Assembly: GCA_000953695.1 (NCBI GenBank)
Contig: LN554847.1
Coordinates: 809,801 to 873,800, forward strand
Reading direction: 5' to 3'
Length of the DNA stretch: 64,000 nt
Source: Aliivibrio wodanis
Lineage (GTDB): Bacteria; Pseudomonadota; Gammaproteobacteria; Enterobacterales; Vibrionaceae
Position 1 is the stretch's first letter, and the number at the start of each line of letters is the position of its first letter. A program made the position numbers and the translations under genes. Below the pieces are notes generated by a model. It was not told the DNA's origin. It worked only from the letters and a program-made list of their open reading frames with translations, and searched no databases. Below, piece by piece: positions 1 to 64,000 of this stretch.

Positions 1-324
1 TATTGTATTTTCTATTTTTTCTTTATGCATTCGTCCAGATATTTGCTCTGGGCTCCAACCAAGTTGTAGGTATATTTGAATTATTTTCTTATTCTTTTGG
101 CCACACTTTGTGTGCTTAATTGAAAGTGTTCTTTTTTGAAAAGCATGTTTATGCGCTTGCTCGGCAGAATAACTTCCAACAGGACAGCGTCGTAATTCCC
201 TTGAAATGGAGCCATTGCTCCGTTTTAATTTTTGTCCTATTTCCCGAGCAGAAATACTATGTGTATTCCAAGCTTCAATCTGGTATCTTTCACTTAGTGT
301 CAGTTGCTTATATTGGTGTCCCAT
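1..324 (-). CDS. IS30-family transposase, N-terminal 108 residues (partial)
   Basis: Begins with ATG at 324 and runs off the window start. It encodes the N-terminal helix-turn-helix part (LTLSERYQIEAW, then ISRELRR) that binds the element's ends. The DDE catalytic residues would lie outside the window. The visible residues match those of the complete copies. Confidence 0.95.
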   Translation of the reverse strand, partial: MGHQYKQLTLSERYQIEAWNTHSISAREIGQKLKRSNGSISRELRRCPVGSYSAEQAHKHAFQKRTLSIKHTKCGQKNKKIIQIYLQLGWSPEQISGRMHKEKIENTI

Positions 325-420
325 GTGGTTACCTTAGTTGATTGTGTGAGAGCTTGAAGCTTATAGGCAACTGACTCTCTAATCTATACCAAAGTGTGTC
401 GGTTATTCTTGGGATCTAGG
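1..420 (-). mobile_element. IS30-family element, copy 1 (cut by window edge)
   Basis: This is the left-hand 420 bp of the same IS30 element found complete five more times in the window, here in reverse orientation. The terminal repeat starts CCTAGATCCCAAG on the minus strand at 420. It is inserted in an attC site, of which only the distal half (421-443) remains on this side. The other flank is outside the window, so a target duplication cannot be tested. Confidence 0.95.
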
Positions 421-443
421 AATCGTGTTGATTGCTTTGTTAT
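421..443 (-). repeat. attC remnant, distal half only
   Basis: Contains the R'' side of an attC of the GCAAT-arm type (AATCGTGTTGATTGC, then TTTGTTAT). It ended the acetyltransferase cassette at 451-966. IS30 copy 1 removed or displaced the other half. Confidence 0.85.
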
Positions 444-450
444 ACCGTTT

Positions 451-966
451 CTAACAGCGTACCCAATACCTTGCTAATGGATTCGGAAATACCTTACCCA
501 TTATGATATTTTCAAATTTACCACCGTTACTTTCTATGATTTTTCGTGAAGCTATATTGTCTTCGTCAGCTGTCAATAGCACTCGATTGAGCCCAAGTTC
601 TTTAGCTTTAGTTAAAGCCAATTTGAGTATAGATTTTCCATAACCATTTCGGCGAAATAATGGTGCTATATCATAACCAATATGACCTGCTTCCAGTGCT
701 AGAAACTCATTATTTATATTGTGACGAATACGAACCACACCCAAAATAGACTGATTATCATTAATTAGCCAAAAGTGGCTACATGGGACAAAACCTTCAC
801 GTAAGTTAATCCCGTTACTTTCCTCAGTTAAACTTTGAATATACGAAGAAAAATCCTCCTTTCCCAATAAGTAGGATTCAATATTACTAATGTGGTTGGC
901 TGCATAATCCTCGAAGAAAGCTAAGAATTCTGACTCCAATTCCAATGATGGTACAACTAATTCCAT
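451..966 (-). CDS. GNAT-family N-acetyltransferase (cassette gene)
   Basis: 171-residue single-domain GNAT enzyme that would transfer acetyl from acetyl-CoA to an unknown amine. The CoA-binding motif A is visible as YDIAPLFRRNGYGKSILKLAL near residues 98-118, followed by the usual LLTADEDNIASRKIIESNGG segment. ATG at 966 is preceded by AAGGAG with 8-nt spacing. The substrate cannot be read from sequence. It is the only gene in its cassette; the cassette ends match over 11 bp (AACGGTATAAC at the start, GTTATACCGTT at the end). Confidence 0.9.
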   Translation of the reverse strand: MELVVPSLELESEFLAFFEDYAANHISNIESYLLGKEDFSSYIQSLTEESNGINLREGFVPCSHFWLINDNQSILGVVRIRHNINNEFLALEAGHIGYDIAPLFRRNGYGKSILKLALTKAKELGLNRVLLTADEDNIASRKIIESNGGKFENIIMGKVFPNPLARYWVRC

Positions 967-988
967 GTCAATTTCTCCTTTTAACGGT

Positions 989-1112
989 ATAACGCCTGCA
1001 TAACACGTTTGCTACGATACAGACCTAGCTGAATTTTAACGCCTTAATCACTGAAACTAAAGGCAAACTGACAACGCCGAATGTAGCAAATCGTGTTGAT
1101 GCATTTGTTATA
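989..1112 (-). repeat. attC, subtype I
   Basis: Reference attC for this annotation. Read on the minus strand, one arm is ATAAC-AAA-TGCAT-C-AACACG-A-TTTGCTAC and the other pairs as ATAAC-GCC-TGCAT-AACACG-TTTGCTAC, leaving extrahelical C and A. Subtypes used below: I has a loop containing GCTGAATTTTA and CTGAAACTAAAGGC; II has TTTACCACTTAA; III has GAAACACCCGACAACC; IV is short (~100 bp) with GCAAT arms; V has GCAAT arms with the type I loop. This site ends the DUF2971 cassette and overlaps its stop codon. Confidence 0.95.
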
Positions 1113-2078
1113 CAACAAAATCTACGATCTCCAACTTACCAAATATGTCATGTCTAGCTTCTTTTAACTTTAGATGGGACAAATCACGATTTTCACTAAC
1201 CAATTTCGCTATTAATAACTTGTGTTCTTTTACCATACTGTAGCCGAAGATGATTGACTTAAATCCATCAAAAGGTATTCGTTTTAGGTTTATCTCCGAA
1301 TACTCATGAAAAAAGTGAGACACTTGCTCTGGAAATTGTAAGCCAAACTCTGGTTTTATTTTTGTACCAATTTCCTCATCACAATGCATTAAAGGCAATA
1401 CTATTCTAGCTTCCTCTTCATAAGCCCACAGCTTATCTTTTGAATACAGTAGTCTCTCTGAGAACTCATGAATATCAACCCCTTTACTCAAAAGCGATTG
1501 CATCATCCCTATGGAGTTTTTAAAACTATCTGGTTGAAAATTTTCAATTGGTGCACCATTTATCCGCATCGTTCCTTTGTAGTAAGTGAGCGAAGCTCTT
1601 TTTTCTGATGTATAAGAAACATCTTTTGGTGGCAATTGTTTGAAAAATGAGTGTTGTTCATCGAAAGTAACAGCTAAACCTTGTCCCTCACTTGCGTAAT
1701 GCGTCCACATCAACTCATTCGTAGCAGACTTAGATAAAGATAAAACACCTAATTGGCAACTGAGTGCCTCAACTAAAAACGTGTTAAGTTGCTGGGCTGC
1801 TTTAACTAGGTTTTCTTTGTCATACTCTTCCATTGATTGGAAGCCCTCTTGCCTCAACATATGAGGAAATAGATCACCATATCTAACTCCACTAGGTTTA
1901 AGAAAAAAGTTTTCTAACTCCTCGTCCGATGGCGTATAAGATAAGTCCATCTGTATTTTTAAGTGTTCTTTTCTTGCCCAAGCATAATCAGCAGGTGAGA
2001 ACTCATTGAAATACGGTGATAACCTTGCCTCACTACCCTTGTCATTAAGATACTTAGGTTGAGTCATACGAAACAAAC

Positions 2079-3132
2079 CCTAGATCCCAAGAATAACCGA
2101 CACACTTTGGTATAGATTAGAGAGTCAGTTGCCTATAAGCTTCAAGCTCTCACACAATCAACTAAGGTAACCACATGGGACACCAATATAAGCAACTGAC
2201 ACTAAGTGAAAGATACCAGATTGAAGCTTGGAATACACATAGTATTTCTGCTCGGGAAATAGGACAAAAATTAAAACGGAGCAATGGCTCCATTTCAAGG
2301 GAATTACGACGCTGTCCTGTTGGAAGTTATTCTGCCGAGCAAGCGCATAAACATGCTTTTCAAAAAAGAACACTTTCAATTAAGCACACAAAGTGTGGCC
2401 AAAAGAATAAGAAAATAATTCAAATATACCTACAACTTGGTTGGAGCCCAGAGCAAATATCTGGACGAATGCATAAAGAAAAAATAGAAAATACAATATG
2501 TTGCAGTACTATTTACAATGTAGTTAAAAGAGAGCATTGGCAAAGAATGCTTGCTCGAAAAGGTAAAAAATACAAACAGCGTAAAGGTGTAGAAGCTGGA
2601 GCAAGACTAATTCCCAACCGCGCTGATATCTCTCTCCGGCCTGCTATTGTTGACGATAACTCAGAAATTGGCCACTGGGAAGGTGATACTGTTTATGGTC
2701 AAGATGGGTATTTAGTCACTATGGTAGAGCGAGTATCTAAGCTATTAGTTACTTGCAAAGTACGTAGCAAGTCTAAAAAAGCAGTCACTCGTGGGATAAA
2801 TCGCATGATGAAGCCCTTTAAAGAACTTTGCAAAACAATCACATTTGATAATGGCGGAGAGTTTGCGGGTCATGCTAAGATAGCTAAGCATCTGAACTGT
2901 GACATTTATTTTGCTAAACCTTACCATTCCTGGCAACGAGGTTTGAATGAAAATACCAATGGTTTACTAAGGCGTTTTTTCCCAAAGGGAATGGCCATTG
3001 GAGAACTTGCTGCAAAAGAGGTTAAACAGGCAGAGTTTTTGATTAATTCGAGACCTAGAAAGGCATTAAATTTTCTGAGTCCGAGTGAGTTTTTAAGCGG
3101 TAAGCGTGTGTCGGTTATTGTTACGATCTAGC
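2079..3132 (+). mobile_element. IS30-family element, copy 2 (complete)
   Basis: 1,054-bp element with ~25-bp imperfect terminal repeats: left CCTAGATCCCAAGAATAACC, right (reverse complement) GCTAGATCGTAACAATAACC, both continuing GACACAC. The transposase stop codon lies inside the right repeat. Flanks carry a 3-bp duplication AAC, so this is a simple insertion into the DUF2971 cassette gene. The protein is unchanged in all complete copies, which points to a recent burst. Confidence 0.95.
2175..3131 (+). CDS. IS30-family transposase
   Basis: 318 residues. An N-terminal helix-turn-helix (about residues 5-50, ISAREIGQKLKRSNGSISREL) precedes an rve-type DDE core. Catalytic residues are D171 (HWEGDTVYG), D225 (TFDNGGEF) and E259 (LNENTNGLLRRFFPKG), the standard IS30 pattern. 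It cuts and joins the element ends. The TAG stop falls in the right terminal repeat. Confidence 0.97.
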   Translation: MGHQYKQLTLSERYQIEAWNTHSISAREIGQKLKRSNGSISRELRRCPVGSYSAEQAHKHAFQKRTLSIKHTKCGQKNKKIIQIYLQLGWSPEQISGRMHKEKIENTICCSTIYNVVKREHWQRMLARKGKKYKQRKGVEAGARLIPNRADISLRPAIVDDNSEIGHWEGDTVYGQDGYLVTMVERVSKLLVTCKVRSKSKKAVTRGINRMMKPFKELCKTITFDNGGEFAGHAKIAKHLNCDIYFAKPYHSWQRGLNENTNGLLRRFFPKGMAIGELAAKEVKQAEFLINSRPRKALNFLSPSEFLSGKRVSVIVTI

Positions 3133-3232
3133 AACCATTTGATATAAAATCAACTCTAGGTGACCAATTTTTACTTTCTTGATCAAAGACTAAACCGTAA
3201 TATTTTACGAGCATGAAATTTACCTTTGTTGT

Positions 3233-3356
3233 ATAACGCCTGCATAACACGTTTGCTACTATGCAAACCTAGCTGAATTTTACTGCCTTAATCACTGAAA
3301 CTAAAGGCAAACTGACAACGCCGAGTGTAGCAAATCGTGTTGATGCATTTGTTATA
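3233..3356 (-). repeat. attC, subtype I
   Basis: Ends the VOC-protein cassette. Stem arms are TTTGCTAC/GTAGCAAA and the distal end reads GTTATATGCG. Confidence 0.93.
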
Positions 3357-3362
3357 TGCGTT

Positions 3363-3737
3363 CTAAAATTGATTAAAAACAGCTTCTATTTTGTTGCCAT
3401 CTAAATCCAGAACATAGGCTGCATAATAACCTTCACCATATTCAGGTCTTAAATTAGGCTTACCAGAACAAGTAGCTCCATTTTCAATTGCTACCTTATA
3501 GAAATTATCGACGGCTTCAGTATTTGAGGCATTAAAGGCGACATGAGAGCCATTACCATTAGTCGGACTATTTTCACAAGGACAACCAATCCAAAATTCA
3601 AAGCTATCACCATAAGCTGCTGCAATTCCATCAATATAATGGGAGCGTTTTATTGATAGCGTTTCAAATACCGCATCATAAAATGCCACTGCCGCTACTA
3701 CGTCTTTTGTACCAATAGAAATATGATTAATGATCAC
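3363..3737 (-). CDS. VOC (glyoxalase/bleomycin-resistance fold) protein
   Basis: 124 residues from GTG at 3737, chosen because AAGGAG lies 6 nt upstream; a longer frame has no ribosome site. The fold is two beta-alpha-beta-beta-beta units: IINHISIGTKDVVAAVAFYDAVF at the start, and GSHVAFNAS with YYAAYVLDLDGNKIEAVF in the second half. Metal-ligand positions appear to be the early His and the late Glu of KIEAVF. Members range from lyases to antibiotic-binding proteins, so no substrate is assigned. Confidence 0.85.
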   Translation of the reverse strand: MIINHISIGTKDVVAAVAFYDAVFETLSIKRSHYIDGIAAAYGDSFEFWIGCPCENSPTNGNGSHVAFNASNTEAVDNFYKVAIENGATCSGKPNLRPEYGEGYYAAYVLDLDGNKIEAVFNQF

Positions 3738-3773
3738 GTCAATCTCCTTATTAATTTTTAATCCTTTCAAGCA

Positions 3774-3896
3774 TATAACGCCTGCATAACACGTTTGCTA
3801 CCATGCAGATTAAGCTTAAATTTACCACTTAATACGGCAAACCAAAAGAAACCTAGAATGCCGAATGTAGCAAATCGTGTTGATGCATTTGTTATG
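3774..3896 (-). repeat. attC, subtype II
   Basis: Ends the membrane-protein cassette at 3892-4608 and overlaps its TAA. The loop carries TTTACCACTTAATACGG instead of the GCTGAATTTTA block. Confidence 0.93.
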
Positions 3897-4608
3897 CCTG
3901 TCCATCTTGATTAAGATACTTATCCAATATAAGCTTACCTTTCGATTGGAACTCTTTTTCTGTTATGATTCCGATACTCCATGCATGATTCAGCTTATCT
4001 AATTGTTTCTCAAAATCATCTGGGTACTCACTTTTAGTCGCTACTGGAACTTGTCTCTGAGCCCAAACTTGTAGATAAATGGCACCTAAGATAAATAGCG
4101 AGGTAACGATCAATACAAAATATTTTTCTATATACCAAATTACGTTATCTCCTTTTATATCCGTACGAAGTTCTGCTTTTCCACTATCAGACGACGAAAT
4201 AGAAAAGTTCTCATCAATTCCAAAGTAGGTAACCGAATAAAAAGAACCCCAATAGAATATTTCAGCCTCTGTACCTGCCTCCAATCTCCCAATATAAACA
4301 GAAGTGCTATTTTCAATTTTCTTGTAAACACTATCATATTTTATTACAGCGAATCCTCTTGCATCTTTAACACTAATATGAACATCTTTCGCTGGCAATT
4401 CGCCAACATTCTTAAGTGTCATTTTTAAGCTATATTGAGAGTTATAATCAATCTCACCTTCACTATTTTGAACAGGATAAAGCGTTTCTTGATTCTCTAC
4501 GTAAGCAACCAAATCTGCTTTATCTTGAAATGGATTGTCAAAAACTAACAAAATAGTAATTAAGCCACTTATAACACCAATCCATGTAATAATTTTTTTT
4601 CTTGTCAT
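3892..4608 (-). CDS. Membrane-anchored protein of unknown function with C-terminal SHOCT-like tail
   Basis: 238 residues from ATG at 4608. A TM segment lies near residues 6-24 (IITWIGVISGLITILLVF). A periplasmic beta-rich part follows (YSLKMTLKNVGELPAKDVHISV). A second TM is near 165-185 (YFVLIVTSLFILGAIYLQVW). The cytoplasmic tail FEKQLDKLNHAWSIGIITEKEFQSKGKLIL resembles a short SHOCT motif. The frame is open further upstream, but that stretch is a 7-bp tandem repeat and attC sequence, so it was excluded. Function is not recognised. Confidence 0.75.
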   Translation of the reverse strand: MTRKKIITWIGVISGLITILLVFDNPFQDKADLVAYVENQETLYPVQNSEGEIDYNSQYSLKMTLKNVGELPAKDVHISVKDARGFAVIKYDSVYKKIENSTSVYIGRLEAGTEAEIFYWGSFYSVTYFGIDENFSISSSDSGKAELRTDIKGDNVIWYIEKYFVLIVTSLFILGAIYLQVWAQRQVPVATKSEYPDDFEKQLDKLNHAWSIGIITEKEFQSKGKLILDKYLNQDGQA

Positions 4609-4612
4609 TATA

Positions 4613-4640
4613 TTCCAACTTCCAACTTCCAACTTCCAAC
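4613..4640 (-). repeat. Four perfect 7-bp tandem repeats in the leader
   Basis: GTTGGAA repeated four times on the minus strand, ending 4 nt before the ATG at 4608. Each unit contains a Shine-Dalgarno-like GGAA. The unit length is not a multiple of three. Confidence 0.9.
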
Positions 4641-4649
4641 TTTTAAGGC

Positions 4650-4753
4650 ATAACGCCGCAATAACACGTGCGAACGACTTAATTACCAAACCAATTATAC
4701 TCTAAACCGCGAATGCCGAGTGTAATAAGCATCGTGTTGATTGCTTTGTTATG
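4650..4753 (-). repeat. attC, subtype IV (short)
   Basis: ~103-bp site with GCAATAACACGTGCG arm. Ends the cassette carrying 4770-5201. Confidence 0.92.
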
Positions 4754-4769
4754 TCACTTACTGCATTTG

Positions 4770-5201
4770 CTAATAACTAAAATTACCACTTAAATACTTA
4801 ATCGCCTCGTCTTCATCTAACCAGTTGCAAACATCTGAATCCCTACCACCAAAATCCTGCGCTTTTTTTTCAGCTGATTGAGTAACATGATAGAAACGAA
4901 AACAAGAACTAATCATTTCCCCCCAGCTGATATCGTACTGTTCATGGTACCAATCAAAACCATGACTTGGTTCGCAATTCGTAGAATTAATAATCAAAGA
5001 ATTTAAAGCTGGGTACTCATTAAATAAACAGTAATGCCCTAAAGCGCCTGCATATAAACCTGCTTGATTATGACTAAACCCAAATATATTTTCAATTTCG
5101 TTATATGTAACGCAACGTTTTTCCTTCGCTACTTGAATCATGAAGCGTACAAATACTTTGAATTTTTCTGGTTGAAAATTTTGAATAAAACTATTGCTCA
5201 T
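4770..5201 (-). CDS. Hypothetical cassette protein, 143 aa
   Basis: Starts at ATG 5201 behind AGAGGAAT; a longer reading would translate the neighbouring attC. The first 60 residues look helical (FKVFVRFMIQVAKEKRCVTYNEIENIFGFSH) and could be a winged-helix-like domain. The second half is Trp/Tyr/His-rich (SHGFDWYHEQYDISWGEM). I do not recognise the family. Ends match over 10 bp (GTGACATAAC). Confidence 0.75.
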   Translation of the reverse strand: MSNSFIQNFQPEKFKVFVRFMIQVAKEKRCVTYNEIENIFGFSHNQAGLYAGALGHYCLFNEYPALNSLIINSTNCEPSHGFDWYHEQYDISWGEMISSCFRFYHVTQSAEKKAQDFGGRDSDVCNWLDEDEAIKYLSGNFSY

Positions 5202-5230
5202 TTTATATTCCTCTACAATTAACTTTGTGA

Positions 5231-5354
5231 CATAACGCCTGCATAACACGTTTGCTACTATGTAAACCAAGCTGAATTTTACTGCCTTAATCACTGAAAC
5301 TAAAGACAAACTGACAACGCCGAGTGTAGCAAATCGTGTTGATGCATTTGTTAC
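5231..5354 (-). repeat. attC, subtype I
   Basis: Ends copy 1 of the repeated ~460-bp cassette; distal end GTTACACGA. Confidence 0.93.
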
Positions 5355-5813
5355 ACGATCTTTGTCAACGCTTCTATTAACTTGGTAAAGTATTGATTTA
5401 CCAAGATTTGCTGTAAACTGAGTTTAATTAGGCTGGCTCAATTAAGCGAGCAAAATATCCAATCAGCGGCAAAAACTGCGAGATGAAACAATCCCTTTTT
5501 CTTACACCATTTGTACGATTTGGTTTCAGCAAGTTTGGGGTTGATAAACCAAATACCTTTGCCACAATTGGGATTGAAAATGTGGCGAGCAAAACACTGA
5601 TACAAACTAAAATGAGGCAAAACCATGAACAATTGAAGCGTGAATTAGCCGCTGAAATCCATGAACTTTTGGCAATAATGTTTAATTGCCGAACCTGATG
5701 AAATGAAAACTAAAAGGCAACAAAGAAAAAGGAAATCCACCCTACTTTCTCGCCTAAAAAACTAACGGCTCAATCCCCGAACTGAGCCAAAAAACTGCGT
5801 TCTTAGAGTTCGT
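5355..5813 (-). repeat. Repeated ~460-bp cassette, copy 1
   Basis: One of seven related cassettes. On the minus strand it starts with a hairpin GGCTCA/TGAGCC and a T-run and ends with CTTGGTAAA/TTTACCAAG. Between them is a frame resembling the 107-residue protein at 44704-45027 (VGWISFFFVAF, SVLLATFSIPIVAKVFGL, GYFARLIEPA). This copy has an in-frame TAG soon after VGWISFFFVAF, so it is probably not expressed whole. Confidence 0.8.
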
Positions 5814-5916
5814 GTAACGCCGCAATAACACGTGCGAACGACTTACTTACAAAACCAATTATACTCTAAACCGCGAATGCCGAGTGTAATAGCATCGTGT
5901 TGATTGCTTTGTTAGG
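5814..5916 (-). repeat. attC, subtype IV
   Basis: Ends the HEPN-like gene cassette interrupted by IS30 copy 3; the gene's reconstructed TAA (5912-5914) lies in its R'' box. Confidence 0.9.
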
Positions 5917-5938
5917 CATTTCTTTCAGCTAAGTACTC

Positions 5939-6992
5939 CCTAGATCCCAAGAATAACCGACACACTTTGGTATAGATTAGAGAGTCAGTTGCCTATAAGC
6001 TTCAAGCTCTCACACAATCAACTAAGGTAACCACATGGGACACCAATATAAGCAACTGACACTAAGTGAAAGATACCAGATTGAAGCTTGGAATACACAT
6101 AGTATTTCTGCTCGGGAAATAGGACAAAAATTAAAACGGAGCAATGGCTCCATTTCAAGGGAATTACGACGCTGTCCTGTTGGAAGTTATTCTGCCGAGC
6201 AAGCGCATAAACATGCTTTTCAAAAAAGAACACTTTCAATTAAGCACACAAAGTGTGGCCAAAAGAATAAGAAAATAATTCAAATATACCTACAACTTGG
6301 TTGGAGCCCAGAGCAAATATCTGGACGAATGCATAAAGAAAAAATAGAAAATACAATATGTTGCAGTACTATTTACAATGTAGTTAAAAGAGAGCATTGG
6401 CAAAGAATGCTTGCTCGAAAAGGTAAAAAATACAAACAGCGTAAAGGTGTAGAAGCTGGAGCAAGACTAATTCCCAACCGCGCTGATATCTCTCTCCGGC
6501 CTGCTATTGTTGACGATAACTCAGAAATTGGCCACTGGGAAGGTGATACTGTTTATGGTCAAGATGGGTATTTAGTCACTATGGTAGAGCGAGTATCTAA
6601 GCTATTAGTTACTTGCAAAGTACGTAGCAAGTCTAAAAAAGCAGTCACTCGTGGGATAAATCGCATGATGAAGCCCTTTAAAGAACTTTGCAAAACAATC
6701 ACATTTGATAATGGCGGAGAGTTTGCGGGTCATGCTAAGATAGCTAAGCATCTGAACTGTGACATTTATTTTGCTAAACCTTACCATTCCTGGCAACGAG
6801 GTTTGAATGAAAATACCAATGGTTTACTAAGGCGTTTTTTCCCAAAGGGAATGGCCATTGGAGAACTTGCTGCAAAAGAGGTTAAACAGGCAGAGTTTTT
6901 GATTAATTCGAGACCTAGAAAGGCATTAAATTTTCTGAGTCCGAGTGAGTTTTTAAGCGGTAAGCGTGTGTCGGTTATTGTTACGATCTAGC
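5939..6992 (+). mobile_element. IS30-family element, copy 3
   Basis: Same length and ends as copy 2. Inserted in the last codons of the HEPN-like gene. Flanking trinucleotides CTC/ATC are not a perfect duplication. Confidence 0.95.
6035..6991 (+). CDS. IS30-family transposase
   Basis: Protein identical to the 2175-3131 copy, with all three catalytic acids retained. Confidence 0.97.
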   Translation: MGHQYKQLTLSERYQIEAWNTHSISAREIGQKLKRSNGSISRELRRCPVGSYSAEQAHKHAFQKRTLSIKHTKCGQKNKKIIQIYLQLGWSPEQISGRMHKEKIENTICCSTIYNVVKREHWQRMLARKGKKYKQRKGVEAGARLIPNRADISLRPAIVDDNSEIGHWEGDTVYGQDGYLVTMVERVSKLLVTCKVRSKSKKAVTRGINRMMKPFKELCKTITFDNGGEFAGHAKIAKHLNCDIYFAKPYHSWQRGLNENTNGLLRRFFPKGMAIGELAAKEVKQAEFLINSRPRKALNFLSPSEFLSGKRVSVIVTI

Positions 6993-7527
6993 ATCTTCAT
7001 ACTGGACTTCCATTTCCTTTTGTAGCCATTCATTAGTAATTCCAAAGCTAGACCAAACCTTTTCACTCAAATTTTCAACAGCTTTATCTGCAATTTGAAA
7101 TAAAGTAATTAAATTCTGAAGCTCATTTATCATTTCAATTCGGCCATGGTTATCTCTCAAATGAACCGCGTAATCATAAAAAAAGTCATGTGCAAGCCAG
7201 TTTCTTTTTGCAAGTGATTCATTCAAATGTTCAATTAGTTCATCCGGCAAATCGACTCGTTGCTTTACTTGTCCAAGAAGCCTACCAAATGTATTTGAAT
7301 TTAAGTTATTGTATATATCGAGCCAATGCTCTTGAGATAATATAGATTCATCAAGCAACTTATAAGCCATAGCAAAATTAACTAATGCCTTCTCTGCACA
7401 TTGGGCATTAAATGACGCTAAACCATAAAAAGCAAAAACTTCCTTTTCATCGCCTAATTCTATGTCAGGAATCGCTTTCAATTCACCTATATCGATTTGA
7501 CCAAGTTTCATATTTACCTCTAAATGC

Positions 7528-7651
7528 CTAACGCCTGCATAACACGTTTGCTACGATACAGACCTAGCTGAATTTTAACGCCTTAATCACTGAAACTAAA
7601 GGCAAACTGACAATGCCGAATGTAGCAAATCGTGTTGATGCGATTGTTATA
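7528..7651 (-). repeat. attC, subtype I
   Basis: Ends the GNAT cassette at 7647-8177 and contains its TAA. The arm reads GATGCGATTGTTAT, a variant of GATGCATTTGTTAT. Confidence 0.93.
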
Positions 7652-8177
7652 AGCACATCTTGGCGTAAACCAAAGTATTATCCAATTCACCCGATGGTAA
7701 ACGTCGAGCATTCGTTAATTGAGCTTCAAATTGGAAACCACAACGCTTTGCTACAGCCTGACTTTTTAAGTTTGAGCTAGCCATTTTGATTTCTAATCGT
7801 TGAGCATGATTATCAGTGAAGGCATATTTTTCAATAAGATTTACAGCTTCTGTTATATAACCCTTACCTACTTTCGACGTTTGTAACCAATAGCCAATTT
7901 CAAAGTAAGAAACAGATTTATCTCGAACAATAAACCCGATAACACCGATAAATAAGCCAGTTTCTTTTTCGATGATATTAAACCAAAACTCACCAGTGAA
8001 ATTGGTAAAATTAGCTAGAGCCTCTTTGATATTATGCTTGAGTTCATTCTCTGTTAACGATTCAGAAACCCAAGGCAAAAACTGGGATAATTCAGCCTGA
8101 CTTTCATTAATAACAGTCAGCATTGCCCCCGCATATTTCAAAGATGGTGGGACTAATTTTATTCTCTCATTTTCCAT
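7647..8177 (-). CDS. RimJ/RimL-type GNAT acetyltransferase
   Basis: 176 residues of the ribosomal-protein-acetyltransferase-like branch: IKLVPPSLKYAGAMLTVI at the N-terminus, EIGYWLQTSKVGKGYITEAVNLIEKYAF as motif A, and RLEIKMASSNLKSQAVAKRCGFQFEA as the conserved C-terminal half. Enzymes of this branch modify protein N-termini or small molecules; the target is unknown. The ribosome site before ATG 8177 is weak (AGGG). Cassette ends match over 12 bp (TGTGCTTATAAC). Confidence 0.88.
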   Translation of the reverse strand: MENERIKLVPPSLKYAGAMLTVINESQAELSQFLPWVSESLTENELKHNIKEALANFTNFTGEFWFNIIEKETGLFIGVIGFIVRDKSVSYFEIGYWLQTSKVGKGYITEAVNLIEKYAFTDNHAQRLEIKMASSNLKSQAVAKRCGFQFEAQLTNARRLPSGELDNTLVYAKMCL

Positions 8178-8203
8178 ATGAGTACCCTATTTCGACTGTG
8201 CTT

Positions 8204-8325
8204 ATAACGCCTGCATAACACGTTTACTACTATGCAATTATACTTAATATTGACGCCTTAAAACGAGAAACACCCGACAACCTGAGATGCCGAGTGTAGT
8301 AAATCGTGTTGATGCATTTGTTATA
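8204..8325 (-). repeat. attC, subtype III
   Basis: Ends the first higBA cassette. Stem arms are TTTACTAC/GTAGTAAA, a compensated version of TTTGCTAC/GTAGCAAA. Confidence 0.93.
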
Positions 8326-8330
8326 TTTTA

Positions 8331-8624
8331 CTACGCCATAGCAAAATTGATCGTGTGCACCTTAGTTAAATTCACGTTTTGTTTTGCTTGCCATAGATCG
8401 TAATTGTCTTGCATTGTTAACCAACTTTCAGGCGTACGACCTAGTGATTTTGAAAGACGTAATGCCATTTCAGGTGAAATTGAACTCTTACCCTTTATCA
8501 CTCGATTTAGAGTTGAAGCCGCAACATCAAGTTGTTTAGCAACAAAGCGACAGCTATAGCCAAATGGTTCCATATAAACGTCATGGATAAACTCACCTGG
8601 ATGTGGGGGATTGTGCATAGCCAT
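8331..8624 (-). CDS. higA: HigA-type antitoxin (XRE HTH)
   Basis: 97 residues. The family start NPPHPGEFI is followed by a Cro/XRE helix-turn-helix (CRFVAKQLDVAASTLNRVIKGKSSISPEMALRLSKSLG, about residues 26-63). Known HigA proteins bind HigB and repress their own operon. The ATG overlaps the higB stop by one base (TAATG), which implies coupled translation. One residue (His4 here, Tyr4 in the copy at 24186-24479) separates the two versions. Confidence 0.93.
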   Translation of the reverse strand: MAMHNPPHPGEFIHDVYMEPFGYSCRFVAKQLDVAASTLNRVIKGKSSISPEMALRLSKSLGRTPESWLTMQDNYDLWQAKQNVNLTKVHTINFAMA

Positions 8625-8902
8625 TAATGGTAATCCTCGTAATTTAAAATGTAAGCATTACCATCGATAAATTCGAAAGTAACACGCCAGTTACCATTTA
8701 CTGTAATTGACCAAATTCCATCTCTATCCCCTTTCAAAGGATGAAGTTTGAAACCCGGCAAATCAACATCATCAATAATGGTTGCAGTATCTATCGCGGC
8801 TAATTGCATTCTCAATTTGCGATCATGTTTCGCTTGAATGCCCGCTTTACTGCCAGTCTCAAAAAACTTTTTAAGACCTTTGTGCTTAAATGTTTTAATC
8901 AT
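8624..8902 (-). CDS. higB: HigB-type toxin (RelE superfamily mRNA interferase)
   Basis: 92 residues typical of HigB: IKTFKHKGLKKFFETGS, LHPLKGDRDGIWSITVNGNWRVTFEF and ILNYEDYH at the C-terminus, where family active-site residues lie. Such toxins cut mRNA on the ribosome. The toxin precedes the antitoxin, the usual higBA order. No ribosome site precedes the ATG, and the predicted transcript start falls on or next to it, so the message may be leaderless. Confidence 0.93.
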   Translation of the reverse strand: MIKTFKHKGLKKFFETGSKAGIQAKHDRKLRMQLAAIDTATIIDDVDLPGFKLHPLKGDRDGIWSITVNGNWRVTFEFIDGNAYILNYEDYH

Positions 8903-8908
8903 ACGAAG

Positions 8909-8937
8909 ATTGTAGCGCGTTGCGCATTATGACGCAA
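8909..8937 (-). promoter_or_regulatory. higBA promoter and operator
   Basis: -35 TTGCGT (8932-8937) and -10 TACAAT (8909-8914) with an exact 17-bp spacer. An imperfect dyad, TTGCG and CGCAA arms separated by 8 bp, covers the -35 and part of the spacer, a likely HigA operator. Start of transcription is predicted near 8902, the first base of higB. Confidence 0.7.
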
Positions 8938-8952
8938 GTTTCAATAAAAAAT

Positions 8953-9076
8953 ATAACGCCTGCATAACACGTTTGCTACTATACAAACCTAGCTGAATTT
9001 TACCGCCTTAATCACTGAAACTAAAGGCAAACTGACAACGCCGAGTGTAGCAAATCGTGTTGATGCATTTGTTATG
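8953..9076 (-). repeat. attC, subtype I
   Basis: Ends the GFA-protein cassette; distal end GTTATGCGC. Confidence 0.93.
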
Positions 9077-9096
9077 CGCGCTCTATCAGTTGCCCA

Positions 9097-9501
9097 CTAT
9101 TTTACTGGACCTTTATCGAATTGTTTAAGACCATCATTAATATCAAACCAAGGCGCTTTTGAAGCAACAAAGATATGAAAGTTAGGTTTATGCGTTGGTG
9201 TGCTGTCCAGAATACCTAAACGGATATTATGTTTACCGCCGGTGATTTTTCTAGAAAATAAGCTTGAACCGCAACACTTACAAAATGCTAGTTCTGTTTC
9301 CTCACTTTTGGAGTAAATGGAAACAAACTCCTCACCTTTTGTAAAAACAAATTTTGACGATAAAACTCCACCAACTGATGAGTAATCTGAGCCAGTAAAT
9401 TTACGACACTCAGAACAATGACAATTTCCCATATAATCAAAATCATCTGGGACTTCAATTCCAATTTTTCCACATAGACATGAGCCAGTTAACATTTCCA
9501 T
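9097..9501 (-). CDS. GFA/CENP-V-like zinc protein
   Basis: 134 residues from ATG 9501, which follows a strong AGGAGG. Zinc-binding cysteine clusters of the glutathione-dependent formaldehyde-activating fold are all present: GSCLCGKI, NCHCSECRKFTG and AFCKCCGSSLF. The family includes glutathione S-(hydroxymethyl)transferase-like enzymes, but most members are uncharacterised, so formaldehyde metabolism is not claimed. Confidence 0.88.
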   Translation of the reverse strand: MEMLTGSCLCGKIGIEVPDDFDYMGNCHCSECRKFTGSDYSSVGGVLSSKFVFTKGEEFVSIYSKSEETELAFCKCCGSSLFSRKITGGKHNIRLGILDSTPTHKPNFHIFVASKAPWFDINDGLKQFDKGPVK

Positions 9502-9517
9502 TTTTCCTCCTAAGCGC

Positions 9518-9640
9518 ATAACGCCTGCATAACACGTTTGCTACGATACAGACTTAGCTGAATTTTACTGCCTTAATCACTGAAACTAAAGGCAAACTGA
9601 CAACGCCGAGTGTAGCAAATCGTGTTGATGCGATTGTTAG
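9518..9640 (-). repeat. attC, subtype I
   Basis: Ends the cassette with the membrane-anchored protein at 9642-10268. Has the GATGCGATTGTTAG arm variant. Confidence 0.93.
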
Positions 9641-9641
9641 C

Positions 9642-10268
9642 TTACTTATTGAATACTTCTGATTGTATAACTTGATTTCCAAAAGGTATTCGGAATTTCA
9701 CCCATTTATCAAAAAACTTAAAAGCTCCTTCATTAGCACACGATTTCTCATTAACATAATTTGAATCTGTCGTTACATTAAACTCATCTTGATACAATGA
9801 GCGATAACAAACGGTAAGAGGTAATATTGAGGTATAGTACGATAAGCCATTATATTCTCTATTCTTTGCTTTAGGTTCCAGTATTTTTAGAAGCGGGAGA
9901 CTTTGTCCTGCTCTTAAGAAAGTACGATTTTCAATTTTTGTTATCAGTACATCAATCCCCTCTATATTAAGATCATTAAGCTTAGCAAAATCATTTATAG
10001 TTTCTTTTAAGCTTTCAATTCTTACGGAAGCTAATTCAAATGTATCAATTATTGCAGGCCCTGTTCCTACATTTTCCAAAGCTATTTCAATATACTTCCC
10101 ATCTGAATGCTCGATTGAAAATTGAAGCATAGGAATTAAAGATAATTTATTATGATATGCAGTTGTTCTAGCCTGTTGGATTGTTAAAAACAATGCACAA
10201 ATTGCAATGACCAAACTACAAATTTCAACAATTCTTCCTTTGAAGATATTTTTTATTTCATCAAGCAT
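9642..10268 (-). CDS. Membrane-anchored protein of unknown function
   Basis: 208 residues from ATG 10268 (AAGGA upstream). One TM helix near residues 12-30 (IVEICSLVIAICALFLTIQQ) is followed by a predicted beta-sandwich (IPMLQFSIEHSDGKYIEIALENVGTGPAIIDTFEL). This is the 'N-terminal TM plus Ig-like' layout seen in many uncharacterised cassette proteins, and it resembles the domain in 3892-4608. No function is recognised. Confidence 0.75.
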   Translation of the reverse strand: MLDEIKNIFKGRIVEICSLVIAICALFLTIQQARTTAYHNKLSLIPMLQFSIEHSDGKYIEIALENVGTGPAIIDTFELASVRIESLKETINDFAKLNDLNIEGIDVLITKIENRTFLRAGQSLPLLKILEPKAKNREYNGLSYYTSILPLTVCYRSLYQDEFNVTTDSNYVNEKSCANEGAFKFFDKWVKFRIPFGNQVIQSEVFNK

Positions 10269-10286
10269 GAGTAATTCCTTTGTGAG

Positions 10287-10408
10287 CTAACGCCTGCATA
10301 ACACGTTTACTACTATGCAATCATACTTAAAATTGACACCCTAAAACGAGAAACACCCGACAACCTGAGATGCCGAGTGTAGTAAATCGTGTTGATGCAT
10401 TTGTTATA
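10287..10408 (-). repeat. attC, subtype III
   Basis: Ends the DUF2806 cassette and overlaps its stop codon. Confidence 0.93.
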
Positions 10409-11399
10409 TTTTTATTTCTACAAGCTTCAGGTTTTTATTTAAAAAATATGAAGTTAAGTCCTTAAAATATAGATCGTTAGGCTCAATATCAACAATTGAC
10501 AACAACTCTTTTCCTGCTTTTGACAAGGCCACACCTGATAGCTTTAACTCATTTATTTTTTTAGTTGAGTCAATAGGAACTAGACCATAATGCTTATTTT
10601 GGTGGTAAAGCGTAGCTGCCACATTATTATTTTGAGCAATTGCATGTTCATAACCACAATAGCAATTATAATCTGAAACAATTAAGCCATACTCAAAAAG
10701 AATATTTAGATTATCAAATGATAGTCCATACTTAGAAAGCGAATTTTGTGCAGCATTACCACTCAAGGATACTACACGACCATCAATAAGATAGCTTCCA
10801 CTTCTAAGTGAAACTGTTACAGAACAAAACTTTACAAACAAACTAGCAGCTTCATTATCCAGTTGGCTTAATAGCTTAATCGTACGAATAGAAAATGATG
10901 ATGGATTACGTATTTCATTAGCAAGTACCTTACCAAACAATAGCTTCATTTCTTCCGATGATTTAGTCGCTGCCTCTTTTTCAAATGAATTTAGCCAGTC
11001 ATCACTAATGATAGAATCTGAATTAGATTCAAATGCTTTTTCCGACTCTAATTCGCTTAATGCGATTTTTGAAATATCGTCTACATTAATCTGCTCTTGA
11101 ATAATTTTACGGCTATATTTTTCTGATGCCACTCGAGCGTATTCAGGGCTAACCTCTAATTGTTCTGCTATTTTCTGTGAACTAGATTTTAGCAAGTTAA
11201 CTCTAGCTTCTGACTCTGCTCGCTTTTCAGCTGCCTTACCTTCAAGGCAAGCCACTGGATAATCTACCGCAGCTGTACATAAACGTCCAAAAGCCTTAAA
11301 TAAATTTTTTCTTACAGGCGCAGGTAAACCGCCACCGAAAGCCATATCAGCAACCACATCCGTCACAGCTTCATCAATTACTTCTGATTCATTTTCCAT
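10404..11399 (-). CDS. DUF2806-family protein
   Basis: 331 residues from ATG 11399 (AAGGA upstream). The conserved block SDDWLNSFEKEAATKSSEEMKLLFGKVLANEIRNPSSFSIRTIKLLSQLD (about residues 129-178) is characteristic of DUF2806. The N-terminal half is helical and charged, with a coiled-coil-like stretch (KAAEKRAESEARVNLLKSSSQKIAEQLEV). The family is widespread on mobile DNA and has no assigned role. Ends match over 12 bp. Confidence 0.85.
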   Translation of the reverse strand: MENESEVIDEAVTDVVADMAFGGGLPAPVRKNLFKAFGRLCTAAVDYPVACLEGKAAEKRAESEARVNLLKSSSQKIAEQLEVSPEYARVASEKYSRKIIQEQINVDDISKIALSELESEKAFESNSDSIISDDWLNSFEKEAATKSSEEMKLLFGKVLANEIRNPSSFSIRTIKLLSQLDNEAASLFVKFCSVTVSLRSGSYLIDGRVVSLSGNAAQNSLSKYGLSFDNLNILFEYGLIVSDYNCYCGYEHAIAQNNNVAATLYHQNKHYGLVPIDSTKKINELKLSGVALSKAGKELLSIVDIEPNDLYFKDLTSYFLNKNLKLVEIKI

Positions 11400-11419
11400 T
11401 GAATATTCCTTTTAAAAAT

Positions 11420-11523
11420 ATAACGCCGCAATAACACGTGCGAAAGACCGACTTACAAAACCAATTATACTCTAAACCGCGAATGCCGAATGTAAATAGC
11501 ATCGTGTTGATTGCTTTGTTATA
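11420..11523 (-). repeat. attC, subtype IV
   Basis: Ends repeated cassette copy 2. Confidence 0.92.
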
Positions 11524-11982
11524 CGAGCCTTGCTTTCGCTCCGCTTAAATTGGTAAAGAACTGATTTACCAAGATTTACTGTAAATTGAGTTTAATTAGA
11601 CTGGCTCAATTAAGCGAGCAAAATATCCATTCAACAGCAATAATTGTGAAACGAAACAATCCTTTTATCTTACACCATTTGAACGATTTGGTTTCAGCCA
11701 GTTTGGAACTGATAAACCAAATATCCTAACCACAATTGGGATTGAAAATGCTGCGAGCAAAACACTGTCACAGGCTAAAATGAGGCATAACCAAAGAACA
11801 ATTGAAGCGTAAATTAGTCGCTGAAACGCCTGAATTTAGATCAATAATAGTTCAATGCCGAACCTGATGAAATGAACACCAAAAGGCAACAAAGAAAAAG
11901 GAAAACCACCCTACTTTCACGCCTAAAAAACTAATGGTTCAATCGCTGAACTGAACCAAAAAACTGCATTCTCAGAGTTCGT
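11524..11982 (-). repeat. Repeated ~460-bp cassette, copy 2
   Basis: Start hairpin is the GGTTCA/TGAACC version, a compensated change from copy 1; end hairpin is TTGGTAAA/TTTACCAA. The protein frame is broken by TAA in the A-rich stretch where copy 7 reads RKRD. No intact gene seen. Confidence 0.78.
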
Positions 11983-12106
11983 ATAACGCCGCAATAACAC
12001 GTTTACTACGACATAGACTTAGCTGAATTTTACTGCCTTAATCACTGAAACTAAAGACAAACTTACAATGCCGAATGTAGTAAATCGTGTTGATTGCTTT
12101 GTTAGG
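11983..12106 (-). repeat. attC, subtype V
   Basis: Ends the abiH cassette. GCAAT arms with a type I loop and TTTACTAC stem. Confidence 0.92.
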
Positions 12107-12123
12107 TGCGTTTTCAAAAATTG

Positions 12124-12995
12124 TTACAAATCAGCATATTCAAGCACTTCGATCTTGTCTAATTCAACCCCACAACTAACTAGACTCTGTATATACAACG
12201 CTTCTTCATCTTCTGAGTAACAACAGATTTTCCAGTTAGCACTAACTGCATAATTAGCAATACGACAAAAATATGGTTGATCTATTGTATTTAAAGAGTG
12301 CCCAATAATAATAATTTCTTCTACGTTTGATAGTTGCTTAAAATAATTTTCATGTCGTTTTAGAATATCATCCACTGGTTTTTTTAAGGCGTAAAGAGGA
12401 TATCTTGCAGCTTCCTCTGCGTCAGTAAACATATCGTAAGTACTTTCCCCGTCCTCATCAAACTCTGCCAGCTCAACAATATATTCACCGTGTCCAAAAA
12501 TTAATTCATCACGAGTAGTGGCGCGCCCATGAATGTGGAACACTCGTGTATCCTCTATTTCATAAGTTTCTTGAAGTGTTGAAGTGTTGAAGTGTAATTG
12601 AAAGTAAGAAAATGAGAATCTTCAGGAAACTGCATTTTTGTTTTTATTTGGCTCACATCAATTTGGTTTACCCAACCAATGAATGTTTCTTGAACAGTAG
12701 AGACATGTATATCTGTTTGCTCAGTAATTTCATCTTCTAAACCAAAAATTTGTTTTTGCTTAAAGTCATCCGACATAATGTCAACTTCATTATGAAACTC
12801 TAAGAAACTATTTGCATCAAAAGCTCCGAGAGCATTTTCAAAATCATGCCATGGTTCAAGCTCTTGTAAATCAAATGAATAATAGTTTTCAAGTTCATCA
12901 AGAGTGTTTTTTGCAAACTCATAAAACTTAGCATAACTTGTTGGTAAATCATGCCACAAATCAAAACCATTACCTATTATGTATAGGGATTTCAT
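12124..12995 (-). pseudogene. abiH: AbiH-family phage-defence gene, off by an 8-bp repeat frameshift
   Basis: ATG 12995 follows a strong AGGAGG. The first frame (12555-12995) has the AbiH start MKSLYIIGNGFDLWHDLPTSY and reaches FNYTSTLQ before a shifted stop. The second frame (12124-12543) carries VFHIHGRATTRDELIFGHG and EEIIIIGHSLNTIDQPYF. The break lies in tandem ACTTCAAC repeats. Deleting one 8-bp unit gives an uninterrupted 287-residue protein reading NYTSTLQETYEIEDTRVFHIHG. AbiH is known as an abortive-infection protein; the fold recalls SIR2-like proteins. As written the gene is off; it may be phase-variable rather than dead. Confidence 0.85.
12573..12595 (-). repeat. 8-bp tandem repeat inside abiH
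   Basis: GAAGTGTT twice plus a 7-bp partial unit on the plus strand (ACTTCAAC on the coding strand). The current unit count puts the two halves of abiH out of frame. Confidence 0.92.
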
Positions 12996-13014
12996 ATATA
13001 TAACCTCCTAGCAC

Positions 13015-13117
13015 CTAACGCCGCAATAACACGTGCGAACGACTGACTTTCCAAACCAATTATACTTCAAACCACAAACGCCGAGTGTAATTAGCATCGT
13101 GTTGATTGCTTTGTTAC
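13015..13117 (-). repeat. attC, subtype IV
   Basis: Ends repeated cassette copy 3. Confidence 0.92.
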
Positions 13118-13575
13118 ACGATCTTTGTCAACGCTTCACTTTAATTGGTAAAGAACTGATTTACCAATAATATTTAGAAACCAATTCTAAATTACAAAAG
13201 CTAATTTAGCGAACAAAAGAACCGTTCAACTACAAAAACTGCGAAACGAAGCAATCCTTTTTCTAGCACCATTTGAACGATTTGGTTTCAACAAATTTGG
13301 ATCTGATAAACCAAATATCTTTGCCACAATTGGGATTAATAATGTTGCGAGGAAAACACTGATGCAGGATAAAATGAGGCAAAACCATGAACAATTGAAG
13401 CGTGAATTAGCTTCTGAAATCCATGAACTTGGGGAAATAAGGGCTAACTTGCCGAACCTAATGAAATGAAATCTAAAACACAGCAAAGAAAAAGGAAATC
13501 CACCCTACTTTCGCGCCTAAAAAACTAACGGCTCAATCGCTGAACTGAGCCAAAAAACTGCAATCTTTAGTTCGT
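13118..13575 (-). repeat. Repeated ~460-bp cassette, copy 3
   Basis: Hairpins GGCTCA/TGAGCC at the start and ATTGGTAAA/TTTACCAAT at the end; the latter's outer pair is exchanged relative to CTTGGTAAA/TTTACCAAG. A frame at 13226-13486 encodes most of the membrane protein (SVFLATLLIPIVAKIFGL), then shifts at AGAAAAAGGATT so the usual C-terminus is lost. Confidence 0.78.
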
Positions 13576-13699
13576 GTAACGCCGCAATAACACGTTTATT
13601 ACTACGACGACTTAGCTGAATTTTACTGCCTTAAACACTGAAACCAAAGACAAACCTACAATGCCGAATGTAATAAATCGTGTTGATTGCTTTGTTATA
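13576..13699 (-). repeat. attC, subtype V
   Basis: Ends the 13719-13976 cassette. Stem arms TTTATTAC/GTAATAAA, again compensated. Confidence 0.92.
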
Positions 13700-13718
13700 A
13701 GCGATCTAACAATCACAC

Positions 13719-13976
13719 TCAATACTTACCTTTCGCTTTTGCGTACGGATTGTTTTCTCTAGGTTCCACTTTATATTTAGGTGAAACTTCCCTTACAGGT
13801 TCTAAGTCAGGTACCCAATAACCAAAAGATGGGCAACTCCCATAATCTGAACGTTTAAGTCTCTGGAAATATCCTCGTTCATATTCGTCAAACTCACTTG
13901 AATCTTCATGGTATGGATTGCTATAGCCAGAAAGCTGACAAGCATTGAAGCCTTTCTCATAAGCTGCACTTCCCAT
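13719..13976 (-). CDS. Small hypothetical protein, 85 aa
   Basis: ATG 13976 follows AAAGGA. Rich in Tyr, Ser, Asp and Glu (YEKGFNACQLSGYSNPYHED; FDEYERGYFQRLKRSDYGSC), with no TM or signal peptide. A conserved-looking 'Y-x-x-G-F/Y' pattern recurs. Family not recognised. The ~115 bp between this start and the next attC contains nothing I can identify. Confidence 0.65.
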   Translation of the reverse strand: MGSAAYEKGFNACQLSGYSNPYHEDSSEFDEYERGYFQRLKRSDYGSCPSFGYWVPDLEPVREVSPKYKVEPRENNPYAKAKGKY

Positions 13977-14092
13977 AATTATTATCCTTTAATTATAAAA
14001 ACTTATATCGACCGATGATTTCCATTGAACTAATTATCAGGTCAAGAATTTTAGCTAATAACTAGATTCATCCTTTAAACCAGACAGAGCTT

Positions 14093-14216
14093 ATAACGCC
14101 TGCATAACACGTTTGCTACGATACAGACCTAGCTGAATTTTAGCGCCTTAATCACTGAAACTAAAGGCAAACTGACAACGCCGAGTGTAGCAAATCGTGT
14201 TGATGCATTTGTTATA
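14093..14216 (-). repeat. attC, subtype I
   Basis: Ends the first ASCH cassette. Confidence 0.93.
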
Positions 14217-14220
14217 TTGC

Positions 14221-14685
14221 CTATTGATAAACGACATGAAATCGTTCCAATACAAGAACCATGTCCTCACTAGGCTCAATATTTAACTCTGAACATTCAG
14301 CAGCAAAGAAACGCCAATGAGCTTCACGCCACCATTTTAATGAACGGTCGCCCTCGCCTTCTGCATGAGCAAATTCAGCCGTAACTTCGTTATATTTATA
14401 CGTTTCAACTGAATCAATTTCAATGATACAAATTGGTTTCCCACTCCAATCAACGACCACTTGTAAATGACCAACGGTTGGCATTGGGTCTTCGCCAGAT
14501 TCATACCAAACGTTTAAACTACAAGTTGCTGTCTTTTGACCAATTCGGATTAATTCCGCACATAAATTGGCATTATGCTCATCAGCACAGAAATAGTCTG
14601 AACTGAATGATTGATATTTTTTACGCTCAGTTTCAGAAAGTGACCTTAGATACTGATTTAAGTAGATTTGAGACTGTTCTTCCAT
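14221..14685 (-). CDS. ASCH-domain protein, copy 1
   Basis: 154 residues from ATG 14685 (AGAGGA upstream). The ASCH fold shows as IRIGQKTATCSLNVWY, GHLQVVVDWSGKPICIIEIDSVE and AEGEGDRSLKWWREAHWRFF. ASCH domains resemble PUA and are thought to bind RNA; some related proteins hydrolyse modified nucleosides. Two close paralogues occupy other cassettes (29088-29552 and 41117-41581). Confidence 0.9.
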   Translation of the reverse strand: MEEQSQIYLNQYLRSLSETERKKYQSFSSDYFCADEHNANLCAELIRIGQKTATCSLNVWYESGEDPMPTVGHLQVVVDWSGKPICIIEIDSVETYKYNEVTAEFAHAEGEGDRSLKWWREAHWRFFAAECSELNIEPSEDMVLVLERFHVVYQ

Positions 14686-14711
14686 GAAATCCTCTTAACT
14701 ATTTTCGCAAT

Positions 14712-14835
14712 ATAACGCCTGCATAACACGTTTGCTACTATGCAGACCTAGCTGAATTTTAACGCCTTAATCACTGAAACTAAAGGCAAACTGACAACGC
14801 CGAGTGTAGCAAATCGTGTTGATGCATTTGTTATA
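14712..14835 (-). repeat. attC, subtype I
   Basis: Ends the ogt cassette. Confidence 0.93.
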
Positions 14836-14849
14836 AATACTATTTAGAC

Positions 14850-15362
14850 TTAGATGAAGAGATTCTGCTCTAATTCTAAAAGGCGTTTTTTCAATGATAA
14901 ACCGCCACCATAGCCAACAAGCTCACCTTGGCTGCCAATTACCCTGTGACAAGGAATTATAATTGCCAATCCATTTGCACCATTAGCATTTCCAACCGCC
15001 CTAACCGCGCTTTCATTGCCAATTGATAAAGCCAAATCTTGATACGTTACAATGTCACCGTATTTCACTTTATTTAATGCGTCCCACACCGATTTTTGAA
15101 AATCCGTACCAACCAGTAATAAAGGAATATCGAAAACACTTCGTTCACCAAGAAAGTATTCTTCAAGTTGCGTTTTGGTAGATTCTAAAACATCGTCGTT
15201 TCTTTCTACGAATTCAGCGTTAAGGCTGCGCTTAATACGATCATCAACTGTACTTCTCATTTTACGATATAGAAAGTCACAAAGACAAAGCTTACCGTCA
15301 TATGAGCCAAGCACAAATTCGGCATAAGGATGTTTAAAGTGTTGGATATTAATCTGATTCAT
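14850..15362 (-). CDS. ogt: Methylated-DNA--protein-cysteine methyltransferase (Ogt type)
   Basis: 170 residues. Removes alkyl groups from O6-alkylguanine in DNA by irreversible transfer to a cysteine. The active site is IIIPCHRVIGSQGELVGYGGG with Cys at about residue 138. The helix-turn-helix segment TYQDLALSIGNESAVRAVGNANGAN precedes it. Length fits Ogt rather than Ada. Housekeeping-type repair gene carried as a cassette; ATG 15362 follows AAGGA. Confidence 0.93.
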   Translation of the reverse strand: MNQINIQHFKHPYAEFVLGSYDGKLCLCDFLYRKMRSTVDDRIKRSLNAEFVERNDDVLESTKTQLEEYFLGERSVFDIPLLLVGTDFQKSVWDALNKVKYGDIVTYQDLALSIGNESAVRAVGNANGANGLAIIIPCHRVIGSQGELVGYGGGLSLKKRLLELEQNLFI

Positions 15363-15397
15363 TGAATGTCCTTATTATGAATAACTTACCCGTATTT

Positions 15398-15521
15398 ATA
15401 ACGCCTGCATAACACGTTTGCTATGATACAGACCTAGCTGAATTTTAACGCCTTAATCACTGAAACTAAAGGCAAACTGACAATGCCGAGTGTAGCAAAT
15501 CGTGTTGATGCAATTGTTATG
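15398..15521 (-). repeat. attC, subtype I
   Basis: Ends the intact DUF2971 cassette. Has the GATGCAATTGTTAT arm variant. Confidence 0.93.
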
Positions 15522-15525
15522 TTCG

Positions 15526-16446
15526 TTATATCTCACTGAACTCTAAAGTGTAAAAATCTCGATTCAACGACGCTTTCCATTGTTCTACATTACGATAGTT
15601 ATAAAGATATTTTTGATAATTCTCGATCATGCTTTCAGTAACATTAAGTCCATAAATAACAGAATTAACACGACCTACCTTAAAGAGGTATAAACTACTT
15701 GGATCACAGCTAAGCTCTACTAGACTATTAGCATATACTTCCCGTTCTATTTTATCGGAAAGCTGATCCAAATAAACAGTAAATCGCCCCTTTTGGTCCT
15801 CAGATCCAATTGCTAGTAACTGTTTTAGCACATGTTTATTTTTTAAGCGATGTACATTATTAACTACAATTTTATCAGCCTGATCTAACCGAAGAGTCAC
15901 ACGATGTTCTTTCTCGTATATCCACTCATCGCTTTTCTGTTGGAAAATCTCAAATAGGATACGATCTTGACCTTCGACAGTAATATTGGAGTAATCAAAG
16001 TCAAATTGGTCAACTCGATATCGAGGTTGCTTTCGATACATGACAGGGAGACACTCTCCATGAAACATTTCAAAACCGTCAAACATACTCGTTGAATTGA
16101 GTTGTGGCTCATGTAAGTGAGTAAACATATTGCCATCAAAAGCAGATTTAGCCCAAAACCCTATAACTACACCTTTATGCTCATTTGCATAATGAGACCA
16201 CATTAATAAATTATCTTTAGCTTCAGTTAAACTAATAACACCGATTTTGTTTTTGTTTTCCTCAATATAAGAGATCAGATCATTTGGAGATTCACATATT
16301 TCAAAGTGAGGACAAAGGTCAGACAATGCTTCTTTACAATAAGTAGCTTCAAAAGGATCATTTAATGCTGCCAACTGAGTTGCTCTGATATAGCCTTCTT
16401 TCAAAAAATACTCAGGGTTAGACATATATTTATATAAAAGTTTCAA
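15526..16446 (-). CDS. DUF2971-family protein
   Basis: 306 residues from TTG 16446, supported by AGGAG 5 nt upstream. Family features: LLYKYMSNPEYFLKEGYIRATQLAALNDPFEA at the N-terminus and GVISLTEAKDNLLMWSHYANEHKGVVIGF in the middle. It contains ALNDPFEA where the interrupted copy at 1108-3214 has YLND. Biochemical role unknown; the family is common in defence islands and integrons. Confidence 0.87.
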   Translation of the reverse strand: MKLLYKYMSNPEYFLKEGYIRATQLAALNDPFEATYCKEALSDLCPHFEICESPNDLISYIEENKNKIGVISLTEAKDNLLMWSHYANEHKGVVIGFWAKSAFDGNMFTHLHEPQLNSTSMFDGFEMFHGECLPVMYRKQPRYRVDQFDFDYSNITVEGQDRILFEIFQQKSDEWIYEKEHRVTLRLDQADKIVVNNVHRLKNKHVLKQLLAIGSEDQKGRFTVYLDQLSDKIEREVYANSLVELSCDPSSLYLFKVGRVNSVIYGLNVTESMIENYQKYLYNYRNVEQWKASLNRDFYTLEFSEI

Positions 16447-16540
16447 TACAACTCCTATGTTGAATACGATTTAAGAACATAACGCCTGCATAACACGTTT
16501 ACTACTATACAATGTAAGCGCTCAATGAACTAGTGATGCT

Positions 16541-18064
16541 TTACTCTGCATCACTCATTTCAACGAGCCACGGCATAAGATCCGACATATCATCAACTGG
16601 ATCACGTTTAGGTAATTCCGTAAATAGATACTGGAAGTAATAATACGGGTTAATGTCATTGGCGCGGCACGTCATTACCAAGCTATACAAGTTAGCACTG
16701 GCCTTCGCTCCATCAACAGACGTTGAGAACATCCAGTTTTTTCTACCTGTGGTAAACGGCCTAATGTCTCTTTCTGTGACATTATTATCGATGCTGATAT
16801 CACCATCCTCAAGATAGGTGAGTAATTTAGGCCATTGCTTTTGAGTGTAGGCGATAGCTTTACCTAATGCCCCTTTGGGTAAGACATTTTGAACATCAAG
16901 CCACGCTTTAAATTCACTCAATATTGGCTCAGCTTCCTGTTTTCTTATCTTCTGCCGTTCATTTGCGGATAATCCCTTTGCCTTTCTTTCTACGCCGTAA
17001 AGTTTGGCGATGAAGTTGAGGGCTTTTTCAGGTTTTCCCGCTTTTTTAGAGGGTGACGCTTTTTGTGCATCGGTGAACTTTCTACGAGCATGCGCCATAC
17101 ATGCTGCTTGTGTCACTGCATCTAATGTGTCGTATACGCTGTAGCCATCAGAGAGTAAGTACCCTGAGTAATCACCTAAAAAGTCTTTTGCACACGTTGC
17201 TGCACGGCTTGGGTGATAATCATAGATAACAACAGGGGTTTTAATGAACTCACCACTACGGTAAACCCACATATAAGATTTGGTTTGCGCTTTTCTATCT
17301 TCTTCGCGTAGCACTTGTACTGTGGTTTCATCTGCGCAGATAAGCTTTTCATTAAGCAGCCTTGATTTCATCTCATCAATGACTGGTTTCACTTTATTAC
17401 CCAACTGAACACACCAATTAGCAAGCGTCGCTCGGCTTATATCAATATCAGACCGATTTAGGATATCTACTTGGCGATACAGTGGCAGTGCATCTACGTA
17501 TTTTGCTGTGACTACCGCCGCGAAAGCTCCTGCGCTTCCCATGCTTTTGGGGATCATACTAGCGGGCTTTGGTGCGGTGATAATTTTGGATTGGGTTTGC
17601 GTTTTTTCACATTGGCGACAAGCGTATTTAGTGCGTTCGTGGCGAATGACAGTGACCTTTTGAGGAATAATTTTAAGCTCTTCTGAGGTTTCAACGCCAC
17701 ATTCATGCAATGGTTCATCACAACATTCACAATAAGGTGCATTGAGTTCATGCTTGTGTATCTCACGCTCAAGCTCTTTTGGTAGAGGCTTGCGACCTGT
17801 TTTTTTCTTCTCATCATTCGATTTAGGGAGCGAGTTTTGCTGCTCAGCTTCATTGAAAGTACCTTTTGGTACTTTTTCACTTTGCGATGAGAAGCGCTTG
17901 GATTTATTTAGGTTTAATTGCTCAACCAAGAGTGCAACTTGAGTTTTTAATTCAGCGACTTCTTCTTGCTTGGCAACAAGCAGCTTCTCTTTGGCTTCAT
18001 TTTGATTATGAAGCTCAAGTAGCATCGCTTTTAGTTGCTCAATATCATTAGGAAGATCGGTCAT
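16541..18064 (-). CDS. tnpC: IS66 transposase TnpC
   Basis: 507 residues. An N-terminal leucine-zipper-like coiled coil (IEQLKAMLLELHNQNEAKEKLL) is followed by a zinc-finger segment (YCECCDEPLHECG; YACRQCEKTQTQ) and the DDE_Tnp_IS66 catalytic domain, which includes LICADETTVQVLRE, YLLSDGYSVYDTL and ISIDNNVTERDIRPFTTGRKNW. Intact in this copy: the coding strand has seven A residues where copy 2 has six. Confidence 0.96.
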   Translation of the reverse strand: MTDLPNDIEQLKAMLLELHNQNEAKEKLLVAKQEEVAELKTQVALLVEQLNLNKSKRFSSQSEKVPKGTFNEAEQQNSLPKSNDEKKKTGRKPLPKELEREIHKHELNAPYCECCDEPLHECGVETSEELKIIPQKVTVIRHERTKYACRQCEKTQTQSKIITAPKPASMIPKSMGSAGAFAAVVTAKYVDALPLYRQVDILNRSDIDISRATLANWCVQLGNKVKPVIDEMKSRLLNEKLICADETTVQVLREEDRKAQTKSYMWVYRSGEFIKTPVVIYDYHPSRAATCAKDFLGDYSGYLLSDGYSVYDTLDAVTQAACMAHARRKFTDAQKASPSKKAGKPEKALNFIAKLYGVERKAKGLSANERQKIRKQEAEPILSEFKAWLDVQNVLPKGALGKAIAYTQKQWPKLLTYLEDGDISIDNNVTERDIRPFTTGRKNWMFSTSVDGAKASANLYSLVMTCRANDINPYYYFQYLFTELPKRDPVDDMSDLMPWLVEMSDAE

Positions 18065-18149
18065 GCTTTAGCTCAAGGTTGTTTAATTACCCTAAGTGTG
18101 ACATCGAAAAAGGATCGTTCAAGTCCAATTTGATGATCATTATCAGCGA

Positions 18150-18494
18150 TCACACTTCTAGGTTAAATAACGGCTTATGAGCTTTAGCATGATCTAAAGT
18201 CAGTCCAGATAAAAGCCAGTTGAGTTGTTGTCTGCTAATGTGGAGCGCACCATCAATATTGGGAGTTGGCCATTTGAACGTCCCTTTTTCTAAGCGACGA
18301 TAATAAAGCCAAAAACCATTGGTATCCCAAAACAAGATCTTGAGTTTATCTCGATTGCGGTTACAAAAAATAAACCAGGCTTCACTGAATGGGTCCATTT
18401 CCAGCGTTTCGGCGACAATGAGTGATAAGCCATCAATGGATTTTCTCATGTCGGTGACGCCAACGACGAGGTAAACCTTTCCTGACTGTATCAT
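18150..18494 (-). CDS. tnpB: IS66 accessory protein TnpB
   Basis: 114 residues of the IS66 Orf2 family (VYLVVGVTDMRKSIDGLSLIV; FCNRNRDKLKILFWDTNGFWLYYRRLEKGTF). Required together with TnpA for transposition of IS66 elements. Its ATG overlaps the tnpA stop (ATGA), indicating translational coupling. Confidence 0.95.
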   Translation of the reverse strand: MIQSGKVYLVVGVTDMRKSIDGLSLIVAETLEMDPFSEAWFIFCNRNRDKLKILFWDTNGFWLYYRRLEKGTFKWPTPNIDGALHISRQQLNWLLSGLTLDHAKAHKPLFNLEV

Positions 18495-18790
18495 TGCAAT
18501 GCATCAACCCAATGTTTTATTTGTTTGGAATTAAGGTTTGCTGGTAACTCGGCACGAAGGCCATTATTACATGTCAGCACCACAATATTTGACGGCTCTT
18601 GTGTTGGCTCTGTCACGATAATGGGGTGAATTTTTGTTGTGACTTCTAACTCGCTGAGCTTCTTTGACCAGTAATAAAGGGTTTGGTAGCTTATTTCATT
18701 ATCAATACAAAATTGCTTGATAGATAGGTTACTCTCTTTCTGTTGATCTAAAATATTAGCCCAATGGTCGCGCTTACTTTGTTGATTCAT
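18491..18790 (-). CDS. tnpA: IS66 accessory protein TnpA
   Basis: 99 residues from ATG 18790, which follows GGAGG. A short helix-turn-helix (WANILDQQKESNLSIKQFCIDNEISYQTLYYWSKKL) is the expected DNA-binding part. The open frame extends upstream into the terminal region but lacks a ribosome site there. Confidence 0.93.
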   Translation of the reverse strand: MNQQSKRDHWANILDQQKESNLSIKQFCIDNEISYQTLYYWSKKLSELEVTTKIHPIIVTEPTQEPSNIVVLTCNNGLRAELPANLNSKQIKHWVDALQ

Positions 18791-18970
18791 AATACCTCCG
18801 ATTAAAAAGATACTATGGCAAAGCATGCTTAATATTGATATGTGTGGTTAGTTAAGCGCTTACTATACAATTATATTTAAAATTGACGCCCTAAAACGAG
18901 AAACACCCGACAACCTGAGATGCCGAGTGTAGTAAATCGTGTTGATGCATTTGTTATGTTTATTCCACTA

Positions 18971-19699
18971 TTATCTAAGTTTAAATGCTGCTTCTGACTC
19001 ATTACATTTAATTTTTTCCAAATCGTAATTAAAGTTACCCACGCTAGAAATCGATATAAATATACTCTCACCCAAAGGAATTATTTTTTCATTATCTTTT
19101 AAATGGCACTCAGATAAACGGTATGCTTCAAGTTCATAAGCATAGACTTTTGCAGCGGTAACCAAAAAATCATTATAATCACCTCTGAAATTATTATACA
19201 AAAACACTACCGGAAATATCATCGAAGCATAAAAGAAATATCGAAACATAGCAGCTAAATTTATTTTTTGACTAGGCTTTTCTTTATAAAACAACATAAA
19301 CCCACACAAGAAAAGCATAACCATAACGAAAGCAATTAAGGAAAAAACAGGAATCATTAATATAGATAAAAATGCTTGTGTATACCCCAATATCGAAGGT
19401 AAAACACCAAATGTCATGTTGATTAATTGTGATGAATATCCATATGCAAGATTTGCACAAGATACGTAAAATAATAATACAACCCCCTTGCCTAGTGGAG
19501 AGTTGAATATGGGATCCAAATATCTTAAGGATTCTTTTACTATCCCAAGTAACCCTATAGTAAAGCTCATTAAAAATAAAAGAGAAGAAATTGTTCCCCC
19601 TTTATTTTCCCCTCCTAAGGAGACAATAGCAAATACTGTTAATAACATACTGATGATAAAAAGAACTTTGGGCACATAAAAAACTTGATTATTATCCAT
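18971..19699 (-). CDS. Polytopic membrane protein of unknown function
   Basis: 242 residues from ATG 19699 (AAGGA). Five hydrophobic segments: VLFIISMLLTVFAIVSL, ISSLLFLMSFTIGLLGIV, GVVLLFYVSCANLAYGY, ILMIPVFSLIAFVMVMLFLCGFMLF and FFYASMIFPVVFLY. A polar C-terminal tail contains two Cys (SECHLKDN and KIKCNESE). No family recognised. Confidence 0.75.
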   Translation of the reverse strand: MDNNQVFYVPKVLFIISMLLTVFAIVSLGGENKGGTISSLLFLMSFTIGLLGIVKESLRYLDPIFNSPLGKGVVLLFYVSCANLAYGYSSQLINMTFGVLPSILGYTQAFLSILMIPVFSLIAFVMVMLFLCGFMLFYKEKPSQKINLAAMFRYFFYASMIFPVVFLYNNFRGDYNDFLVTAAKVYAYELEAYRLSECHLKDNEKIIPLGESIFISISSVGNFNYDLEKIKCNESEAAFKLR

Positions 19700-19716
19700 T
19701 TTTCTTCCTTAAAAAC

Positions 19717-19838
19717 ATAACGCCTGCATAACACGTTTACTACTATGCAATTATACTTAAAATTGACACCTTAAAACGAGAAACACCCGACAACCTGAGA
19801 TGCCGAGTGTAGTAAATCGTGTTGATGCATTTGTTAAA
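19717..19838 (-). repeat. attC, subtype III
   Basis: Ends the cassette with the nuclease-like gene at 19834-20493; the distal end is GTTAAATGTAT, departing from the common GTTATA/GTTATG. Confidence 0.92.
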
Positions 19839-20493
19839 TGTATGACAAACAACTCACAATAAGATTTGGCGGTGTATAACGCTTTATAATTATAACGTTA
19901 CCATAAAATGCAGGCATTCCATCTTCAGGATCCTCACCTGTTTTTATAAGACGACATTCAAAATCAATCAACAAATTTCTAGGTAATGCACACTTTACTA
20001 AATTCTTTATTACCCAATCACTTTGATCTGTCTTAGTAGGAAATACTAAAGCACATTCGCGAATTGTTGTATTTCCATTATAAAGTTTAAAAGTATCTTT
20101 AAACCTTTTTATATCTTTTTTAAACTCCGCTGCTGAAGGATCAAAACCTTTCAGTTCAATTAAAAAACTATCTTTATTTAAATCATTAGTAATAAAAATA
20201 TCAGCTTTACCTCCAATCTTATTTTTACGCTTTAATACTTCCCTTTTTTGTTTAAACATTTGTTTTAAGTTAGTTTTGTTTGATCTAATTTCAAAAGATA
20301 TCTCTTTTGTTGGTTTTTCAAGCTCTATGATTAAATCTAAACCACTTTGCTGATAAAAACCTTTCGTTACTTCATCTGCTATAGAAACCGTAAACAAATA
20401 CTCCGGTTTAACATTATTAATTAGCTTCTGATAAGACCAATGCCGTCCAATTGACAATTTCAACCCATCAAATAATCTATCTTTAAATTTCAA
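19834..20493 (-). CDS. Candidate PD-(D/E)XK nuclease-fold protein
   Basis: 219 residues from TTG 20493 (AGAGG 5 nt upstream). The motif GGKADIFITNDLNKDSFLIELKGF (about residues 94-117) has the D-x(n)-E-x-K spacing of restriction-endonuclease-like folds. It is preceded by a basic stretch (NKTNLKQMFKQKREVLKRKNK). Could be a DNase of a defence system or a decayed relative. Based on motif only; ends match over 11 bp. Confidence 0.6.
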   Translation of the reverse strand: MKFKDRLFDGLKLSIGRHWSYQKLINNVKPEYLFTVSIADEVTKGFYQQSGLDLIIELEKPTKEISFEIRSNKTNLKQMFKQKREVLKRKNKIGGKADIFITNDLNKDSFLIELKGFDPSAAEFKKDIKRFKDTFKLYNGNTTIRECALVFPTKTDQSDWVIKNLVKCALPRNLLIDFECRLIKTGEDPEDGMPAFYGNVIIIKRYTPPNLIVSCLSYI

Positions 20494-20511
20494 ATTAACC
20501 TCTTAATACAT

Positions 20512-20634
20512 TTAACGCCTGCATAACACGTTTGCTACGATACAGACCTAGCTGAATTTTACTGCCTTAATCACTGAAACTAAAGGCAAACTGACAACGC
20601 CGAATGTAGCAAATCGTGTTGATGCATTTGTTAC
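20512..20634 (-). repeat. attC, subtype I
   Basis: Ends repeated cassette copy 4. Confidence 0.93.
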
Positions 20635-21092
20635 ACGATCTTTGTCAACGCTTCCATTAACTTGGTAAAGAATTGATTTACCAAGATTTACTGTAAATTG
20701 AGTTTAATTAGACTGGCTCAATTAAGCGAGCAAAATATCATTTCAACGGCAATAACTGTGAAACGAAACAATCCTTTTTCTTACACCATTTGTACAACAT
20801 GGTTTCAGCCAGTTTTGAGCTGATAAACCAAATATCCCAACAACAATTGGGATTGAAAATGCTGTGAGAAAAACACTGATGCAAACTGAAATGAGGCAAA
20901 ACAAAGAACAATTGAAGCCTGAATTGGTTTCTGAAACCCATGAACTTTTGGCAATAATGGTCAATTGCCGAACCTGATAAAACGAATATTAAAAGGCAAC
21001 CAAGAAAAAGGAAATCCACCCTACTTTCACGCCTAAAAAACTAACGGCTCAATCGCTGAACTGAGCCAAAAAACTGCGATCTTAGAGTTCGT
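20635..21092 (-). repeat. Repeated ~460-bp cassette, copy 4
   Basis: Hairpins GGCTCA/TGAGCC and CTTGGTAAA/TTTACCAAG both intact. The protein frame (SVFLTAFSIPIVVGIFGL) shifts after NGVRKR as in copy 3, at AAGAAAAAGGATT. Confidence 0.78.
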
Positions 21093-21215
21093 GTAACGCC
21101 TGCATAACACGTTTACTACTATGCAATTATACTTAATATTGACGCCTTAAAACGAGAAACACCCGGCAAACTGAGATTGCCGAGTGTAGTAAATCGTGTT
21201 GATGCATTTGTTATG
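21093..21215 (-). repeat. attC, subtype III
   Basis: Ends the HEAT-like protein cassette. Carries CCCGGCAAACTGAGATTGCCG in the loop, slightly different from other subtype III sites. Confidence 0.92.
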
Positions 21216-21216
21216 T

Positions 21217-21654
21217 TTACTTTTTTGGTAAACTTTTTAGAACATCTGATACCCATTTGTCGAAATTATTACGTTTTTCAAAAGAATAAATATCATGCTC
21301 AATAGGATACATTGTCTGAAATTTATCATTGAACTCCGCAGAAGAAAAATTATCTGGTAATGAATTACGTACTTTTCCTAATACCTTATTTATATCTTTA
21401 ACCAAATGACCCTTTTTCTTTTTTGGTAGCTTAACATCTTCACCAAAAGCTTGGAGCTTACGAAATGCTAACTCTTGAACTGCATAAACTTTATCATTAA
21501 TCATTAACCGAAAGAGAATATCCGTTGACTGCTGACATTGAAAACCACCTAAAACTTCAACAGCTTCAAATCTACACTTGTAACTAGCTTTATTTCCCGC
21601 ATCCTTCTTAAGTTGTTCAATATTTTCAGGTGTTTCTAATTGTATTTTATTCAT
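21217..21654 (-). CDS. HEAT-repeat-like protein, 145 aa
   Basis: ATG 21654 follows AGGAG. One HEAT-like helical pair is visible: YKCRFEAVEVLGGFQCQQSTDILFRLMINDKVYAVQELAFRKLQAFG. It is followed by a Lys-rich linker (KLPKKKKGHLVKD) and a helical C-terminus. Such modules mediate protein contacts, so no enzymatic role is inferred. Confidence 0.75.
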   Translation of the reverse strand: MNKIQLETPENIEQLKKDAGNKASYKCRFEAVEVLGGFQCQQSTDILFRLMINDKVYAVQELAFRKLQAFGEDVKLPKKKKGHLVKDINKVLGKVRNSLPDNFSSAEFNDKFQTMYPIEHDIYSFEKRNNFDKWVSDVLKSLPKK

Positions 21655-21683
21655 TATCACTCCTAACCATTTCTATTGTAAAC

Positions 21684-21807
21684 ATAACGCCTGCATAACA
21701 CGTTTGCTACGATACAGACTTAGCTGAATTTTACTGCCTTAATCACTGAAACTAAAGGCAAACCGACAACGCCGAGTGTAGCAAATCGTGTTGATGCATT
21801 TGTTATG
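21684..21807 (-). repeat. attC, subtype I
   Basis: Ends the two-TM protein cassette interrupted by IS30 copy 4. Confidence 0.93.
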
Positions 21808-22867
21808 CGGTTTTGATGCTAGCCTAATTTATTTTCAAACTTTCGCGCTTCTGTCATATTTACACAGAGATCCATCCACATATCGTAAGGTATATGGGCT
21901 GGCTTATCCATTTTGATAACTTCAGAAGAAAGGTTCTGCAGATACTCTCTTATTGGTTTTGAGTAATCTCTATTGTTGAATCCTTCATTTTTAATATCCC
22001 AAAAGCTAAGGGTTTGTAACTCAATCCCATTACCATAAGAATTAATTTCATTGATTAACTTTCTTAATTTAACTAAAAAATTAAAAAGACCTTCGTAAGG
22101 TTCGAAAATATTCCATTTACTTAAATAGCTATTTTTTGAAATCAACTTTAATTCCTCTTGAAGTATAGCTTTTTCTATACAATCGTATAGAGCTTTATGG
22201 CAAAATGGAGAATATGAATAGCTAGCAACACTAAAATTCAATACAATGCCATTTAGTCCAGCAAAGTCTCTAAGAGTGTCAACAGTATTAAATGTAAATT
22301 TAAAGTGTTCGTCTAATTCAAATATATTAAAAGAAACCTTTCCTTGAAATAAGGCATCGCCAATGCATTTTTTTCTAGTATATTCGAAGTTTAATTTATC
22401 TTTAGAAACTGATAGCGCATCAAAAAGTCCTTCGACTTTTTGATGGTCCTTATTATTGTAGATATATAGCTCAGAATCCCCGATAGCTTTTAAATCAGCC
22501 TCAAATTGACTGAAGATATAATCACTATTATGCTCATGGTCTTGAGGGGGTTTTGTAAAAAAACTATTAATTCCATTTTTTTGAAATATTCTTTTATATA
22601 GAAAATTAACACCTTTAAAAGAAACTGATTCTTTATCATCTTCAATTTCTTTTAGAAGAAGAGTAAATAAACTTCGATGTTTTTCTAATGACTCTAAGCG
22701 AATTACTCCTTTTTGCTCATCCCATATAGCAAGATCATGCTTCCTATTATCGAAATGTTGCTTTATCAAGAATACTAAGGTAGATGTAGAACCAATAGCA
22801 GCAATCCAAGTAGGAATATCTCCAAAATCCAATTTCAGCACCCCGCTAAAGTATTCATCTAATGCTA

Positions 22868-23921
22868 CCTAGATCCCAAGAATAACCGACACACTTTGGT
22901 ATAGATTAGAGAGTCAGTTGCCTATAAGCTTCAAGCTCTCACACAATCAACTAAGGTAACCACATGGGACACCAATATAAGCAACTGACACTAAGTGAAA
23001 GATACCAGATTGAAGCTTGGAATACACATAGTATTTCTGCTCGGGAAATAGGACAAAAATTAAAACGGAGCAATGGCTCCATTTCAAGGGAATTACGACG
23101 CTGTCCTGTTGGAAGTTATTCTGCCGAGCAAGCGCATAAACATGCTTTTCAAAAAAGAACACTTTCAATTAAGCACACAAAGTGTGGCCAAAAGAATAAG
23201 AAAATAATTCAAATATACCTACAACTTGGTTGGAGCCCAGAGCAAATATCTGGACGAATGCATAAAGAAAAAATAGAAAATACAATATGTTGCAGTACTA
23301 TTTACAATGTAGTTAAAAGAGAGCATTGGCAAAGAATGCTTGCTCGAAAAGGTAAAAAATACAAACAGCGTAAAGGTGTAGAAGCTGGAGCAAGACTAAT
23401 TCCCAACCGCGCTGATATCTCTCTCCGGCCTGCTATTGTTGACGATAACTCAGAAATTGGCCACTGGGAAGGTGATACTGTTTATGGTCAAGATGGGTAT
23501 TTAGTCACTATGGTAGAGCGAGTATCTAAGCTATTAGTTACTTGCAAAGTACGTAGCAAGTCTAAAAAAGCAGTCACTCGTGGGATAAATCGCATGATGA
23601 AGCCCTTTAAAGAACTTTGCAAAACAATCACATTTGATAATGGCGGAGAGTTTGCGGGTCATGCTAAGATAGCTAAGCATCTGAACTGTGACATTTATTT
23701 TGCTAAACCTTACCATTCCTGGCAACGAGGTTTGAATGAAAATACCAATGGTTTACTAAGGCGTTTTTTCCCAAAGGGAATGGCCATTGGAGAACTTGCT
23801 GCAAAAGAGGTTAAACAGGCAGAGTTTTTGATTAATTCGAGACCTAGAAAGGCATTAAATTTTCTGAGTCCGAGTGAGTTTTTAAGCGGTAAGCGTGTGT
23901 CGGTTATTGTTACGATCTAGC
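22868..23921 (+). mobile_element. IS30-family element, copy 4
   Basis: Complete, with a perfect 3-bp target duplication CTA on both sides. Simple insertion into a cassette gene. Confidence 0.96.
22964..23920 (+). CDS. IS30-family transposase
   Basis: 318 residues, same protein as the other complete copies; D171, D225 and E259 present. Confidence 0.97.
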   Translation: MGHQYKQLTLSERYQIEAWNTHSISAREIGQKLKRSNGSISRELRRCPVGSYSAEQAHKHAFQKRTLSIKHTKCGQKNKKIIQIYLQLGWSPEQISGRMHKEKIENTICCSTIYNVVKREHWQRMLARKGKKYKQRKGVEAGARLIPNRADISLRPAIVDDNSEIGHWEGDTVYGQDGYLVTMVERVSKLLVTCKVRSKSKKAVTRGINRMMKPFKELCKTITFDNGGEFAGHAKIAKHLNCDIYFAKPYHSWQRGLNENTNGLLRRFFPKGMAIGELAAKEVKQAEFLINSRPRKALNFLSPSEFLSGKRVSVIVTI

Positions 23922-24058
23922 CTATACCACAGATGAATGCACCAAACATTACACCTAAAAATCCTGCAAGAAATAAACATAATAAGTAAAAAAAATTCAT
24001 AAACGCCAAATAAAAAATATATTCAATATTATATCATGCTCAGAGATATCTCCACAGC

Positions 24059-24180
24059 ATAACGCCTGCATAACACGTTTACTACTATGCAATTATACTT
24101 AATATTGACGCCTTAAAACGAGAAACACCCGACAACCTGAGATGCCGAGTGTAGTAAATCGTGTTGATGCATTTGTTATA
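24059..24180 (-). repeat. attC, subtype III
   Basis: Ends the second higBA cassette; nearly the same as the attC of the first higBA cassette (8204-8325). Confidence 0.93.
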
Positions 24181-24185
24181 TTTTA

Positions 24186-24479
24186 CTACGCCATAGCAAA
24201 ATTGATCGTGTGCACCTTAGTTAAATTCACGTTTTGTTTTGCTTGCCATAGATCGTAATTGTCTTGCATTGTTAACCAACTTTCAGGCGTACGACCTAGT
24301 GATTTTGAAAGACGTAATGCCATTTCAGGTGAAATTGAACTCTTACCCTTTATCACTCGATTTAGAGTTGAAGCCGCAACATCAAGTTGTTTAGCAACAA
24401 AGCGACAGCTATAGCCAAATGGTTCCATATAAACGTCATGGATAAACTCACCTGGATGTGGGGGATTGTACATAGCCAT
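24186..24479 (-). CDS. higA: HigA-type antitoxin, second copy
   Basis: 97 residues, differing from the first copy only at residue 4 (Tyr for His). Overlaps the higB stop by one base. The two antitoxins should be able to neutralise each other's toxin. Confidence 0.93.
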   Translation of the reverse strand: MAMYNPPHPGEFIHDVYMEPFGYSCRFVAKQLDVAASTLNRVIKGKSSISPEMALRLSKSLGRTPESWLTMQDNYDLWQAKQNVNLTKVHTINFAMA

Positions 24480-24757
24480 TAATGGTAATCCTCGTAATTT
24501 AAAATGTAAGCATTACCATCGATAAATTCGAAAGTAACACGCCAGTTACCATTTACTGTAATTGACCAAATTCCATCTCTATCCCCTTTCAAAGGATGAA
24601 GTTTGAAACCCGGCAAATCAACATCATCAATAATGGTTGCAGTGTCTATCGCGGCTAATTGCATTCTCAATTTGCGATCATGTTTCGCTTGAATGCCCGC
24701 TTTACTGCCAGTCTCAAAAAACTTTTTAAGACCTTTGTGCTTAAATGTTTTAATCAT
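24479..24757 (-). CDS. higB: HigB-type toxin, second copy
   Basis: 92 residues with the same sequence as the toxin at 8624-8902. No ribosome site precedes the ATG. The pair was probably duplicated as a whole cassette, because its attC subtype is the same. Confidence 0.93.
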   Translation of the reverse strand: MIKTFKHKGLKKFFETGSKAGIQAKHDRKLRMQLAAIDTATIIDDVDLPGFKLHPLKGDRDGIWSITVNGNWRVTFEFIDGNAYILNYEDYH

Positions 24758-24763
24758 ACGAAG

Positions 24764-24792
24764 AGTGTAGCGCGTTGCGCATTATGACGCAA
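24764..24792 (-). promoter_or_regulatory. Promoter of second higBA
   Basis: Same -35 (TTGCGT) and 17-bp spacer as the first pair, but the -10 hexamer is TACACT instead of TACAAT. The change should weaken the promoter. The operator-like dyad is intact. Confidence 0.65.
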
Positions 24793-24954
24793 GTTTCAAT
24801 AAAAAATATAACGCCTGCATAACACGTTTGCTACGATACAGATTAAGCTCAATTTACCACTTAATCTGGTAAACCCAAAGAAATCTAGAATGCCGAATGT
24901 AGCAAATCGTGTTGATGCATTTGTATGGATAATAAACACTCAATTAGGGTAAAG

Positions 24955-25120
24955 TGAGACCCAGACTTTAGCTGCAACTAAAGTTGATTTATACAGTAGT
25001 TCGGTTGATGCATGGCTCCTCTATCGAGAGACCGATAACAAACGCGAACGCTGTATAAACTCCAAGCCTACACTCGAATAGTCGACTGGGTCTCGAACCC
25101 GTATTATAGCAAACAAGAGT
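24955..25120 (+). ncRNA. Predicted bridge RNA of IS110 copy 1
   Basis: Structures in order: a 5' hairpin CTTTAG/CTAAAG (24966-24983), then a 9-bp stem TTTATACAG/CTGTATAAA (24988-24996, 25051-25059) enclosing an internal loop. The loop's 5' side has GTTGATGCAT (25004-25013), the same as the left half of the attC target. Its 3' side has ATAACAAA (25035-25042), complementary to the right half TTTGTTAT. A second hairpin GGGT/ACCC (25088-25100) is preceded by ATAGTCG (25078-25084), which matches the element's right end, as a donor guide would. The target-guide match is clear; the right donor guide is uncertain. Confidence 0.8.
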
Positions 25121-25129
25121 AAGCTTATT

Positions 25130-26086
25130 ATGAATAATCCTACATTTCAAAGCATCAATGTCGGTGTTGATACCGGTAAAACTCAACTAGACATTTTCAT
25201 CAGACCTATAGGCCTGTTCTTCTCTGTTTCTAATGACGATAAAGGCATAAAAGAAGCCATTACAACTATTAAGAAACATAAACCAGAACGTATCGTTATT
25301 GAGGCAACAGGTAGACTTGAAGTCCCCTTTGTTCTTGCTTGCACAAAGGCTAAGCTTCCATACGTTGTTGCTAACCCTATTCATGTAAGACGATTTGCTG
25401 GCGCTATTGGACAAATAGCCAAAACAGATAAATTAGACGCCCAATTAATTGCATTGTACTCGGAAAGAATTGAACCCCCACTGTCAACTCTAAAGCCTGA
25501 AAACATAAGGCTAATGAGCGATTTAGTCATTCGTAGAAATCAATTATTATCCATGCAAACTATGGAAAAGAATCGCCTTCAAATACTCCCTAAAGAACTA
25601 GCGATGACCATTAAACCAATATTGACAACCTTCAAAAATCAAATCCAAAAAATAGAAGAAAAAATCATTAAGATTATTGAATCTTGTGATGAATATAAGC
25701 ATAAAAATGAAATCCTTCAGAGCGTTCCTGGCATAGGAAAAGTTGCTGCTGCATCGCTAATAAGTAATCTCCCTGAGCTTGGAAGTATTAGTAATAAAAA
25801 AGCGTCAGCTTTGGTTGGAGTAGCCCCTATGAATCGGGACAGTGGTCGCTACAAAGGTCACCGAAAAATCAAAGGAGGCCGGAAGCAAGTGCGGACGGTT
25901 CTCTATATGGCCATGATGTCAGCAATGCAATGTAACCCCGTTTTCAAGTCGACTTACAGTCGCCTCGTAGCTGAAGGAAAACCCAAAAAACTCGCTATTA
26001 TAGCCTGTGTTAGAAAGATGGTTGTCATACTTAATTCAATGATACGAGATGGTGTCATGTGGAATGAAAACCACGCTAATAATTAG
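25130..26086 (+). CDS. IS110-family DEDD recombinase
   Basis: 318 residues. The RuvC-like N-terminal domain carries D14 (NVGVDTGKT), E58 (IVIEATG), D100 and D103 (AKTDKLDAQLIA). The C-terminal transposase_20 domain has QSVPGIGKVAAASLI and ALVGVAPMNRDSGRYKGHRKIKGG, including the presumed catalytic Ser. This family uses an RNA guide to recombine a circular donor into a target. Confidence 0.95.
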   Translation: MNNPTFQSINVGVDTGKTQLDIFIRPIGLFFSVSNDDKGIKEAITTIKKHKPERIVIEATGRLEVPFVLACTKAKLPYVVANPIHVRRFAGAIGQIAKTDKLDAQLIALYSERIEPPLSTLKPENIRLMSDLVIRRNQLLSMQTMEKNRLQILPKELAMTIKPILTTFKNQIQKIEEKIIKIIESCDEYKHKNEILQSVPGIGKVAAASLISNLPELGSISNKKASALVGVAPMNRDSGRYKGHRKIKGGRKQVRTVLYMAMMSAMQCNPVFKSTYSRLVAEGKPKKLAIIACVRKMVVILNSMIRDGVMWNENHANN

Positions 26087-26108
26087 TTATTGACACCATA
26101 GTCGTTTG

Positions 26109-26588
26109 TTATAACCGTTTTTCCATGCGTGACAAATCCCAACTCTCACCATCAAATGATAAGCTATTAGTTACCTGCTCAAATTCTACAAAACCCAGTT
26201 TTTCGTAACATGAAATAGCTAATTTATTGTGGCTGAAAACACCTAATGTCAGTAAATTAGCTTTGTAATTAACCTGAGCCTTTTCAATAAGTAGCTGTAG
26301 CATGGTTTGAGCTAAATTCTGGCCTCGATATTCAGGTGAGATAAATACGCGACAGATACGAAATTCATTAACTGAAACTTGGTAAAGCTCCACAAAACCA
26401 ACCGGATTATTCTCAACAGTAAATAGAAATGGAAACACCTGTAACTGCTTACAATGAGTTTCAATTTGTTCGTGAGTAAGAGGATATTTATAAGCTGGCC
26501 CGCCCCACAAATAACAAAGTTTTTCGCTATCTATCCAGGCAGTAAGCAGATCATAATCCTTATGTTCAAAAGCCTCTAATTCCATCAT
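26109..26588 (-). CDS. GNAT-family N-acetyltransferase
   Basis: 159 residues. Two ATGs adjoin at the start (26588 and 26585), and AGAGG fits the second better. Motif A is CRVFISPEYRGQNLAQTMLQLLIEKA and the C-terminal part is LTLGVFSHNKLAISCYEKLGFVEFE. Substrate unknown. Its attC is now split by IS110 copy 1. Confidence 0.88.
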   Translation of the reverse strand: MMELEAFEHKDYDLLTAWIDSEKLCYLWGGPAYKYPLTHEQIETHCKQLQVFPFLFTVENNPVGFVELYQVSVNEFRICRVFISPEYRGQNLAQTMLQLLIEKAQVNYKANLLTLGVFSHNKLAISCYEKLGFVEFEQVTNSLSFDGESWDLSRMEKRL

Positions 26589-26656
26589 TTCCTCTTGAGG
26601 TTATAACGCCTGCATAACACGTTTGCTACGTAAGCGCTCAATGAACTAGTGATGCT

Positions 26657-28179
26657 TTACTCGGCATCACTTAGTTCAACGAGCCACGGCATAAGATCCG
26701 ACATATCATCGGCTGGATCACGTTTAGGTAATTCCGTAAATAGATACTGGAAGTAATAATATGGGTTAATGTCATTCGCGCGGCATGTCATTACCAAGCT
26801 ATACAAGTTAGCACTGGCCTTCGCTCCATCAACAGACGTTGAGAACATCCAGTTTTTTCTACCTGTAGTAAACGGCCTAATGTCTCTTTCTGTGACATTA
26901 TTATCGATGCTGATATCACCATCCTCAAGATAGGTGAGTAATTTAGGCCATTGCTTTTGAGTGTAGGCGATAGCTTTACCTAATGCCCCTTTGGGTAAGA
27001 CATTTTGAACATCAAGCCACGCTTTAAATTCACTCAATATTGGCTCAGCTTCCTGTTTTCTTATCTTCTGTCGCTCATTTGCAGATAATCCCTTTGCCTT
27101 TCTTTCTACGCCGTAAAGTTTGGCAATGAAGTTGAGTGCTTTTTCTGGTTTTCCCGCTTTTTTAGAGGGTGATGCTTTTTGTGCATCGGTGAACTTTCTA
27201 CGAGCATGGGCCATACATGCGGCTTGTGTCACTGTATCTAATGTGTCGTATACGCTATAGCCATCAGAGAGTAAGTACCCTGAGTAATCACCTAAAAAAT
27301 CTTTTGCACACGTTGCTGCACGGCTTGGGTGATAATCATAGATAACTACAGGGTTTTTAATGAATTCACCACTACGGTAAACCCACATATAAGATTTGGT
27401 TTGCGCTTTTCTATCTTCTTCGCGTAGCACTTGTACTGTGGTTTCATCTGCGCAGATAAGCTTTTCATTAAGCAGCCTTGATTTCATCTCATCAATGACT
27501 GGTTTCACTTTATTACCCAACTGAACACACCAATTAGCAAGCGTCGCTCGGCTTATATCAATATCAGACCGATTTAGGATATCTACTTGGCGATACAGTG
27601 GCAGTGCATCTACGTATTTTGCTGTGACTACCGCCGCGAAAGCTCCTGCGCTTCCCATGCTTTTGGGGATCATACTAGCGGGCTTTGGTGCGGTGATAAT
27701 TTTGGATTGGGTTTGCGTTTTTTCACATTGGCGACAAGCGTATTTAGTGCGTTTGTGGCGAATGACTGTGACCTTTTGAGGAATAATTTTAAGCTCTTCT
27801 GAGGTTTCAACGCCACATTCATGCAATGGTTCATCACAACATTCACAATAAGGTGCATTGAGTTCATGCTTGTGTACCTCACGTTCAAGCTCTTTTGGTA
27901 GAGGTTTGCGACCTGTTTTTTCTTCTCATCATTCGATTTAGGGAGCGAGTTTTGCTGCTCAGCTTCATTGAAAGTACCTTTTGGTACTTTTTCACTTTGC
28001 GATGAGAAGCGCTTGGATTTATTTAGGTTTAATTGCTCAACCAAGAGTGCAACTTGAGTTTTTAATTCAGCGACTTCTTCTTGCTTGGCAACAAGCAGCT
28101 TCTCTTTGGCTTCATTTTGATTATGAAGCTCAAGTAGCATCGCTTTTAGTTGCTCAATATCATTAGGAAGATCGGTCAT
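26657..28179 (-). pseudogene. tnpC: IS66 tnpC with a 1-bp frameshift
   Basis: Reads as in copy 1 from 28179 until NDEKKK, where six A residues replace seven (27916-27921, T-run on the plus strand). The frame is lost until it is picked up again in the remaining ~390 codons (26657-27826). The catalytic domain is otherwise preserved. A slippage event on the A-run could restore some full-length product; without it this copy cannot move on its own. Confidence 0.88.
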
Positions 28180-28264
28180 GCTTTAGCTCAAGGTTGTTTA
28201 ATTACCCTAAGTGTGACATCGAAAAAGGATCGTTCAAGTCCAATTTGATGATCATTATCAGCGA

Positions 28265-28609
28265 TCACACTTCTAGGTTAAATAACGGCTTATGAGCTTT
28301 AGCATGATCTAAAGTCAGTCCAGATAAAAGCCAGTTGAGTTGTTGTCTGCTAATGTGGAGCGCACCATCAATATTGGGGGTTGGCCATTTGAACGTCCCT
28401 TTTTCTAAGCGACGATAATAAAGCCAAAAACCATTGGTATCCCAAAACAAGATCTTGAGTTTATCTCGATTGCGGTTACAAAAAATAAACCAGGCTTCAC
28501 TGAATGGGTCCATTTCCAGCGTTTCGGCGACAATGAGTGATAAGCCATCAATGGATTTTCTCATGGCGGTGACACCAACGACGAGGTAAACCTTTCCTGA
28601 CTGTATCAT
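28265..28609 (-). CDS. tnpB: IS66 accessory protein TnpB
   Basis: 114 residues, differing from copy 1 by Asp-to-Ala in VVGVTAMRKSIDG. That Asp is part of the family signature, so activity may be affected. Confidence 0.93.
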   Translation of the reverse strand: MIQSGKVYLVVGVTAMRKSIDGLSLIVAETLEMDPFSEAWFIFCNRNRDKLKILFWDTNGFWLYYRRLEKGTFKWPTPNIDGALHISRQQLNWLLSGLTLDHAKAHKPLFNLEV

Positions 28610-28905
28610 TGCAATGCATCAACCCAATGTTTTATTTGTTTGGAATTAAGGTTTGCTGGTAACTCGGCACGAAGGCCATTATTACATGTCAGCACCACAA
28701 TATTTGACGGCTCTTGTGTTGGCTCTGTCACGATAATGGGGTGAATTTTTGTTGTGACTTCTGACTCGCTGAGTTTCTTGGACCAGTAATAAAGGGTTTG
28801 GTAGCTTATTTCGTTATCAATACAAAATTGCTTGATAGATAGGTTACTCTCTTTCTGTTGATCTAAAATATTAGCCCAATGGTCGCGCTTACTTTGTTGA
28901 TTCAT
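28606..28905 (-). CDS. tnpA: IS66 accessory protein TnpA
   Basis: 99 residues; SKKLSESEVTT here against SKKLSELEVTT in copy 1. ATG 28905 follows GGAGG, and the stop overlaps tnpB. Confidence 0.93.
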   Translation of the reverse strand: MNQQSKRDHWANILDQQKESNLSIKQFCIDNEISYQTLYYWSKKLSESEVTTKIHPIIVTEPTQEPSNIVVLTCNNGLRAELPANLNSKQIKHWVDALQ

Positions 28906-29087
28906 AATACCTCCGATTAAAAAGATACTATGGCAAAGCATGCTTAATATTGATATGTGTGGTTAGTTAAGCGCTTACTTTGCTACGATACAGACTTACC
29001 TGAATTTTACTACCTTAACCACTGAAACTAAAGGCAAACTAACAACGCCGAATGTAGCAAATCGTGTTGATGCATTTGTTATATTGC

Positions 29088-29552
29088 CTATTGATAAACG
29101 ACATGAAATCGTTCCAATACAATAACCATTTCCTCATTAGGCTGAATATTTAACTCTGAACATTCAGCACTAAAGAAACGCCAATGAGCTTCACGCCACC
29201 ATTTTAATGAACGGTCGCCCTCGCCTTCTGCATGAGCAAATTCAGCCGTAACTTCGTTATATTTACACGTTTCAACTGAATCAATTTCAATGATACAAAT
29301 TGGTTTCCCATTCCAATCAACGACCACTTGTAAGTGACCAACAGTTGGCATTGGCTCTTCACCAGATTCATACCAAACATTTAAGCTACAAGTCGCTGTC
29401 TTTTGACCAATTCGGATTAATTCTGCACATAAATTGGCATTATGCTCATCAGCACAGAAATAATCTGAACTGAATGATTGATATTTTTTACGCTCAGTTT
29501 CAGAAAGTGAACTAAGATACTGATTCAAGTAGATTTGAGACTGTTCTTCCAT
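29088..29552 (-). CDS. ASCH-domain protein, copy 2
   Basis: 154 residues, about 95% the same as the 14221-14685 protein by eye. Changes cluster in the C-terminal helix (NIQPNEEMVIVLERF for NIEPSEDMVLVLERF). The leader with AGAGGA is shared. Confidence 0.9.
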   Translation of the reverse strand: MEEQSQIYLNQYLSSLSETERKKYQSFSSDYFCADEHNANLCAELIRIGQKTATCSLNVWYESGEEPMPTVGHLQVVVDWNGKPICIIEIDSVETCKYNEVTAEFAHAEGEGDRSLKWWREAHWRFFSAECSELNIQPNEEMVIVLERFHVVYQ

Positions 29553-29578
29553 GAAATCCTCTTAACTATTTTCGCAAT

Positions 29579-29702
29579 ATAACGCCTGCATAACACGTTT
29601 ACTACTATGCAGATTAAGCTGAATTTTACTGCTATAAACACCGAAACTAAAGACAAACCTACAACGCCGAATGTAGTAAATCGTGTTGATGCATTTGTTA
29701 TA
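29579..29702 (-). repeat. attC, subtype I with TTTACTAC stem
   Basis: Ends repeated cassette copy 5; loop mixes type I blocks with ACTGCTATAAACACC. Confidence 0.92.
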
Positions 29703-30160
29703 CGAGCCTTGCTTTCGCTTCGATAAACTTGGTAAAGAACTGATTTACCAAGATTTACTGTAAACTAAGTTTAATTAGGCTAGCACAATTAAGCGAGCAA
29801 AATATCCAATCAACAGCAATAACTGTGAAACGAAACAATCCTTTTCCTTACACCATTTGTACGACTTGGTTTCAGCCAGCTTTTTAGCTGATAAACCAAA
29901 TATCCTAACCACAATTTGGATTGAAAATGTTGCGAGCAAAACACTGATGCAGGCTAAAATGAGGCATAACCAATGAACAATTGAAGCGTAAATTAGCCGC
30001 TGAAACGCCTGAATTTAGGGCAATAATAGTTCAATGCCGAACCTGATGACACGAACACTAAAAGGCAACAAAGAAAAAGATAAACACCCTACTTTCACGT
30101 CTAAAAAGCTAATGGTTCAATCGTTGGACTGAACCCAAAAACTACATTCTCAGAGTTCGT
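29703..30160 (-). repeat. Repeated ~460-bp cassette, copy 5
   Basis: Start hairpin is GGTTCA/TGAACC type, weakened by a GGACTGAACCC variant; end hairpin CTTGGTAAA/TTTACCAAG is intact. The frame is shifted at AAGGAAAAGGATT and no intact ORF remains. Confidence 0.77.
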
Positions 30161-30283
30161 ATAACGCCTGCATAACACGTTTGCTACGATACAAACCTAG
30201 CTGAATTTTAACGCCTTAATCACTGAAACTAAAGACAAACTGACAACGCCGAGTGTAGCAAATCGTGTTGATGCGATTGTTAG
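30161..30283 (-). repeat. attC, subtype I
   Basis: Ends the 30280-30837 cassette; GATGCGATTGTTAG arm variant. Confidence 0.93.
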
Positions 30284-30837
30284 CTGAATTTTACTTCCTC
30301 AATTAGGATATATAAGCCTCTAGATTTAATGACACTTTTGATACTAATAAGTCGAGTTAATGAGCTAAATAAATCTTGCTGGGTGCATGGAGTCTTATTT
30401 ACTGATGACAAATAGTCATTCATAGCTTCATAAAAAGTGCTCACCGAATGACTTTTTCTATTCGACCACAATAAGGTAACAATGCATGCTTCAAGTTCAT
30501 TCAACTGTTCTAGACTAGCTTCAGAAAGGCTGCCTGCTAGTTCATAAATTGAACAAATGATTTCCTGTGACGATCCGAACAGTTCAACAAACCGATCACC
30601 TTTGTCATTTAAGAGAGTAATTAATTTGCTTAAGTCTAGATTATGTACTTTACGAGATACACCACTAATAATCTGAGATGCAATCGTAATATACTGATTT
30701 ACCCCTTTTCGCACTTCAGCATTATTTTCAATAACAGTTAAACTTTCATTAAATAGAGTTATGAACTTTCTTTTATCTTCTTCTTCCCAATCAAACTGAG
30801 ATAAATAATTATTAACAATGTTTAGTGATTTATTCAT
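30280..30837 (-). CDS. Hypothetical helical protein, 185 aa
   Basis: ATG 30837 follows GGGAG. Predicted all-helical and acidic: NYLSQFDWEEEDKRKFITLFNESLTVIENN; later LNELEACIVTLLWSNRKSHSVSTFYEAMNDYL. The C-terminus could be a small winged-helix (QQDLFSSLTRLISIKSVIKSRGLYILIEE). No TM, no signal peptide, no family recognised. Confidence 0.7.
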   Translation of the reverse strand: MNKSLNIVNNYLSQFDWEEEDKRKFITLFNESLTVIENNAEVRKGVNQYITIASQIISGVSRKVHNLDLSKLITLLNDKGDRFVELFGSSQEIICSIYELAGSLSEASLEQLNELEACIVTLLWSNRKSHSVSTFYEAMNDYLSSVNKTPCTQQDLFSSLTRLISIKSVIKSRGLYILIEEVKFS

Positions 30838-30910
30838 GATAAATACTCCCGAAAAACTTTATTGTAACTGAAATTCAGAACCCTGTATTGTTTAATATGA
30901 CGCCATTCAG

Positions 30911-31034
30911 CTAACGCCTGCATAACACGTTTGCTACTATGCAAACCAAGCTGAATTTTAACGCCTTAATCACTAAAACTAAAGGCAAACTGACAACGCC
31001 GAGTGTAGCAAATCGTGTTGATGCATTTGTTATA
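30911..31034 (-). repeat. attC, subtype I
   Basis: Ends the HEPN-like cassette at 31039-31896. Confidence 0.93.
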
Positions 31035-31038
31035 ACGA

Positions 31039-31896
31039 TTACTTAAAGCCTTGATACACATTTCCAGTAACTTCAAACTGACTTTGCTGAAATTCTACTG
31101 ATGGAATATCAGCATGCTCCTTTAGCCAAGGCCACACTTCATTAGTTTTACCGTTAGCATGATGTGCTACATAGAAAAATGATATTACAGACTCTATACA
31201 GTTAATAATATTAAAAATAGAATCCTTAAAGTATGGCTTATAGAATTCAGTGGAACCAATAGATTTCTGGTGAATTATTTCATTTCGATACTCTTCAAGA
31301 GTAACGAACTGCCCCCACCATGTATGCTTATCTACAACAGACGTACCATATAATTCAGGGAGTATTGATTTAATCTTTGTTTTTAGACTGAGCCAACGTT
31401 CAATAGCTGTTTTATCATATGATTCTGAAATGCCTTTCGAGTTTTTCTTAATTTGATAAACATAATCTTGAGGAATGCTAAGATTAGCAAAAGCTTCTAA
31501 CGCGGTGTAAGCAAAAACAATTGCAGATTGAATTTCTTCAATATAATCGTAAACATCTGTGGAAATTGCACTAATAGCATCATTTTTATTTCCTGTCAGT
31601 TTGGTTACATCTAACTCATAACTGCTATTTTTAAACTTTTGGTTGAAAATTTTGTTAGCTCGATTTGATGCCTTAGAGCTTATACTTATCAGCATCCCTA
31701 TGTTATTCGGAACGAAATAACTAATTTTCCTAGAGCGGTTCAGTTTAACAGTATCTAGTTCTTGAATTAACATAGAACCACTACCATCTTTAACGAAATG
31801 AAATGTAGGCTTTGTCATTCTCAAATCGGATATTTTATATCCATGAGGAGTCAAACCAACCACTAATGAGCTTTTAGAGTTATTACAATTTTTCAT
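31039..31896 (-). CDS. HEPN-like motif protein, 285 aa
   Basis: ATG 31896 (GGTGG upstream); a longer frame would translate attC sequence. A helical region IQSAIVFAYTALEAFANLSIP and the segment ERWLSLKTKIKSIL lead to LEEYRNEIIHQKS near residue 225. Its R-x4-H spacing is that of HEPN ribonuclease motifs. Similar proteins are annotated as hypothetical or abortive-infection related. The assignment is tentative. Confidence 0.65.
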   Translation of the reverse strand: MKNCNNSKSSLVVGLTPHGYKISDLRMTKPTFHFVKDGSGSMLIQELDTVKLNRSRKISYFVPNNIGMLISISSKASNRANKIFNQKFKNSSYELDVTKLTGNKNDAISAISTDVYDYIEEIQSAIVFAYTALEAFANLSIPQDYVYQIKKNSKGISESYDKTAIERWLSLKTKIKSILPELYGTSVVDKHTWWGQFVTLEEYRNEIIHQKSIGSTEFYKPYFKDSIFNIINCIESVISFFYVAHHANGKTNEVWPWLKEHADIPSVEFQQSQFEVTGNVYQGFK

Positions 31897-31911
31897 TTTC
31901 CACCTATCGTT

Positions 31912-32032
31912 ATAACGCCTGCATAACACGTTTGCTACCATGCAGATTAAGCTCAAATTTACCACTTAACACGGTAAAGCAAAAGAAACCTAGAATGCCG
32001 AATGTAGCAAATCGTGTTGATGCATTTGTTAT
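31912..32032 (-). repeat. attC, subtype II
   Basis: Ends the cassette carrying the 48-residue membrane protein. Confidence 0.93.
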
Positions 32033-32153
32033 AACCATCTGATAATGTTACTGAAACCGTAACTGTTTACCTTCAACATTATAATCACTACCTTGATCAT
32101 CTTATTTCCAGCAAGTCATGCTCTTTGGCACCGATAACTATCAATTATTTGCT

Positions 32154-32300
32154 TTATTTTTTCTTCGTAACAATAACGTAATTAACTAGAGTTAATCCAA
32201 TGACAAAACACCAAAATTGTAAGCTAGGTAGCACCGTTGAAACAGATCCAACAAGTAAACCAGATCCAAGCCCAATTGCAATTTTTTGAAGAGTTGTCAT
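32154..32300 (-). CDS. Small membrane protein, 48 aa
   Basis: ATG 32300 with AAGGA 9 nt upstream; the frame ends TAA at 32154. Sequence begins MTTLQKIAIGLGSGLLVGSV, then STVLPSLQFW and CFVIGLTLVNYVIVTKKK. Two hydrophobic stretches with Gly-rich small residues and a basic tail suggest an inner-membrane hairpin. It is the only candidate gene in a ~395-bp cassette. Function unknown; small holin-like or toxin-like proteins are possible. Confidence 0.6.
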   Translation of the reverse strand: MTTLQKIAIGLGSGLLVGSVSTVLPSLQFWCFVIGLTLVNYVIVTKKK

Positions 32301-32427
32301 TTTCAAAGTCCTTTTTTATTCAATGATTACTAAATAGCTGCAATCTATAGTATGAAATCAATTCTACCTTAACTATCACTTAAACAATTAATATTTAAGT
32401 GTATTTGAGAAATATCTCACCTAGGTT

Positions 32428-32551
32428 ATAACGCCGCAATAACACGTTTATTACTACGCCGACTTATTTGAATTTTACCGCCTTAAACACCTAAACCAAA
32501 GACAAACCTACAACGCCGAATGTAATAAATCGTGTTGATTGCTTTGTTATA
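32428..32551 (-). repeat. attC, subtype V
   Basis: Ends the 32577-32927 cassette; TTTATTAC/GTAATAAA stem. Confidence 0.92.
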
Positions 32552-32576
32552 CCCGTACTAGCAACCGCCCTCAAAA

Positions 32577-32927
32577 CTAGGAAGTAACCAATAATAAAAT
32601 ACTACCTAAAAATGCCGGAATTCCTGAGACAAACATAACCAAACCAAACTGATAATTCAGTCTTTTTTGTTCATGAAAATCAGACTCAAAATCATGATTT
32701 GAAACCATTTTCATTGTTTTCTTTGAAGCTGGATCTTGCGCCCAATTACGACTTTGGCTACTACCGTCCCAAGTTAATCTAGCTATTCCCCAGATAATAA
32801 TCACAATGAAAAATAGAAAATCCATTAAGCTTGTTGAGTTGAAAAAGGCAACATATTTGGAAAGAATGAATACGATTAAAGCCGCTAATAGGTTAGTAAT
32901 AAAAACAATTTTCATCAGATTTAGCAT
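32577..32927 (-). CDS. Three-TM membrane protein, 116 aa
   Basis: ATG 32927 preceded by GGAAG. TM segments: IVFITNLLAALIVFILSKYV, LMDFLFFIVIIIWGIARLTW and FGLVMFVSGIPAFLGSILLLV. A polar loop SQSRNWAQDPASKKTMKMVSN lies between the last two. Family not recognised. Confidence 0.72.
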   Translation of the reverse strand: MLNLMKIVFITNLLAALIVFILSKYVAFFNSTSLMDFLFFIVIIIWGIARLTWDGSSQSRNWAQDPASKKTMKMVSNHDFESDFHEQKRLNYQFGLVMFVSGIPAFLGSILLLVTS

Positions 32928-33108
32928 AGATATTCTTCCTCAATTGACCTTTTAGGGTATAACGCCTGCATAACACGTTTGCTACGATACAGACTTAGCT
33001 GAATTTTAACGCCTTAATCACTGAAACTAAAGGCAAACTGACAACGCCGAATGTAGCAAATCGTGTTGATGCATTTGTATGGATAATAAACACTCAATTA
33101 GGGTAAAG

Positions 33109-33274
33109 TGAGACCCAGACTTTAGCTGCAACTAAAGTTGATTTATACAGTAGTTCGGTTGATGCATGGCTCCTCTATCGAGAGACCGATAACAAACGCG
33201 AACGCTGTATAAACTCCAAGCCTACACTCGAATAGTCGACTGGGTCTCGAACCCGTATTATAGCAAACAAGAGT
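33109..33274 (+). ncRNA. Predicted bridge RNA of IS110 copy 2
   Basis: Same leader as copy 1, shifted by 8,154 bp: target guides GTTGATGCAT (33158-33167) and ATAACAAA (33189-33196) inside the TTTATACAG/CTGTATAAA stem. Confidence 0.8.
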
Positions 33275-33283
33275 AAGCTTATT

Positions 33284-34240
33284 ATGAATAATCCTACATT
33301 TCAAAGCATCAATGTCGGTGTTGATACCGGTAAAACTCAACTAGACATTTTCATCAGACCTATAGGCCTGTTCTTCTCTGTTTCTAATGACGATAAAGGC
33401 ATAAAAGAAGCCATTACAACTATTAAGAAACATAAACCAGAACGTATCGTTATTGAGGCAACAGGTAGACTTGAAGTCCCCTTTGTTCTTGCTTGCACAA
33501 AGGCTAAGCTTCCATACGTTGTTGCTAACCCTATTCATGTAAGACGATTTGCTGGCGCTATTGGACAAATAGCCAAAACAGATAAATTAGACGCCCAATT
33601 AATTGCATTGTACTCGGAAAGAATTGAACCCCCACTGTCAACTCTAAAGCCTGAAAACATAAGGCTAATGAGCGATTTAGTCATTCGTAGAAATCAATTA
33701 TTATCCATGCAAACTATGGAAAAGAATCGCCTTCAAATACTCCCTAAAGAACTAGCGATGACCATTAAACCAATATTGACAACCTTCAAAAATCAAATCC
33801 AAAAAATAGAAGAAAAAATCATTAAGATTATTGAATCTTGTGATGAATATAAGCATAAAAATGAAATCCTTCAGAGCGTTCCTGGCATAGGAAAAGTTGC
33901 TGCTGCATCGCTAATAAGTAATCTCCCTGAGCTTGGAAGTATTAGTAATAAAAAAGCGTCAGCTTTGGTTGGAGTAGCCCCTATGAATCGGGACAGTGGT
34001 CGCTACAAAGGTCACCGAAAAATCAAAGGAGGCCGGAAGCAAGTGCGGACGGTTCTCTATATGGCCATGATGTCAGCAATGCAATGTAACCCCGTTTTCA
34101 AGTCGACTTACAGTCGCCTCGTAGCTGAAGGAAAACCCAAAAAACTCGCTATTATAGCCTGTGTTAGAAAGATGGTTGTCATACTTAATTCAATGATACG
34201 AGATGGTGTCATGTGGAATGAAAACCACGCTAATAATTAG
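33284..34240 (+). CDS. IS110-family DEDD recombinase
   Basis: Protein the same as 25130-26086 throughout its 318 residues, with D14, E58, D100 and D103 present. Confidence 0.95.
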   Translation: MNNPTFQSINVGVDTGKTQLDIFIRPIGLFFSVSNDDKGIKEAITTIKKHKPERIVIEATGRLEVPFVLACTKAKLPYVVANPIHVRRFAGAIGQIAKTDKLDAQLIALYSERIEPPLSTLKPENIRLMSDLVIRRNQLLSMQTMEKNRLQILPKELAMTIKPILTTFKNQIQKIEEKIIKIIESCDEYKHKNEILQSVPGIGKVAAASLISNLPELGSISNKKASALVGVAPMNRDSGRYKGHRKIKGGRKQVRTVLYMAMMSAMQCNPVFKSTYSRLVAEGKPKKLAIIACVRKMVVILNSMIRDGVMWNENHANN

Positions 34241-34262
34241 TTATTGACACCATAGTCGTTTG

Positions 34263-35270
34263 TTATGTCATTGGTACGTTCAAATCTAAAGAACCTAAAG
34301 GATGAGATTGTGAATCAAAGAAATATAATTCCTTTCCTTTCAAATCCTGACTTAAACGTGATTTTAACGATACGATTTCTTCAACTTCCATTAAAGGCCA
34401 TACACTTATAGCAATTCTAGATATACCACTTTCTTTAATAGCATCAATAATGTGCTGATCATAATCTTTATGTAGAGAATGTCCAATAACAACTAAACCC
34501 CCTGATACTTTGCATAGTTTTTCATAACAAAACCTTAAGTAGTCATTTCTTTTAATTCTAGATAACTTCCACTCAGAACTCCCTTCTGAAATAAATAATG
34601 GAAAACGTTCAGGATGATTAAGATCAAATAAATCAGTAAGACGTTGTAAGCCATTTGCAGTAAGCTTTTTCGTTCGTCCATCTGTAAGTTCAACTAAATG
34701 AATGGCACCATGCAAATAATGAATTTTAGTTCTATCAGCCATCACATCTGTATTAGCAACATCAAAACAAGTATTTTCGCCCCAAAAATAATCTTTAAAC
34801 CTCCAAGTATCTGTTGCCATTACAGCCCAGTAAGGGATCAAATCATAATTTGTACTAAATACATTTTTATATGGTCTTAACTGCTCATTGATTTCTATTA
34901 TATTTGCTTCATCAGGTGGAATATGAGCATAATTAACAGCAGAACCTAAAGCATTTTTAGTATTTTCATATAACCTTTTAATTTCAGCTTCTTGCGGTGA
35001 ACCTAATTGCTCATCTACTATTTTAGCATGATACAAAATTCTTAAAACATCTTCAAAATTTGAACTATTTAAATGTTCAAAAAGAGCTAGTCCCTCAGCC
35101 TCAAGAGACTCATCAACTTCTGCCCTTTGAGCTAATTCAAAAAGAGTCCCATACCCAAATTTTTCCCATATATTAATGCTAAAACCATTACCTAATAATA
35201 GGTTTTTCCAACCATGTTCAGTAATTTCTTTCCACTCAACAATATTCCCATCAATCTTTAATTCTGCCAA
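34263..35270 (-). CDS. DUF4917 (SIR2-like fold) protein
   Basis: 335 residues from TTG 35270 (AAGGA 8 nt upstream). DUF4917 signature WKNLLLGNGFSINIWEKFGYGTLFELA at the N-terminus, FSTNYDLIPYWA near residue 138 and IHYLHGAIHLVE near 185, then GGLVVIGHSLHKDYDQHIIDAI. The GNGFS, TNYD and LHG elements parallel AbiH and SIR2-like proteins, which use NAD in known defence systems. Any NAD cleavage here is inference. Confidence 0.82.
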   Translation of the reverse strand: MAELKIDGNIVEWKEITEHGWKNLLLGNGFSINIWEKFGYGTLFELAQRAEVDESLEAEGLALFEHLNSSNFEDVLRILYHAKIVDEQLGSPQEAEIKRLYENTKNALGSAVNYAHIPPDEANIIEINEQLRPYKNVFSTNYDLIPYWAVMATDTWRFKDYFWGENTCFDVANTDVMADRTKIHYLHGAIHLVELTDGRTKKLTANGLQRLTDLFDLNHPERFPLFISEGSSEWKLSRIKRNDYLRFCYEKLCKVSGGLVVIGHSLHKDYDQHIIDAIKESGISRIAISVWPLMEVEEIVSLKSRLSQDLKGKELYFFDSQSHPLGSLDLNVPMT

Positions 35271-35299
35271 CTGACTAATCCTTAATTATAATTTATGAC

Positions 35300-35421
35300 A
35301 TAACGCCTGCATAACACGTTTGCTACTATGCAGATTAAGCCTAAATTTACCACTTAATACGGTAAACCAAAAGAAATCTAGAATGCCGAATGTAGCAAAT
35401 CGTGTTGATGCATTTGTTATA
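35300..35421 (-). repeat. attC, subtype II
   Basis: Ends the PD-(D/E)XK cassette at 35426-36304. Confidence 0.93.
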
Positions 35422-35425
35422 AATT

Positions 35426-36304
35426 TTATATGATGTCTTGATTACTTAGTTTCTTGCTAAGATTTTCATACAATGGACTATTATTGCTATACGGAATGTG
35501 GTCAGTATGCCTTGAACACTGAAAACCATTCAATTGAGATGGAATTGCTAAATAGTTCATCATAGAACTTTCACACATGACCCCTAAGCAGCCTTCAAAC
35601 TTATTAGACATTAAGCTCAGTACATTTTGAAATATATACTTTCTCGATGCGACTCTATGGAACTGTGTTCCTGTTACATTTGAATTAACAGGCAACTTTT
35701 CTAACTTAGGTAAGATATCCGTAATATTTACAGCGACAAGCCCTACAGCATTTGGCTTTCCTGTTTTTTTAAGTCTCTTCTTAAGTTGCTCATTTGCTTT
35801 CTTTACATTTTTCTCAAGTTTTTTATTAGATTTTACCCTTTTACACTCAACAAATAGAGTTTTGTTATTACCTAAATCAACTACAACATCACAAATACCC
35901 TTAAGATCAACATTGTAACCTGCGTTAATAAATCGCGTTGCTACTGACAATTCAAAGAGAAAGTCTCTTGCTTGATCATCACTACTTTTGGCTCTGAATT
36001 CTTGGCCTGATAATACTTTTTTTAACTGCTCTAAAAACTGCGTTTCATCATGATCTTTAAGACCATTATATATTCTAATCGCTTCATGAACTTCTATGTA
36101 AGCATTATCAAATTTAAGCTTAAACTCTGCGAGATCCTCTGGAACATCTCGCTCTTGTACTACTCGTAAGAACTCTGAAAAAACACCCTTATATATCCCA
36201 TAGCGAGTTCTAACATAAGAAAATCCCAATGAATCAAACCAAGTACATACCTCTTCGTACATGGCTTGTATATCCTCTATTTTATGAGGGTAATAATCTG
36301 TCAT
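35426..36304 (-). CDS. PD-(D/E)XK nuclease-like protein
   Basis: 292 residues. The motif block DDQARDFLFELSVATRFINAGYNVDLKGICDVVVDLGNNKTLFVECKRVKSNKKLEKNVKKANEQL (about 109-173) has the E, D-x(n)-E-x-K pattern of restriction-endonuclease folds. The C-terminal third has three Cys (KFEGCLGVMCESS; QCSRHTD). The start is odd: ATG 36304 lies inside the attC R' box (GTTAGATG), so no ribosome site exists within the cassette. Alternative internal Met 15 (QAMYEEV) is possible. Confidence 0.75.
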   Translation of the reverse strand: MTDYYPHKIEDIQAMYEEVCTWFDSLGFSYVRTRYGIYKGVFSEFLRVVQERDVPEDLAEFKLKFDNAYIEVHEAIRIYNGLKDHDETQFLEQLKKVLSGQEFRAKSSDDQARDFLFELSVATRFINAGYNVDLKGICDVVVDLGNNKTLFVECKRVKSNKKLEKNVKKANEQLKKRLKKTGKPNAVGLVAVNITDILPKLEKLPVNSNVTGTQFHRVASRKYIFQNVLSLMSNKFEGCLGVMCESSMMNYLAIPSQLNGFQCSRHTDHIPYSNNSPLYENLSKKLSNQDII

Positions 36305-36431
36305 CTAACCATACCTGCATAACACGTTTGCTACGATACAGACTTAGCTGAATTTTACTGCCTTAGCCACTGAAACTAAAGGCAAACTGACAACGCCGAG
36401 TGTAGCAAATCGTGTTGATGCATTTGTTATG
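36305..36431 (-). repeat. attC, subtype I with abnormal R' side
   Basis: Ends the SDR cassette. The proximal end reads CTAACCATACCTGCATAAC where others have ATAACGCCTGCATAAC, i.e. GTTAGAT on the minus strand preceded by extra bases. Confidence 0.88.
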
Positions 36432-36433
36432 CA

Positions 36434-37186
36434 TTACAGGCCACCAGCTAAATCCAAGTAGTTCCCTGTAGAAAATGATGCTTTGTCTGAGGCTAACCAA
36501 TAAATGGCTTCTGCAACCTCACTTGGTTCCCCACCTCTTTGAAGTGGAATTATACTTTTTAACCTTTCGATTCTCTCTGGCTCTCCACCATCAGCATGCA
36601 TATCAGTATGAATCAGCCCAGGACGAACACAATTAACTCGGATACCTTCAGATGCAACTTCCAGTGATAAACCTTTCGTTAAAGTATCAATTGCTCCTTT
36701 CGATGCTGCATAATCAATATATTCGTTTGGAGAGCCTGAACGAGCGGCACCAGAAGAAACATTAACAATTACGCCACCAAAACCACCATTTCGTGTCGAC
36801 ATTCGCTTTACTGCTTCTCGACAGCATAGAAAATAACTTGTGACATTATTAGTAAGTATTGAGTTGATCCGTTCGGCACTCATATTTTCTAAGCGTGATT
36901 GCTTTTTTAAGATCCCTGCATTGTTAACAAGAATTGATATTGCACCTAATTCTCGATCAACAGTAGAAAACATTCGGATCACATCATCTTCGCAAGAAAC
37001 ATCAGCTTGAACAGTAATACACTTTCCACCCTCAGCCATTATTGATTGAGCTAACTTATTCGCTGAATCTGAATTGGATTTATAATTGATGCATACAGCG
37101 TAGCCTTCTTTCGCAAAAAGTTGAGCCGTTGCCGCTCCAATTCCTCGCCCGCCACCTGTAATAATTGCCACTTTTTGAATACTCAT
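36434..37186 (-). CDS. Short-chain dehydrogenase/reductase
   Basis: 250 residues from ATG 37186 (AAGGA). Classical SDR: cofactor motif ITGGGRGIGAATAQLF near residue 9, NNAG near 88, catalytic Ser in NVSSGAARSG and YAASKGA, and the C-terminal GNYLDLAGGL. Closest in style to FabG/glucose-dehydrogenase-like NAD(P)H oxidoreductases. Substrate not inferable. Confidence 0.92.
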   Translation of the reverse strand: MSIQKVAIITGGGRGIGAATAQLFAKEGYAVCINYKSNSDSANKLAQSIMAEGGKCITVQADVSCEDDVIRMFSTVDRELGAISILVNNAGILKKQSRLENMSAERINSILTNNVTSYFLCCREAVKRMSTRNGGFGGVIVNVSSGAARSGSPNEYIDYAASKGAIDTLTKGLSLEVASEGIRVNCVRPGLIHTDMHADGGEPERIERLKSIIPLQRGGEPSEVAEAIYWLASDKASFSTGNYLDLAGGL

Positions 37187-37220
37187 AAATCAATCCTTAT
37201 ATTCTGAGTTAAGGGAATGC

Positions 37221-37344
37221 ATAACGCCTGCATAACACGTTTGCTACGATACAGACCTAGCTGAATTTTAACGCCTTAATCACTGAAATTAAAGGCAAAC
37301 TGACAACGCCGAGTGTAGCAAATCGTGTTGATGCATTTGTTATA
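37221..37344 (-). repeat. attC, subtype I
   Basis: Ends the GNAT cassette at 37363-37818. Confidence 0.93.
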
Positions 37345-37362
37345 TTTTTATCTAACCTAGTG

Positions 37363-37818
37363 CTAGAAACTTAAAATCAACTCTCGTTCACGACCATCGA
37401 TAAGGCTACCTGATAATCGAAAACCTAAACTTTCATAGAACCTTAATGGGCTATTTTCACTTGAAACAACACTCGTTGTTAATTTCGATGCTCCAAATTG
37501 ATTTTTTAACTCAATCAATAACAGCTCAATTGAACGCTTACCTAATCCAAAACCTTGATACTTTGCATCAATCATAAAACGCCAGAGATAATACTTATTT
37601 TCATTTGGTTTGACATCAACCATAACGAAACCAATGGCTATATCGTTAAGATAAATACCTTTGAACCAAGCACTTTCAGAAAATGAAGCTTCAGCAATAG
37701 AAATGGCATTTGAATCTACATGATTAACCTGCTCAGGTTTAACTGAAAGTAAGCATACTGCATAAAAGCTATCCTTAGTTAAATCTCGTAAATTCAAACT
37801 GTTAGTATCAATTTCCAT
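37363..37818 (-). CDS. GNAT-family N-acetyltransferase
   Basis: 151 residues. Motif A is WRFMIDAKYQGFGLGKRSIELLLIELK; the following segment TTSVVSSENSPLRFYESLGFRLSG is the usual motif B. Resembles spermine/spermidine or diamine acetyltransferase-like proteins in layout, but the substrate is unknown. ATG 37818 is preceded by GGAT. Confidence 0.88.
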   Translation of the reverse strand: MEIDTNSLNLRDLTKDSFYAVCLLSVKPEQVNHVDSNAISIAEASFSESAWFKGIYLNDIAIGFVMVDVKPNENKYYLWRFMIDAKYQGFGLGKRSIELLLIELKNQFGASKLTTSVVSSENSPLRFYESLGFRLSGSLIDGRERELILSF

Positions 37819-37856
37819 AAGTAATCCATTACCATTTCAAAATTTCGTGGAAAAAT

Positions 37857-37980
37857 ATAACGCCTGCATAACACGTTTGCTACGATACAGACTTACCTCA
37901 ATTTTAACGCCTTAATCACTGAAACTAAAGGCAAACTGACAATGCCGAGTGTAGCAAATCGTGTTGATGCATTTGTTATA
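37857..37980 (-). repeat. attC, subtype I
   Basis: Ends the 37976-38419 cassette; contains its TAA. Confidence 0.93.
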
Positions 37981-38419
37981 AGCACATTCTCACACGGTTC
38001 ATATAAATAAATTGAGCATCTTCTGATGTTACTTGGAAACCAAATTTACGATATAAACCACCTACCCGATTGCCTTGTAGATAACACAATTTCACTGGTT
38101 TATTTTCGCTATCAGCAAACTCTAAACATTGGCTTAAAACCTGACTTCCTGTTCCTTTCCCGTGAAAACGTGGTAATAAAAAGAAACGGCAAAAATAGAA
38201 ATGGTCGCCTTTGTTTTGAAGTAAATAGCTACCTACGGCTTCACCTGACATTTCAATGATGGTTGGTTTTTCCTCATCCCATTCATCTTGATGCATTTCA
38301 CGTTGGATTTTATCGTCCCAACCAAACACAGCCTTAATTGGCTCAAATTCAGCCGCCTTTTTAAGTTCAAATAAGAACTCAAAATCACTATCTTTCGCTG
38401 AACGCGTAGAAAATTTCAA
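37976..38419 (-). CDS. GNAT-family N-acetyltransferase
   Basis: 147 residues. FYFCRFFLLPRFHGKGTGSQVLSQCLEFA is motif A and CYLQGNRVGGLYRKFGFQVTSEDAQFIYMNR the C-terminal half. The only in-frame start after an upstream TGA is TTG 38419, with AAAGG almost abutting it, so translation may be weak. Cassette ends match over 11 bp. Confidence 0.85.
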   Translation of the reverse strand: MKFSTRSAKDSDFEFLFELKKAAEFEPIKAVFGWDDKIQREMHQDEWDEEKPTIIEMSGEAVGSYLLQNKGDHFYFCRFFLLPRFHGKGTGSQVLSQCLEFADSENKPVKLCYLQGNRVGGLYRKFGFQVTSEDAQFIYMNRVRMCL

Positions 38420-38461
38420 ACCTTTACTTCTGGCTCAAATAACCTTAATAAATCGGTGCTT

Positions 38462-38584
38462 ATAACGCCTGCATAACACGTTTGCTACGATGCAGACTTA
38501 ACTGAATTTTAACGCCTTAATCACTGAAACTAAAGGCAAACTGACAACGCCGAGTGTAGCAAATCGTGTTGATGCATTTGTTAT
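38462..38584 (-). repeat. attC, subtype I
   Basis: Ends the truncated HAD cassette. Confidence 0.93.
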
Positions 38585-38838
38585 ATGCTTAACTCATGAA
38601 GCTGAGAGATCGTTCTAAAATTGGAGTGACTTTCTTTTTCCAAACCTCGAGGGTTAAACCAAACCGCATTTAAACCAGCCTCTATCGCTGAAATAACGTC
38701 TTTTTCAAGTGAATCACCAACCATTGTAAGTTGACTAGGTTCAACACCTAACTTATTCGTTATTCTTTGATAAAATTCAGAACTACCTTTTGATAAACCA
38801 ATATTTGACTTACAGAAATAACCTGAAATGAATTGAGA
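38581..38838 (-). pseudogene. HAD-superfamily hydrolase, 5' end lost at IS30 copy 5
   Basis: Only the C-terminal ~85 residues remain: GLSKGSSEFYQRITNKLGVEPSQ (with the motif III Lys), MVGDSLEKDVISAIEAGLNAVWF (motif IV acids) and a normal end. The nucleophile motif DxD and the whole cap region are missing. The frame reads into the IS terminal repeat, so no native start remains. Likely non-functional. Confidence 0.88.
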
Positions 38839-39892
38839 CCTAGATCCCAAGAATAACCGACACACTTTGGTATAGATTAGAGAGTCAGTTGCCTATAAGC
38901 TTCAAGCTCTCACACAATCAACTAAGGTAACCACATGGGACACCAATATAAGCAACTGACACTAAGTGAAAGATACCAGATTGAAGCTTGGAATACACAT
39001 AGTATTTCTGCTCGGGAAATAGGACAAAAATTAAAACGGAGCAATGGCTCCATTTCAAGGGAATTACGACGCTGTCCTGTTGGAAGTTATTCTGCCGAGC
39101 AAGCGCATAAACATGCTTTTCAAAAAAGAACACTTTCAATTAAGCACACAAAGTGTGGCCAAAAGAATAAGAAAATAATTCAAATATACCTACAACTTGG
39201 TTGGAGCCCAGAGCAAATATCTGGACGAATGCATAAAGAAAAAATAGAAAATACAATATGTTGCAGTACTATTTACAATGTAGTTAAAAGAGAGCATTGG
39301 CAAAGAATGCTTGCTCGAAAAGGTAAAAAATACAAACAGCGTAAAGGTGTAGAAGCTGGAGCAAGACTAATTCCCAACCGCGCTGATATCTCTCTCCGGC
39401 CTGCTATTGTTGACGATAACTCAGAAATTGGCCACTGGGAAGGTGATACTGTTTATGGTCAAGATGGGTATTTAGTCACTATGGTAGAGCGAGTATCTAA
39501 GCTATTAGTTACTTGCAAAGTACGTAGCAAGTCTAAAAAAGCAGTCACTCGTGGGATAAATCGCATGATGAAGCCCTTTAAAGAACTTTGCAAAACAATC
39601 ACATTTGATAATGGCGGAGAGTTTGCGGGTCATGCTAAGATAGCTAAGCATCTGAACTGTGACATTTATTTTGCTAAACCTTACCATTCCTGGCAACGAG
39701 GTTTGAATGAAAATACCAATGGTTTACTAAGGCGTTTTTTCCCAAAGGGAATGGCCATTGGAGAACTTGCTGCAAAAGAGGTTAAACAGGCAGAGTTTTT
39801 GATTAATTCGAGACCTAGAAAGGCATTAAATTTTCTGAGTCCGAGTGAGTTTTTAAGCGGTAAGCGTGTGTCGGTTATTGTTACGATCTAGC
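38839..39892 (+). mobile_element. IS30-family element, copy 5
   Basis: Complete element, but its flanks AGA and CCT do not match. It joins the middle of the HAD gene to the middle of a different attC, so DNA between them was lost or exchanged. Confidence 0.95.
38935..39891 (+). CDS. IS30-family transposase
   Basis: 318 residues; same sequence and catalytic triad as at 2175-3131. Confidence 0.97.
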   Translation: MGHQYKQLTLSERYQIEAWNTHSISAREIGQKLKRSNGSISRELRRCPVGSYSAEQAHKHAFQKRTLSIKHTKCGQKNKKIIQIYLQLGWSPEQISGRMHKEKIENTICCSTIYNVVKREHWQRMLARKGKKYKQRKGVEAGARLIPNRADISLRPAIVDDNSEIGHWEGDTVYGQDGYLVTMVERVSKLLVTCKVRSKSKKAVTRGINRMMKPFKELCKTITFDNGGEFAGHAKIAKHLNCDIYFAKPYHSWQRGLNENTNGLLRRFFPKGMAIGELAAKEVKQAEFLINSRPRKALNFLSPSEFLSGKRVSVIVTI

Positions 39893-39963
39893 CCTTAATC
39901 ACTGAAACTAAAGGCAAACTGACAACGCCGAGTGTAGCAAATCGTGTTGATGCATTTGTTATG
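39893..39963 (-). repeat. attC remnant, distal ~70 bp
   Basis: Subtype I; the proximal arm is missing at the IS30 junction, so this site can no longer fold into a full hairpin. Ended the OB-fold cassette. Confidence 0.9.
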
Positions 39964-39977
39964 CGATAACCTCAAGA

Positions 39978-40343
39978 TTAATGATCAACCTTTAATGAAT
40001 ACATATTGTATAAACTAATTTGGCTTCTACCTTTATACTCGGTTACCTTGCCTTTTCCACATAATCGCTTATTTATTAAACTTTGAATTGAGCCATTTTG
40101 ATCTTGGAAAGGGGCTATATCATCTTCCCACAGAACAAACGTCAATGGTTGCTTTGGATATACTGCTTCTAAATTTAAATACACGCCTCGTTTAAACCGT
40201 GTGATTTGCATTAGTTGACCACATGCAATGACTTCTTCACCTGTATAAAATGGGGCCTCTTTTGCCTCAATCTTAACTGCGCTGTATGAAAAAGTTGAAA
40301 GGAATAACGATATAGTTATTAAAACTGTTTTAATTAATTTCAT
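39978..40343 (-). CDS. Secreted OB-fold-like protein, 121 aa
   Basis: A Sec signal peptide MKLIKTVLITISLFLSTFSYSA precedes a small beta domain with VIACGQLMQITRFKRGVYLNLEAVYPKQPLTFVLWEDD and LCGKGKVTEYKGRSQISL. This is the layout of periplasmic OB-fold (nucleic-acid-binding-like) proteins. Two Cys may form a disulphide. Role unknown; weak ribosome site before ATG 40343. Confidence 0.75.
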   Translation of the reverse strand: MKLIKTVLITISLFLSTFSYSAVKIEAKEAPFYTGEEVIACGQLMQITRFKRGVYLNLEAVYPKQPLTFVLWEDDIAPFQDQNGSIQSLINKRLCGKGKVTEYKGRSQISLYNMYSLKVDH

Positions 40344-40410
40344 TGGAATACTTTAATTATAATAAAAAACAATTATATAATCAGTCGTACCATTAGGACA
40401 GAAATATCGC

Positions 40411-40533
40411 ATAACGCTGGCATAACACGTTTATTACTATGCAAACCAACCTGAATTTTGATGCCTTAATCACAAAACCCAAGGCAAACCCAGAACGCCG
40501 AATGTAATAAATCGTGTTGATGCGATTGTTGTG
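40411..40533 (-). repeat. attC, subtype I variant with TTTATTAC stem
   Basis: Ends repeated cassette copy 6. Proximal arm reads GCTGGCATAAC. Confidence 0.9.
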
Positions 40534-40988
40534 CGTGCTTACTTTCGGCTTGGTCAACTTGGTAAAGAACTGCCCTACCAAGATTTTCTAAGCCTAGATT
40601 CTAATTTACCGATGCCAATTAAGCGAACAAAATGTTCTTAAATTGCGAGATAAAGTAAATGGAAAACAGATACAATTTTCACACCATTTGAACGACTTGG
40701 TTTCAGCAGACTTGGAACTGATAAACCAAATATCCTTGCCACAGCTGGGATTGAAAATACTGCGAGCAAAACACTGATGAAGAATAAAATGAGGCATAAT
40801 CAAAGAACAATTGAAGCGTAAATTAGCCTCTGAAACGCCTGAACTTAGGGAAATAAGGGCTGATTTGCCGAACCTGATAATACGAAAACCAAAAGGCAAC
40901 AAAGAAGAAAGGAACGCTTACTAAGCCGAAACTACAAAAGCCTCGGTTCTATTGACGAACAGTGCAAAAAATTTCGGACTCAGTACGC
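40534..40988 (-). repeat. Repeated ~460-bp cassette, copy 6 (most diverged)
   Basis: Ends GTTGTGCG/CGCACAAC differ from all other copies but still match each other. The 3' hairpin is CTTGGTA/TACCAAG. The 5' hairpin is changed beyond easy recognition. Frame fragments (PFGFRIIRFGKSALISLSS; KSAETKSFKWCEN) show descent from the same sequence. Confidence 0.75.
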
Positions 40989-41112
40989 ACAACGCCTGCA
41001 TAACACGTTTGCTACGATACAGACCTAGCTGAATTTTAATGCCTTAATCACTGAAACTAAAGGCAAACTGACAACGCCGAATGTAGCAAATCGTGTTGAT
41101 GCATTTGTTATA
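40989..41112 (-). repeat. attC, subtype I
   Basis: Ends the third ASCH cassette. Confidence 0.93.
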
Positions 41113-41116
41113 TTGC

Positions 41117-41581
41117 CTATTGATAAACGACATGAAATCGTTCCAATACAAGAACCATGTCCTCATTAGGCTCAATATTTAACTCTGAACATTCAGCAGC
41201 AAAGAAACGCCAATGAGCTTCACGCCACCATTTTAACGAACGGTCTCCCTCACCTTCTGAATGAGCAAAATCAGCCGTAACTTCGTTATATTTACACGTT
41301 TCAACTGAATCAATTTCAATGATACAAATTGGTTTCCCAGTCCAATCTACGACAACTTGTAAGTGACCAACGGTTGGCATTGGTTCTTCACCAGATTCGT
41401 ACCAAACATTTAAGCTACAAGTCGCTGTCTTTTGACCAATTCGGATTAATTCAGCACATAGATTGGCATTATGCTCATCAGCACAGAAATAGTCTGAACC
41501 GAATGATTGATACTTTTTACGCTCAGTTTCAGATAGTGAGCTGAGATACTTATTCAAGTAGATTTGAGACTGTTCTTCCAT
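41117..41581 (-). CDS. ASCH-domain protein, copy 3
   Basis: 154 residues; a few substitutions from the other two (QSFGSDYF, VVVDWTGKP, TADFAHSEGEG). All core ASCH residues are kept, so all three copies look functional. Confidence 0.9.
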   Translation of the reverse strand: MEEQSQIYLNKYLSSLSETERKKYQSFGSDYFCADEHNANLCAELIRIGQKTATCSLNVWYESGEEPMPTVGHLQVVVDWTGKPICIIEIDSVETCKYNEVTADFAHSEGEGDRSLKWWREAHWRFFAAECSELNIEPNEDMVLVLERFHVVYQ

Positions 41582-41607
41582 GAAATCCTCTTAACTATTT
41601 TCGCAAT

Positions 41608-41728
41608 ATAACGCCTGCATAACACGTTTGCTACCATGCAAACTAAGCCAAATTTACCACTAAATACGGTAAACAAAAAGAAATCTAGAATGCCGAATGT
41701 AGCAAATCGTGTTGATGCATTTGTTATA
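41608..41728 (-). repeat. attC, subtype II
   Basis: Ends the methyltransferase cassette at 41724-42299. Confidence 0.93.
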
Positions 41729-42299
41729 TGATTTTTCTAGCCACTACGTGACAAGCCTTACTATTATGCCCTGTCATCGTTTGATTATTAACAAAGATAG
41801 ACTTTTCTAATACAAACTTATTAACTATGTTTTCAATCTCAGATTGAGTTCCGTGCCACATTGGAACCCCAACACCAGAAGTAAAACAAAGACTTTCATC
41901 AGAGCAAAATTCAGCTAAATAAATGATTCCATTTGGCTTTAAAATTCGTAGTAGCTCAGAAACAACATTTACCCTAGCTTGCACTTCTTGAATACACGTA
42001 AAAACAGCACACGTAACAATGGCATCAAAGGAAGAATCAGAAAAAGGAAGCAGTGGACCTTTTGAGTAGTTCAGTTCTAGATGCGGGAATTCATTGTTCC
42101 CACGATTGATCATTTCCAATGAAGAATCAACACCACAAATGCTTTTATAACCTAAGTCATAAAGCTCATTAGTTACTCTTCCATACCCACAACCAAAATC
42201 GAGAACTTGGCTAGAATAAGGAACTGTATTAATAAGTAACTCGCTGATTAATTGAAGATTAAACTCAACTTTATCAGCAACATCATCCCAATTACTCAA
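41724..42299 (-). CDS. Class I SAM-dependent methyltransferase
   Basis: 191 residues from TTG 42299 (AAGGAG 7 nt upstream). Motif I SQVLDFGCGYGRVTNELYDLG, acidic end of strand 2 in CGVDSSLEM, and PFSDSSFDAIVTCAVFTCI plus RILKPNGIIYLAEF typical of Methyltransf_11. Cys-containing loop FCSDESLCF is unusual. Substrate unknown. Confidence 0.9.
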   Translation of the reverse strand: MSNWDDVADKVEFNLQLISELLINTVPYSSQVLDFGCGYGRVTNELYDLGYKSICGVDSSLEMINRGNNEFPHLELNYSKGPLLPFSDSSFDAIVTCAVFTCIQEVQARVNVVSELLRILKPNGIIYLAEFCSDESLCFTSGVGVPMWHGTQSEIENIVNKFVLEKSIFVNNQTMTGHNSKACHVVARKII

Positions 42300-42318
42300 A
42301 GATTTCTCCTTAAATCAT

Positions 42319-42442
42319 ATAACGCCTGCATAACACGTTTGCTACCATGCAGACCTAGCTGAATTTTAATGCCTTAATCATTGAAACTAAAGGCAAACTG
42401 ACAACGCCGAGTGTAGCAAATCGTGTTGATGCATTTGTTATG
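42319..42442 (-). repeat. attC, subtype I
   Basis: Ends the second methyltransferase cassette. Confidence 0.93.
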
Positions 42443-42457
42443 CGCACGTACACAACG

Positions 42458-43240
42458 TCATACGCCAATCTTTTTATAAGCAACTACATGAGAAAGAAAT
42501 AACAACGAATATCTTTCGTTAAATCTTACTTTGTATTCATTTTCATCTTCTGATAACTGAACCCAACCTTCGCCAAAATAATCGTTTATATCATCAACAG
42601 CTTCACTTTCTACTTTTAAGTGCTTTTTATTCCACTGATAAGTACATGATAAAACTAATACCCCATTTAAAGCGGTCGCATTCTTTAAAGCCTCAACCAA
42701 GCCTTTAGGTGACTCGCACTGGTCCAAGACATTTAAGCAAATAGTTAAATCAAAATGGTCATCAACTACACCGTGAGAAAAAGGAGCCTCTATTAACGTA
42801 AAATCTACATGAGCACATTTGTCCGCAATTGACGAACTGTCAAATTCAAAATTACCCAACTCGTCCAAACTCTTAATATAGGGAAAGTTACATTTAGCCC
42901 CATCTATAAGTATTTTTTTAAGGTTGGAAAGTAATCGTTGAGATGGCTCGACTGCCGTTACAGAGTTTATACTTGGAATATTATTTATTAACTCATAACT
43001 ATTTCTTCCAAGAGCTGGCCCTATTTCTATTATTGTTTTAGGGGATATATTTTCATAAGCTAGAGTGTTAATAACAAATCGGGCTACATTTTGTGAATGA
43101 TTTGAAGAGATAAACGAATCAGGAACGCGTTTAGATTTACTGTCTAATTGTTCAGTAACACCACTTTCACGAAGTTTATCAAGCCATTGCATTTCGAAGT
43201 ATGCAGCCAATCCTTTTTTATCAATGTAAAAATCATCCAT
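42458..43240 (-). CDS. SAM-dependent methyltransferase-like protein
   Basis: 260 residues from ATG 43240 (AAAGG upstream); the longer frame runs through attC. SAM-fold motifs: ISPKTIIEIGPALGRNSYELI (motif I), INSVTAVEPSQRLLSNLK (acidic motif II) and DHFDLTICLNVLDQCESPKGLVEALKN (post-I). The C-terminal extension is acidic (EAVDDINDYFGEGWVQLSEDENE). Substrate unknown. Confidence 0.82.
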   Translation of the reverse strand: MDDFYIDKKGLAAYFEMQWLDKLRESGVTEQLDSKSKRVPDSFISSNHSQNVARFVINTLAYENISPKTIIEIGPALGRNSYELINNIPSINSVTAVEPSQRLLSNLKKILIDGAKCNFPYIKSLDELGNFEFDSSSIADKCAHVDFTLIEAPFSHGVVDDHFDLTICLNVLDQCESPKGLVEALKNATALNGVLVLSCTYQWNKKHLKVESEAVDDINDYFGEGWVQLSEDENEYKVRFNERYSLLFLSHVVAYKKIGV

Positions 43241-43274
43241 ATTTATACCTTTTAAGCCTCGTTTTTCGGTGCGC

Positions 43275-43398
43275 ATAACGCCTGCATAACACGTTTGCTA
43301 CTATGCAAACCAAGCTGAATTTTACTGCCTTAATCACTGAAACTAAAGGCAAACTGACAACGCCGAATGTAGCAAATCGTGTTGATGCATTTGTTATG
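43275..43398 (-). repeat. attC, subtype I
   Basis: Ends the 43418-43909 cassette. Confidence 0.93.
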
Positions 43399-43417
43399 TG
43401 TAAATTCATTATCAATA

Positions 43418-43909
43418 CTATATTGCAATACCTAAAAGCATTAAAACAACACCAGGGATAAACAAAATTTTAAATAATACTGGATGAGTTTTTTCCGGAA
43501 AAGTCTGCCCACCATAAGTCTGAATCCCCTCACCTAGAGCCATTAATGTTCCCCAACTGGCAAGGAATGTACCAAAAAATGAAAGTACCTTATTAAAATC
43601 AACGGATAAGTTATAATTTATTGAGCCACTAAAAAAACAAAATAGCATAACAATCACAGTAATATAGATTAATATCTTAAAAGAACCCCAAAATCCATTC
43701 CTAATTTTCTCTATAGATTTAGTTAATTGCTCACTATATGCAGCACACTTTCTATTATATTTTGCTTTCTTTTCTTCATCCGTCTCATTTATGCCAGAAA
43801 CTGGCGGATCTAATTTCATATCATGCTGTAAAGCCAGTTCATAATACTTATTTTTACAAAAAATAAATTTCAAACCAGCCCACCAAATATTTATTTCTTC
43901 CTTTTTCAT
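43418..43909 (-). CDS. Membrane protein of unknown function, 163 aa
   Basis: ATG 43909 chosen over the longer attC-derived frame. TM segments: SFKILIYITVIVMLFCFFSGSI, VLSFFGTFLASWGTLMALG and LFKILFIPGVVLMLLGIAI. The N-terminal 70 residues are cytoplasmic and charged (DEEKKAKYNRKCAAYSEQL). No family recognised. Confidence 0.72.
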   Translation of the reverse strand: MKKEEINIWWAGLKFIFCKNKYYELALQHDMKLDPPVSGINETDEEKKAKYNRKCAAYSEQLTKSIEKIRNGFWGSFKILIYITVIVMLFCFFSGSINYNLSVDFNKVLSFFGTFLASWGTLMALGEGIQTYGGQTFPEKTHPVLFKILFIPGVVLMLLGIAI

Positions 43910-43957
43910 CCAATTAACCCACCAAATATACAAATTTATTACGATATCAAATGACAC

Positions 43958-44078
43958 ATAACGCCTGCATAACACGTTTGCTACCATGCAGATTAAGCCC
44001 AAATTTACCACTTAACTAGGTAAACTCAAAGAAACCTAGAATGCCGAATGTAGCAAATCGTGTTGATGCGATTGTTAT
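43958..44078 (-). repeat. attC, subtype II
   Basis: Ends the lipoprotein cassette; GATGCGATTGTTAT arm variant. Confidence 0.93.
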
Positions 44079-44086
44079 AGCGCGAC

Positions 44087-44506
44087 TCAAGTATGGTGAT
44101 ATTTATAAATAGAGAAAGATTCACATTTACCAGATACCCCAGACTTTGGTGTATTACTAATTATCTTCCCCTTTTTATCAATTCGCATATAGTTATCACG
44201 CCACCCACAAAAATTAATTTTTCCATATTCATTAATACTACTATATTTGAAAAACCGATTTTTTTCACCTGAACGTGGGGATACATGATCAATGGCTAAG
44301 CAAACTACAATAACTCGTTTTTCTTCTTTGATTAAATCGGTAATGTCAGACGAGCTATCACAATATGTATAATCCATTTTTCCTGGACGATATTTTACAT
44401 ATTTAAATGCCTCAGTTTTAGAACTAGCTACTTTAGATAAATCAATTCGACTAGACTCTTTGCAACCTGCTAAAATGAGCAGCGACAAAAATATAAGTTT
44501 TTTCAT
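44087..44506 (-). CDS. Small lipoprotein, 139 aa
   Basis: ATG 44506. A lipoprotein signal peptide MKKLIFLSLLILAGCKESS has the lipobox LAGC. The mature part is basic and has four more Cys (TYCDSSSD, VVCLAID, NFCGWRDN, SGKCESF). Probably anchored in the envelope. Function unknown. Confidence 0.78.
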   Translation of the reverse strand: MKKLIFLSLLILAGCKESSRIDLSKVASSKTEAFKYVKYRPGKMDYTYCDSSSDITDLIKEEKRVIVVCLAIDHVSPRSGEKNRFFKYSSINEYGKINFCGWRDNYMRIDKKGKIISNTPKSGVSGKCESFSIYKYHHT

Positions 44507-44528
44507 TGTTAAAATAGACTCCTGCGCT

Positions 44529-44631
44529 ATAACGCCGCAATAACACGTGCGAAAGACCGACTTACAAAACCAATTACACTTCAAACCGCGAATGCCGAGT
44601 GTAATAGCATCGTGTTGATTGCTTTGTTATA
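44529..44631 (-). repeat. attC, subtype IV
   Basis: Ends repeated cassette copy 7. Confidence 0.92.
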
Positions 44632-45089
44632 CGAGCCTTGCTTTCGCTCCAATTAACTTGGTAAAGAACTGATTTACCAAGACTTGCTGTAAACTGAGTT
44701 TAATTAGACTGGCTCAATTAAGCGAGCAAAATATCCAATCAACAACAATAACTGTGAAACGAAACAATCCCTTTTTCTTACACCATTTGAACGATTTGGT
44801 TTCAGCCAGTTTGGAACTGATAAACCAAATATCCAAACCACAATTGGGATTGAAAATGCTGAGAGAAAAACACTGATGCAGGCTAAAATGAGGCATAACC
44901 AAAGAACAATTGAAGCGTAAATTAGTTTCTGAAACGCCTGAATTTGGGGCAATAATAGTTCAATGCCGAACCTGATGAACGAACACCAAAAGACAACAAA
45001 GAAAAAGATAAACCACCCTACTTTCACACCTAAAAAACTAATGGTTCAATCGCTGAACTGAACCAAAAAACTGCATTCTCAGAGTTCGT
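44632..45089 (-). repeat. Repeated ~460-bp cassette, copy 7 (the one with an intact frame)
   Basis: Hairpins GGTTCA/TGAACC (start) and CTTGGTAAA/TTTACCAAG (end). Ends match as CGTATAAC/GTTATACG. Holds the only uninterrupted version of the family's membrane-protein frame. Confidence 0.8.
44704..45027 (-). CDS. Small hydrophobic protein of the repeated cassette, 107 aa
   Basis: Starts at GTG 45027 just downstream of the cassette's first hairpin, with AGG only one base away. Hydrophobic segments VGWFIFFFVVFWCSFIRFG and LWLCLILACISVFLSAFSIPIVVWIFGL suggest two TM helices. A basic loop LKPNRSNGVRKRD and the tail LLLIGYFARLIEPV follow. I do not recognise the family. Most sister copies are broken, so it may itself be decaying or may be the ancestral product. 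Confidence 0.5.
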   Translation of the reverse strand: MKVGWFIFFFVVFWCSFIRFGIELLLPQIQAFQKLIYASIVLWLCLILACISVFLSAFSIPIVVWIFGLSVPNWLKPNRSNGVRKRDCFVSQLLLLIGYFARLIEPV

Positions 45090-45212
45090 ATAACGCCTGC
45101 ATAACACGTTTGCTACTATGAAGACTTAGCTGAATTTTAACGCCTTAATCACTGAAACTAAAGGCAAACTGACAACGCCGAGTGTAGCAAATCGTGTTGA
45201 TGCATTTGTTAT
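45090..45212 (-). repeat. attC, subtype I
   Basis: Ends the catB cassette and contains its TAA. Confidence 0.93.
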
Positions 45213-45841
45213 AAGCGATTCTGATTTTGCCAATAACTATAAAGACCACTGATGTCTGACGAACACATTAAACTCATTACGCCCTTGATTTGGTCATCGC
45301 TCCATTGCCACCATTTCATTTCTAACAACTGAGCAATTTCACTTTCAGTGAAACGATAACGAATATGTTTAGCTGGATTTGAGCCAACAATTGAATAAGG
45401 CGCGACATCTTTAGTTACGGAAGCTCGACTTGCGATAATTGCACCATCACCGACTTTTACACCGCTCATAATCATTGCTTCAGTGCCAATCCAAACATCA
45501 TTACCAATTACCGTGTCCCCTGAACGTTCAAAACCATCTTTAGCGTCCGAGAAATTTTCATTCTCTTGATAGAAAAACGGAAACGTACTGACCCAATTAT
45601 TTTGATGTCCTTGATTGCCTGCCATCATAAAAACAGCACCCGAACCAATTGAGCAATAACTACCAATAATTAATTTATCAATATCCGTTCTATCAGCCAA
45701 TAAATAACGAGCACAATCATCAAAGCTATGATTATGATAATAGCCAGAATAGTAACTATGCTCACCCACAATAATATTAGGATTGGTTACCTGTTCTTTC
45801 AGTGACTTACCCACAAAAGGGCTTTCAAAATAATTGTTCAA
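45209..45841 (-). CDS. catB: CatB-type (xenobiotic) O-acetyltransferase
   Basis: 210 residues from TTG 45841 (GAGGA upstream), the exact CatB length. Left-handed beta-helix hexapeptide enzyme of the XAT class, which acetylates chloramphenicol and related hydroxyl compounds. Catalytic His79 sits in [13 protein letters not shown]. Hexapeptide turns include [56 protein letters not shown] and [16 protein letters not shown]. Chloramphenicol resistance depends on expression, which is unknown this deep in an array. Confidence 0.93.
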
Positions 45842-45862
45842 CCTAAATCCTCTTTTAAGCTT

Positions 45863-45986
45863 ATAACGCCTGCATAACACGTTTTCTACGATACAGACTT
45901 ACCTGAATTTTACTGCCTTAATCACTGAAACTAAAGGCAAACTGACAACGCCGAGTGTAGAAAATCGTGTTGATGCAATTGTTATG
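45863..45986 (-). repeat. attC, subtype I with TTTTCTAC stem
   Basis: Ends the 45994-46416 cassette. Both arms changed together (TTTTCTAC/GTAGAAAA). Confidence 0.92.
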
Positions 45987-45993
45987 TGTGTTC

Positions 45994-46416
45994 TTATTGA
46001 ACCAATGAACTTTTAAGTACGAAATGATCATCGACCGTTTCAATTACTGTCCATTTTAGATTTGAATACAATACAGGAATATGAGTAAAAACCAGCAACT
46101 CTGGTTCAGCCATTTCACTAACCATTTTTTCAGCATGATTAATCAATTGAGAGCTAATTCCTTGCTTACGATTTTCAGGTTTAATAAAGACAGCATTAAC
46201 CCAAACTGCCTGCTCTTGAGTAATTGGAGATAGAAAACGAGTAAAAACTAAACCACCAATTAATTCACCATTTTCTAATGCAATAATAGGATTTGGGATT
46301 ACTTTTCCATCTTTTGTTGTGGCTAGTGGTTCAACATCATCCCACTCACTTTCAAACCATTGATACAATTCAGTTAAATACGTTGAGTTACTTTCAACCG
46401 TTTGAATTAAAACCAT
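45994..46416 (-). CDS. GNAT-family N-acetyltransferase
   Basis: 140 residues from ATG 46416 (GGAG 6 nt upstream). EQAVWVNAVFIKPENRKQGISSQLINHAEKMV is motif A. The N-terminal LTELYQWFESEWDDVEPLA resembles enzymes that acetylate small amines. Substrate unknown. Confidence 0.88.
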   Translation of the reverse strand: MVLIQTVESNSTYLTELYQWFESEWDDVEPLATTKDGKVIPNPIIALENGELIGGLVFTRFLSPITQEQAVWVNAVFIKPENRKQGISSQLINHAEKMVSEMAEPELLVFTHIPVLYSNLKWTVIETVDDHFVLKSSLVQ

Positions 46417-46453
46417 AATTACTCCATTAAACCTATCATTTCCGTAAAAACAC

Positions 46454-46577
46454 ATAACGCCGCAATAACACGTTTACTACGACACTAACTTAGCTGAATT
46501 TTAACGCCTTAATCACTGAAACTAAAGGAAAACTGACAACGCCGAATGTAGTAAATCGTGTTGATTGCTTTGTTATC
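46454..46577 (-). repeat. attC, subtype V
   Basis: Ends the nucleotidyltransferase-like cassette; loop has AAAGGAAAACTGAC. Confidence 0.92.
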
Positions 46578-47133
46578 TGGTAACCCAAGGGAAAACTGTA
46601 ATGTCACCCCAACGCTCTTTAAAACTACTTGTCATTTTTAGATAACTAGCCTCTGTCATCGCCTTTTTATTTGGACGGACATTCATACCAAAAGCATCAT
46701 CCAAGCCATAAGGTGCATAAATTTCAACGTCCCCTTGTAGGGTAAGCCTAAATCCAATTGCAAATGCTGATAACCAAGAAGATATACCACCTTCGACTTT
46801 ATCGTAAGCTTCAATGGTTTGACCAAATTTTTCTGGATACCACTCATGAACAATTGCTTGATTCTTAACATCTACGGGAAAACCATGTGTTAATTTAGAT
46901 ATAATCAGTTGTTCAAAATCAGCGTCACTTAAATCCATATTTTGGTCAAAGTATACAATATCGAAATCTTTCACCTTATCGAGTAAAGGTTTACCTAAAA
47001 TATCATTCCAAATAATCTGCGTAATTGCACCACCTGCAATATAATAATTAGGAATAGAGCAATCATTACAAACAGAAGCCGTTTCCATTAGCTCCGGAAC
47101 ACTTTCTATTAATTTAATTAATCTCTGTTTCAT
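46573..47133 (-). CDS. Nucleotidyltransferase-like protein (NTP_transf_6 / DUF925 type)
   Basis: 186 residues from ATG 47133 (GAGG upstream). Signature elements NYYIAGGAITQIIWNDILGKPLLDKVKDFDIVYFD (about 29-63) resemble the G-[GS] and D-x-D nucleotidyltransferase core; VDVKNQAIVHEWYPEKFG and IGFRLTLQGDVEIYAPYGLDD follow. Members are uncharacterised, and substrates could be RNA, protein or small molecules. Confidence 0.87.
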   Translation of the reverse strand: MKQRLIKLIESVPELMETASVCNDCSIPNYYIAGGAITQIIWNDILGKPLLDKVKDFDIVYFDQNMDLSDADFEQLIISKLTHGFPVDVKNQAIVHEWYPEKFGQTIEAYDKVEGGISSWLSAFAIGFRLTLQGDVEIYAPYGLDDAFGMNVRPNKKAMTEASYLKMTSSFKERWGDITVFPWVTR

Positions 47134-47150
47134 CAACTACCTCATACCAG

Positions 47151-47274
47151 ATAACGCCTGCATAACACGTTTGCTACGATACAGACTTAGCTGAATTTTA
47201 ACGCCTTAATCACTGAAACTAAAGGCAAACCGACAACGCCGAATGTAGCAAATCGTGTTGATGCATTTGTTATA
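47151..47274 (-). repeat. attC, subtype I (last in the array here)
   Basis: Ends the truncated SIR2-like cassette. No further attC is visible to the right. Confidence 0.93.
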
Positions 47275-47277
47275 TTT

Positions 47278-47897
47278 TTAAGCAGCGATTAACTTACTAG
47301 AAGTTAAATTATTTTTTAAATCTGTCATCAATAAATTATGAGCTGATAAATAATCATTTCCTTCTCGCTCTCTCTCAACAACAATCACATTCATTGATTT
47401 TAATAGCGACTTTTTATCGTCAGATATATTTGAATCATAAAAATATATCTTGTTATTAATATTATGACTTAACATTAATCTAGCTCGCTTATTCAAAACC
47501 CACCATAAATCAGTTTCACTGAAGTCTAAGGATAGGCCTAAGATATGTACATTTGAATTAAAGAAAAGCTCTACCCATGACACATTATCAAAGCAATTAT
47601 TTTTTAATTTATCAACAATAGAAATAACTGATTGTTTATTCTTATTTATTTTATATTTGTACTTACCTTTAATATAAGCATCAATTTTAGATATAGACCC
47701 ACAATAATGGTCCAACCCAAGCATAATTGATTTGGGATGTTCAATCTCACCATGTATGTGCCATAATTTACATTCTTGCTTATTTTTACTTTGAAGAGAT
47801 AAATATCGGCGAATACTATAAATTCCTTCTGTACTTAGATTTTCTTCTGCTCCATTATATGATTTAACAAATGCATTATCATAATTGGTTGTTAAAT
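47278..47897 (-). pseudogene. SIR2-like (AbiH-related) gene, 5' end removed at IS30 copy 6
   Basis: The open frame runs from the IS boundary: LTTNYDNAFVKSYNG, then KQECKLWHIHGEIEHPKSIMLGLDHYCGS, and later ILGLSLDFSETDLWWVLNKRARLM. TTNYD, HIHG and GLSxD are the order seen in SIR2-like defence proteins. The N-terminal nucleotide-binding part is missing, so the remaining ~205 residues are unlikely to work. The 5' half should exist elsewhere beside another IS30 copy if the join is a rearrangement. Confidence 0.8.
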
Positions 47898-48951
47898 CCT
47901 AGATCCCAAGAATAACCGACACACTTTGGTATAGATTAGAGAGTCAGTTGCCTATAAGCTTCAAGCTCTCACACAATCAACTAAGGTAACCACATGGGAC
48001 ACCAATATAAGCAACTGACACTAAGTGAAAGATACCAGATTGAAGCTTGGAATACACATAGTATTTCTGCTCGGGAAATAGGACAAAAATTAAAACGGAG
48101 CAATGGCTCCATTTCAAGGGAATTACGACGCTGTCCTGTTGGAAGTTATTCTGCCGAGCAAGCGCATAAACATGCTTTTCAAAAAAGAACACTTTCAATT
48201 AAGCACACAAAGTGTGGCCAAAAGAATAAGAAAATAATTCAAATATACCTACAACTTGGTTGGAGCCCAGAGCAAATATCTGGACGAATGCATAAAGAAA
48301 AAATAGAAAATACAATATGTTGCAGTACTATTTACAATGTAGTTAAAAGAGAGCATTGGCAAAGAATGCTTGCTCGAAAAGGTAAAAAATACAAACAGCG
48401 TAAAGGTGTAGAAGCTGGAGCAAGACTAATTCCCAACCGCGCTGATATCTCTCTCCGGCCTGCTATTGTTGACGATAACTCAGAAATTGGCCACTGGGAA
48501 GGTGATACTGTTTATGGTCAAGATGGGTATTTAGTCACTATGGTAGAGCGAGTATCTAAGCTATTAGTTACTTGCAAAGTACGTAGCAAGTCTAAAAAAG
48601 CAGTCACTCGTGGGATAAATCGCATGATGAAGCCCTTTAAAGAACTTTGCAAAACAATCACATTTGATAATGGCGGAGAGTTTGCGGGTCATGCTAAGAT
48701 AGCTAAGCATCTGAACTGTGACATTTATTTTGCTAAACCTTACCATTCCTGGCAACGAGGTTTGAATGAAAATACCAATGGTTTACTAAGGCGTTTTTTC
48801 CCAAAGGGAATGGCCATTGGAGAACTTGCTGCAAAAGAGGTTAAACAGGCAGAGTTTTTGATTAATTCGAGACCTAGAAAGGCATTAAATTTTCTGAGTC
48901 CGAGTGAGTTTTTAAGCGGTAAGCGTGTGTCGGTTATTGTTACGATCTAGC
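47898..48951 (+). mobile_element. IS30-family element, copy 6, at the array boundary
   Basis: Complete element with non-matching flanks AAT and TAT. Left side is integron cassette DNA and right side a chemotaxis gene, so it marks a rearrangement joint rather than a simple insertion. Confidence 0.95.
47994..48950 (+). CDS. IS30-family transposase
   Basis: 318 residues, unchanged from the other complete copies, DDE triad complete. Confidence 0.97.
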   Translation: MGHQYKQLTLSERYQIEAWNTHSISAREIGQKLKRSNGSISRELRRCPVGSYSAEQAHKHAFQKRTLSIKHTKCGQKNKKIIQIYLQLGWSPEQISGRMHKEKIENTICCSTIYNVVKREHWQRMLARKGKKYKQRKGVEAGARLIPNRADISLRPAIVDDNSEIGHWEGDTVYGQDGYLVTMVERVSKLLVTCKVRSKSKKAVTRGINRMMKPFKELCKTITFDNGGEFAGHAKIAKHLNCDIYFAKPYHSWQRGLNENTNGLLRRFFPKGMAIGELAAKEVKQAEFLINSRPRKALNFLSPSEFLSGKRVSVIVTI

Positions 48952-49991
48952 TATTGGCCGTATTTATCATTTCTATGGTCACTGCATGGTGGTTATCTGG
49001 CTTAATCGTTACACCAATTAAACAAATTCAATTAATTATCCGTCGCTTAGCGGAAGGTGATTTAACTGTGCGTGCTAATGCCGATGGAGACAATGAAGTT
49101 GCTGAACTAGGTAAAGATATCAACACCACCGCGACCCAACTTCAAACTACAGTAGAAGCGCTATCTCGTATTAGTGAAGACGTTGCTGCAGCATCTACTG
49201 AATTGGCTGCGGTTATGACAGAATCTGAAGCAAACTCACAAAAAGAACTCAGTGAAATAGAACAAGTTGCCTCTGCAGTAAATGAACTATCAAGCACAGC
49301 TGATAACGTGAGTGATAATGCGCTATCTGCAGATAGAACCGCTCGTGATACCAATGATCTTGCTCGTTCTGGCCTAGATATTTTTACTCAAAGTAATCAA
49401 GCAAGTGAAGATATGGCAAATGCTCTAACTGATGCAGCTGTTGTTGTGAATCGCTTAAAAGAACAATCAGAGCAAATTAATAATGTTGTAGAGGTGATCC
49501 GTGGCGTTTCTGAGCAAACGAACCTTCTTGCATTGAATGCTGCCATTGAAGCCGCTCGTGCTGGTGAATCAGGCCGTGGCTTTGCTGTTGTTGCTGACGA
49601 AGTTCGTCTACTGGCTGCTCGTACTCAATCATCAACTCAAGAGATCCAAGCTATTATTGAATCTCTACAAGAGCAATCAGGTCTAGCAAATGACAGTATG
49701 CAAACGAGTCTTGATAAACTTGAATTAAATAAAGAGTTAACCGCAAAAGCGGGAGATGCGTTGGTCAGCATCACTGAATCAATTACTGCAATTAATGACA
49801 TGAACACTCAAGTTGCTACCGCAGCAGAAGAGCAGTCTCAAGTAACTCAAGATATTAACCGTAACGTGGTAAATATGTCTGAGCTTGTAAATCAGAACGT
49901 AACTGGCATTAGCCAAAGTGCAAGTGCAAGTAATGAATTATCTCGATTAGCTGAACAACAAAAAGAGCAACTGGCGTTCTTTAAGTTGTAA
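48952..49991 (+). pseudogene. Methyl-accepting chemotaxis protein, 5' truncated by IS30
   Basis: The open frame begins at the IS end. What remains is TM2 ([17 protein letters not shown]), a HAMP domain ([20 protein letters not shown]) and the full cytoplasmic signalling domain with the hairpin tip [35 protein letters not shown]. The first TM helix and the periplasmic ligand-binding domain are gone. Without them it cannot sense its ligand, though an IS-driven fragment could still disturb signalling. Other half expected elsewhere in the genome. Confidence 0.92.
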
Positions 49992-50013
49992 TTTCTAGAT
50001 AAAGTGTTGATAT

Positions 50014-50050
50014 AAAAAAAGCGGTAAGGCCACCCACCTTACCGCTTTTT
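50014..50050. terminator. Bidirectional rho-independent terminator
   Basis: Stem GCGGTAAGG/CCTTACCGC (50021-50029, 50037-50045) with a 7-nt loop, A-run before and T5 after. Serves the truncated MCP gene (plus) and the copper operon (minus), which converge here. Confidence 0.93.
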
Positions 50051-50068
50051 CATATCATCTAATTAGCA

Positions 50069-50635
50069 TTATAACGTTACTTTTTTTACCATCCCTGCTT
50101 CTGCATGTCCTGGAATATTACAAGCAAACTCTACGTTATTATCACCATGGAAATGCCATGTAATTTGTTTTGCTTTACCAGGTTGAACAGTTACGGTACT
50201 GCCACTGTCATGTGCATGACCTGATGTCATTTTTTTCATCATTTCGCGATGTTCTAACTGCTCAGTTTCATTACCAATCGCAAACTCATGATCAATCTTA
50301 CCTGTATTCATTATCACAAATTGAACGATGTCGTTTGGTTCAATATTCACTTCTTTTTTGAATGTGATTTTCATATCATCAGATAAGATAACGTGTACAA
50401 CTTTGTTTGGTTTCATACCAGTTGCTGGCATACCTACTGCATTCATATCCTTCATAGACATGCCTTCCATCTTACTCATATCCATGTCTTTCATTTTCAT
50501 TTTTGAATGGTCCATTTGATTCATGTCCATCCCTTTCATATCCATTGAACCATGATCCATTTTACTGTGGTCCATCTCTGCCATTGCTGAACTTGTTACT
50601 AATGATAATGCGATTGCTAATATTGTCTTTTTCAT
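50069..50635 (-). CDS. Periplasmic Met/His-rich cupredoxin (CopI-like)
   Basis: 188 residues. A signal peptide (cleavage near SSAMA-EMD) is followed by a repetitive Met/His/Lys/Asp linker (about 20-75; MDHSKMDHGSMDMKGMDMNQ) suited to Cu(I) binding. A cupredoxin domain comes last, with type-1 copper ligands apparent as His in KIDHEF, Cys in EFACNIPGH, its His, and Met in EAGMV. Last gene of the copper operon, 85 bp after cusA, with its own AAGGA. Likely protects the periplasm against copper. Confidence 0.88.
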   Translation of the reverse strand: MKKTILAIALSLVTSSAMAEMDHSKMDHGSMDMKGMDMNQMDHSKMKMKDMDMSKMEGMSMKDMNAVGMPATGMKPNKVVHVILSDDMKITFKKEVNIEPNDIVQFVIMNTGKIDHEFAIGNETEQLEHREMMKKMTSGHAHDSGSTVTVQPGKAKQITWHFHGDNNVEFACNIPGHAEAGMVKKVTL

Positions 50636-50720
50636 TTTATTTTCCTTTTTAGATATTTATTAATTGGCTTATTACTTAGAACAATAAGCCATTGATATTT
50701 TCAGGTTAAGTTAATTGGTG

Positions 50721-53700
50721 CTATATTTGATCACTTTGACACTGACGCTGTTTCCAGAGTTTAAATACGGCAGGAATAACAACTAATGTCAGTAACAATG
50801 CTGATACCATTCCACCAATCATTGGCGCTGCAATTCGTTGCATTACTTCAGATCCCGTACCTGAGCCATACATAATTGGAATTAGGCCAATAATTACGGT
50901 AAGTACAGTCATCATGACAGGACGAACACGTAAACCCGCCCCGTCCCCAATCGCTTGTGTTAAGTCTTGTTGAGTCGGTAAGTTGTTTTTCTCAGAAGCA
51001 TTATTCTGTTTTTCATTCCATGCTTGATTTAAATACACCAACATAATTACGCCTATTTCAACCGCAACACCGGCTAAAGCAATAAAGCCAACCCCAACAG
51101 CAATAGAAAAATTAAAGTTTAAAATATGCATGAGCCACAGGCCGCCAACCATAGCTAACGGTAATGTTCCCATGATAATTAACACTTCAGAAATTCGCTT
51201 AAAACTAAGATAAAGAAGCAACATAATAATGCCAATCGTAATGGGAACTACCGTTGTTAAGCGCTCTTTAGCTCGTTCCATATATTCATATTGACCAGAC
51301 CAACCTAATGAATAACCTGCAGGTAAATCTAATTGCTCATGAACGACTTGTTGAGCTTCGTGAACATAAGAGCCCAAATCTCGACCATCAATATCAACAA
51401 ACACCCAACCATTAGGTCGTGCATTTTCTGTTTTGATCATTGGAGGACCATCTTCATAACGAATATCAGCCACATCAGCTAACGCAATTCGAGCGCCATT
51501 AGCGGTAATGAGCGGTAAGTTTTGTAATTTAACGACAGAATCTCGATACGACTGTGGATAACGAACATTGATCGGATAACGCTCTAACCCTTCAATGGTT
51601 TCACCTACATTCATTCCACCAACAGCGGTTGAAATAACTTGCTGTATATCTTTAATACTCAATCCATATCGAGCTGCTTGGCGACGTTTTATATCTATGG
51701 TTACATAACGGCCACCAGCTACACGTTCTGCATAAACAGAGGTTGTACCTTGAATGTCGTTTAAAATAGGTTCTAATTCTGCGCCGATCTTCTCTATAAC
51801 TTTAAGATCTGGCCCCGCTATCTTTATTCCTATTGGGGTTTTAATCCCTGTCGCCAACATATCGATACGCGTTTTGATTGGCATTACCCATGCGTTCGTA
51901 ATTCCGGGGAATTGAATCAATTGGTCTAGCTCGTTCTTGATCGATTCCGTTGTGACACCGTCACGCCACTCATCTTTTGGTTTGAACTGAATAACCGTCT
52001 CTATCATGGTCAATGGTGCCGGATCAGTCGCGGTTTCCGCTCGACCAATTTTTCCCCACACGGTATCGACTTCAGGAACGGTTTTAATCAGTTTATTGGT
52101 TTGTTGTAGTAACTCTCTCGCCTTACCAATTGAGATCCCTGGATAGGTTGTTGGCATGTACATTAAATCGCCCTCATCCAATGGCGGAATAAACTCACTG
52201 CCCATTTTAGAGATCGGATAATATGCAGAGCCCATAAGTACGATAGCAACAAGTAAAACCGTTTTAGGAAAACGCAAACTCACATTAAGTAGCGGGCGAT
52301 ACAATGCAACTAATGTTTTATTAATTGGATTCTTATGCTCAGGTAGAATCTTTCCTCGAACAAAATAGCCCATTAATACTGGAACTAAGGTAATAGCCAA
52401 ACCTGCTGATGCTGCCATGGCAAAAGTTTTTGTAAAGGCTAATGGAGAGAACATCTTTCCTTCTTGGCCTTCTAACGCAAAGACAGGAACAAAACTTAAC
52501 GTAATGATAAGTAATGAGAAAAATAATGGCGTTCCCACCTCTTCCGCAGCTTTACCGATAACTTGCCAACGGTTCTCATCCGTTAATGGCGTTTTCTCTA
52601 TGTGCTTATGTACGTTTTCTATCATTACAATTGCACCATCGACCATGGCACCAATGGCAATCGCAATACCACCTAACGACATAATATTGGCATTAATACC
52701 TTGCCAATGCATCACGATGAACGCGGCTAAAATTCCAACCGGCAAACTTAATGCAATAACCAGTGATGAGCGAATATGGAATAAAAACAGAGCGCAAACA
52801 ATCGCAACAACAATAAATTCTTCTGCCAATTTTTCCCATAGGTTAGTTACAGCGTGATCTATTAAGGTTGATCTATCATAAGTCGCTTTTATTTCAACGC
52901 CTTCTGGTAATCCCTTCTGAAGTTGAGCAAGCTTTTCTTTCACGTTAGCAATAACTTCACTGGCATTCTCACCAAATCGCATCACGATCACACCACCAAC
53001 CGCTTCACCCTCGCCGTTAAATTCGGAGATCCCACGGCGCATTTGTGGTCCAAGGTTAATGTCTGCAATATCGCCAAGCAGCAATGGCGTTCCTTTATCT
53101 GTTACTTTTAATGGCAGTGACTGAATATCTTCAATACTGCTTAAATAACCTGAAGTGCGAACCATATGCTCAGCTTCTGCTACTTCAATAACGGAGGCGC
53201 CTGCTTCTTGATTTCCGTCTTTAATCGCTTTATTAATTTGCTGTAGTGTTAGGTTATAAGCTCGTAACTTATCAGGATCAATTTCAACCTGATATTGCTT
53301 GACCATTCCGCCAACGGTCGCGACTTCCGATACGCCATCAACGGTTTGTAATTCATACTTTAAGAACCAATCCTGCAAACTACGTAATTCAGCGAGATCA
53401 TGTTTTCCTGTTTTATCTTGTAAAACATAACTGTAAACCCAACCCACACCTGTCGCATCTGGACCTAATGTCGGTTTTTCTTCTGCTGGTAACTTAGGTG
53501 CGACTTGACTTAAGTACTCTAAAACACGCGAACGTGCCCAGTACATGTCGGTATCATCATTAAAAATAATATAAACATACGAGTCACCAAAGAAGGAATA
53601 GCCGCGAACCGTTTCAGCTCCCGGAACCGCAAGCATGGCTGTCGTTAACGGATATGTAACCTGATCTTCCACCACTTGTGGCGCTTGTCCTGGGTAACTT

Positions 53701-53852
53701 GTTTTGATGATCACCTGTACATCAGAAAGATCAGGCAGAGCATCTACTGGCGTATTCTTTACACTGTAAATCCCTGCTACGACTAAGGCGAACGTTGCAA
53801 CTAACACTAAAAATCGATTTTTTATCGACCAACGAATAATGGCAGGGATCAT
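50721..53852 (-). CDS. cusA: CusA-type heavy-metal efflux RND pump
   Basis: 1,043 residues, the full length for HME-RND pumps. Inner-membrane proton-driven exporter of Cu(I)/Ag(I), forming a CusCBA complex. Features: N-terminal TM IIRWSIKNRFLVLVATFALVVAG; the VDALPDLSDVQVIIKTSYPGQAP family signature; the TM4 segment GGIAIAIGAMVDGAIVMIENVHKH with the proton-relay Asp; and the final RVRPVMMTVLTVIIGLIPIMYGSGTGSEVMQRIAAPMIGG. The start overlaps the cusB stop by 4 bases. Confidence 0.95.
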   Translation of the reverse strand: MIPAIIRWSIKNRFLVLVATFALVVAGIYSVKNTPVDALPDLSDVQVIIKTSYPGQAPQVVEDQVTYPLTTAMLAVPGAETVRGYSFFGDSYVYIIFNDDTDMYWARSRVLEYLSQVAPKLPAEEKPTLGPDATGVGWVYSYVLQDKTGKHDLAELRSLQDWFLKYELQTVDGVSEVATVGGMVKQYQVEIDPDKLRAYNLTLQQINKAIKDGNQEAGASVIEVAEAEHMVRTSGYLSSIEDIQSLPLKVTDKGTPLLLGDIADINLGPQMRRGISEFNGEGEAVGGVIVMRFGENASEVIANVKEKLAQLQKGLPEGVEIKATYDRSTLIDHAVTNLWEKLAEEFIVVAIVCALFLFHIRSSLVIALSLPVGILAAFIVMHWQGINANIMSLGGIAIAIGAMVDGAIVMIENVHKHIEKTPLTDENRWQVIGKAAEEVGTPLFFSLLIITLSFVPVFALEGQEGKMFSPLAFTKTFAMAASAGLAITLVPVLMGYFVRGKILPEHKNPINKTLVALYRPLLNVSLRFPKTVLLVAIVLMGSAYYPISKMGSEFIPPLDEGDLMYMPTTYPGISIGKARELLQQTNKLIKTVPEVDTVWGKIGRAETATDPAPLTMIETVIQFKPKDEWRDGVTTESIKNELDQLIQFPGITNAWVMPIKTRIDMLATGIKTPIGIKIAGPDLKVIEKIGAELEPILNDIQGTTSVYAERVAGGRYVTIDIKRRQAARYGLSIKDIQQVISTAVGGMNVGETIEGLERYPINVRYPQSYRDSVVKLQNLPLITANGARIALADVADIRYEDGPPMIKTENARPNGWVFVDIDGRDLGSYVHEAQQVVHEQLDLPAGYSLGWSGQYEYMERAKERLTTVVPITIGIIMLLLYLSFKRISEVLIIMGTLPLAMVGGLWLMHILNFNFSIAVGVGFIALAGVAVEIGVIMLVYLNQAWNEKQNNASEKNNLPTQQDLTQAIGDGAGLRVRPVMMTVLTVIIGLIPIMYGSGTGSEVMQRIAAPMIGGMVSALLLTLVVIPAVFKLWKQRQCQSDQI

Positions 53853-55318
53853 AATAATTCCCCCTCTTTCTCTATCTCAAGCAGTTGATATTCATCATTT
53901 ATCTTTTGAACTAGAAACTGAACCGCTTCACCTTCACGAAAAGAAACTAAATCAATCTCTTTATCGACCGAAAAATTCATTTCAGCCGCTTTCCAATCCC
54001 ATTGTGATATGGGTTTATGAGCAAAAGTTACCATACCAAAATCAGCCATAAGCATGGTGATATTCCCAGAGATCCAAACACTGTTTTCTGGTCCATTAAT
54101 TCGACTTAGTTCTGCCGTTTTACTTGATTCAGAATCTAATAAGAATTGAGCTGATGTAACTACTTTATCGTTTTCTTTCAATCCCTTAACGATTTCAACT
54201 TTATTCGCAGCTTCACGGCCTGCAATGATGCGAACTGAACGATATTTACCTTCGCCTTCGTCTAATACAACACGTTCCATGCCATTTGAACGTATTACGG
54301 CCTGGCGAGGAATCGTCAATACTTCCTCTTTTGTTTTAGGATGAATTGTAATGTTTGCGAACATGTTGGGCTTTAATGCACCATCTTGGTTATCAAACTT
54401 TAAGCGCATACGCATGGTTCGTGTTTTTGGGTCTAAAATCGGATAAACGTAATCAACTTCGCCTTCCCATTTTTTTCCAGGGACAGCATCAAGTGTCATT
54501 ACCGCTTTATTGCCTGACGATAACCAATGTGCCTGACGCTCAAAAACTTCTGCATCTACCCAAACTTCTTCTAAAGGCCCCGCGCTTATCGCAACCTGAG
54601 AAGGCGATAAATACCCTCCTTCACGAATATTCAGACTTGCAATAACACCACTAGATGTTGCTTTTATCTCTATGTTTTTATTTGCTTTACCTTGCCTAAC
54701 AATAGAATTAATCTGTTTAATATCAACACCAAAAGAATGCAATCGCTCTCTTGCGCCTTTAACTAATCCTTTGCGGCCAGTGCGATACGCATTTAATAAT
54801 TCTTCTTGTGCTTTCACCAGCTCTGGAGAGTAAAGCGTAAATAATACATCGCCTTTATTTACTTTTTCGCCAATCGCGTTGATATTCAGTTTCTCAACCC
54901 AACCCGCAGCCCGCACGTTGACTTGCCATAATTGACTTTCATCAAATGCGATATAACCGACGGTATCTATATTTGGTGACAAGATCGTTTTCTCGACAAA
55001 CGCACTCTTTACGCCAAGGTTATTAACCACACTTGGATCAATTGTTACCGTTCCTGCTGGTGCTTTCTCTCCTTGCCCTTCATCGGCATAAACAGGTACT
55101 AAATCCATGCCCATTGGGGATTTACCTGGCTGATCTCGACGATAATTTGCATCCATAGGAGCAACCCAATATAAAGGTTCACTTTTCTCAGCACCAACTT
55201 CTGAACTGTTATTCATCGTCATAGCCGCCATATCATGCCCTGAGTACAAACTCATACCCGAAGCACCAATAACGCCACCAATCACGATTGAAAGTAATGC
55301 TATTTTAACTGGTTTCAT
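53849..55318 (-). CDS. cusB: CusB-type membrane-fusion protein with C-terminal CusF-like domain
   Basis: 489 residues from ATG 55318 (GGAAG upstream). N-terminal anchor (IALLSIVIGGVIGASGM), Met/His cluster (GHDMAAMTMNN), then a metal-binding segment YWVAPMDANYRRDQPGKSPMGMDLVPVY, the hairpin and lipoyl parts, and beta-barrel domains. The last ~75 residues (MVTFAHKPISQWDWKAAEMNFSV) align with the chaperone CusF: His, Trp and the second Met of its copper site are kept, while the first Met is Ala. It bridges CusA and CusC. Confidence 0.92.
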   Translation of the reverse strand: MKPVKIALLSIVIGGVIGASGMSLYSGHDMAAMTMNNSSEVGAEKSEPLYWVAPMDANYRRDQPGKSPMGMDLVPVYADEGQGEKAPAGTVTIDPSVVNNLGVKSAFVEKTILSPNIDTVGYIAFDESQLWQVNVRAAGWVEKLNINAIGEKVNKGDVLFTLYSPELVKAQEELLNAYRTGRKGLVKGARERLHSFGVDIKQINSIVRQGKANKNIEIKATSSGVIASLNIREGGYLSPSQVAISAGPLEEVWVDAEVFERQAHWLSSGNKAVMTLDAVPGKKWEGEVDYVYPILDPKTRTMRMRLKFDNQDGALKPNMFANITIHPKTKEEVLTIPRQAVIRSNGMERVVLDEGEGKYRSVRIIAGREAANKVEIVKGLKENDKVVTSAQFLLDSESSKTAELSRINGPENSVWISGNITMLMADFGMVTFAHKPISQWDWKAAEMNFSVDKEIDLVSFREGEAVQFLVQKINDEYQLLEIEKEGELL

Positions 55319-55328
55319 TTTCTCTTCC

Positions 55329-56663
55329 TTACTGCTCTGACGGCGAAAATTGTGGCGCAGAAACGTGATAATCAAAGCCATTTAGATAAAAAGCTAAGTT
55401 ACTGTATGTTTTGTCTAAATCACTGAATAAACGTTGTTTTTCTAGTTCAATACTCAACTCATCACTGGCAGCTGAAATCACATCATTAAATTGTGCGGTA
55501 TTATTTTCATAACCACGCTCAACGGCTCGAGTTCTGTCTTTTGCTTGGGGCAGTAAAGTATGGTTATAACGAGAAAGACGCTGCTCAAGATTGTTTTTAT
55601 CAACCAATAGCGAATTTACTTTTGCGTTCATTTGACGAAGTAATACGTCACGTTGTGATTTTGCAGCGCCCACTTGATATTGCGCAGCTGCATAGTTTTG
55701 GTCTTGACGTTTGTCTGTAAATAGCGGGATATCCATGGTTACATATGCACTCACCAAATCAGACGCAGGTTGTCCACCCATACCATTCGCTTGACGATAG
55801 GCATACATTACTTCTACACCAAATTGAGGCGAATAAGATTCATCGGCAATATCCACTTTGGTTTTGGTTGCGGTTATCGCTAATTCACTCATTTTTATTG
55901 TTGGATTCGACTTCAATAAGTCATAAAATTCAGTATCTTGACTTGCCTTTGAATTTAATAATTTATTCAATGTCGACCACTCTAGTGCTTTTATACCTTG
56001 CGATTTTTGCTCGGCTAAATTAGGCAACCATTCTGTGAGTTGTGCATAGATACGGCCTTGCAACTGACGATTCGTTTGCAACTTTTCATCCAATCGACTC
56101 AATTGAAGCTGAGCTTGTAGCAAGTCCTGACTTTCACTTTTACCAATCGAATAGTTGGTCTTAATGTAGGTTTCCATCTCTGACAATAGTTGACGATTCT
56201 CATGTAAAATAGCTTCTGCTTTTTGTAAGAATCCCAACTCAATCCAAAGTTGAGTAATGGCATTTGCCACTTCTAACTCACGAACTTGAACCTGCATTGC
56301 TAATACATCGGCTTGTTGTCCAGTTTGCTTTTGTTGTAAGTCTAAACTTGAGCCTCGACCAAACTTTTGCATTAATCCGACCGATATATTGGTCATAGGG
56401 TCTTCATCAAATTTAAAACTGTCCACCGGTAAACCACCAAAACCGACTTTTAGCGTAGGATCGGCAAGCGTTGAACTCGCAATACCTGTAGATCGAAGTG
56501 CTTGAGATTGTGCGTATATTTGCTCTCTACTTGCATCAGAAGAGAGTGCTTGTTCGATAAGCTGTGTTAGCTGATTTTCTGCCATCACTTGATTTGAAAT
56601 CATTAACGAGATCGCAGAGGCTAACCACACTTTAGTAAAGTGTTTACGTGCTGTATTTTTCAT
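55329..56663 (-). CDS. cusC: TolC/CusC-like outer-membrane efflux protein
   Basis: 444 residues with a signal peptide (WLASAISLMISNQVMA-EN). Two OEP repeats: ALSSDASREQIYAQSQALRSTGIASSTLADPTLKVGFGGLP in the first, and IKMSELAITATKTKVDIADESYSPQFGVEVMYAYR in the second, with SAYVTMDIPLFTDKRQDQNYAAAQYQ. Forms the exit duct of the copper pump. Ends 10 bp before cusB. Confidence 0.9.
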   Translation of the reverse strand: MKNTARKHFTKVWLASAISLMISNQVMAENQLTQLIEQALSSDASREQIYAQSQALRSTGIASSTLADPTLKVGFGGLPVDSFKFDEDPMTNISVGLMQKFGRGSSLDLQQKQTGQQADVLAMQVQVRELEVANAITQLWIELGFLQKAEAILHENRQLLSEMETYIKTNYSIGKSESQDLLQAQLQLSRLDEKLQTNRQLQGRIYAQLTEWLPNLAEQKSQGIKALEWSTLNKLLNSKASQDTEFYDLLKSNPTIKMSELAITATKTKVDIADESYSPQFGVEVMYAYRQANGMGGQPASDLVSAYVTMDIPLFTDKRQDQNYAAAQYQVGAAKSQRDVLLRQMNAKVNSLLVDKNNLEQRLSRYNHTLLPQAKDRTRAVERGYENNTAQFNDVISAASDELSIELEKQRLFSDLDKTYSNLAFYLNGFDYHVSAPQFSPSEQ

Positions 56664-56771
56664 GGAAACATTCCAATAACGACATGATCGTAAAGACAGA
56701 TCAGTGCCATGATTAAACCGGAAAATAAGAAAACTTATTTAGCGTATTGATTTAATAGTTATAAATTGGAA

Positions 56772-57194
56772 TTAAGCTATAGGAGGTCGATATAAGGAAG
56801 AAGATGAAAATGAACGAGGCTGTTCATTGTAAAAACCATATTTGATAGCAAGAGCTAATGAATTGATCTGAGTATTCAAGCCAATTGGTAAAGCATAAAC
56901 CGATACTGCACATGCTATTTTACAACAGTTATCACCTTTATCAGAACAATGGTCATTATTATTCATCGACATAGATGACATATCACAGTCCAAGTCACTA
57001 CTTTGAGACTCTTTTGGTGAATGGCAACCAGGCATGCTGTCACTCATAGATGATATTTCCATCTGACTTTGAGGCATTGCCATATTCATGGTCATTCCTT
57101 CCATTTTCATTGGATAGCTGTAAGCAACACTAGATAGCACTAATGCCATCAGCGTAACGCTTGTCACAACCCATTTAGAAAAAGAAGAAAACAC
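56772..57194 (-). CDS. Met/His/Cys-rich exported protein of the copper operon
   Basis: 140 residues from GTG 57194, giving a signal peptide FSSFSKWVVTSVTLMALVLSSVAYS. An upstream start is excluded because the promoter -10 lies at 57226-57231. The mature part has a metal-binding look: YPMKMEGMTMNMAMPQSQME, MPGCHSPKES, LDCDMSSMSMNNNDHCSDKGDNCCKIAC. No named family. Probably a periplasmic copper buffer or sensor and the first gene of the cus operon. Confidence 0.72.
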   Translation of the reverse strand: MFSSFSKWVVTSVTLMALVLSSVAYSYPMKMEGMTMNMAMPQSQMEISSMSDSMPGCHSPKESQSSDLDCDMSSMSMNNNDHCSDKGDNCCKIACAVSVYALPIGLNTQINSLALAIKYGFYNEQPRSFSSSSLYRPPIA

Positions 57195-57225
57195 TATAAA
57201 TGCCCATATATTCAGAATTAATCTA

Positions 57226-57256
57226 ATACTAAGGCTTCCACTAGGGGTAAGGTCAA
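57226..57256 (-). promoter_or_regulatory. CueR-type copper-responsive promoter
   Basis: -35 TTGACC (57251-57256) and -10 TAGTAT (57226-57231) are separated by 19 bp, the long spacer typical of MerR-family activation. Inside lies CCTTACCCCTAGTGGAAGCC, a close match to CueR operators (CCTTCC...GGAAGG). Predicted to switch on the whole cus operon with copper. No regulator gene is in the window. Confidence 0.78.
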
Positions 57257-57384
57257 TGGTTTTATGTGAAAACCCTCTCATTTATGAAAACATCCAATGC
57301 AAAAATCTCAACGAATTAATCTAACTCATATATTTTGTTAAAAGTCCTTGATAGATTACGCAAAAAATTAAGGATGTTATTTTA

Positions 57385-58410
57385 ATGGAAAACTCTCAAA
57401 AAATCGCAAGCTTAGAGCTCGGAAGGCTTATTGCTATGTTTGCGATTATTGCTTTGCACTCACAAGTATTTATGACGTATCTGCTAATGGATGATACTCC
57501 CGTCTTTGGCTATGCTTTTAATCAATTCACTCGTTTTGCCGTTCCTTTCTTTTTCATTTTATCCGGTTATTTTATTCAACCTAAATTAACCGCGACTCCT
57601 TTAAAAACAATGCAGTCTTACTCTGCTCCGTTATTTAAGATTTGGTTAGTATGGAGTGCTTTATGCCTAGCAATGCCTTTTAACTGGAAAAAAGTTGCTG
57701 AAAGCGGTTATTTAACAGAACGTACAGGATATTGGAGCTGGCTAACTCAGAACCCTCTTAATGCAATTATGGAAGGCGGGATGGTGCACTTATGGTTTAT
57801 CCCAGCTCTTATTATCGCCGTTGCTATTATTGGTTTATTTGTTCATTTTAACAAAACAACATTGCTTATTCCTGTTGCTGTTATCTTGTATGTATATGGC
57901 CTTGCTGGTGGCAGTTACCAAACATTAACTGAAGTTTGGACTCCATTCTTTACTCGGAATGGCCCTTTCTTTAGTACCTTAATGCTTGTCATTGGCTTTG
58001 AATTAAGAAGAAGATCAATCACTCTATCATCAACAAAAGCGATTATCTTATTAGTCTTAGGCTTTGTTATTCATTTTAGTGAGGCTTATTGGCTAACACG
58101 TTTTGACGTTCCTTTTAACCTGCATGATTTCTTAATCGGTACCCCATTAATTGGCATCGGCATGTTTTTTCTATTGTTATCAAAGCCGAGCTTAGGTCAT
58201 CACCCTATCACTTTCACATTAAGCAAGCATGTTCTTGGTATTTATGTATGCCATCTACTCTTTGTGGTTGTGTTCTTAAACATTACCGGAATGATGGGAC
58301 TGAGTTTAGCACTAAGAGATTTTGTGATTGTGTTTGGAACGGCTGGCGCATCTACTTTGTTTGTTTTAGCGATGAATAGAACACCGCTGCGTCGATTGTT
58401 ATTTAGATAA
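57385..58410 (+). CDS. Acyltransferase 3 family membrane protein
   Basis: 341 residues, about ten TM helices. The N-terminal signature KIASLELGRLIAMFAIIALHSQVF contains the family's essential His (LHSQ), with RFAVPFFFILSGYFI following. Such enzymes transfer acyl groups to extracytoplasmic sugars such as O-antigen or exopolysaccharide. Start ATG 57385 behind AAGGATG. Specific substrate unknown. Confidence 0.88.
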   Translation: MENSQKIASLELGRLIAMFAIIALHSQVFMTYLLMDDTPVFGYAFNQFTRFAVPFFFILSGYFIQPKLTATPLKTMQSYSAPLFKIWLVWSALCLAMPFNWKKVAESGYLTERTGYWSWLTQNPLNAIMEGGMVHLWFIPALIIAVAIIGLFVHFNKTTLLIPVAVILYVYGLAGGSYQTLTEVWTPFFTRNGPFFSTLMLVIGFELRRRSITLSSTKAIILLVLGFVIHFSEAYWLTRFDVPFNLHDFLIGTPLIGIGMFFLLLSKPSLGHHPITFTLSKHVLGIYVCHLLFVVVFLNITGMMGLSLALRDFVIVFGTAGASTLFVLAMNRTPLRRLLFR

Positions 58411-58416
58411 TAAAAA

Positions 58417-58454
58417 AACAGATGCATCCAGCTCCTGCGATGCATCTGTTTTAT
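58417..58454. terminator. Bidirectional rho-independent terminator
   Basis: Stem AACAGATGCATC/GATGCATCTGTT (58417-58428, 58439-58450), 10-nt loop, A-run before and T-run after. Shared by the acyltransferase and the convergent hydrolase gene. Confidence 0.9.
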
Positions 58455-58480
58455 CTCACGACTTATTGAATTAATTTCAA

Positions 58481-59338
58481 TTAACTTAATACATCAAATG
58501 CTTTCTTCGCTTCATCACTCGCCATTACTCGACCATGACCCAAACCTGTTGTTGGGTATAGTGTGACATGCTTAATATGCTCAGACGCTGATTTTGAAAG
58601 ATCAAAACTTGTAAAGCGATCCTCTTTATCATGCACAATGATGGTTAGCGCTTCTCTTTGCGTTAATCGTTGATACGGGTTAAAACTATCAATAGAACGC
58701 TGGTATTGATCTTCTATATCACCAACAATCGCTTTAAATAATTTAATTGAGTACCCAGAGCGTTCAATGCTACGGAATAAATTCTCGGTATAGTTAAGTA
58801 CTGGTGCAATTAACAGTAAAGGTGCATTATCCAATTTCACATGATGACATTCCAGTACCGCAGCTGTTCCCATGCTATGTGCGACTACCCCCACCACATC
58901 ACCACAAGAATCCAATACCGCATTTAAACCTTCAATAAACGCAGGCAAATGGGCATGTTTTCCTTCACTTGCACCATGTGCAGGGTGATCAAAAGCTACG
59001 GCGGTAAAACCTTGAGAAGCTATGTGCTCCATTAGTGGATAGAATTGACTCGAATTCCCCGACCAGCCATGGGCCAATACCCAAGTAGGACCAGAGCCAA
59101 GTTGATAAAGACTAAGTTCACCTTCAGATGAGTTCAACTTACTCTTTATTAACCCTTCTGGCTCAGAGTTTTTTGGTTTAGTTCTTACAGGGGTTAATAG
59201 TAATTTACGCCCCATCTTCTTCGCGTGACTTGGGATCAATAAGTGATGCAAACGCGTTACTGCATTTAAAGTACTGCGTTTAAAGCTAAACTTGTTCTCT
59301 GTACCAAAGTAAATTTCCTGACTCATGAGTACGTCCAT
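58481..59338 (-). CDS. Alpha/beta hydrolase
   Basis: 285 residues (or 281 from the second Met, which has GGA upstream). Oxyanion region WVLAHGWSGNSSQFYPLMEHI, nucleophile elbow GVVAHSMGTAA (Ser near 156), Asp in IIVHDKEDRFTSF and His in TTGLGHGRVMAS complete the triad. Esterase or lipase-like; substrate unknown. Monocistronic, ending at the shared terminator. Confidence 0.88.
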   Translation of the reverse strand: MDVLMSQEIYFGTENKFSFKRSTLNAVTRLHHLLIPSHAKKMGRKLLLTPVRTKPKNSEPEGLIKSKLNSSEGELSLYQLGSGPTWVLAHGWSGNSSQFYPLMEHIASQGFTAVAFDHPAHGASEGKHAHLPAFIEGLNAVLDSCGDVVGVVAHSMGTAAVLECHHVKLDNAPLLLIAPVLNYTENLFRSIERSGYSIKLFKAIVGDIEDQYQRSIDSFNPYQRLTQREALTIIVHDKEDRFTSFDLSKSASEHIKHVTLYPTTGLGHGRVMASDEAKKAFDVLS

Positions 59339-59453
59339 TTATAATTTTTATCTGCTCATCTTATCTAAAGTATTCTGTTTGTCGATAGAGCACTTTAAAA
59401 TTTAACAATTAGATCACAAACTCTATTGTGTAATCTAAAAATACACCTTAAAC

Positions 59454-59480
59454 ATAACATGTATAAAAAATACATGTTAT
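59454..59480 (+). promoter_or_regulatory. NsrR-like operator upstream of nnrS
   Basis: Perfect 11-bp inverted repeat ATAACATGTAT/ATACATGTTAT around AAAAA. Spacing and base pattern resemble NsrR sites (AAGATGYAT-type half sites). A -10-like TATACT lies at 59497-59502, placing the repeat over the -35 region, where a repressor would block transcription. Confidence 0.65.
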
Positions 59481-59532
59481 TGGTTTTTATTTCAGTTATA
59501 CTTATTTTGTCCTTACGAATTGAGAAGATCTT

Positions 59533-60717
59533 ATGATGAATATTACAGATAAAGCTGTCGAAGAAAGAATCCCACCTATACTGCGTTTAGGGTTTCGACC
59601 GTTTTTTTTATTAGGTAGTATCTATGCCATTATTGCTGTAGCTGTATGGGTTTTGGCATTTCAAACAGGCCAACCTAGTTACCTAAACGTACCTGCGCTT
59701 TGGTGGCACGTACATGAAATGCTTTTTGGTTTTTCGATGGCTATTGTCGCTGGTTTTGTGTTAAGTGCCGTTCAGAATTGGACTGGTGTTAAAGGAACTT
59801 CCGATAAACGACTCGGTTTGATTGTCTTATTATGGTTGTTACCGCGAGTGTTATTTTGGACTTCAGCTCCACTTTGGTTAATTTCAAGTATCGAAGCATT
59901 GTTTATGCTTGCTATTGCGTATGAAGTTGGATTCCGTGTAATCAAAACTAAAGGCGTTCGTAACTTCTTCTTCATTCCGCTATTTTTAGTCGCTATTGCC
60001 GCGAACTTCGCTAGTTACGCAACAATTAAAGGCATGCCACCATTTACTTCTGCTGCGGTTTGGGAATCCATGCTTTGGTGGTTTACACTATTAATTTCAG
60101 TAATGGGGGCACGAGTAATCCCATTCTTTACTGCACGTCGCTTTCAGTTTGAAAAAGTACAGCCGATGATGTGGTTAGAAGCCTTATGTAATATTCCATT
60201 GGCAATGCTATTTATTCTTAGCTTTTTCCCTATTACCTCTGCCGAAATTAGCCCGTACTTAATGGTGATAGCAGGATCAGCACAACTTATTCGTATGATT
60301 AGTTGGAAAGGGTATAAAACATTGAGTGAGCCATTAGTATGGTCTCTTCATGCTGGTTATTTATGTATCCCTTTAAGCCTATTAATTCGTGGCTTTGCTA
60401 ATAATGGTTTTATTTCGCACACAGCAATTCATCTCTTCGCTATTGGTGCATTAGGCGGGGTGATTTTAGCGATGATTGCTCGTGTCACTATGGGTCATAC
60501 TGGTAGAGAGATTTATAAAGGACCTGTTATGTGGCCTGCTTTCTCGGCTATTATTCTTGCTGCTGTGGTTCGCTCTGTCGGCGTGATCTTGTTCCCTGAA
60601 TACATGATGAATATGATCAATATTGCTGCAGTATTATGGGCATTTGCATTTGGTCTATTTGTTTGGCATTTTGCCCCTATGCTATGCAAAAAACGTGTTG
60701 ATGGTCACCCAGGTTAA
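59533..60717 (+). CDS. nnrS: NnrS family haem/copper membrane protein
   Basis: 394 residues, ~12 TM helices. Family start ILRLGFRPFFLLGSIYAI, then ALWWHVHEMLFGFSMAIVAGF with conserved His residues, MGARVIPFFTARRF, and AIGALGGVILAMIARVTMGHTGR. NnrS proteins protect against nitric oxide in Vibrio and others, in line with the NsrR-like site upstream. The start has two adjoining ATGs with GAG-AAG before them. Confidence 0.93.
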   Translation: MMNITDKAVEERIPPILRLGFRPFFLLGSIYAIIAVAVWVLAFQTGQPSYLNVPALWWHVHEMLFGFSMAIVAGFVLSAVQNWTGVKGTSDKRLGLIVLLWLLPRVLFWTSAPLWLISSIEALFMLAIAYEVGFRVIKTKGVRNFFFIPLFLVAIAANFASYATIKGMPPFTSAAVWESMLWWFTLLISVMGARVIPFFTARRFQFEKVQPMMWLEALCNIPLAMLFILSFFPITSAEISPYLMVIAGSAQLIRMISWKGYKTLSEPLVWSLHAGYLCIPLSLLIRGFANNGFISHTAIHLFAIGALGGVILAMIARVTMGHTGREIYKGPVMWPAFSAIILAAVVRSVGVILFPEYMMNMINIAAVLWAFAFGLFVWHFAPMLCKKRVDGHPG

Positions 60718-60768
60718 TTTACGGCACGAATAAACAAGATCCAACTCACACATTCTTAATATTACTGT

Positions 60769-60792
60769 CAACATTAACAATAGTTAATGTTG
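60769..60792. repeat. 10-bp inverted repeat between nnrS and nagE
   Basis: CAACATTAAC and GTTAATGTTG separated by AATA. No T-run follows, so it is a poor terminator; an operator is possible. It lies 83 bp before nagE. Confidence 0.5.
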
Positions 60793-60874
60793 GCACAACC
60801 TTTCCTTAATCTTCCCCTCTGTATTCTTCTCTTAGTTTAAAAATAATTACGATTTTTACTTTGAGGAATATAAT

Positions 60875-62338
60875 ATGAATGTATTAGGTTACATGCAAAA
60901 AGTAGGTAAAGCGCTGATGGTTCCTGTCGCTACGCTTCCTGCTGCCGCGATATTAATGGGTGTTGGTTACTGGATGGATCCAACTGGTTGGGGTGCCAAC
61001 AGTGTATTCGCTGCGTTTTTAATTAAATCAGGCGGTGCTATCATTGATGTGATGCCGATGCTATTTGCCATTGGTGTGGCGTTTGGTTTGAGTAAAGACA
61101 AAAACGGTTCGGCGGCACTAGCAGGTTTCATCTCTTTTACCGTTGTTACTACCCTTCTTTCTCCTGCAGTTGTTGCTCAACTTGAAAACATCCCTTTAGA
61201 TCAAGTTCCTGCGGCGTTCGCTAAAATCAATAACCAGTTTATTGGTATTATTGTTGGTATTATTTCTGCTGAAATTTACAACAAATACTCTACGGTTGAG
61301 CTACCAAAAGCACTTGCTTTCTTTAGTGGCAAGCGTCTTGTTCCTATCTTGACTTCAATTGCAGGTATGGCTTTGTCATTCGTGCTTCTTTACGTATGGC
61401 CTGCTATTTTTGATGCGCTAATCTCGTTTGGTACTCAACTTCAATCAATGGGTGCGGTTGGTGCGGGTCTATTCGGTTTCTTTAACCGTTTAATGTTAAG
61501 TGTTGGTATGCACCATGCGCTTTACCCTGTGTTCTGGTTTGATGTTGTTGGTATTAACGATATTCCAAACTTCTTAGGGGGCGCACAGTCGATTGCTAAC
61601 GGTACTGGTATTCCTGGTCAAACAGGCATGTACCAAGCTGGCTTCTTCCCTATCATGATGTTTGGTCTTCCTGGTGCTGCACTGGCTATGTACCACTGTG
61701 CAGAAAAACGCAATAAAGCCGCGGTATTCTCTATCATGCTTGCAGCTGCAATGGCGTCATTCTTTACTGGTATCACTGAACCGCTAGAATTCAGCTTCAT
61801 GTTCCTTGCTCCGTGGTTATACCTGATCCATGCAATCTTAACGGGTCTATCTCTGTTCATCGCAGCAAGCATGGAATGGATGGCTGGTTTTGGTTTCTCT
61901 GCAGGTTTAGTCGATTTTGTACTTTCAAGCCAAAATCCATTAGCGGTTAAATGGTACATGTTGATCCCACAAGGTCTTGTATTCTTTGTTCTTTACTACA
62001 CAATCTTTAGATTCGCGATTAAGAAGTTTAACTTCCTAACTCCAGGTCGTGGTGAAGACATGAATAAAGATGACTCTGTAGAAGAGAACATTACAGATGT
62101 AACCAATGCCTACATTGAAGCAATTGGTGGGGCAGACAACATTCTAGAAGTAGATAACTGTATTACTCGCCTACGTTTAACGGTAAAAGACTCTGGCCTT
62201 GCTGATAAAGATAAACTGAAATCAATTGGTGCAGCAGGTGTTGTTCCAATGGGTAAAGGTGGCTTACAAGTAATCATTGGCCTAGGAAAAGTAGATAAAG
62301 TTGCTGCTGAAATGAAAGTGATTTTAAAAGCAGAATAG
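60875..62338 (+). CDS. nagE: PTS N-acetylglucosamine-specific EIIBC
   Basis: 487 residues. The EIIC membrane domain begins NVLGYMQKVGKALMVPVATLPAAAILMGVGYW, with the conserved FTGITEPLEFSFMF. The EIIB domain has the phosphocysteine in VDNCITRLRLTV (about residue 429). Imports GlcNAc with phosphorylation, feeding the chitin pathway. It lacks a fused EIIA domain, so a separate EIIA must donate phosphate. ATG 60875 has GAGGA upstream. Confidence 0.92.
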   Translation: MNVLGYMQKVGKALMVPVATLPAAAILMGVGYWMDPTGWGANSVFAAFLIKSGGAIIDVMPMLFAIGVAFGLSKDKNGSAALAGFISFTVVTTLLSPAVVAQLENIPLDQVPAAFAKINNQFIGIIVGIISAEIYNKYSTVELPKALAFFSGKRLVPILTSIAGMALSFVLLYVWPAIFDALISFGTQLQSMGAVGAGLFGFFNRLMLSVGMHHALYPVFWFDVVGINDIPNFLGGAQSIANGTGIPGQTGMYQAGFFPIMMFGLPGAALAMYHCAEKRNKAAVFSIMLAAAMASFFTGITEPLEFSFMFLAPWLYLIHAILTGLSLFIAASMEWMAGFGFSAGLVDFVLSSQNPLAVKWYMLIPQGLVFFVLYYTIFRFAIKKFNFLTPGRGEDMNKDDSVEENITDVTNAYIEAIGGADNILEVDNCITRLRLTVKDSGLADKDKLKSIGAAGVVPMGKGGLQVIIGLGKVDKVAAEMKVILKAE

Positions 62339-62421
62339 CAATCTAATTAAATACGAACCATATTTAGTTAAATTGGTATCAGCCCCATAATATTCGTACC
62401 AGATGTTATGGAGTACAACTC

Positions 62422-62457
62422 AAGAGCCTTAATTCTTCCCCCTTTAAGGCTCTTTAT
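62422..62457 (+). terminator. Rho-independent terminator after nagE
   Basis: Stem AAGAGCCTTAA/TTAAGGCTCTT (62422-62432, 62444-62454), loop TTCTTCCCCCT, then TAT. Ends nagE transcription before the two-component operon. Confidence 0.8.
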
Positions 62458-62549
62458 GATGTATTCCTATTTTCGTTATTTTCAAAACTAGTTATCTAAT
62501 CACTCTCTTTTTCTTGCTACAATGTATGAACTAAATATAGAGAATTCTT

Positions 62550-63227
62550 ATGAAAATATTGGTTATAGAAGACGATCAAACCACCCGTGACTTTATTGCT
62601 AAAGCATTAGAACAAGAAGGCTTTATTGTCGATAGTTCTGGCGATGGTAAAGAAGGCTTAATGATGGCAATTAGCTGTGAATATCAGTTAATTGTGTTAG
62701 ATCGCATGCTTCCTAACCTTGATGGCTTAAAGATTTTATCTGCAATTAGAGCGACGGATAACAATACACCCGTTCTTATTCTTAGCGCACTAGATAGCGT
62801 AGACCAGCGTGTTGAAGGCTTAACTGCGGGCAGTGATGACTATCTAACTAAACCTTTTGCTTTGGCTGAGTTGCTAGCACGCATTAATATTATCTTACGC
62901 CGTAACCGTCCAATAGAAAATACACTAAACGAAATACAGATCAATAATCTAACCATTAATCTTCGCTCTCAAAAAGTCACAATAAACAACGTCCCTATCG
63001 CATTACAGAATAAAGAGTTTATTTTATTACGTTTTCTTGTAGAGCATGTCGATGAAGTTGTTTCTCGCATGCGATTGTTTGAAGCTGCTTGGGATTATCA
63101 TTTTGATCCTAAAACCAACGTCATTGATGTTCATATCGCTAAATTGCGTAAAAAACTAGAACACGGTGGCGCAGTAAACCTGATCGAAACGGTACGTGGA
63201 GCGGGTTATGTTATTAGACAAGCGTGA
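62550..63227 (+). CDS. OmpR/PhoB-family response regulator
   Basis: 225 residues. Receiver domain with acidic pocket IEDD, phosphorylated D51 (LIVLDRMLP) and Lys in DDYLTKPF. The C-terminal winged-helix DNA-binding domain has IALQNKEFILLRFLVEH and DVHIAKLRKKLEHGGAVNLIETVRGAGYVI. Resembles the QseB/CusR/PmrA branch. The sensor kinase gene overlaps its end by 20 bp; stimulus not known. Confidence 0.93.
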   Translation: MKILVIEDDQTTRDFIAKALEQEGFIVDSSGDGKEGLMMAISCEYQLIVLDRMLPNLDGLKILSAIRATDNNTPVLILSALDSVDQRVEGLTAGSDDYLTKPFALAELLARINIILRRNRPIENTLNEIQINNLTINLRSQKVTINNVPIALQNKEFILLRFLVEHVDEVVSRMRLFEAAWDYHFDPKTNVIDVHIAKLRKKLEHGGAVNLIETVRGAGYVIRQA

Positions 63228-64000
63228 TGAACTGTATCGCTCGTCCATCTTAAAACTATTAATCTGGTTTGCTGTTGGCTTATTCTTGATGATGGCTCTT
63301 CTCCTTTATCAACTGTATTCCACGTCTCTGCATTTATATAACCAAAACCTTGATGATTGGCTACAGGGCGAAACCTCACAACTTCAATCCATAGCAAATA
63401 GCGAAGGTATTGAAGGGGTTCAGCAAAGCATTGATAATAGTAAAGATAATAACCGCTACATTTATCAAATTGTAAACCATGCCTTCCCAATACCAACGAA
63501 TACATCGTCAACCTCTTACCCTGTTATTGCACAGATCAAACAATATCAAGCCAATAATGATTTACCCAATATGAGAGCAACAAGAATAGAACTTCCTGAT
63601 GGCTCTCTACTGACGGTAGGTATTGATCAAGAGCGCTATTTAAGTTTTAAAAAACAACTAGACAGTTCTGTTATTTGGGGCACTTTTTTCCCCTTTATCG
63701 CCTTGTGCTTAATCGCAATCCTAATTGCCGTATACATCCTTAAACGCTTAAATCTTGTCAATCAGACCATGAACCGAGTGATGCTAGGTGAGCGTAATGT
63801 TCGCTTAAAAGTCGGTCCTGATATGAATGAATTTGATTTACTCGCTTTGCATTTGAATAATATGCTAGAGCAAATGGAACAGAGTGAATCTAAACTTAAA
63901 TCATTAACCGTAGATATTGCTCATGATTTAAGAACCCCAATGGGACGCATTAAACTACGTATTGAAGATCTTTTGTATGATAATACTGTAAGCGATTATC
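63208..64000 (+). CDS. Sensor histidine kinase (partial, runs off window)
   Basis: Begins ATG 63208, inside the regulator gene in another frame. 264 residues are visible. TM1 is ILKLLIWFAVGLFLMMALLLY, a ~120-residue periplasmic domain follows (DDWLQGETSQLQSIANSEG; MRATRIELPDGSLLTVG), and TM2 is FFPFIALCLIAILIAVYIL. A HAMP-like linker and the H-box VDIAHDLRTPMGRIKLRIEDL (His about 239) follow. The ATP-binding domain lies beyond the window. Confidence 0.9.
   Translation, partial: MLLDKRDELYRSSILKLLIWFAVGLFLMMALLLYQLYSTSLHLYNQNLDDWLQGETSQLQSIANSEGIEGVQQSIDNSKDNNRYIYQIVNHAFPIPTNTSSTSYPVIAQIKQYQANNDLPNMRATRIELPDGSLLTVGIDQERYLSFKKQLDSSVIWGTFFPFIALCLIAILIAVYILKRLNLVNQTMNRVMLGERNVRLKVGPDMNEFDLLALHLNNMLEQMEQSESKLKSLTVDIAHDLRTPMGRIKLRIEDLLYDNTVSDY

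Follow-up and report, generated by a model that had tools for sequence, protein, structure and literature searches.

An insertion element of the IS110 group in Aliivibrio wodanis very probably carries, at its left end, a bridge RNA in which two guides recognise the integron recombination site attC and a third segment pairs with the right end of the element. We studied it in a stretch of 64,000 nucleotides (positions 809,801–873,800 of contig LN554847.1, assembly GCA_000953695.1), referred to below as the window. At the level of sequence, the analysis establishes insertion in attC, a conserved RNA fold, and covariation both of guide with site and of guide with element end.

An IS110-group element with five near-complete genomic copies

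When compared with a second copy and with unoccupied attC sites, the element, about 1185 bp long, maps to 24921–26105 on the + strand within attC, its ends being ambiguous within TTTGT. An earlier note on this DNA had put the start at 24925; the actual start lies at about 24921–24924. To its left, one half of the target site in attC, GTTGATGCAT followed by TTG (24911–24923, + strand), is the same as in many attC tails of the window, and leads directly into TATGG (24924–24928, + strand), which forms a 5-bp inverted repeat with CCATA at 26096–26100. On the right, the end of the element with TTGACA and ATAGTCG (26090–26104, + strand) reads CCATAGTCG and then TTTGTTAT (26105–26112), so that the other half of the target, TTGTTAT, which is the R′ box, occupies 26106–26112 (+ strand). 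The second copy, delimited by copy comparison at 33075–34259 (+ strand) in another attC of the window, has an identical layout at an offset of 8154 bases, with TATGG at 33078 and ATAGTCG at 34252–34258.

The earlier note had described two copies in two attC sites and had suggested listing all genomic insertion sites. That listing upholds the attC location but raises the number of near-complete copies in the whole genome to five, the gene of one having several stops. Four of the five lie in attC with the left half GTTGATGCAT and with differing right-side sequences, while the fifth, on contig 1 (L003), sits in an attC of another type, where 4 or 6 of the 10 left-guide positions agree, depending on the register.

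The element encodes a 318-residue DEDD transposase of the IS110 family (25130–26086, + strand), assigned from Pfam, from NCBIfam NF033542 and from the IS621 and ISCro4 structures. Specifically, the domains DEDD_Tnp_IS110 and Transposase_20 both score above the Pfam cut-off, the model for RNA-guided IS110 proteins (NF033542) gives 208 bits against a cut-off of 140, and the solved-structure matches at E ≤ 0.01 are two sequences, IS621 and ISCro4. Residues D14, E58, D100, D103 and S238 are invariant among 19 aligned sequences, that of the window included, and have like residues in IS621, whose catalytic set we take to be three Asp, one Glu and one Ser. Three Aliivibrio genomes encode proteins 97–99% identical to the transposase. 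In a protein tree computed without three stop-containing proteins, a 45-row clade has a support of 97/95, which is only indicative given the long outgroup branches.

The non-coding parts, about 206 nt upstream of the transposase gene and about 19 nt downstream, follow the IS110-group arrangement, and the protein falls within the 315–330 residues given for the short transposases of the IS492/IS621/Piv branch in the available text of PMC11187229. Subterminal inverted repeats of IS1111 elements measure 7–17 bp according to the available text of PMC11208160; by eye, the ends of this element hold only the 5-bp CCATA/TATGG. Nor is the RNA downstream as in IS1111, the covariance model described below placing it upstream of the gene in 5/5 own copies. 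One IS1111-attC trait is present, namely insertion in attC, again in 5/5 own copies (arm-pairing p 0.01–0.02).

Features of attC at the insertion sites

The element lies in a cassette array rich in attC-like repeats, in which one 85-nt attC tail was counted 43 times. The window contains the empty 17-mer target 28 times on its + strand and the genome contains it 55 times, and a control with the pattern read backwards gives 0. Among the relatives sampled below, TTGTTA follows the insertion in 95/100 cases, and the arm motif TAACRYY is found 35–165 bases upstream at 55/98 sites, against 8.9 in shuffled sequence (maximum 16). At the remaining 43/98 sites the canonical 5′ arm motif is absent, and some of these show variant arms by eye.

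In an anchored arm test on 79 sites, the mean pairing of a site with its own upstream arm is 10.3, compared with 8.85 for swapped arms (s.d. of the mean 0.10) and 8.1 for shuffled arms; site by site, 23/79 reach p ≤ 0.01 and 38/79 reach p ≤ 0.05, leaving 41/79 short of 0.05. A first palindrome test for attC was too coarse for arms that, as in attC, pair with imperfections, and was set aside with 8/79 sites at p ≤ 0.01 and 14/79 at p ≤ 0.05.

Several other features of the neighbourhood were recorded. Genes for a HigB-like toxin and an HTH antitoxin (24186–24757) stand directly before the element-bearing attC. An IS66-family element (26610–28985) lies inside an attC arm, with TTTGCTACG on both sides, which by eye looks like a target duplication. 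An element of about 1054 bp with an HTH_38 and rve transposase, presumably IS30-like, is present in five near-identical copies (2079–3132, 5939–6992, 22868–23921, 38839–39892 and 47898–48951); their flanks differ and share no common target by eye, and the copy at 38839 abuts attC on its right. Outside the main array, exact 17-mer attC tails occur on contigs C3 (53956–55469) and C5 (1831–3121) of the same genome, and an inverted cluster of them lies on C2 (618082–626297, minus strand); these possibly represent mobile or satellite cassette arrays.

The leader carries a conserved RNA fold

The predicted core of the bridge RNA spans 24956–25094 (+ strand), is closed by GAGACCCAG/CTGGGTCTC, and was delimited by folding, by the consensus of relatives and by a covariance model. 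It begins with a hairpin, ACTTTAGCTGCAACTAAAGT (24965–24984, + strand), in which 4/7 pairs are changed on both sides among relatives, followed by the predicted target-binding arm (24988–25059, + strand), in which 6/12 helix pairs are so changed. The 9-bp stem of this arm, TTTATACAG at 24988–24996 and CTGTATAAA at 25051–25059, is present as the earlier note had claimed, and so are the two loop halves that it had singled out. The first half, GTTGATGCAT (25004–25013, + strand), is the putative left target guide, which agrees with the left flank at 10/10 positions and varies with the flanks of relatives. The second, ATAACAAA (25035–25042, + strand), is the complement of TTTGTTAT and the putative right target guide, which matches the right junction across relatives. 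Third in order along the leader stands ATAGTCG (25078–25084, + strand), identical to the right end of the element and read as the left donor guide.

As a single sequence, the leader folds better than 200/200 shuffles (z −3.95). An alignment was then made of 51 of the 80 distinct leaders, thinned at 96% identity; leaders L024, L034 and L062 were skipped by the search pattern. Its unguided RNAalifold consensus contains the outer stem, the first hairpin and the long arm with both target guides. Counted on a defined structure of 34 pairs, 12/34 pairs show compensatory changes on both sides and 98.1% of cells are paired, against 91.6% in shuffled alignments, with 0/500 shuffles as high, and slid versions of this structure reach only 28–47%. 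The donor-guide stretch is unpaired in the consensus and lies in a multi-branch loop; a hairpin across it in the single-sequence fold is absent from the consensus and was discarded. A search of Rfam with 1601 bases returned, up to E 5, a sole match, a chance one in a neighbouring cassette (E 3.9).

Just 5′ of the donor guide, the stretch at 25068–25073, CTACAC (alignment columns 115–122), is variable. It is clade-specific in relatives (ACCACAC, AAAATAC, ATAAACC and others), and no partner was found for it.

The RNA recurs before related transposase genes

Relatives were drawn from 150 genomes of the family, 32 of which had a match, and from 394 genomes of the order, 25 of which had one, the own genome being included in each case. 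The best 80 of 221 loci from a collection of genome contigs and three loci from viral contigs were added. Search patterns yielded 110 distinct combinations of element and insertion. The first pattern missed 24 loci, several of them with contig ends, partial genes or altered leaders, and a wider pattern recovered at least 10 of these. One close relative (L098) lies on a contig binned as Maribacter (Bacteroidota), which may reflect faulty binning or a jump between hosts.

A covariance model of the leader across homologues, a check proposed in the earlier note, bears out the conserved fold: it matched 17/17 clade loci absent from its training, and within the own genome it found exactly the five own copies. 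Loci L134–L138, whose proteins are 51–54% identical, were matched at E values of about 1e-21 to 1e-24, and the outgroup IS110 loci L144–L147 gave 0/4 matches at E ≤ 1. Furthermore, when 321 genomes of the class were searched with the RNA model alone under the stricter filters of Infernal, three loci were found besides the own genome, and in all three the RNA stands directly before an IS110-type reading frame. In L154 the frame is open and the flanks are attC-like; in L155 it runs off the contig, and in L153 it is broken by one stop, the left flank resembling an attC tail by eye in both.

The target guides covary with the insertion sites

The left guide agrees with the left flank of its own insertion at a mean of 6.81 of 10 positions over 98 insertions, against 5.17 when guides and sites are permuted, and 0/2000 permutations are as good. 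When the left guide is slid along the flank, the score peaks only at the two expected neighbouring offsets (4.96 and 4.65, against 1.75–3.33 elsewhere). Both registers are in use, 47 insertions favouring one and 27 the other, with 8 ties among 82 rows, and since both occur, the spacing of the guides seems to tolerate one base. The overlap of one nucleotide between the two target guides described in the earlier note holds for the window, whereas other members show two; the overlap seen here is one of two forms.

The right guide corresponds exactly to seven bases of the right junction in 96/100 elements, the mismatches being L028, L032, L070 and L102 (4/100). At the eighth position of this guide, the right junction is complementary in 90/91 cases and the left junction in only 58/83, so that some of the matched right-junction bases may stem from the end or core of the element rather than from the target. 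Taken together, left guide against left flank and right guide against right junction, the target guides covary across relatives.

The fit of the left guide is partial at some sites. The earlier note had named homologues with different loops in the same attC as evidence that would count against its reading; mostly, different loops go with correspondingly different sites, but 5/86 insertions of the first data set score 4/10 or less. In one of these, L012, the flank is masked; the other four, L017, L113, L117 and L142, fit at 3–4 of 10. The own copy on contig 1 reaches 6/10 at best, a score that is more frequent than any other in the 86 rows. Such insertions in attC despite a partial guide are what would be expected if the transposase itself recognised attC, as sequence or as folded hairpin, the resemblance of the leader being a by-product. 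We regard that explanation as improbable: it leaves the covariation of left guide and flank unaccounted for, and it does not accommodate L079, an element in a Colwellia metagenome-assembled genome in which both target guides are changed. The site of L079 matches the changed guides at 9/10 positions on the left and at seven bases on the right (CTTATTA). No attC arms were seen there, although about 300 bases upstream there is an attC tail, and the site looks non-attC.

A second explanation, that element and host attC lineages are merely alike within host groups and that the covariation reflects shared ancestry without any guiding, draws on the resemblance of guides and sites within such groups and on the fact that the permutations ignore the tree and hence the relatedness of the elements. 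It is still less probable than recognition by the transposase. The signal survives when one row is kept for each distinct left guide (n = 52; 6.67 against 4.72 permuted; 0/2000 as good), and also within classes of the same right guide (again 0/2000). Moreover, isolated odd guides match odd sites: besides L079, the unusual left guides of L098, L106 and L114 match unusual sites at 8–10 of 10, and that of L102 agrees with its site at 9/10, counted by hand, even though the right junction of this element is mismatched. A single right-guide change in L096 (Shewanella hanedai) is accompanied by the matching change in the right junction (TTCGTTA). The preferred reading remains that the two segments act as target guides.

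The donor guide covaries with the right end

ATAGTCG had been proposed in the earlier note as a donor guide, and its covariation with the right end across relatives bears this out. The two agree exactly over 7 nt in 96/101 elements, with a mean of 6.95/7 against 6.19 permuted and 0/2000 permutations as good. Each of the forms ATAGTCG, ATAGTCT, ATAGTCA, ATACTCG, ATAGCCC, ATAGTCC and ACAGTCA has its counterpart in the right end. In L013, L028, L036, L109 and L125 donor guide and right end differ within the 7 nt, which may reflect chimeras, drift or tolerated mismatches. That the leader caught a piece of attC by chance, or is attC-like for another reason such as an integrase decoy, would explain a 10-nt stretch identical to the local attC, but can hardly be credited when that stretch occupies a constant position within the conserved fold and, in other lineages, varies along with the insertion site, and when the donor guide tracks the right end.

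By eye, no convincing complement to the left end was found that could serve as right donor guide; in the flanks inspected the left end hardly varies, so that covariation could not reveal one. Two candidates considered by eye, CTCCAAG on the 5′ side of the donor guide and stretches on its 3′ side, were rejected as too inconstant in distant members.

Proposed mechanism

In the mechanism that we propose, a transposase carrying the RNA would bind attC at two boxes. The right guide would pair with the R′ box (NTTGTTA), which is conserved, and the left guide with the neighbouring L box, which is specific to each lineage, while ATAGTCG would pair with the right end and so hold the donor circle. Recombination would take place at a short shared core, beside which we take the integrase crossover point to lie, and insertion in one orientation would split the R′ box from the rest of attC. 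We infer that the RNA is transcribed, bound by the transposase and programs target choice. Transcription would probably start from a promoter formed by end joining in the circle, where the joined ends would read TTGACA-17 bp-GATAAT; in IS621, a natural sigma-70 promoter spans the joined ends (PMC11208160, available text).

After insertion, the left side has GTATGGA in place of the R′ box, and the right side keeps the R′ box but not its hairpin; from this arrangement, insertion should disable the occupied attC.

Relation to known systems

RNA-guided insertion is already established for the IS110 family, and the suggestion in the earlier note that a bridge RNA is here first linked with attC was too strong. 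As set out in the available text of PMC11187229, the RNAs of ISKpn4 and ISPst6 have published guides that match attC, and such guides are predicted for ISPa25; all three are IS1111 elements with the RNA downstream. Where the available text of PMC11616780 states that attC sites were disrupted by IS110, it refers to ISPa21, of the IS1111 group. In the open-licence literature searched, whose silence is weak evidence, we recognised no description of elements of the IS110 group that sit in attC and carry the RNA upstream. The apparent novelty is an IS110-group lineage of Gammaproteobacteria that homes to attC and in which the RNA precedes the gene.

Compared with IS621, as far as the available text of Durrant et al. 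2024 (PMC11208160) describes it, the element has a related transposase, a long left end in which the RNA precedes the gene, both target guides in one arm, a left donor guide that equals the donor, and a short inverted repeat around the donor. It differs in its target, attC of integrons instead of REP elements, in that a right donor guide was not found, and in the placement of the donor guide in a multi-branch loop, described in that text for many IS1111 members but not for IS621. With the seekRNAs of ISKpn4 and ISPst6 (PMC11187229, available text) it shares two short segments that match both strands of an attC end, and a fixed place of insertion in attC. Those elements, in contrast, have the RNA downstream and long inverted repeats, whereas here the RNA is upstream and the repeat is 5 bp. 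The top-strand segment comes first in their RNA and the order is opposite here, although strand-naming conventions may differ. Group II introns are likewise mobile at attC, but are another kind of element.

Implications

We consider it likely that a mostly marine gammaproteobacterial lineage of the IS110 group evolved RNA-guided homing to attC apart from the IS1111-attC elements. If so, one guide would stay matched to the R′ box, which is nearly universal, the second would be tuned to the L box of the host lineage, and the element would follow integrons across hosts, with an occasional change of both guides leading to another site, as in L079. Such a lineage may have been overlooked, because a survey of Shewanella integrons that met IS110 elements saw, in its available text, no insertion sequence interrupting attC (PMC9229058).

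The 52 distinct left guides whose site could be read form a natural series of bridge RNAs tuned to variants of one kind of site, and provide comparative evidence on the guide positions and spacings in use. For integrons, the reading would mean that cassette arrays are host to RNA-guided parasites of at least two different builds; each could break an attC site and perhaps freeze a cassette in place, possibly reversibly.
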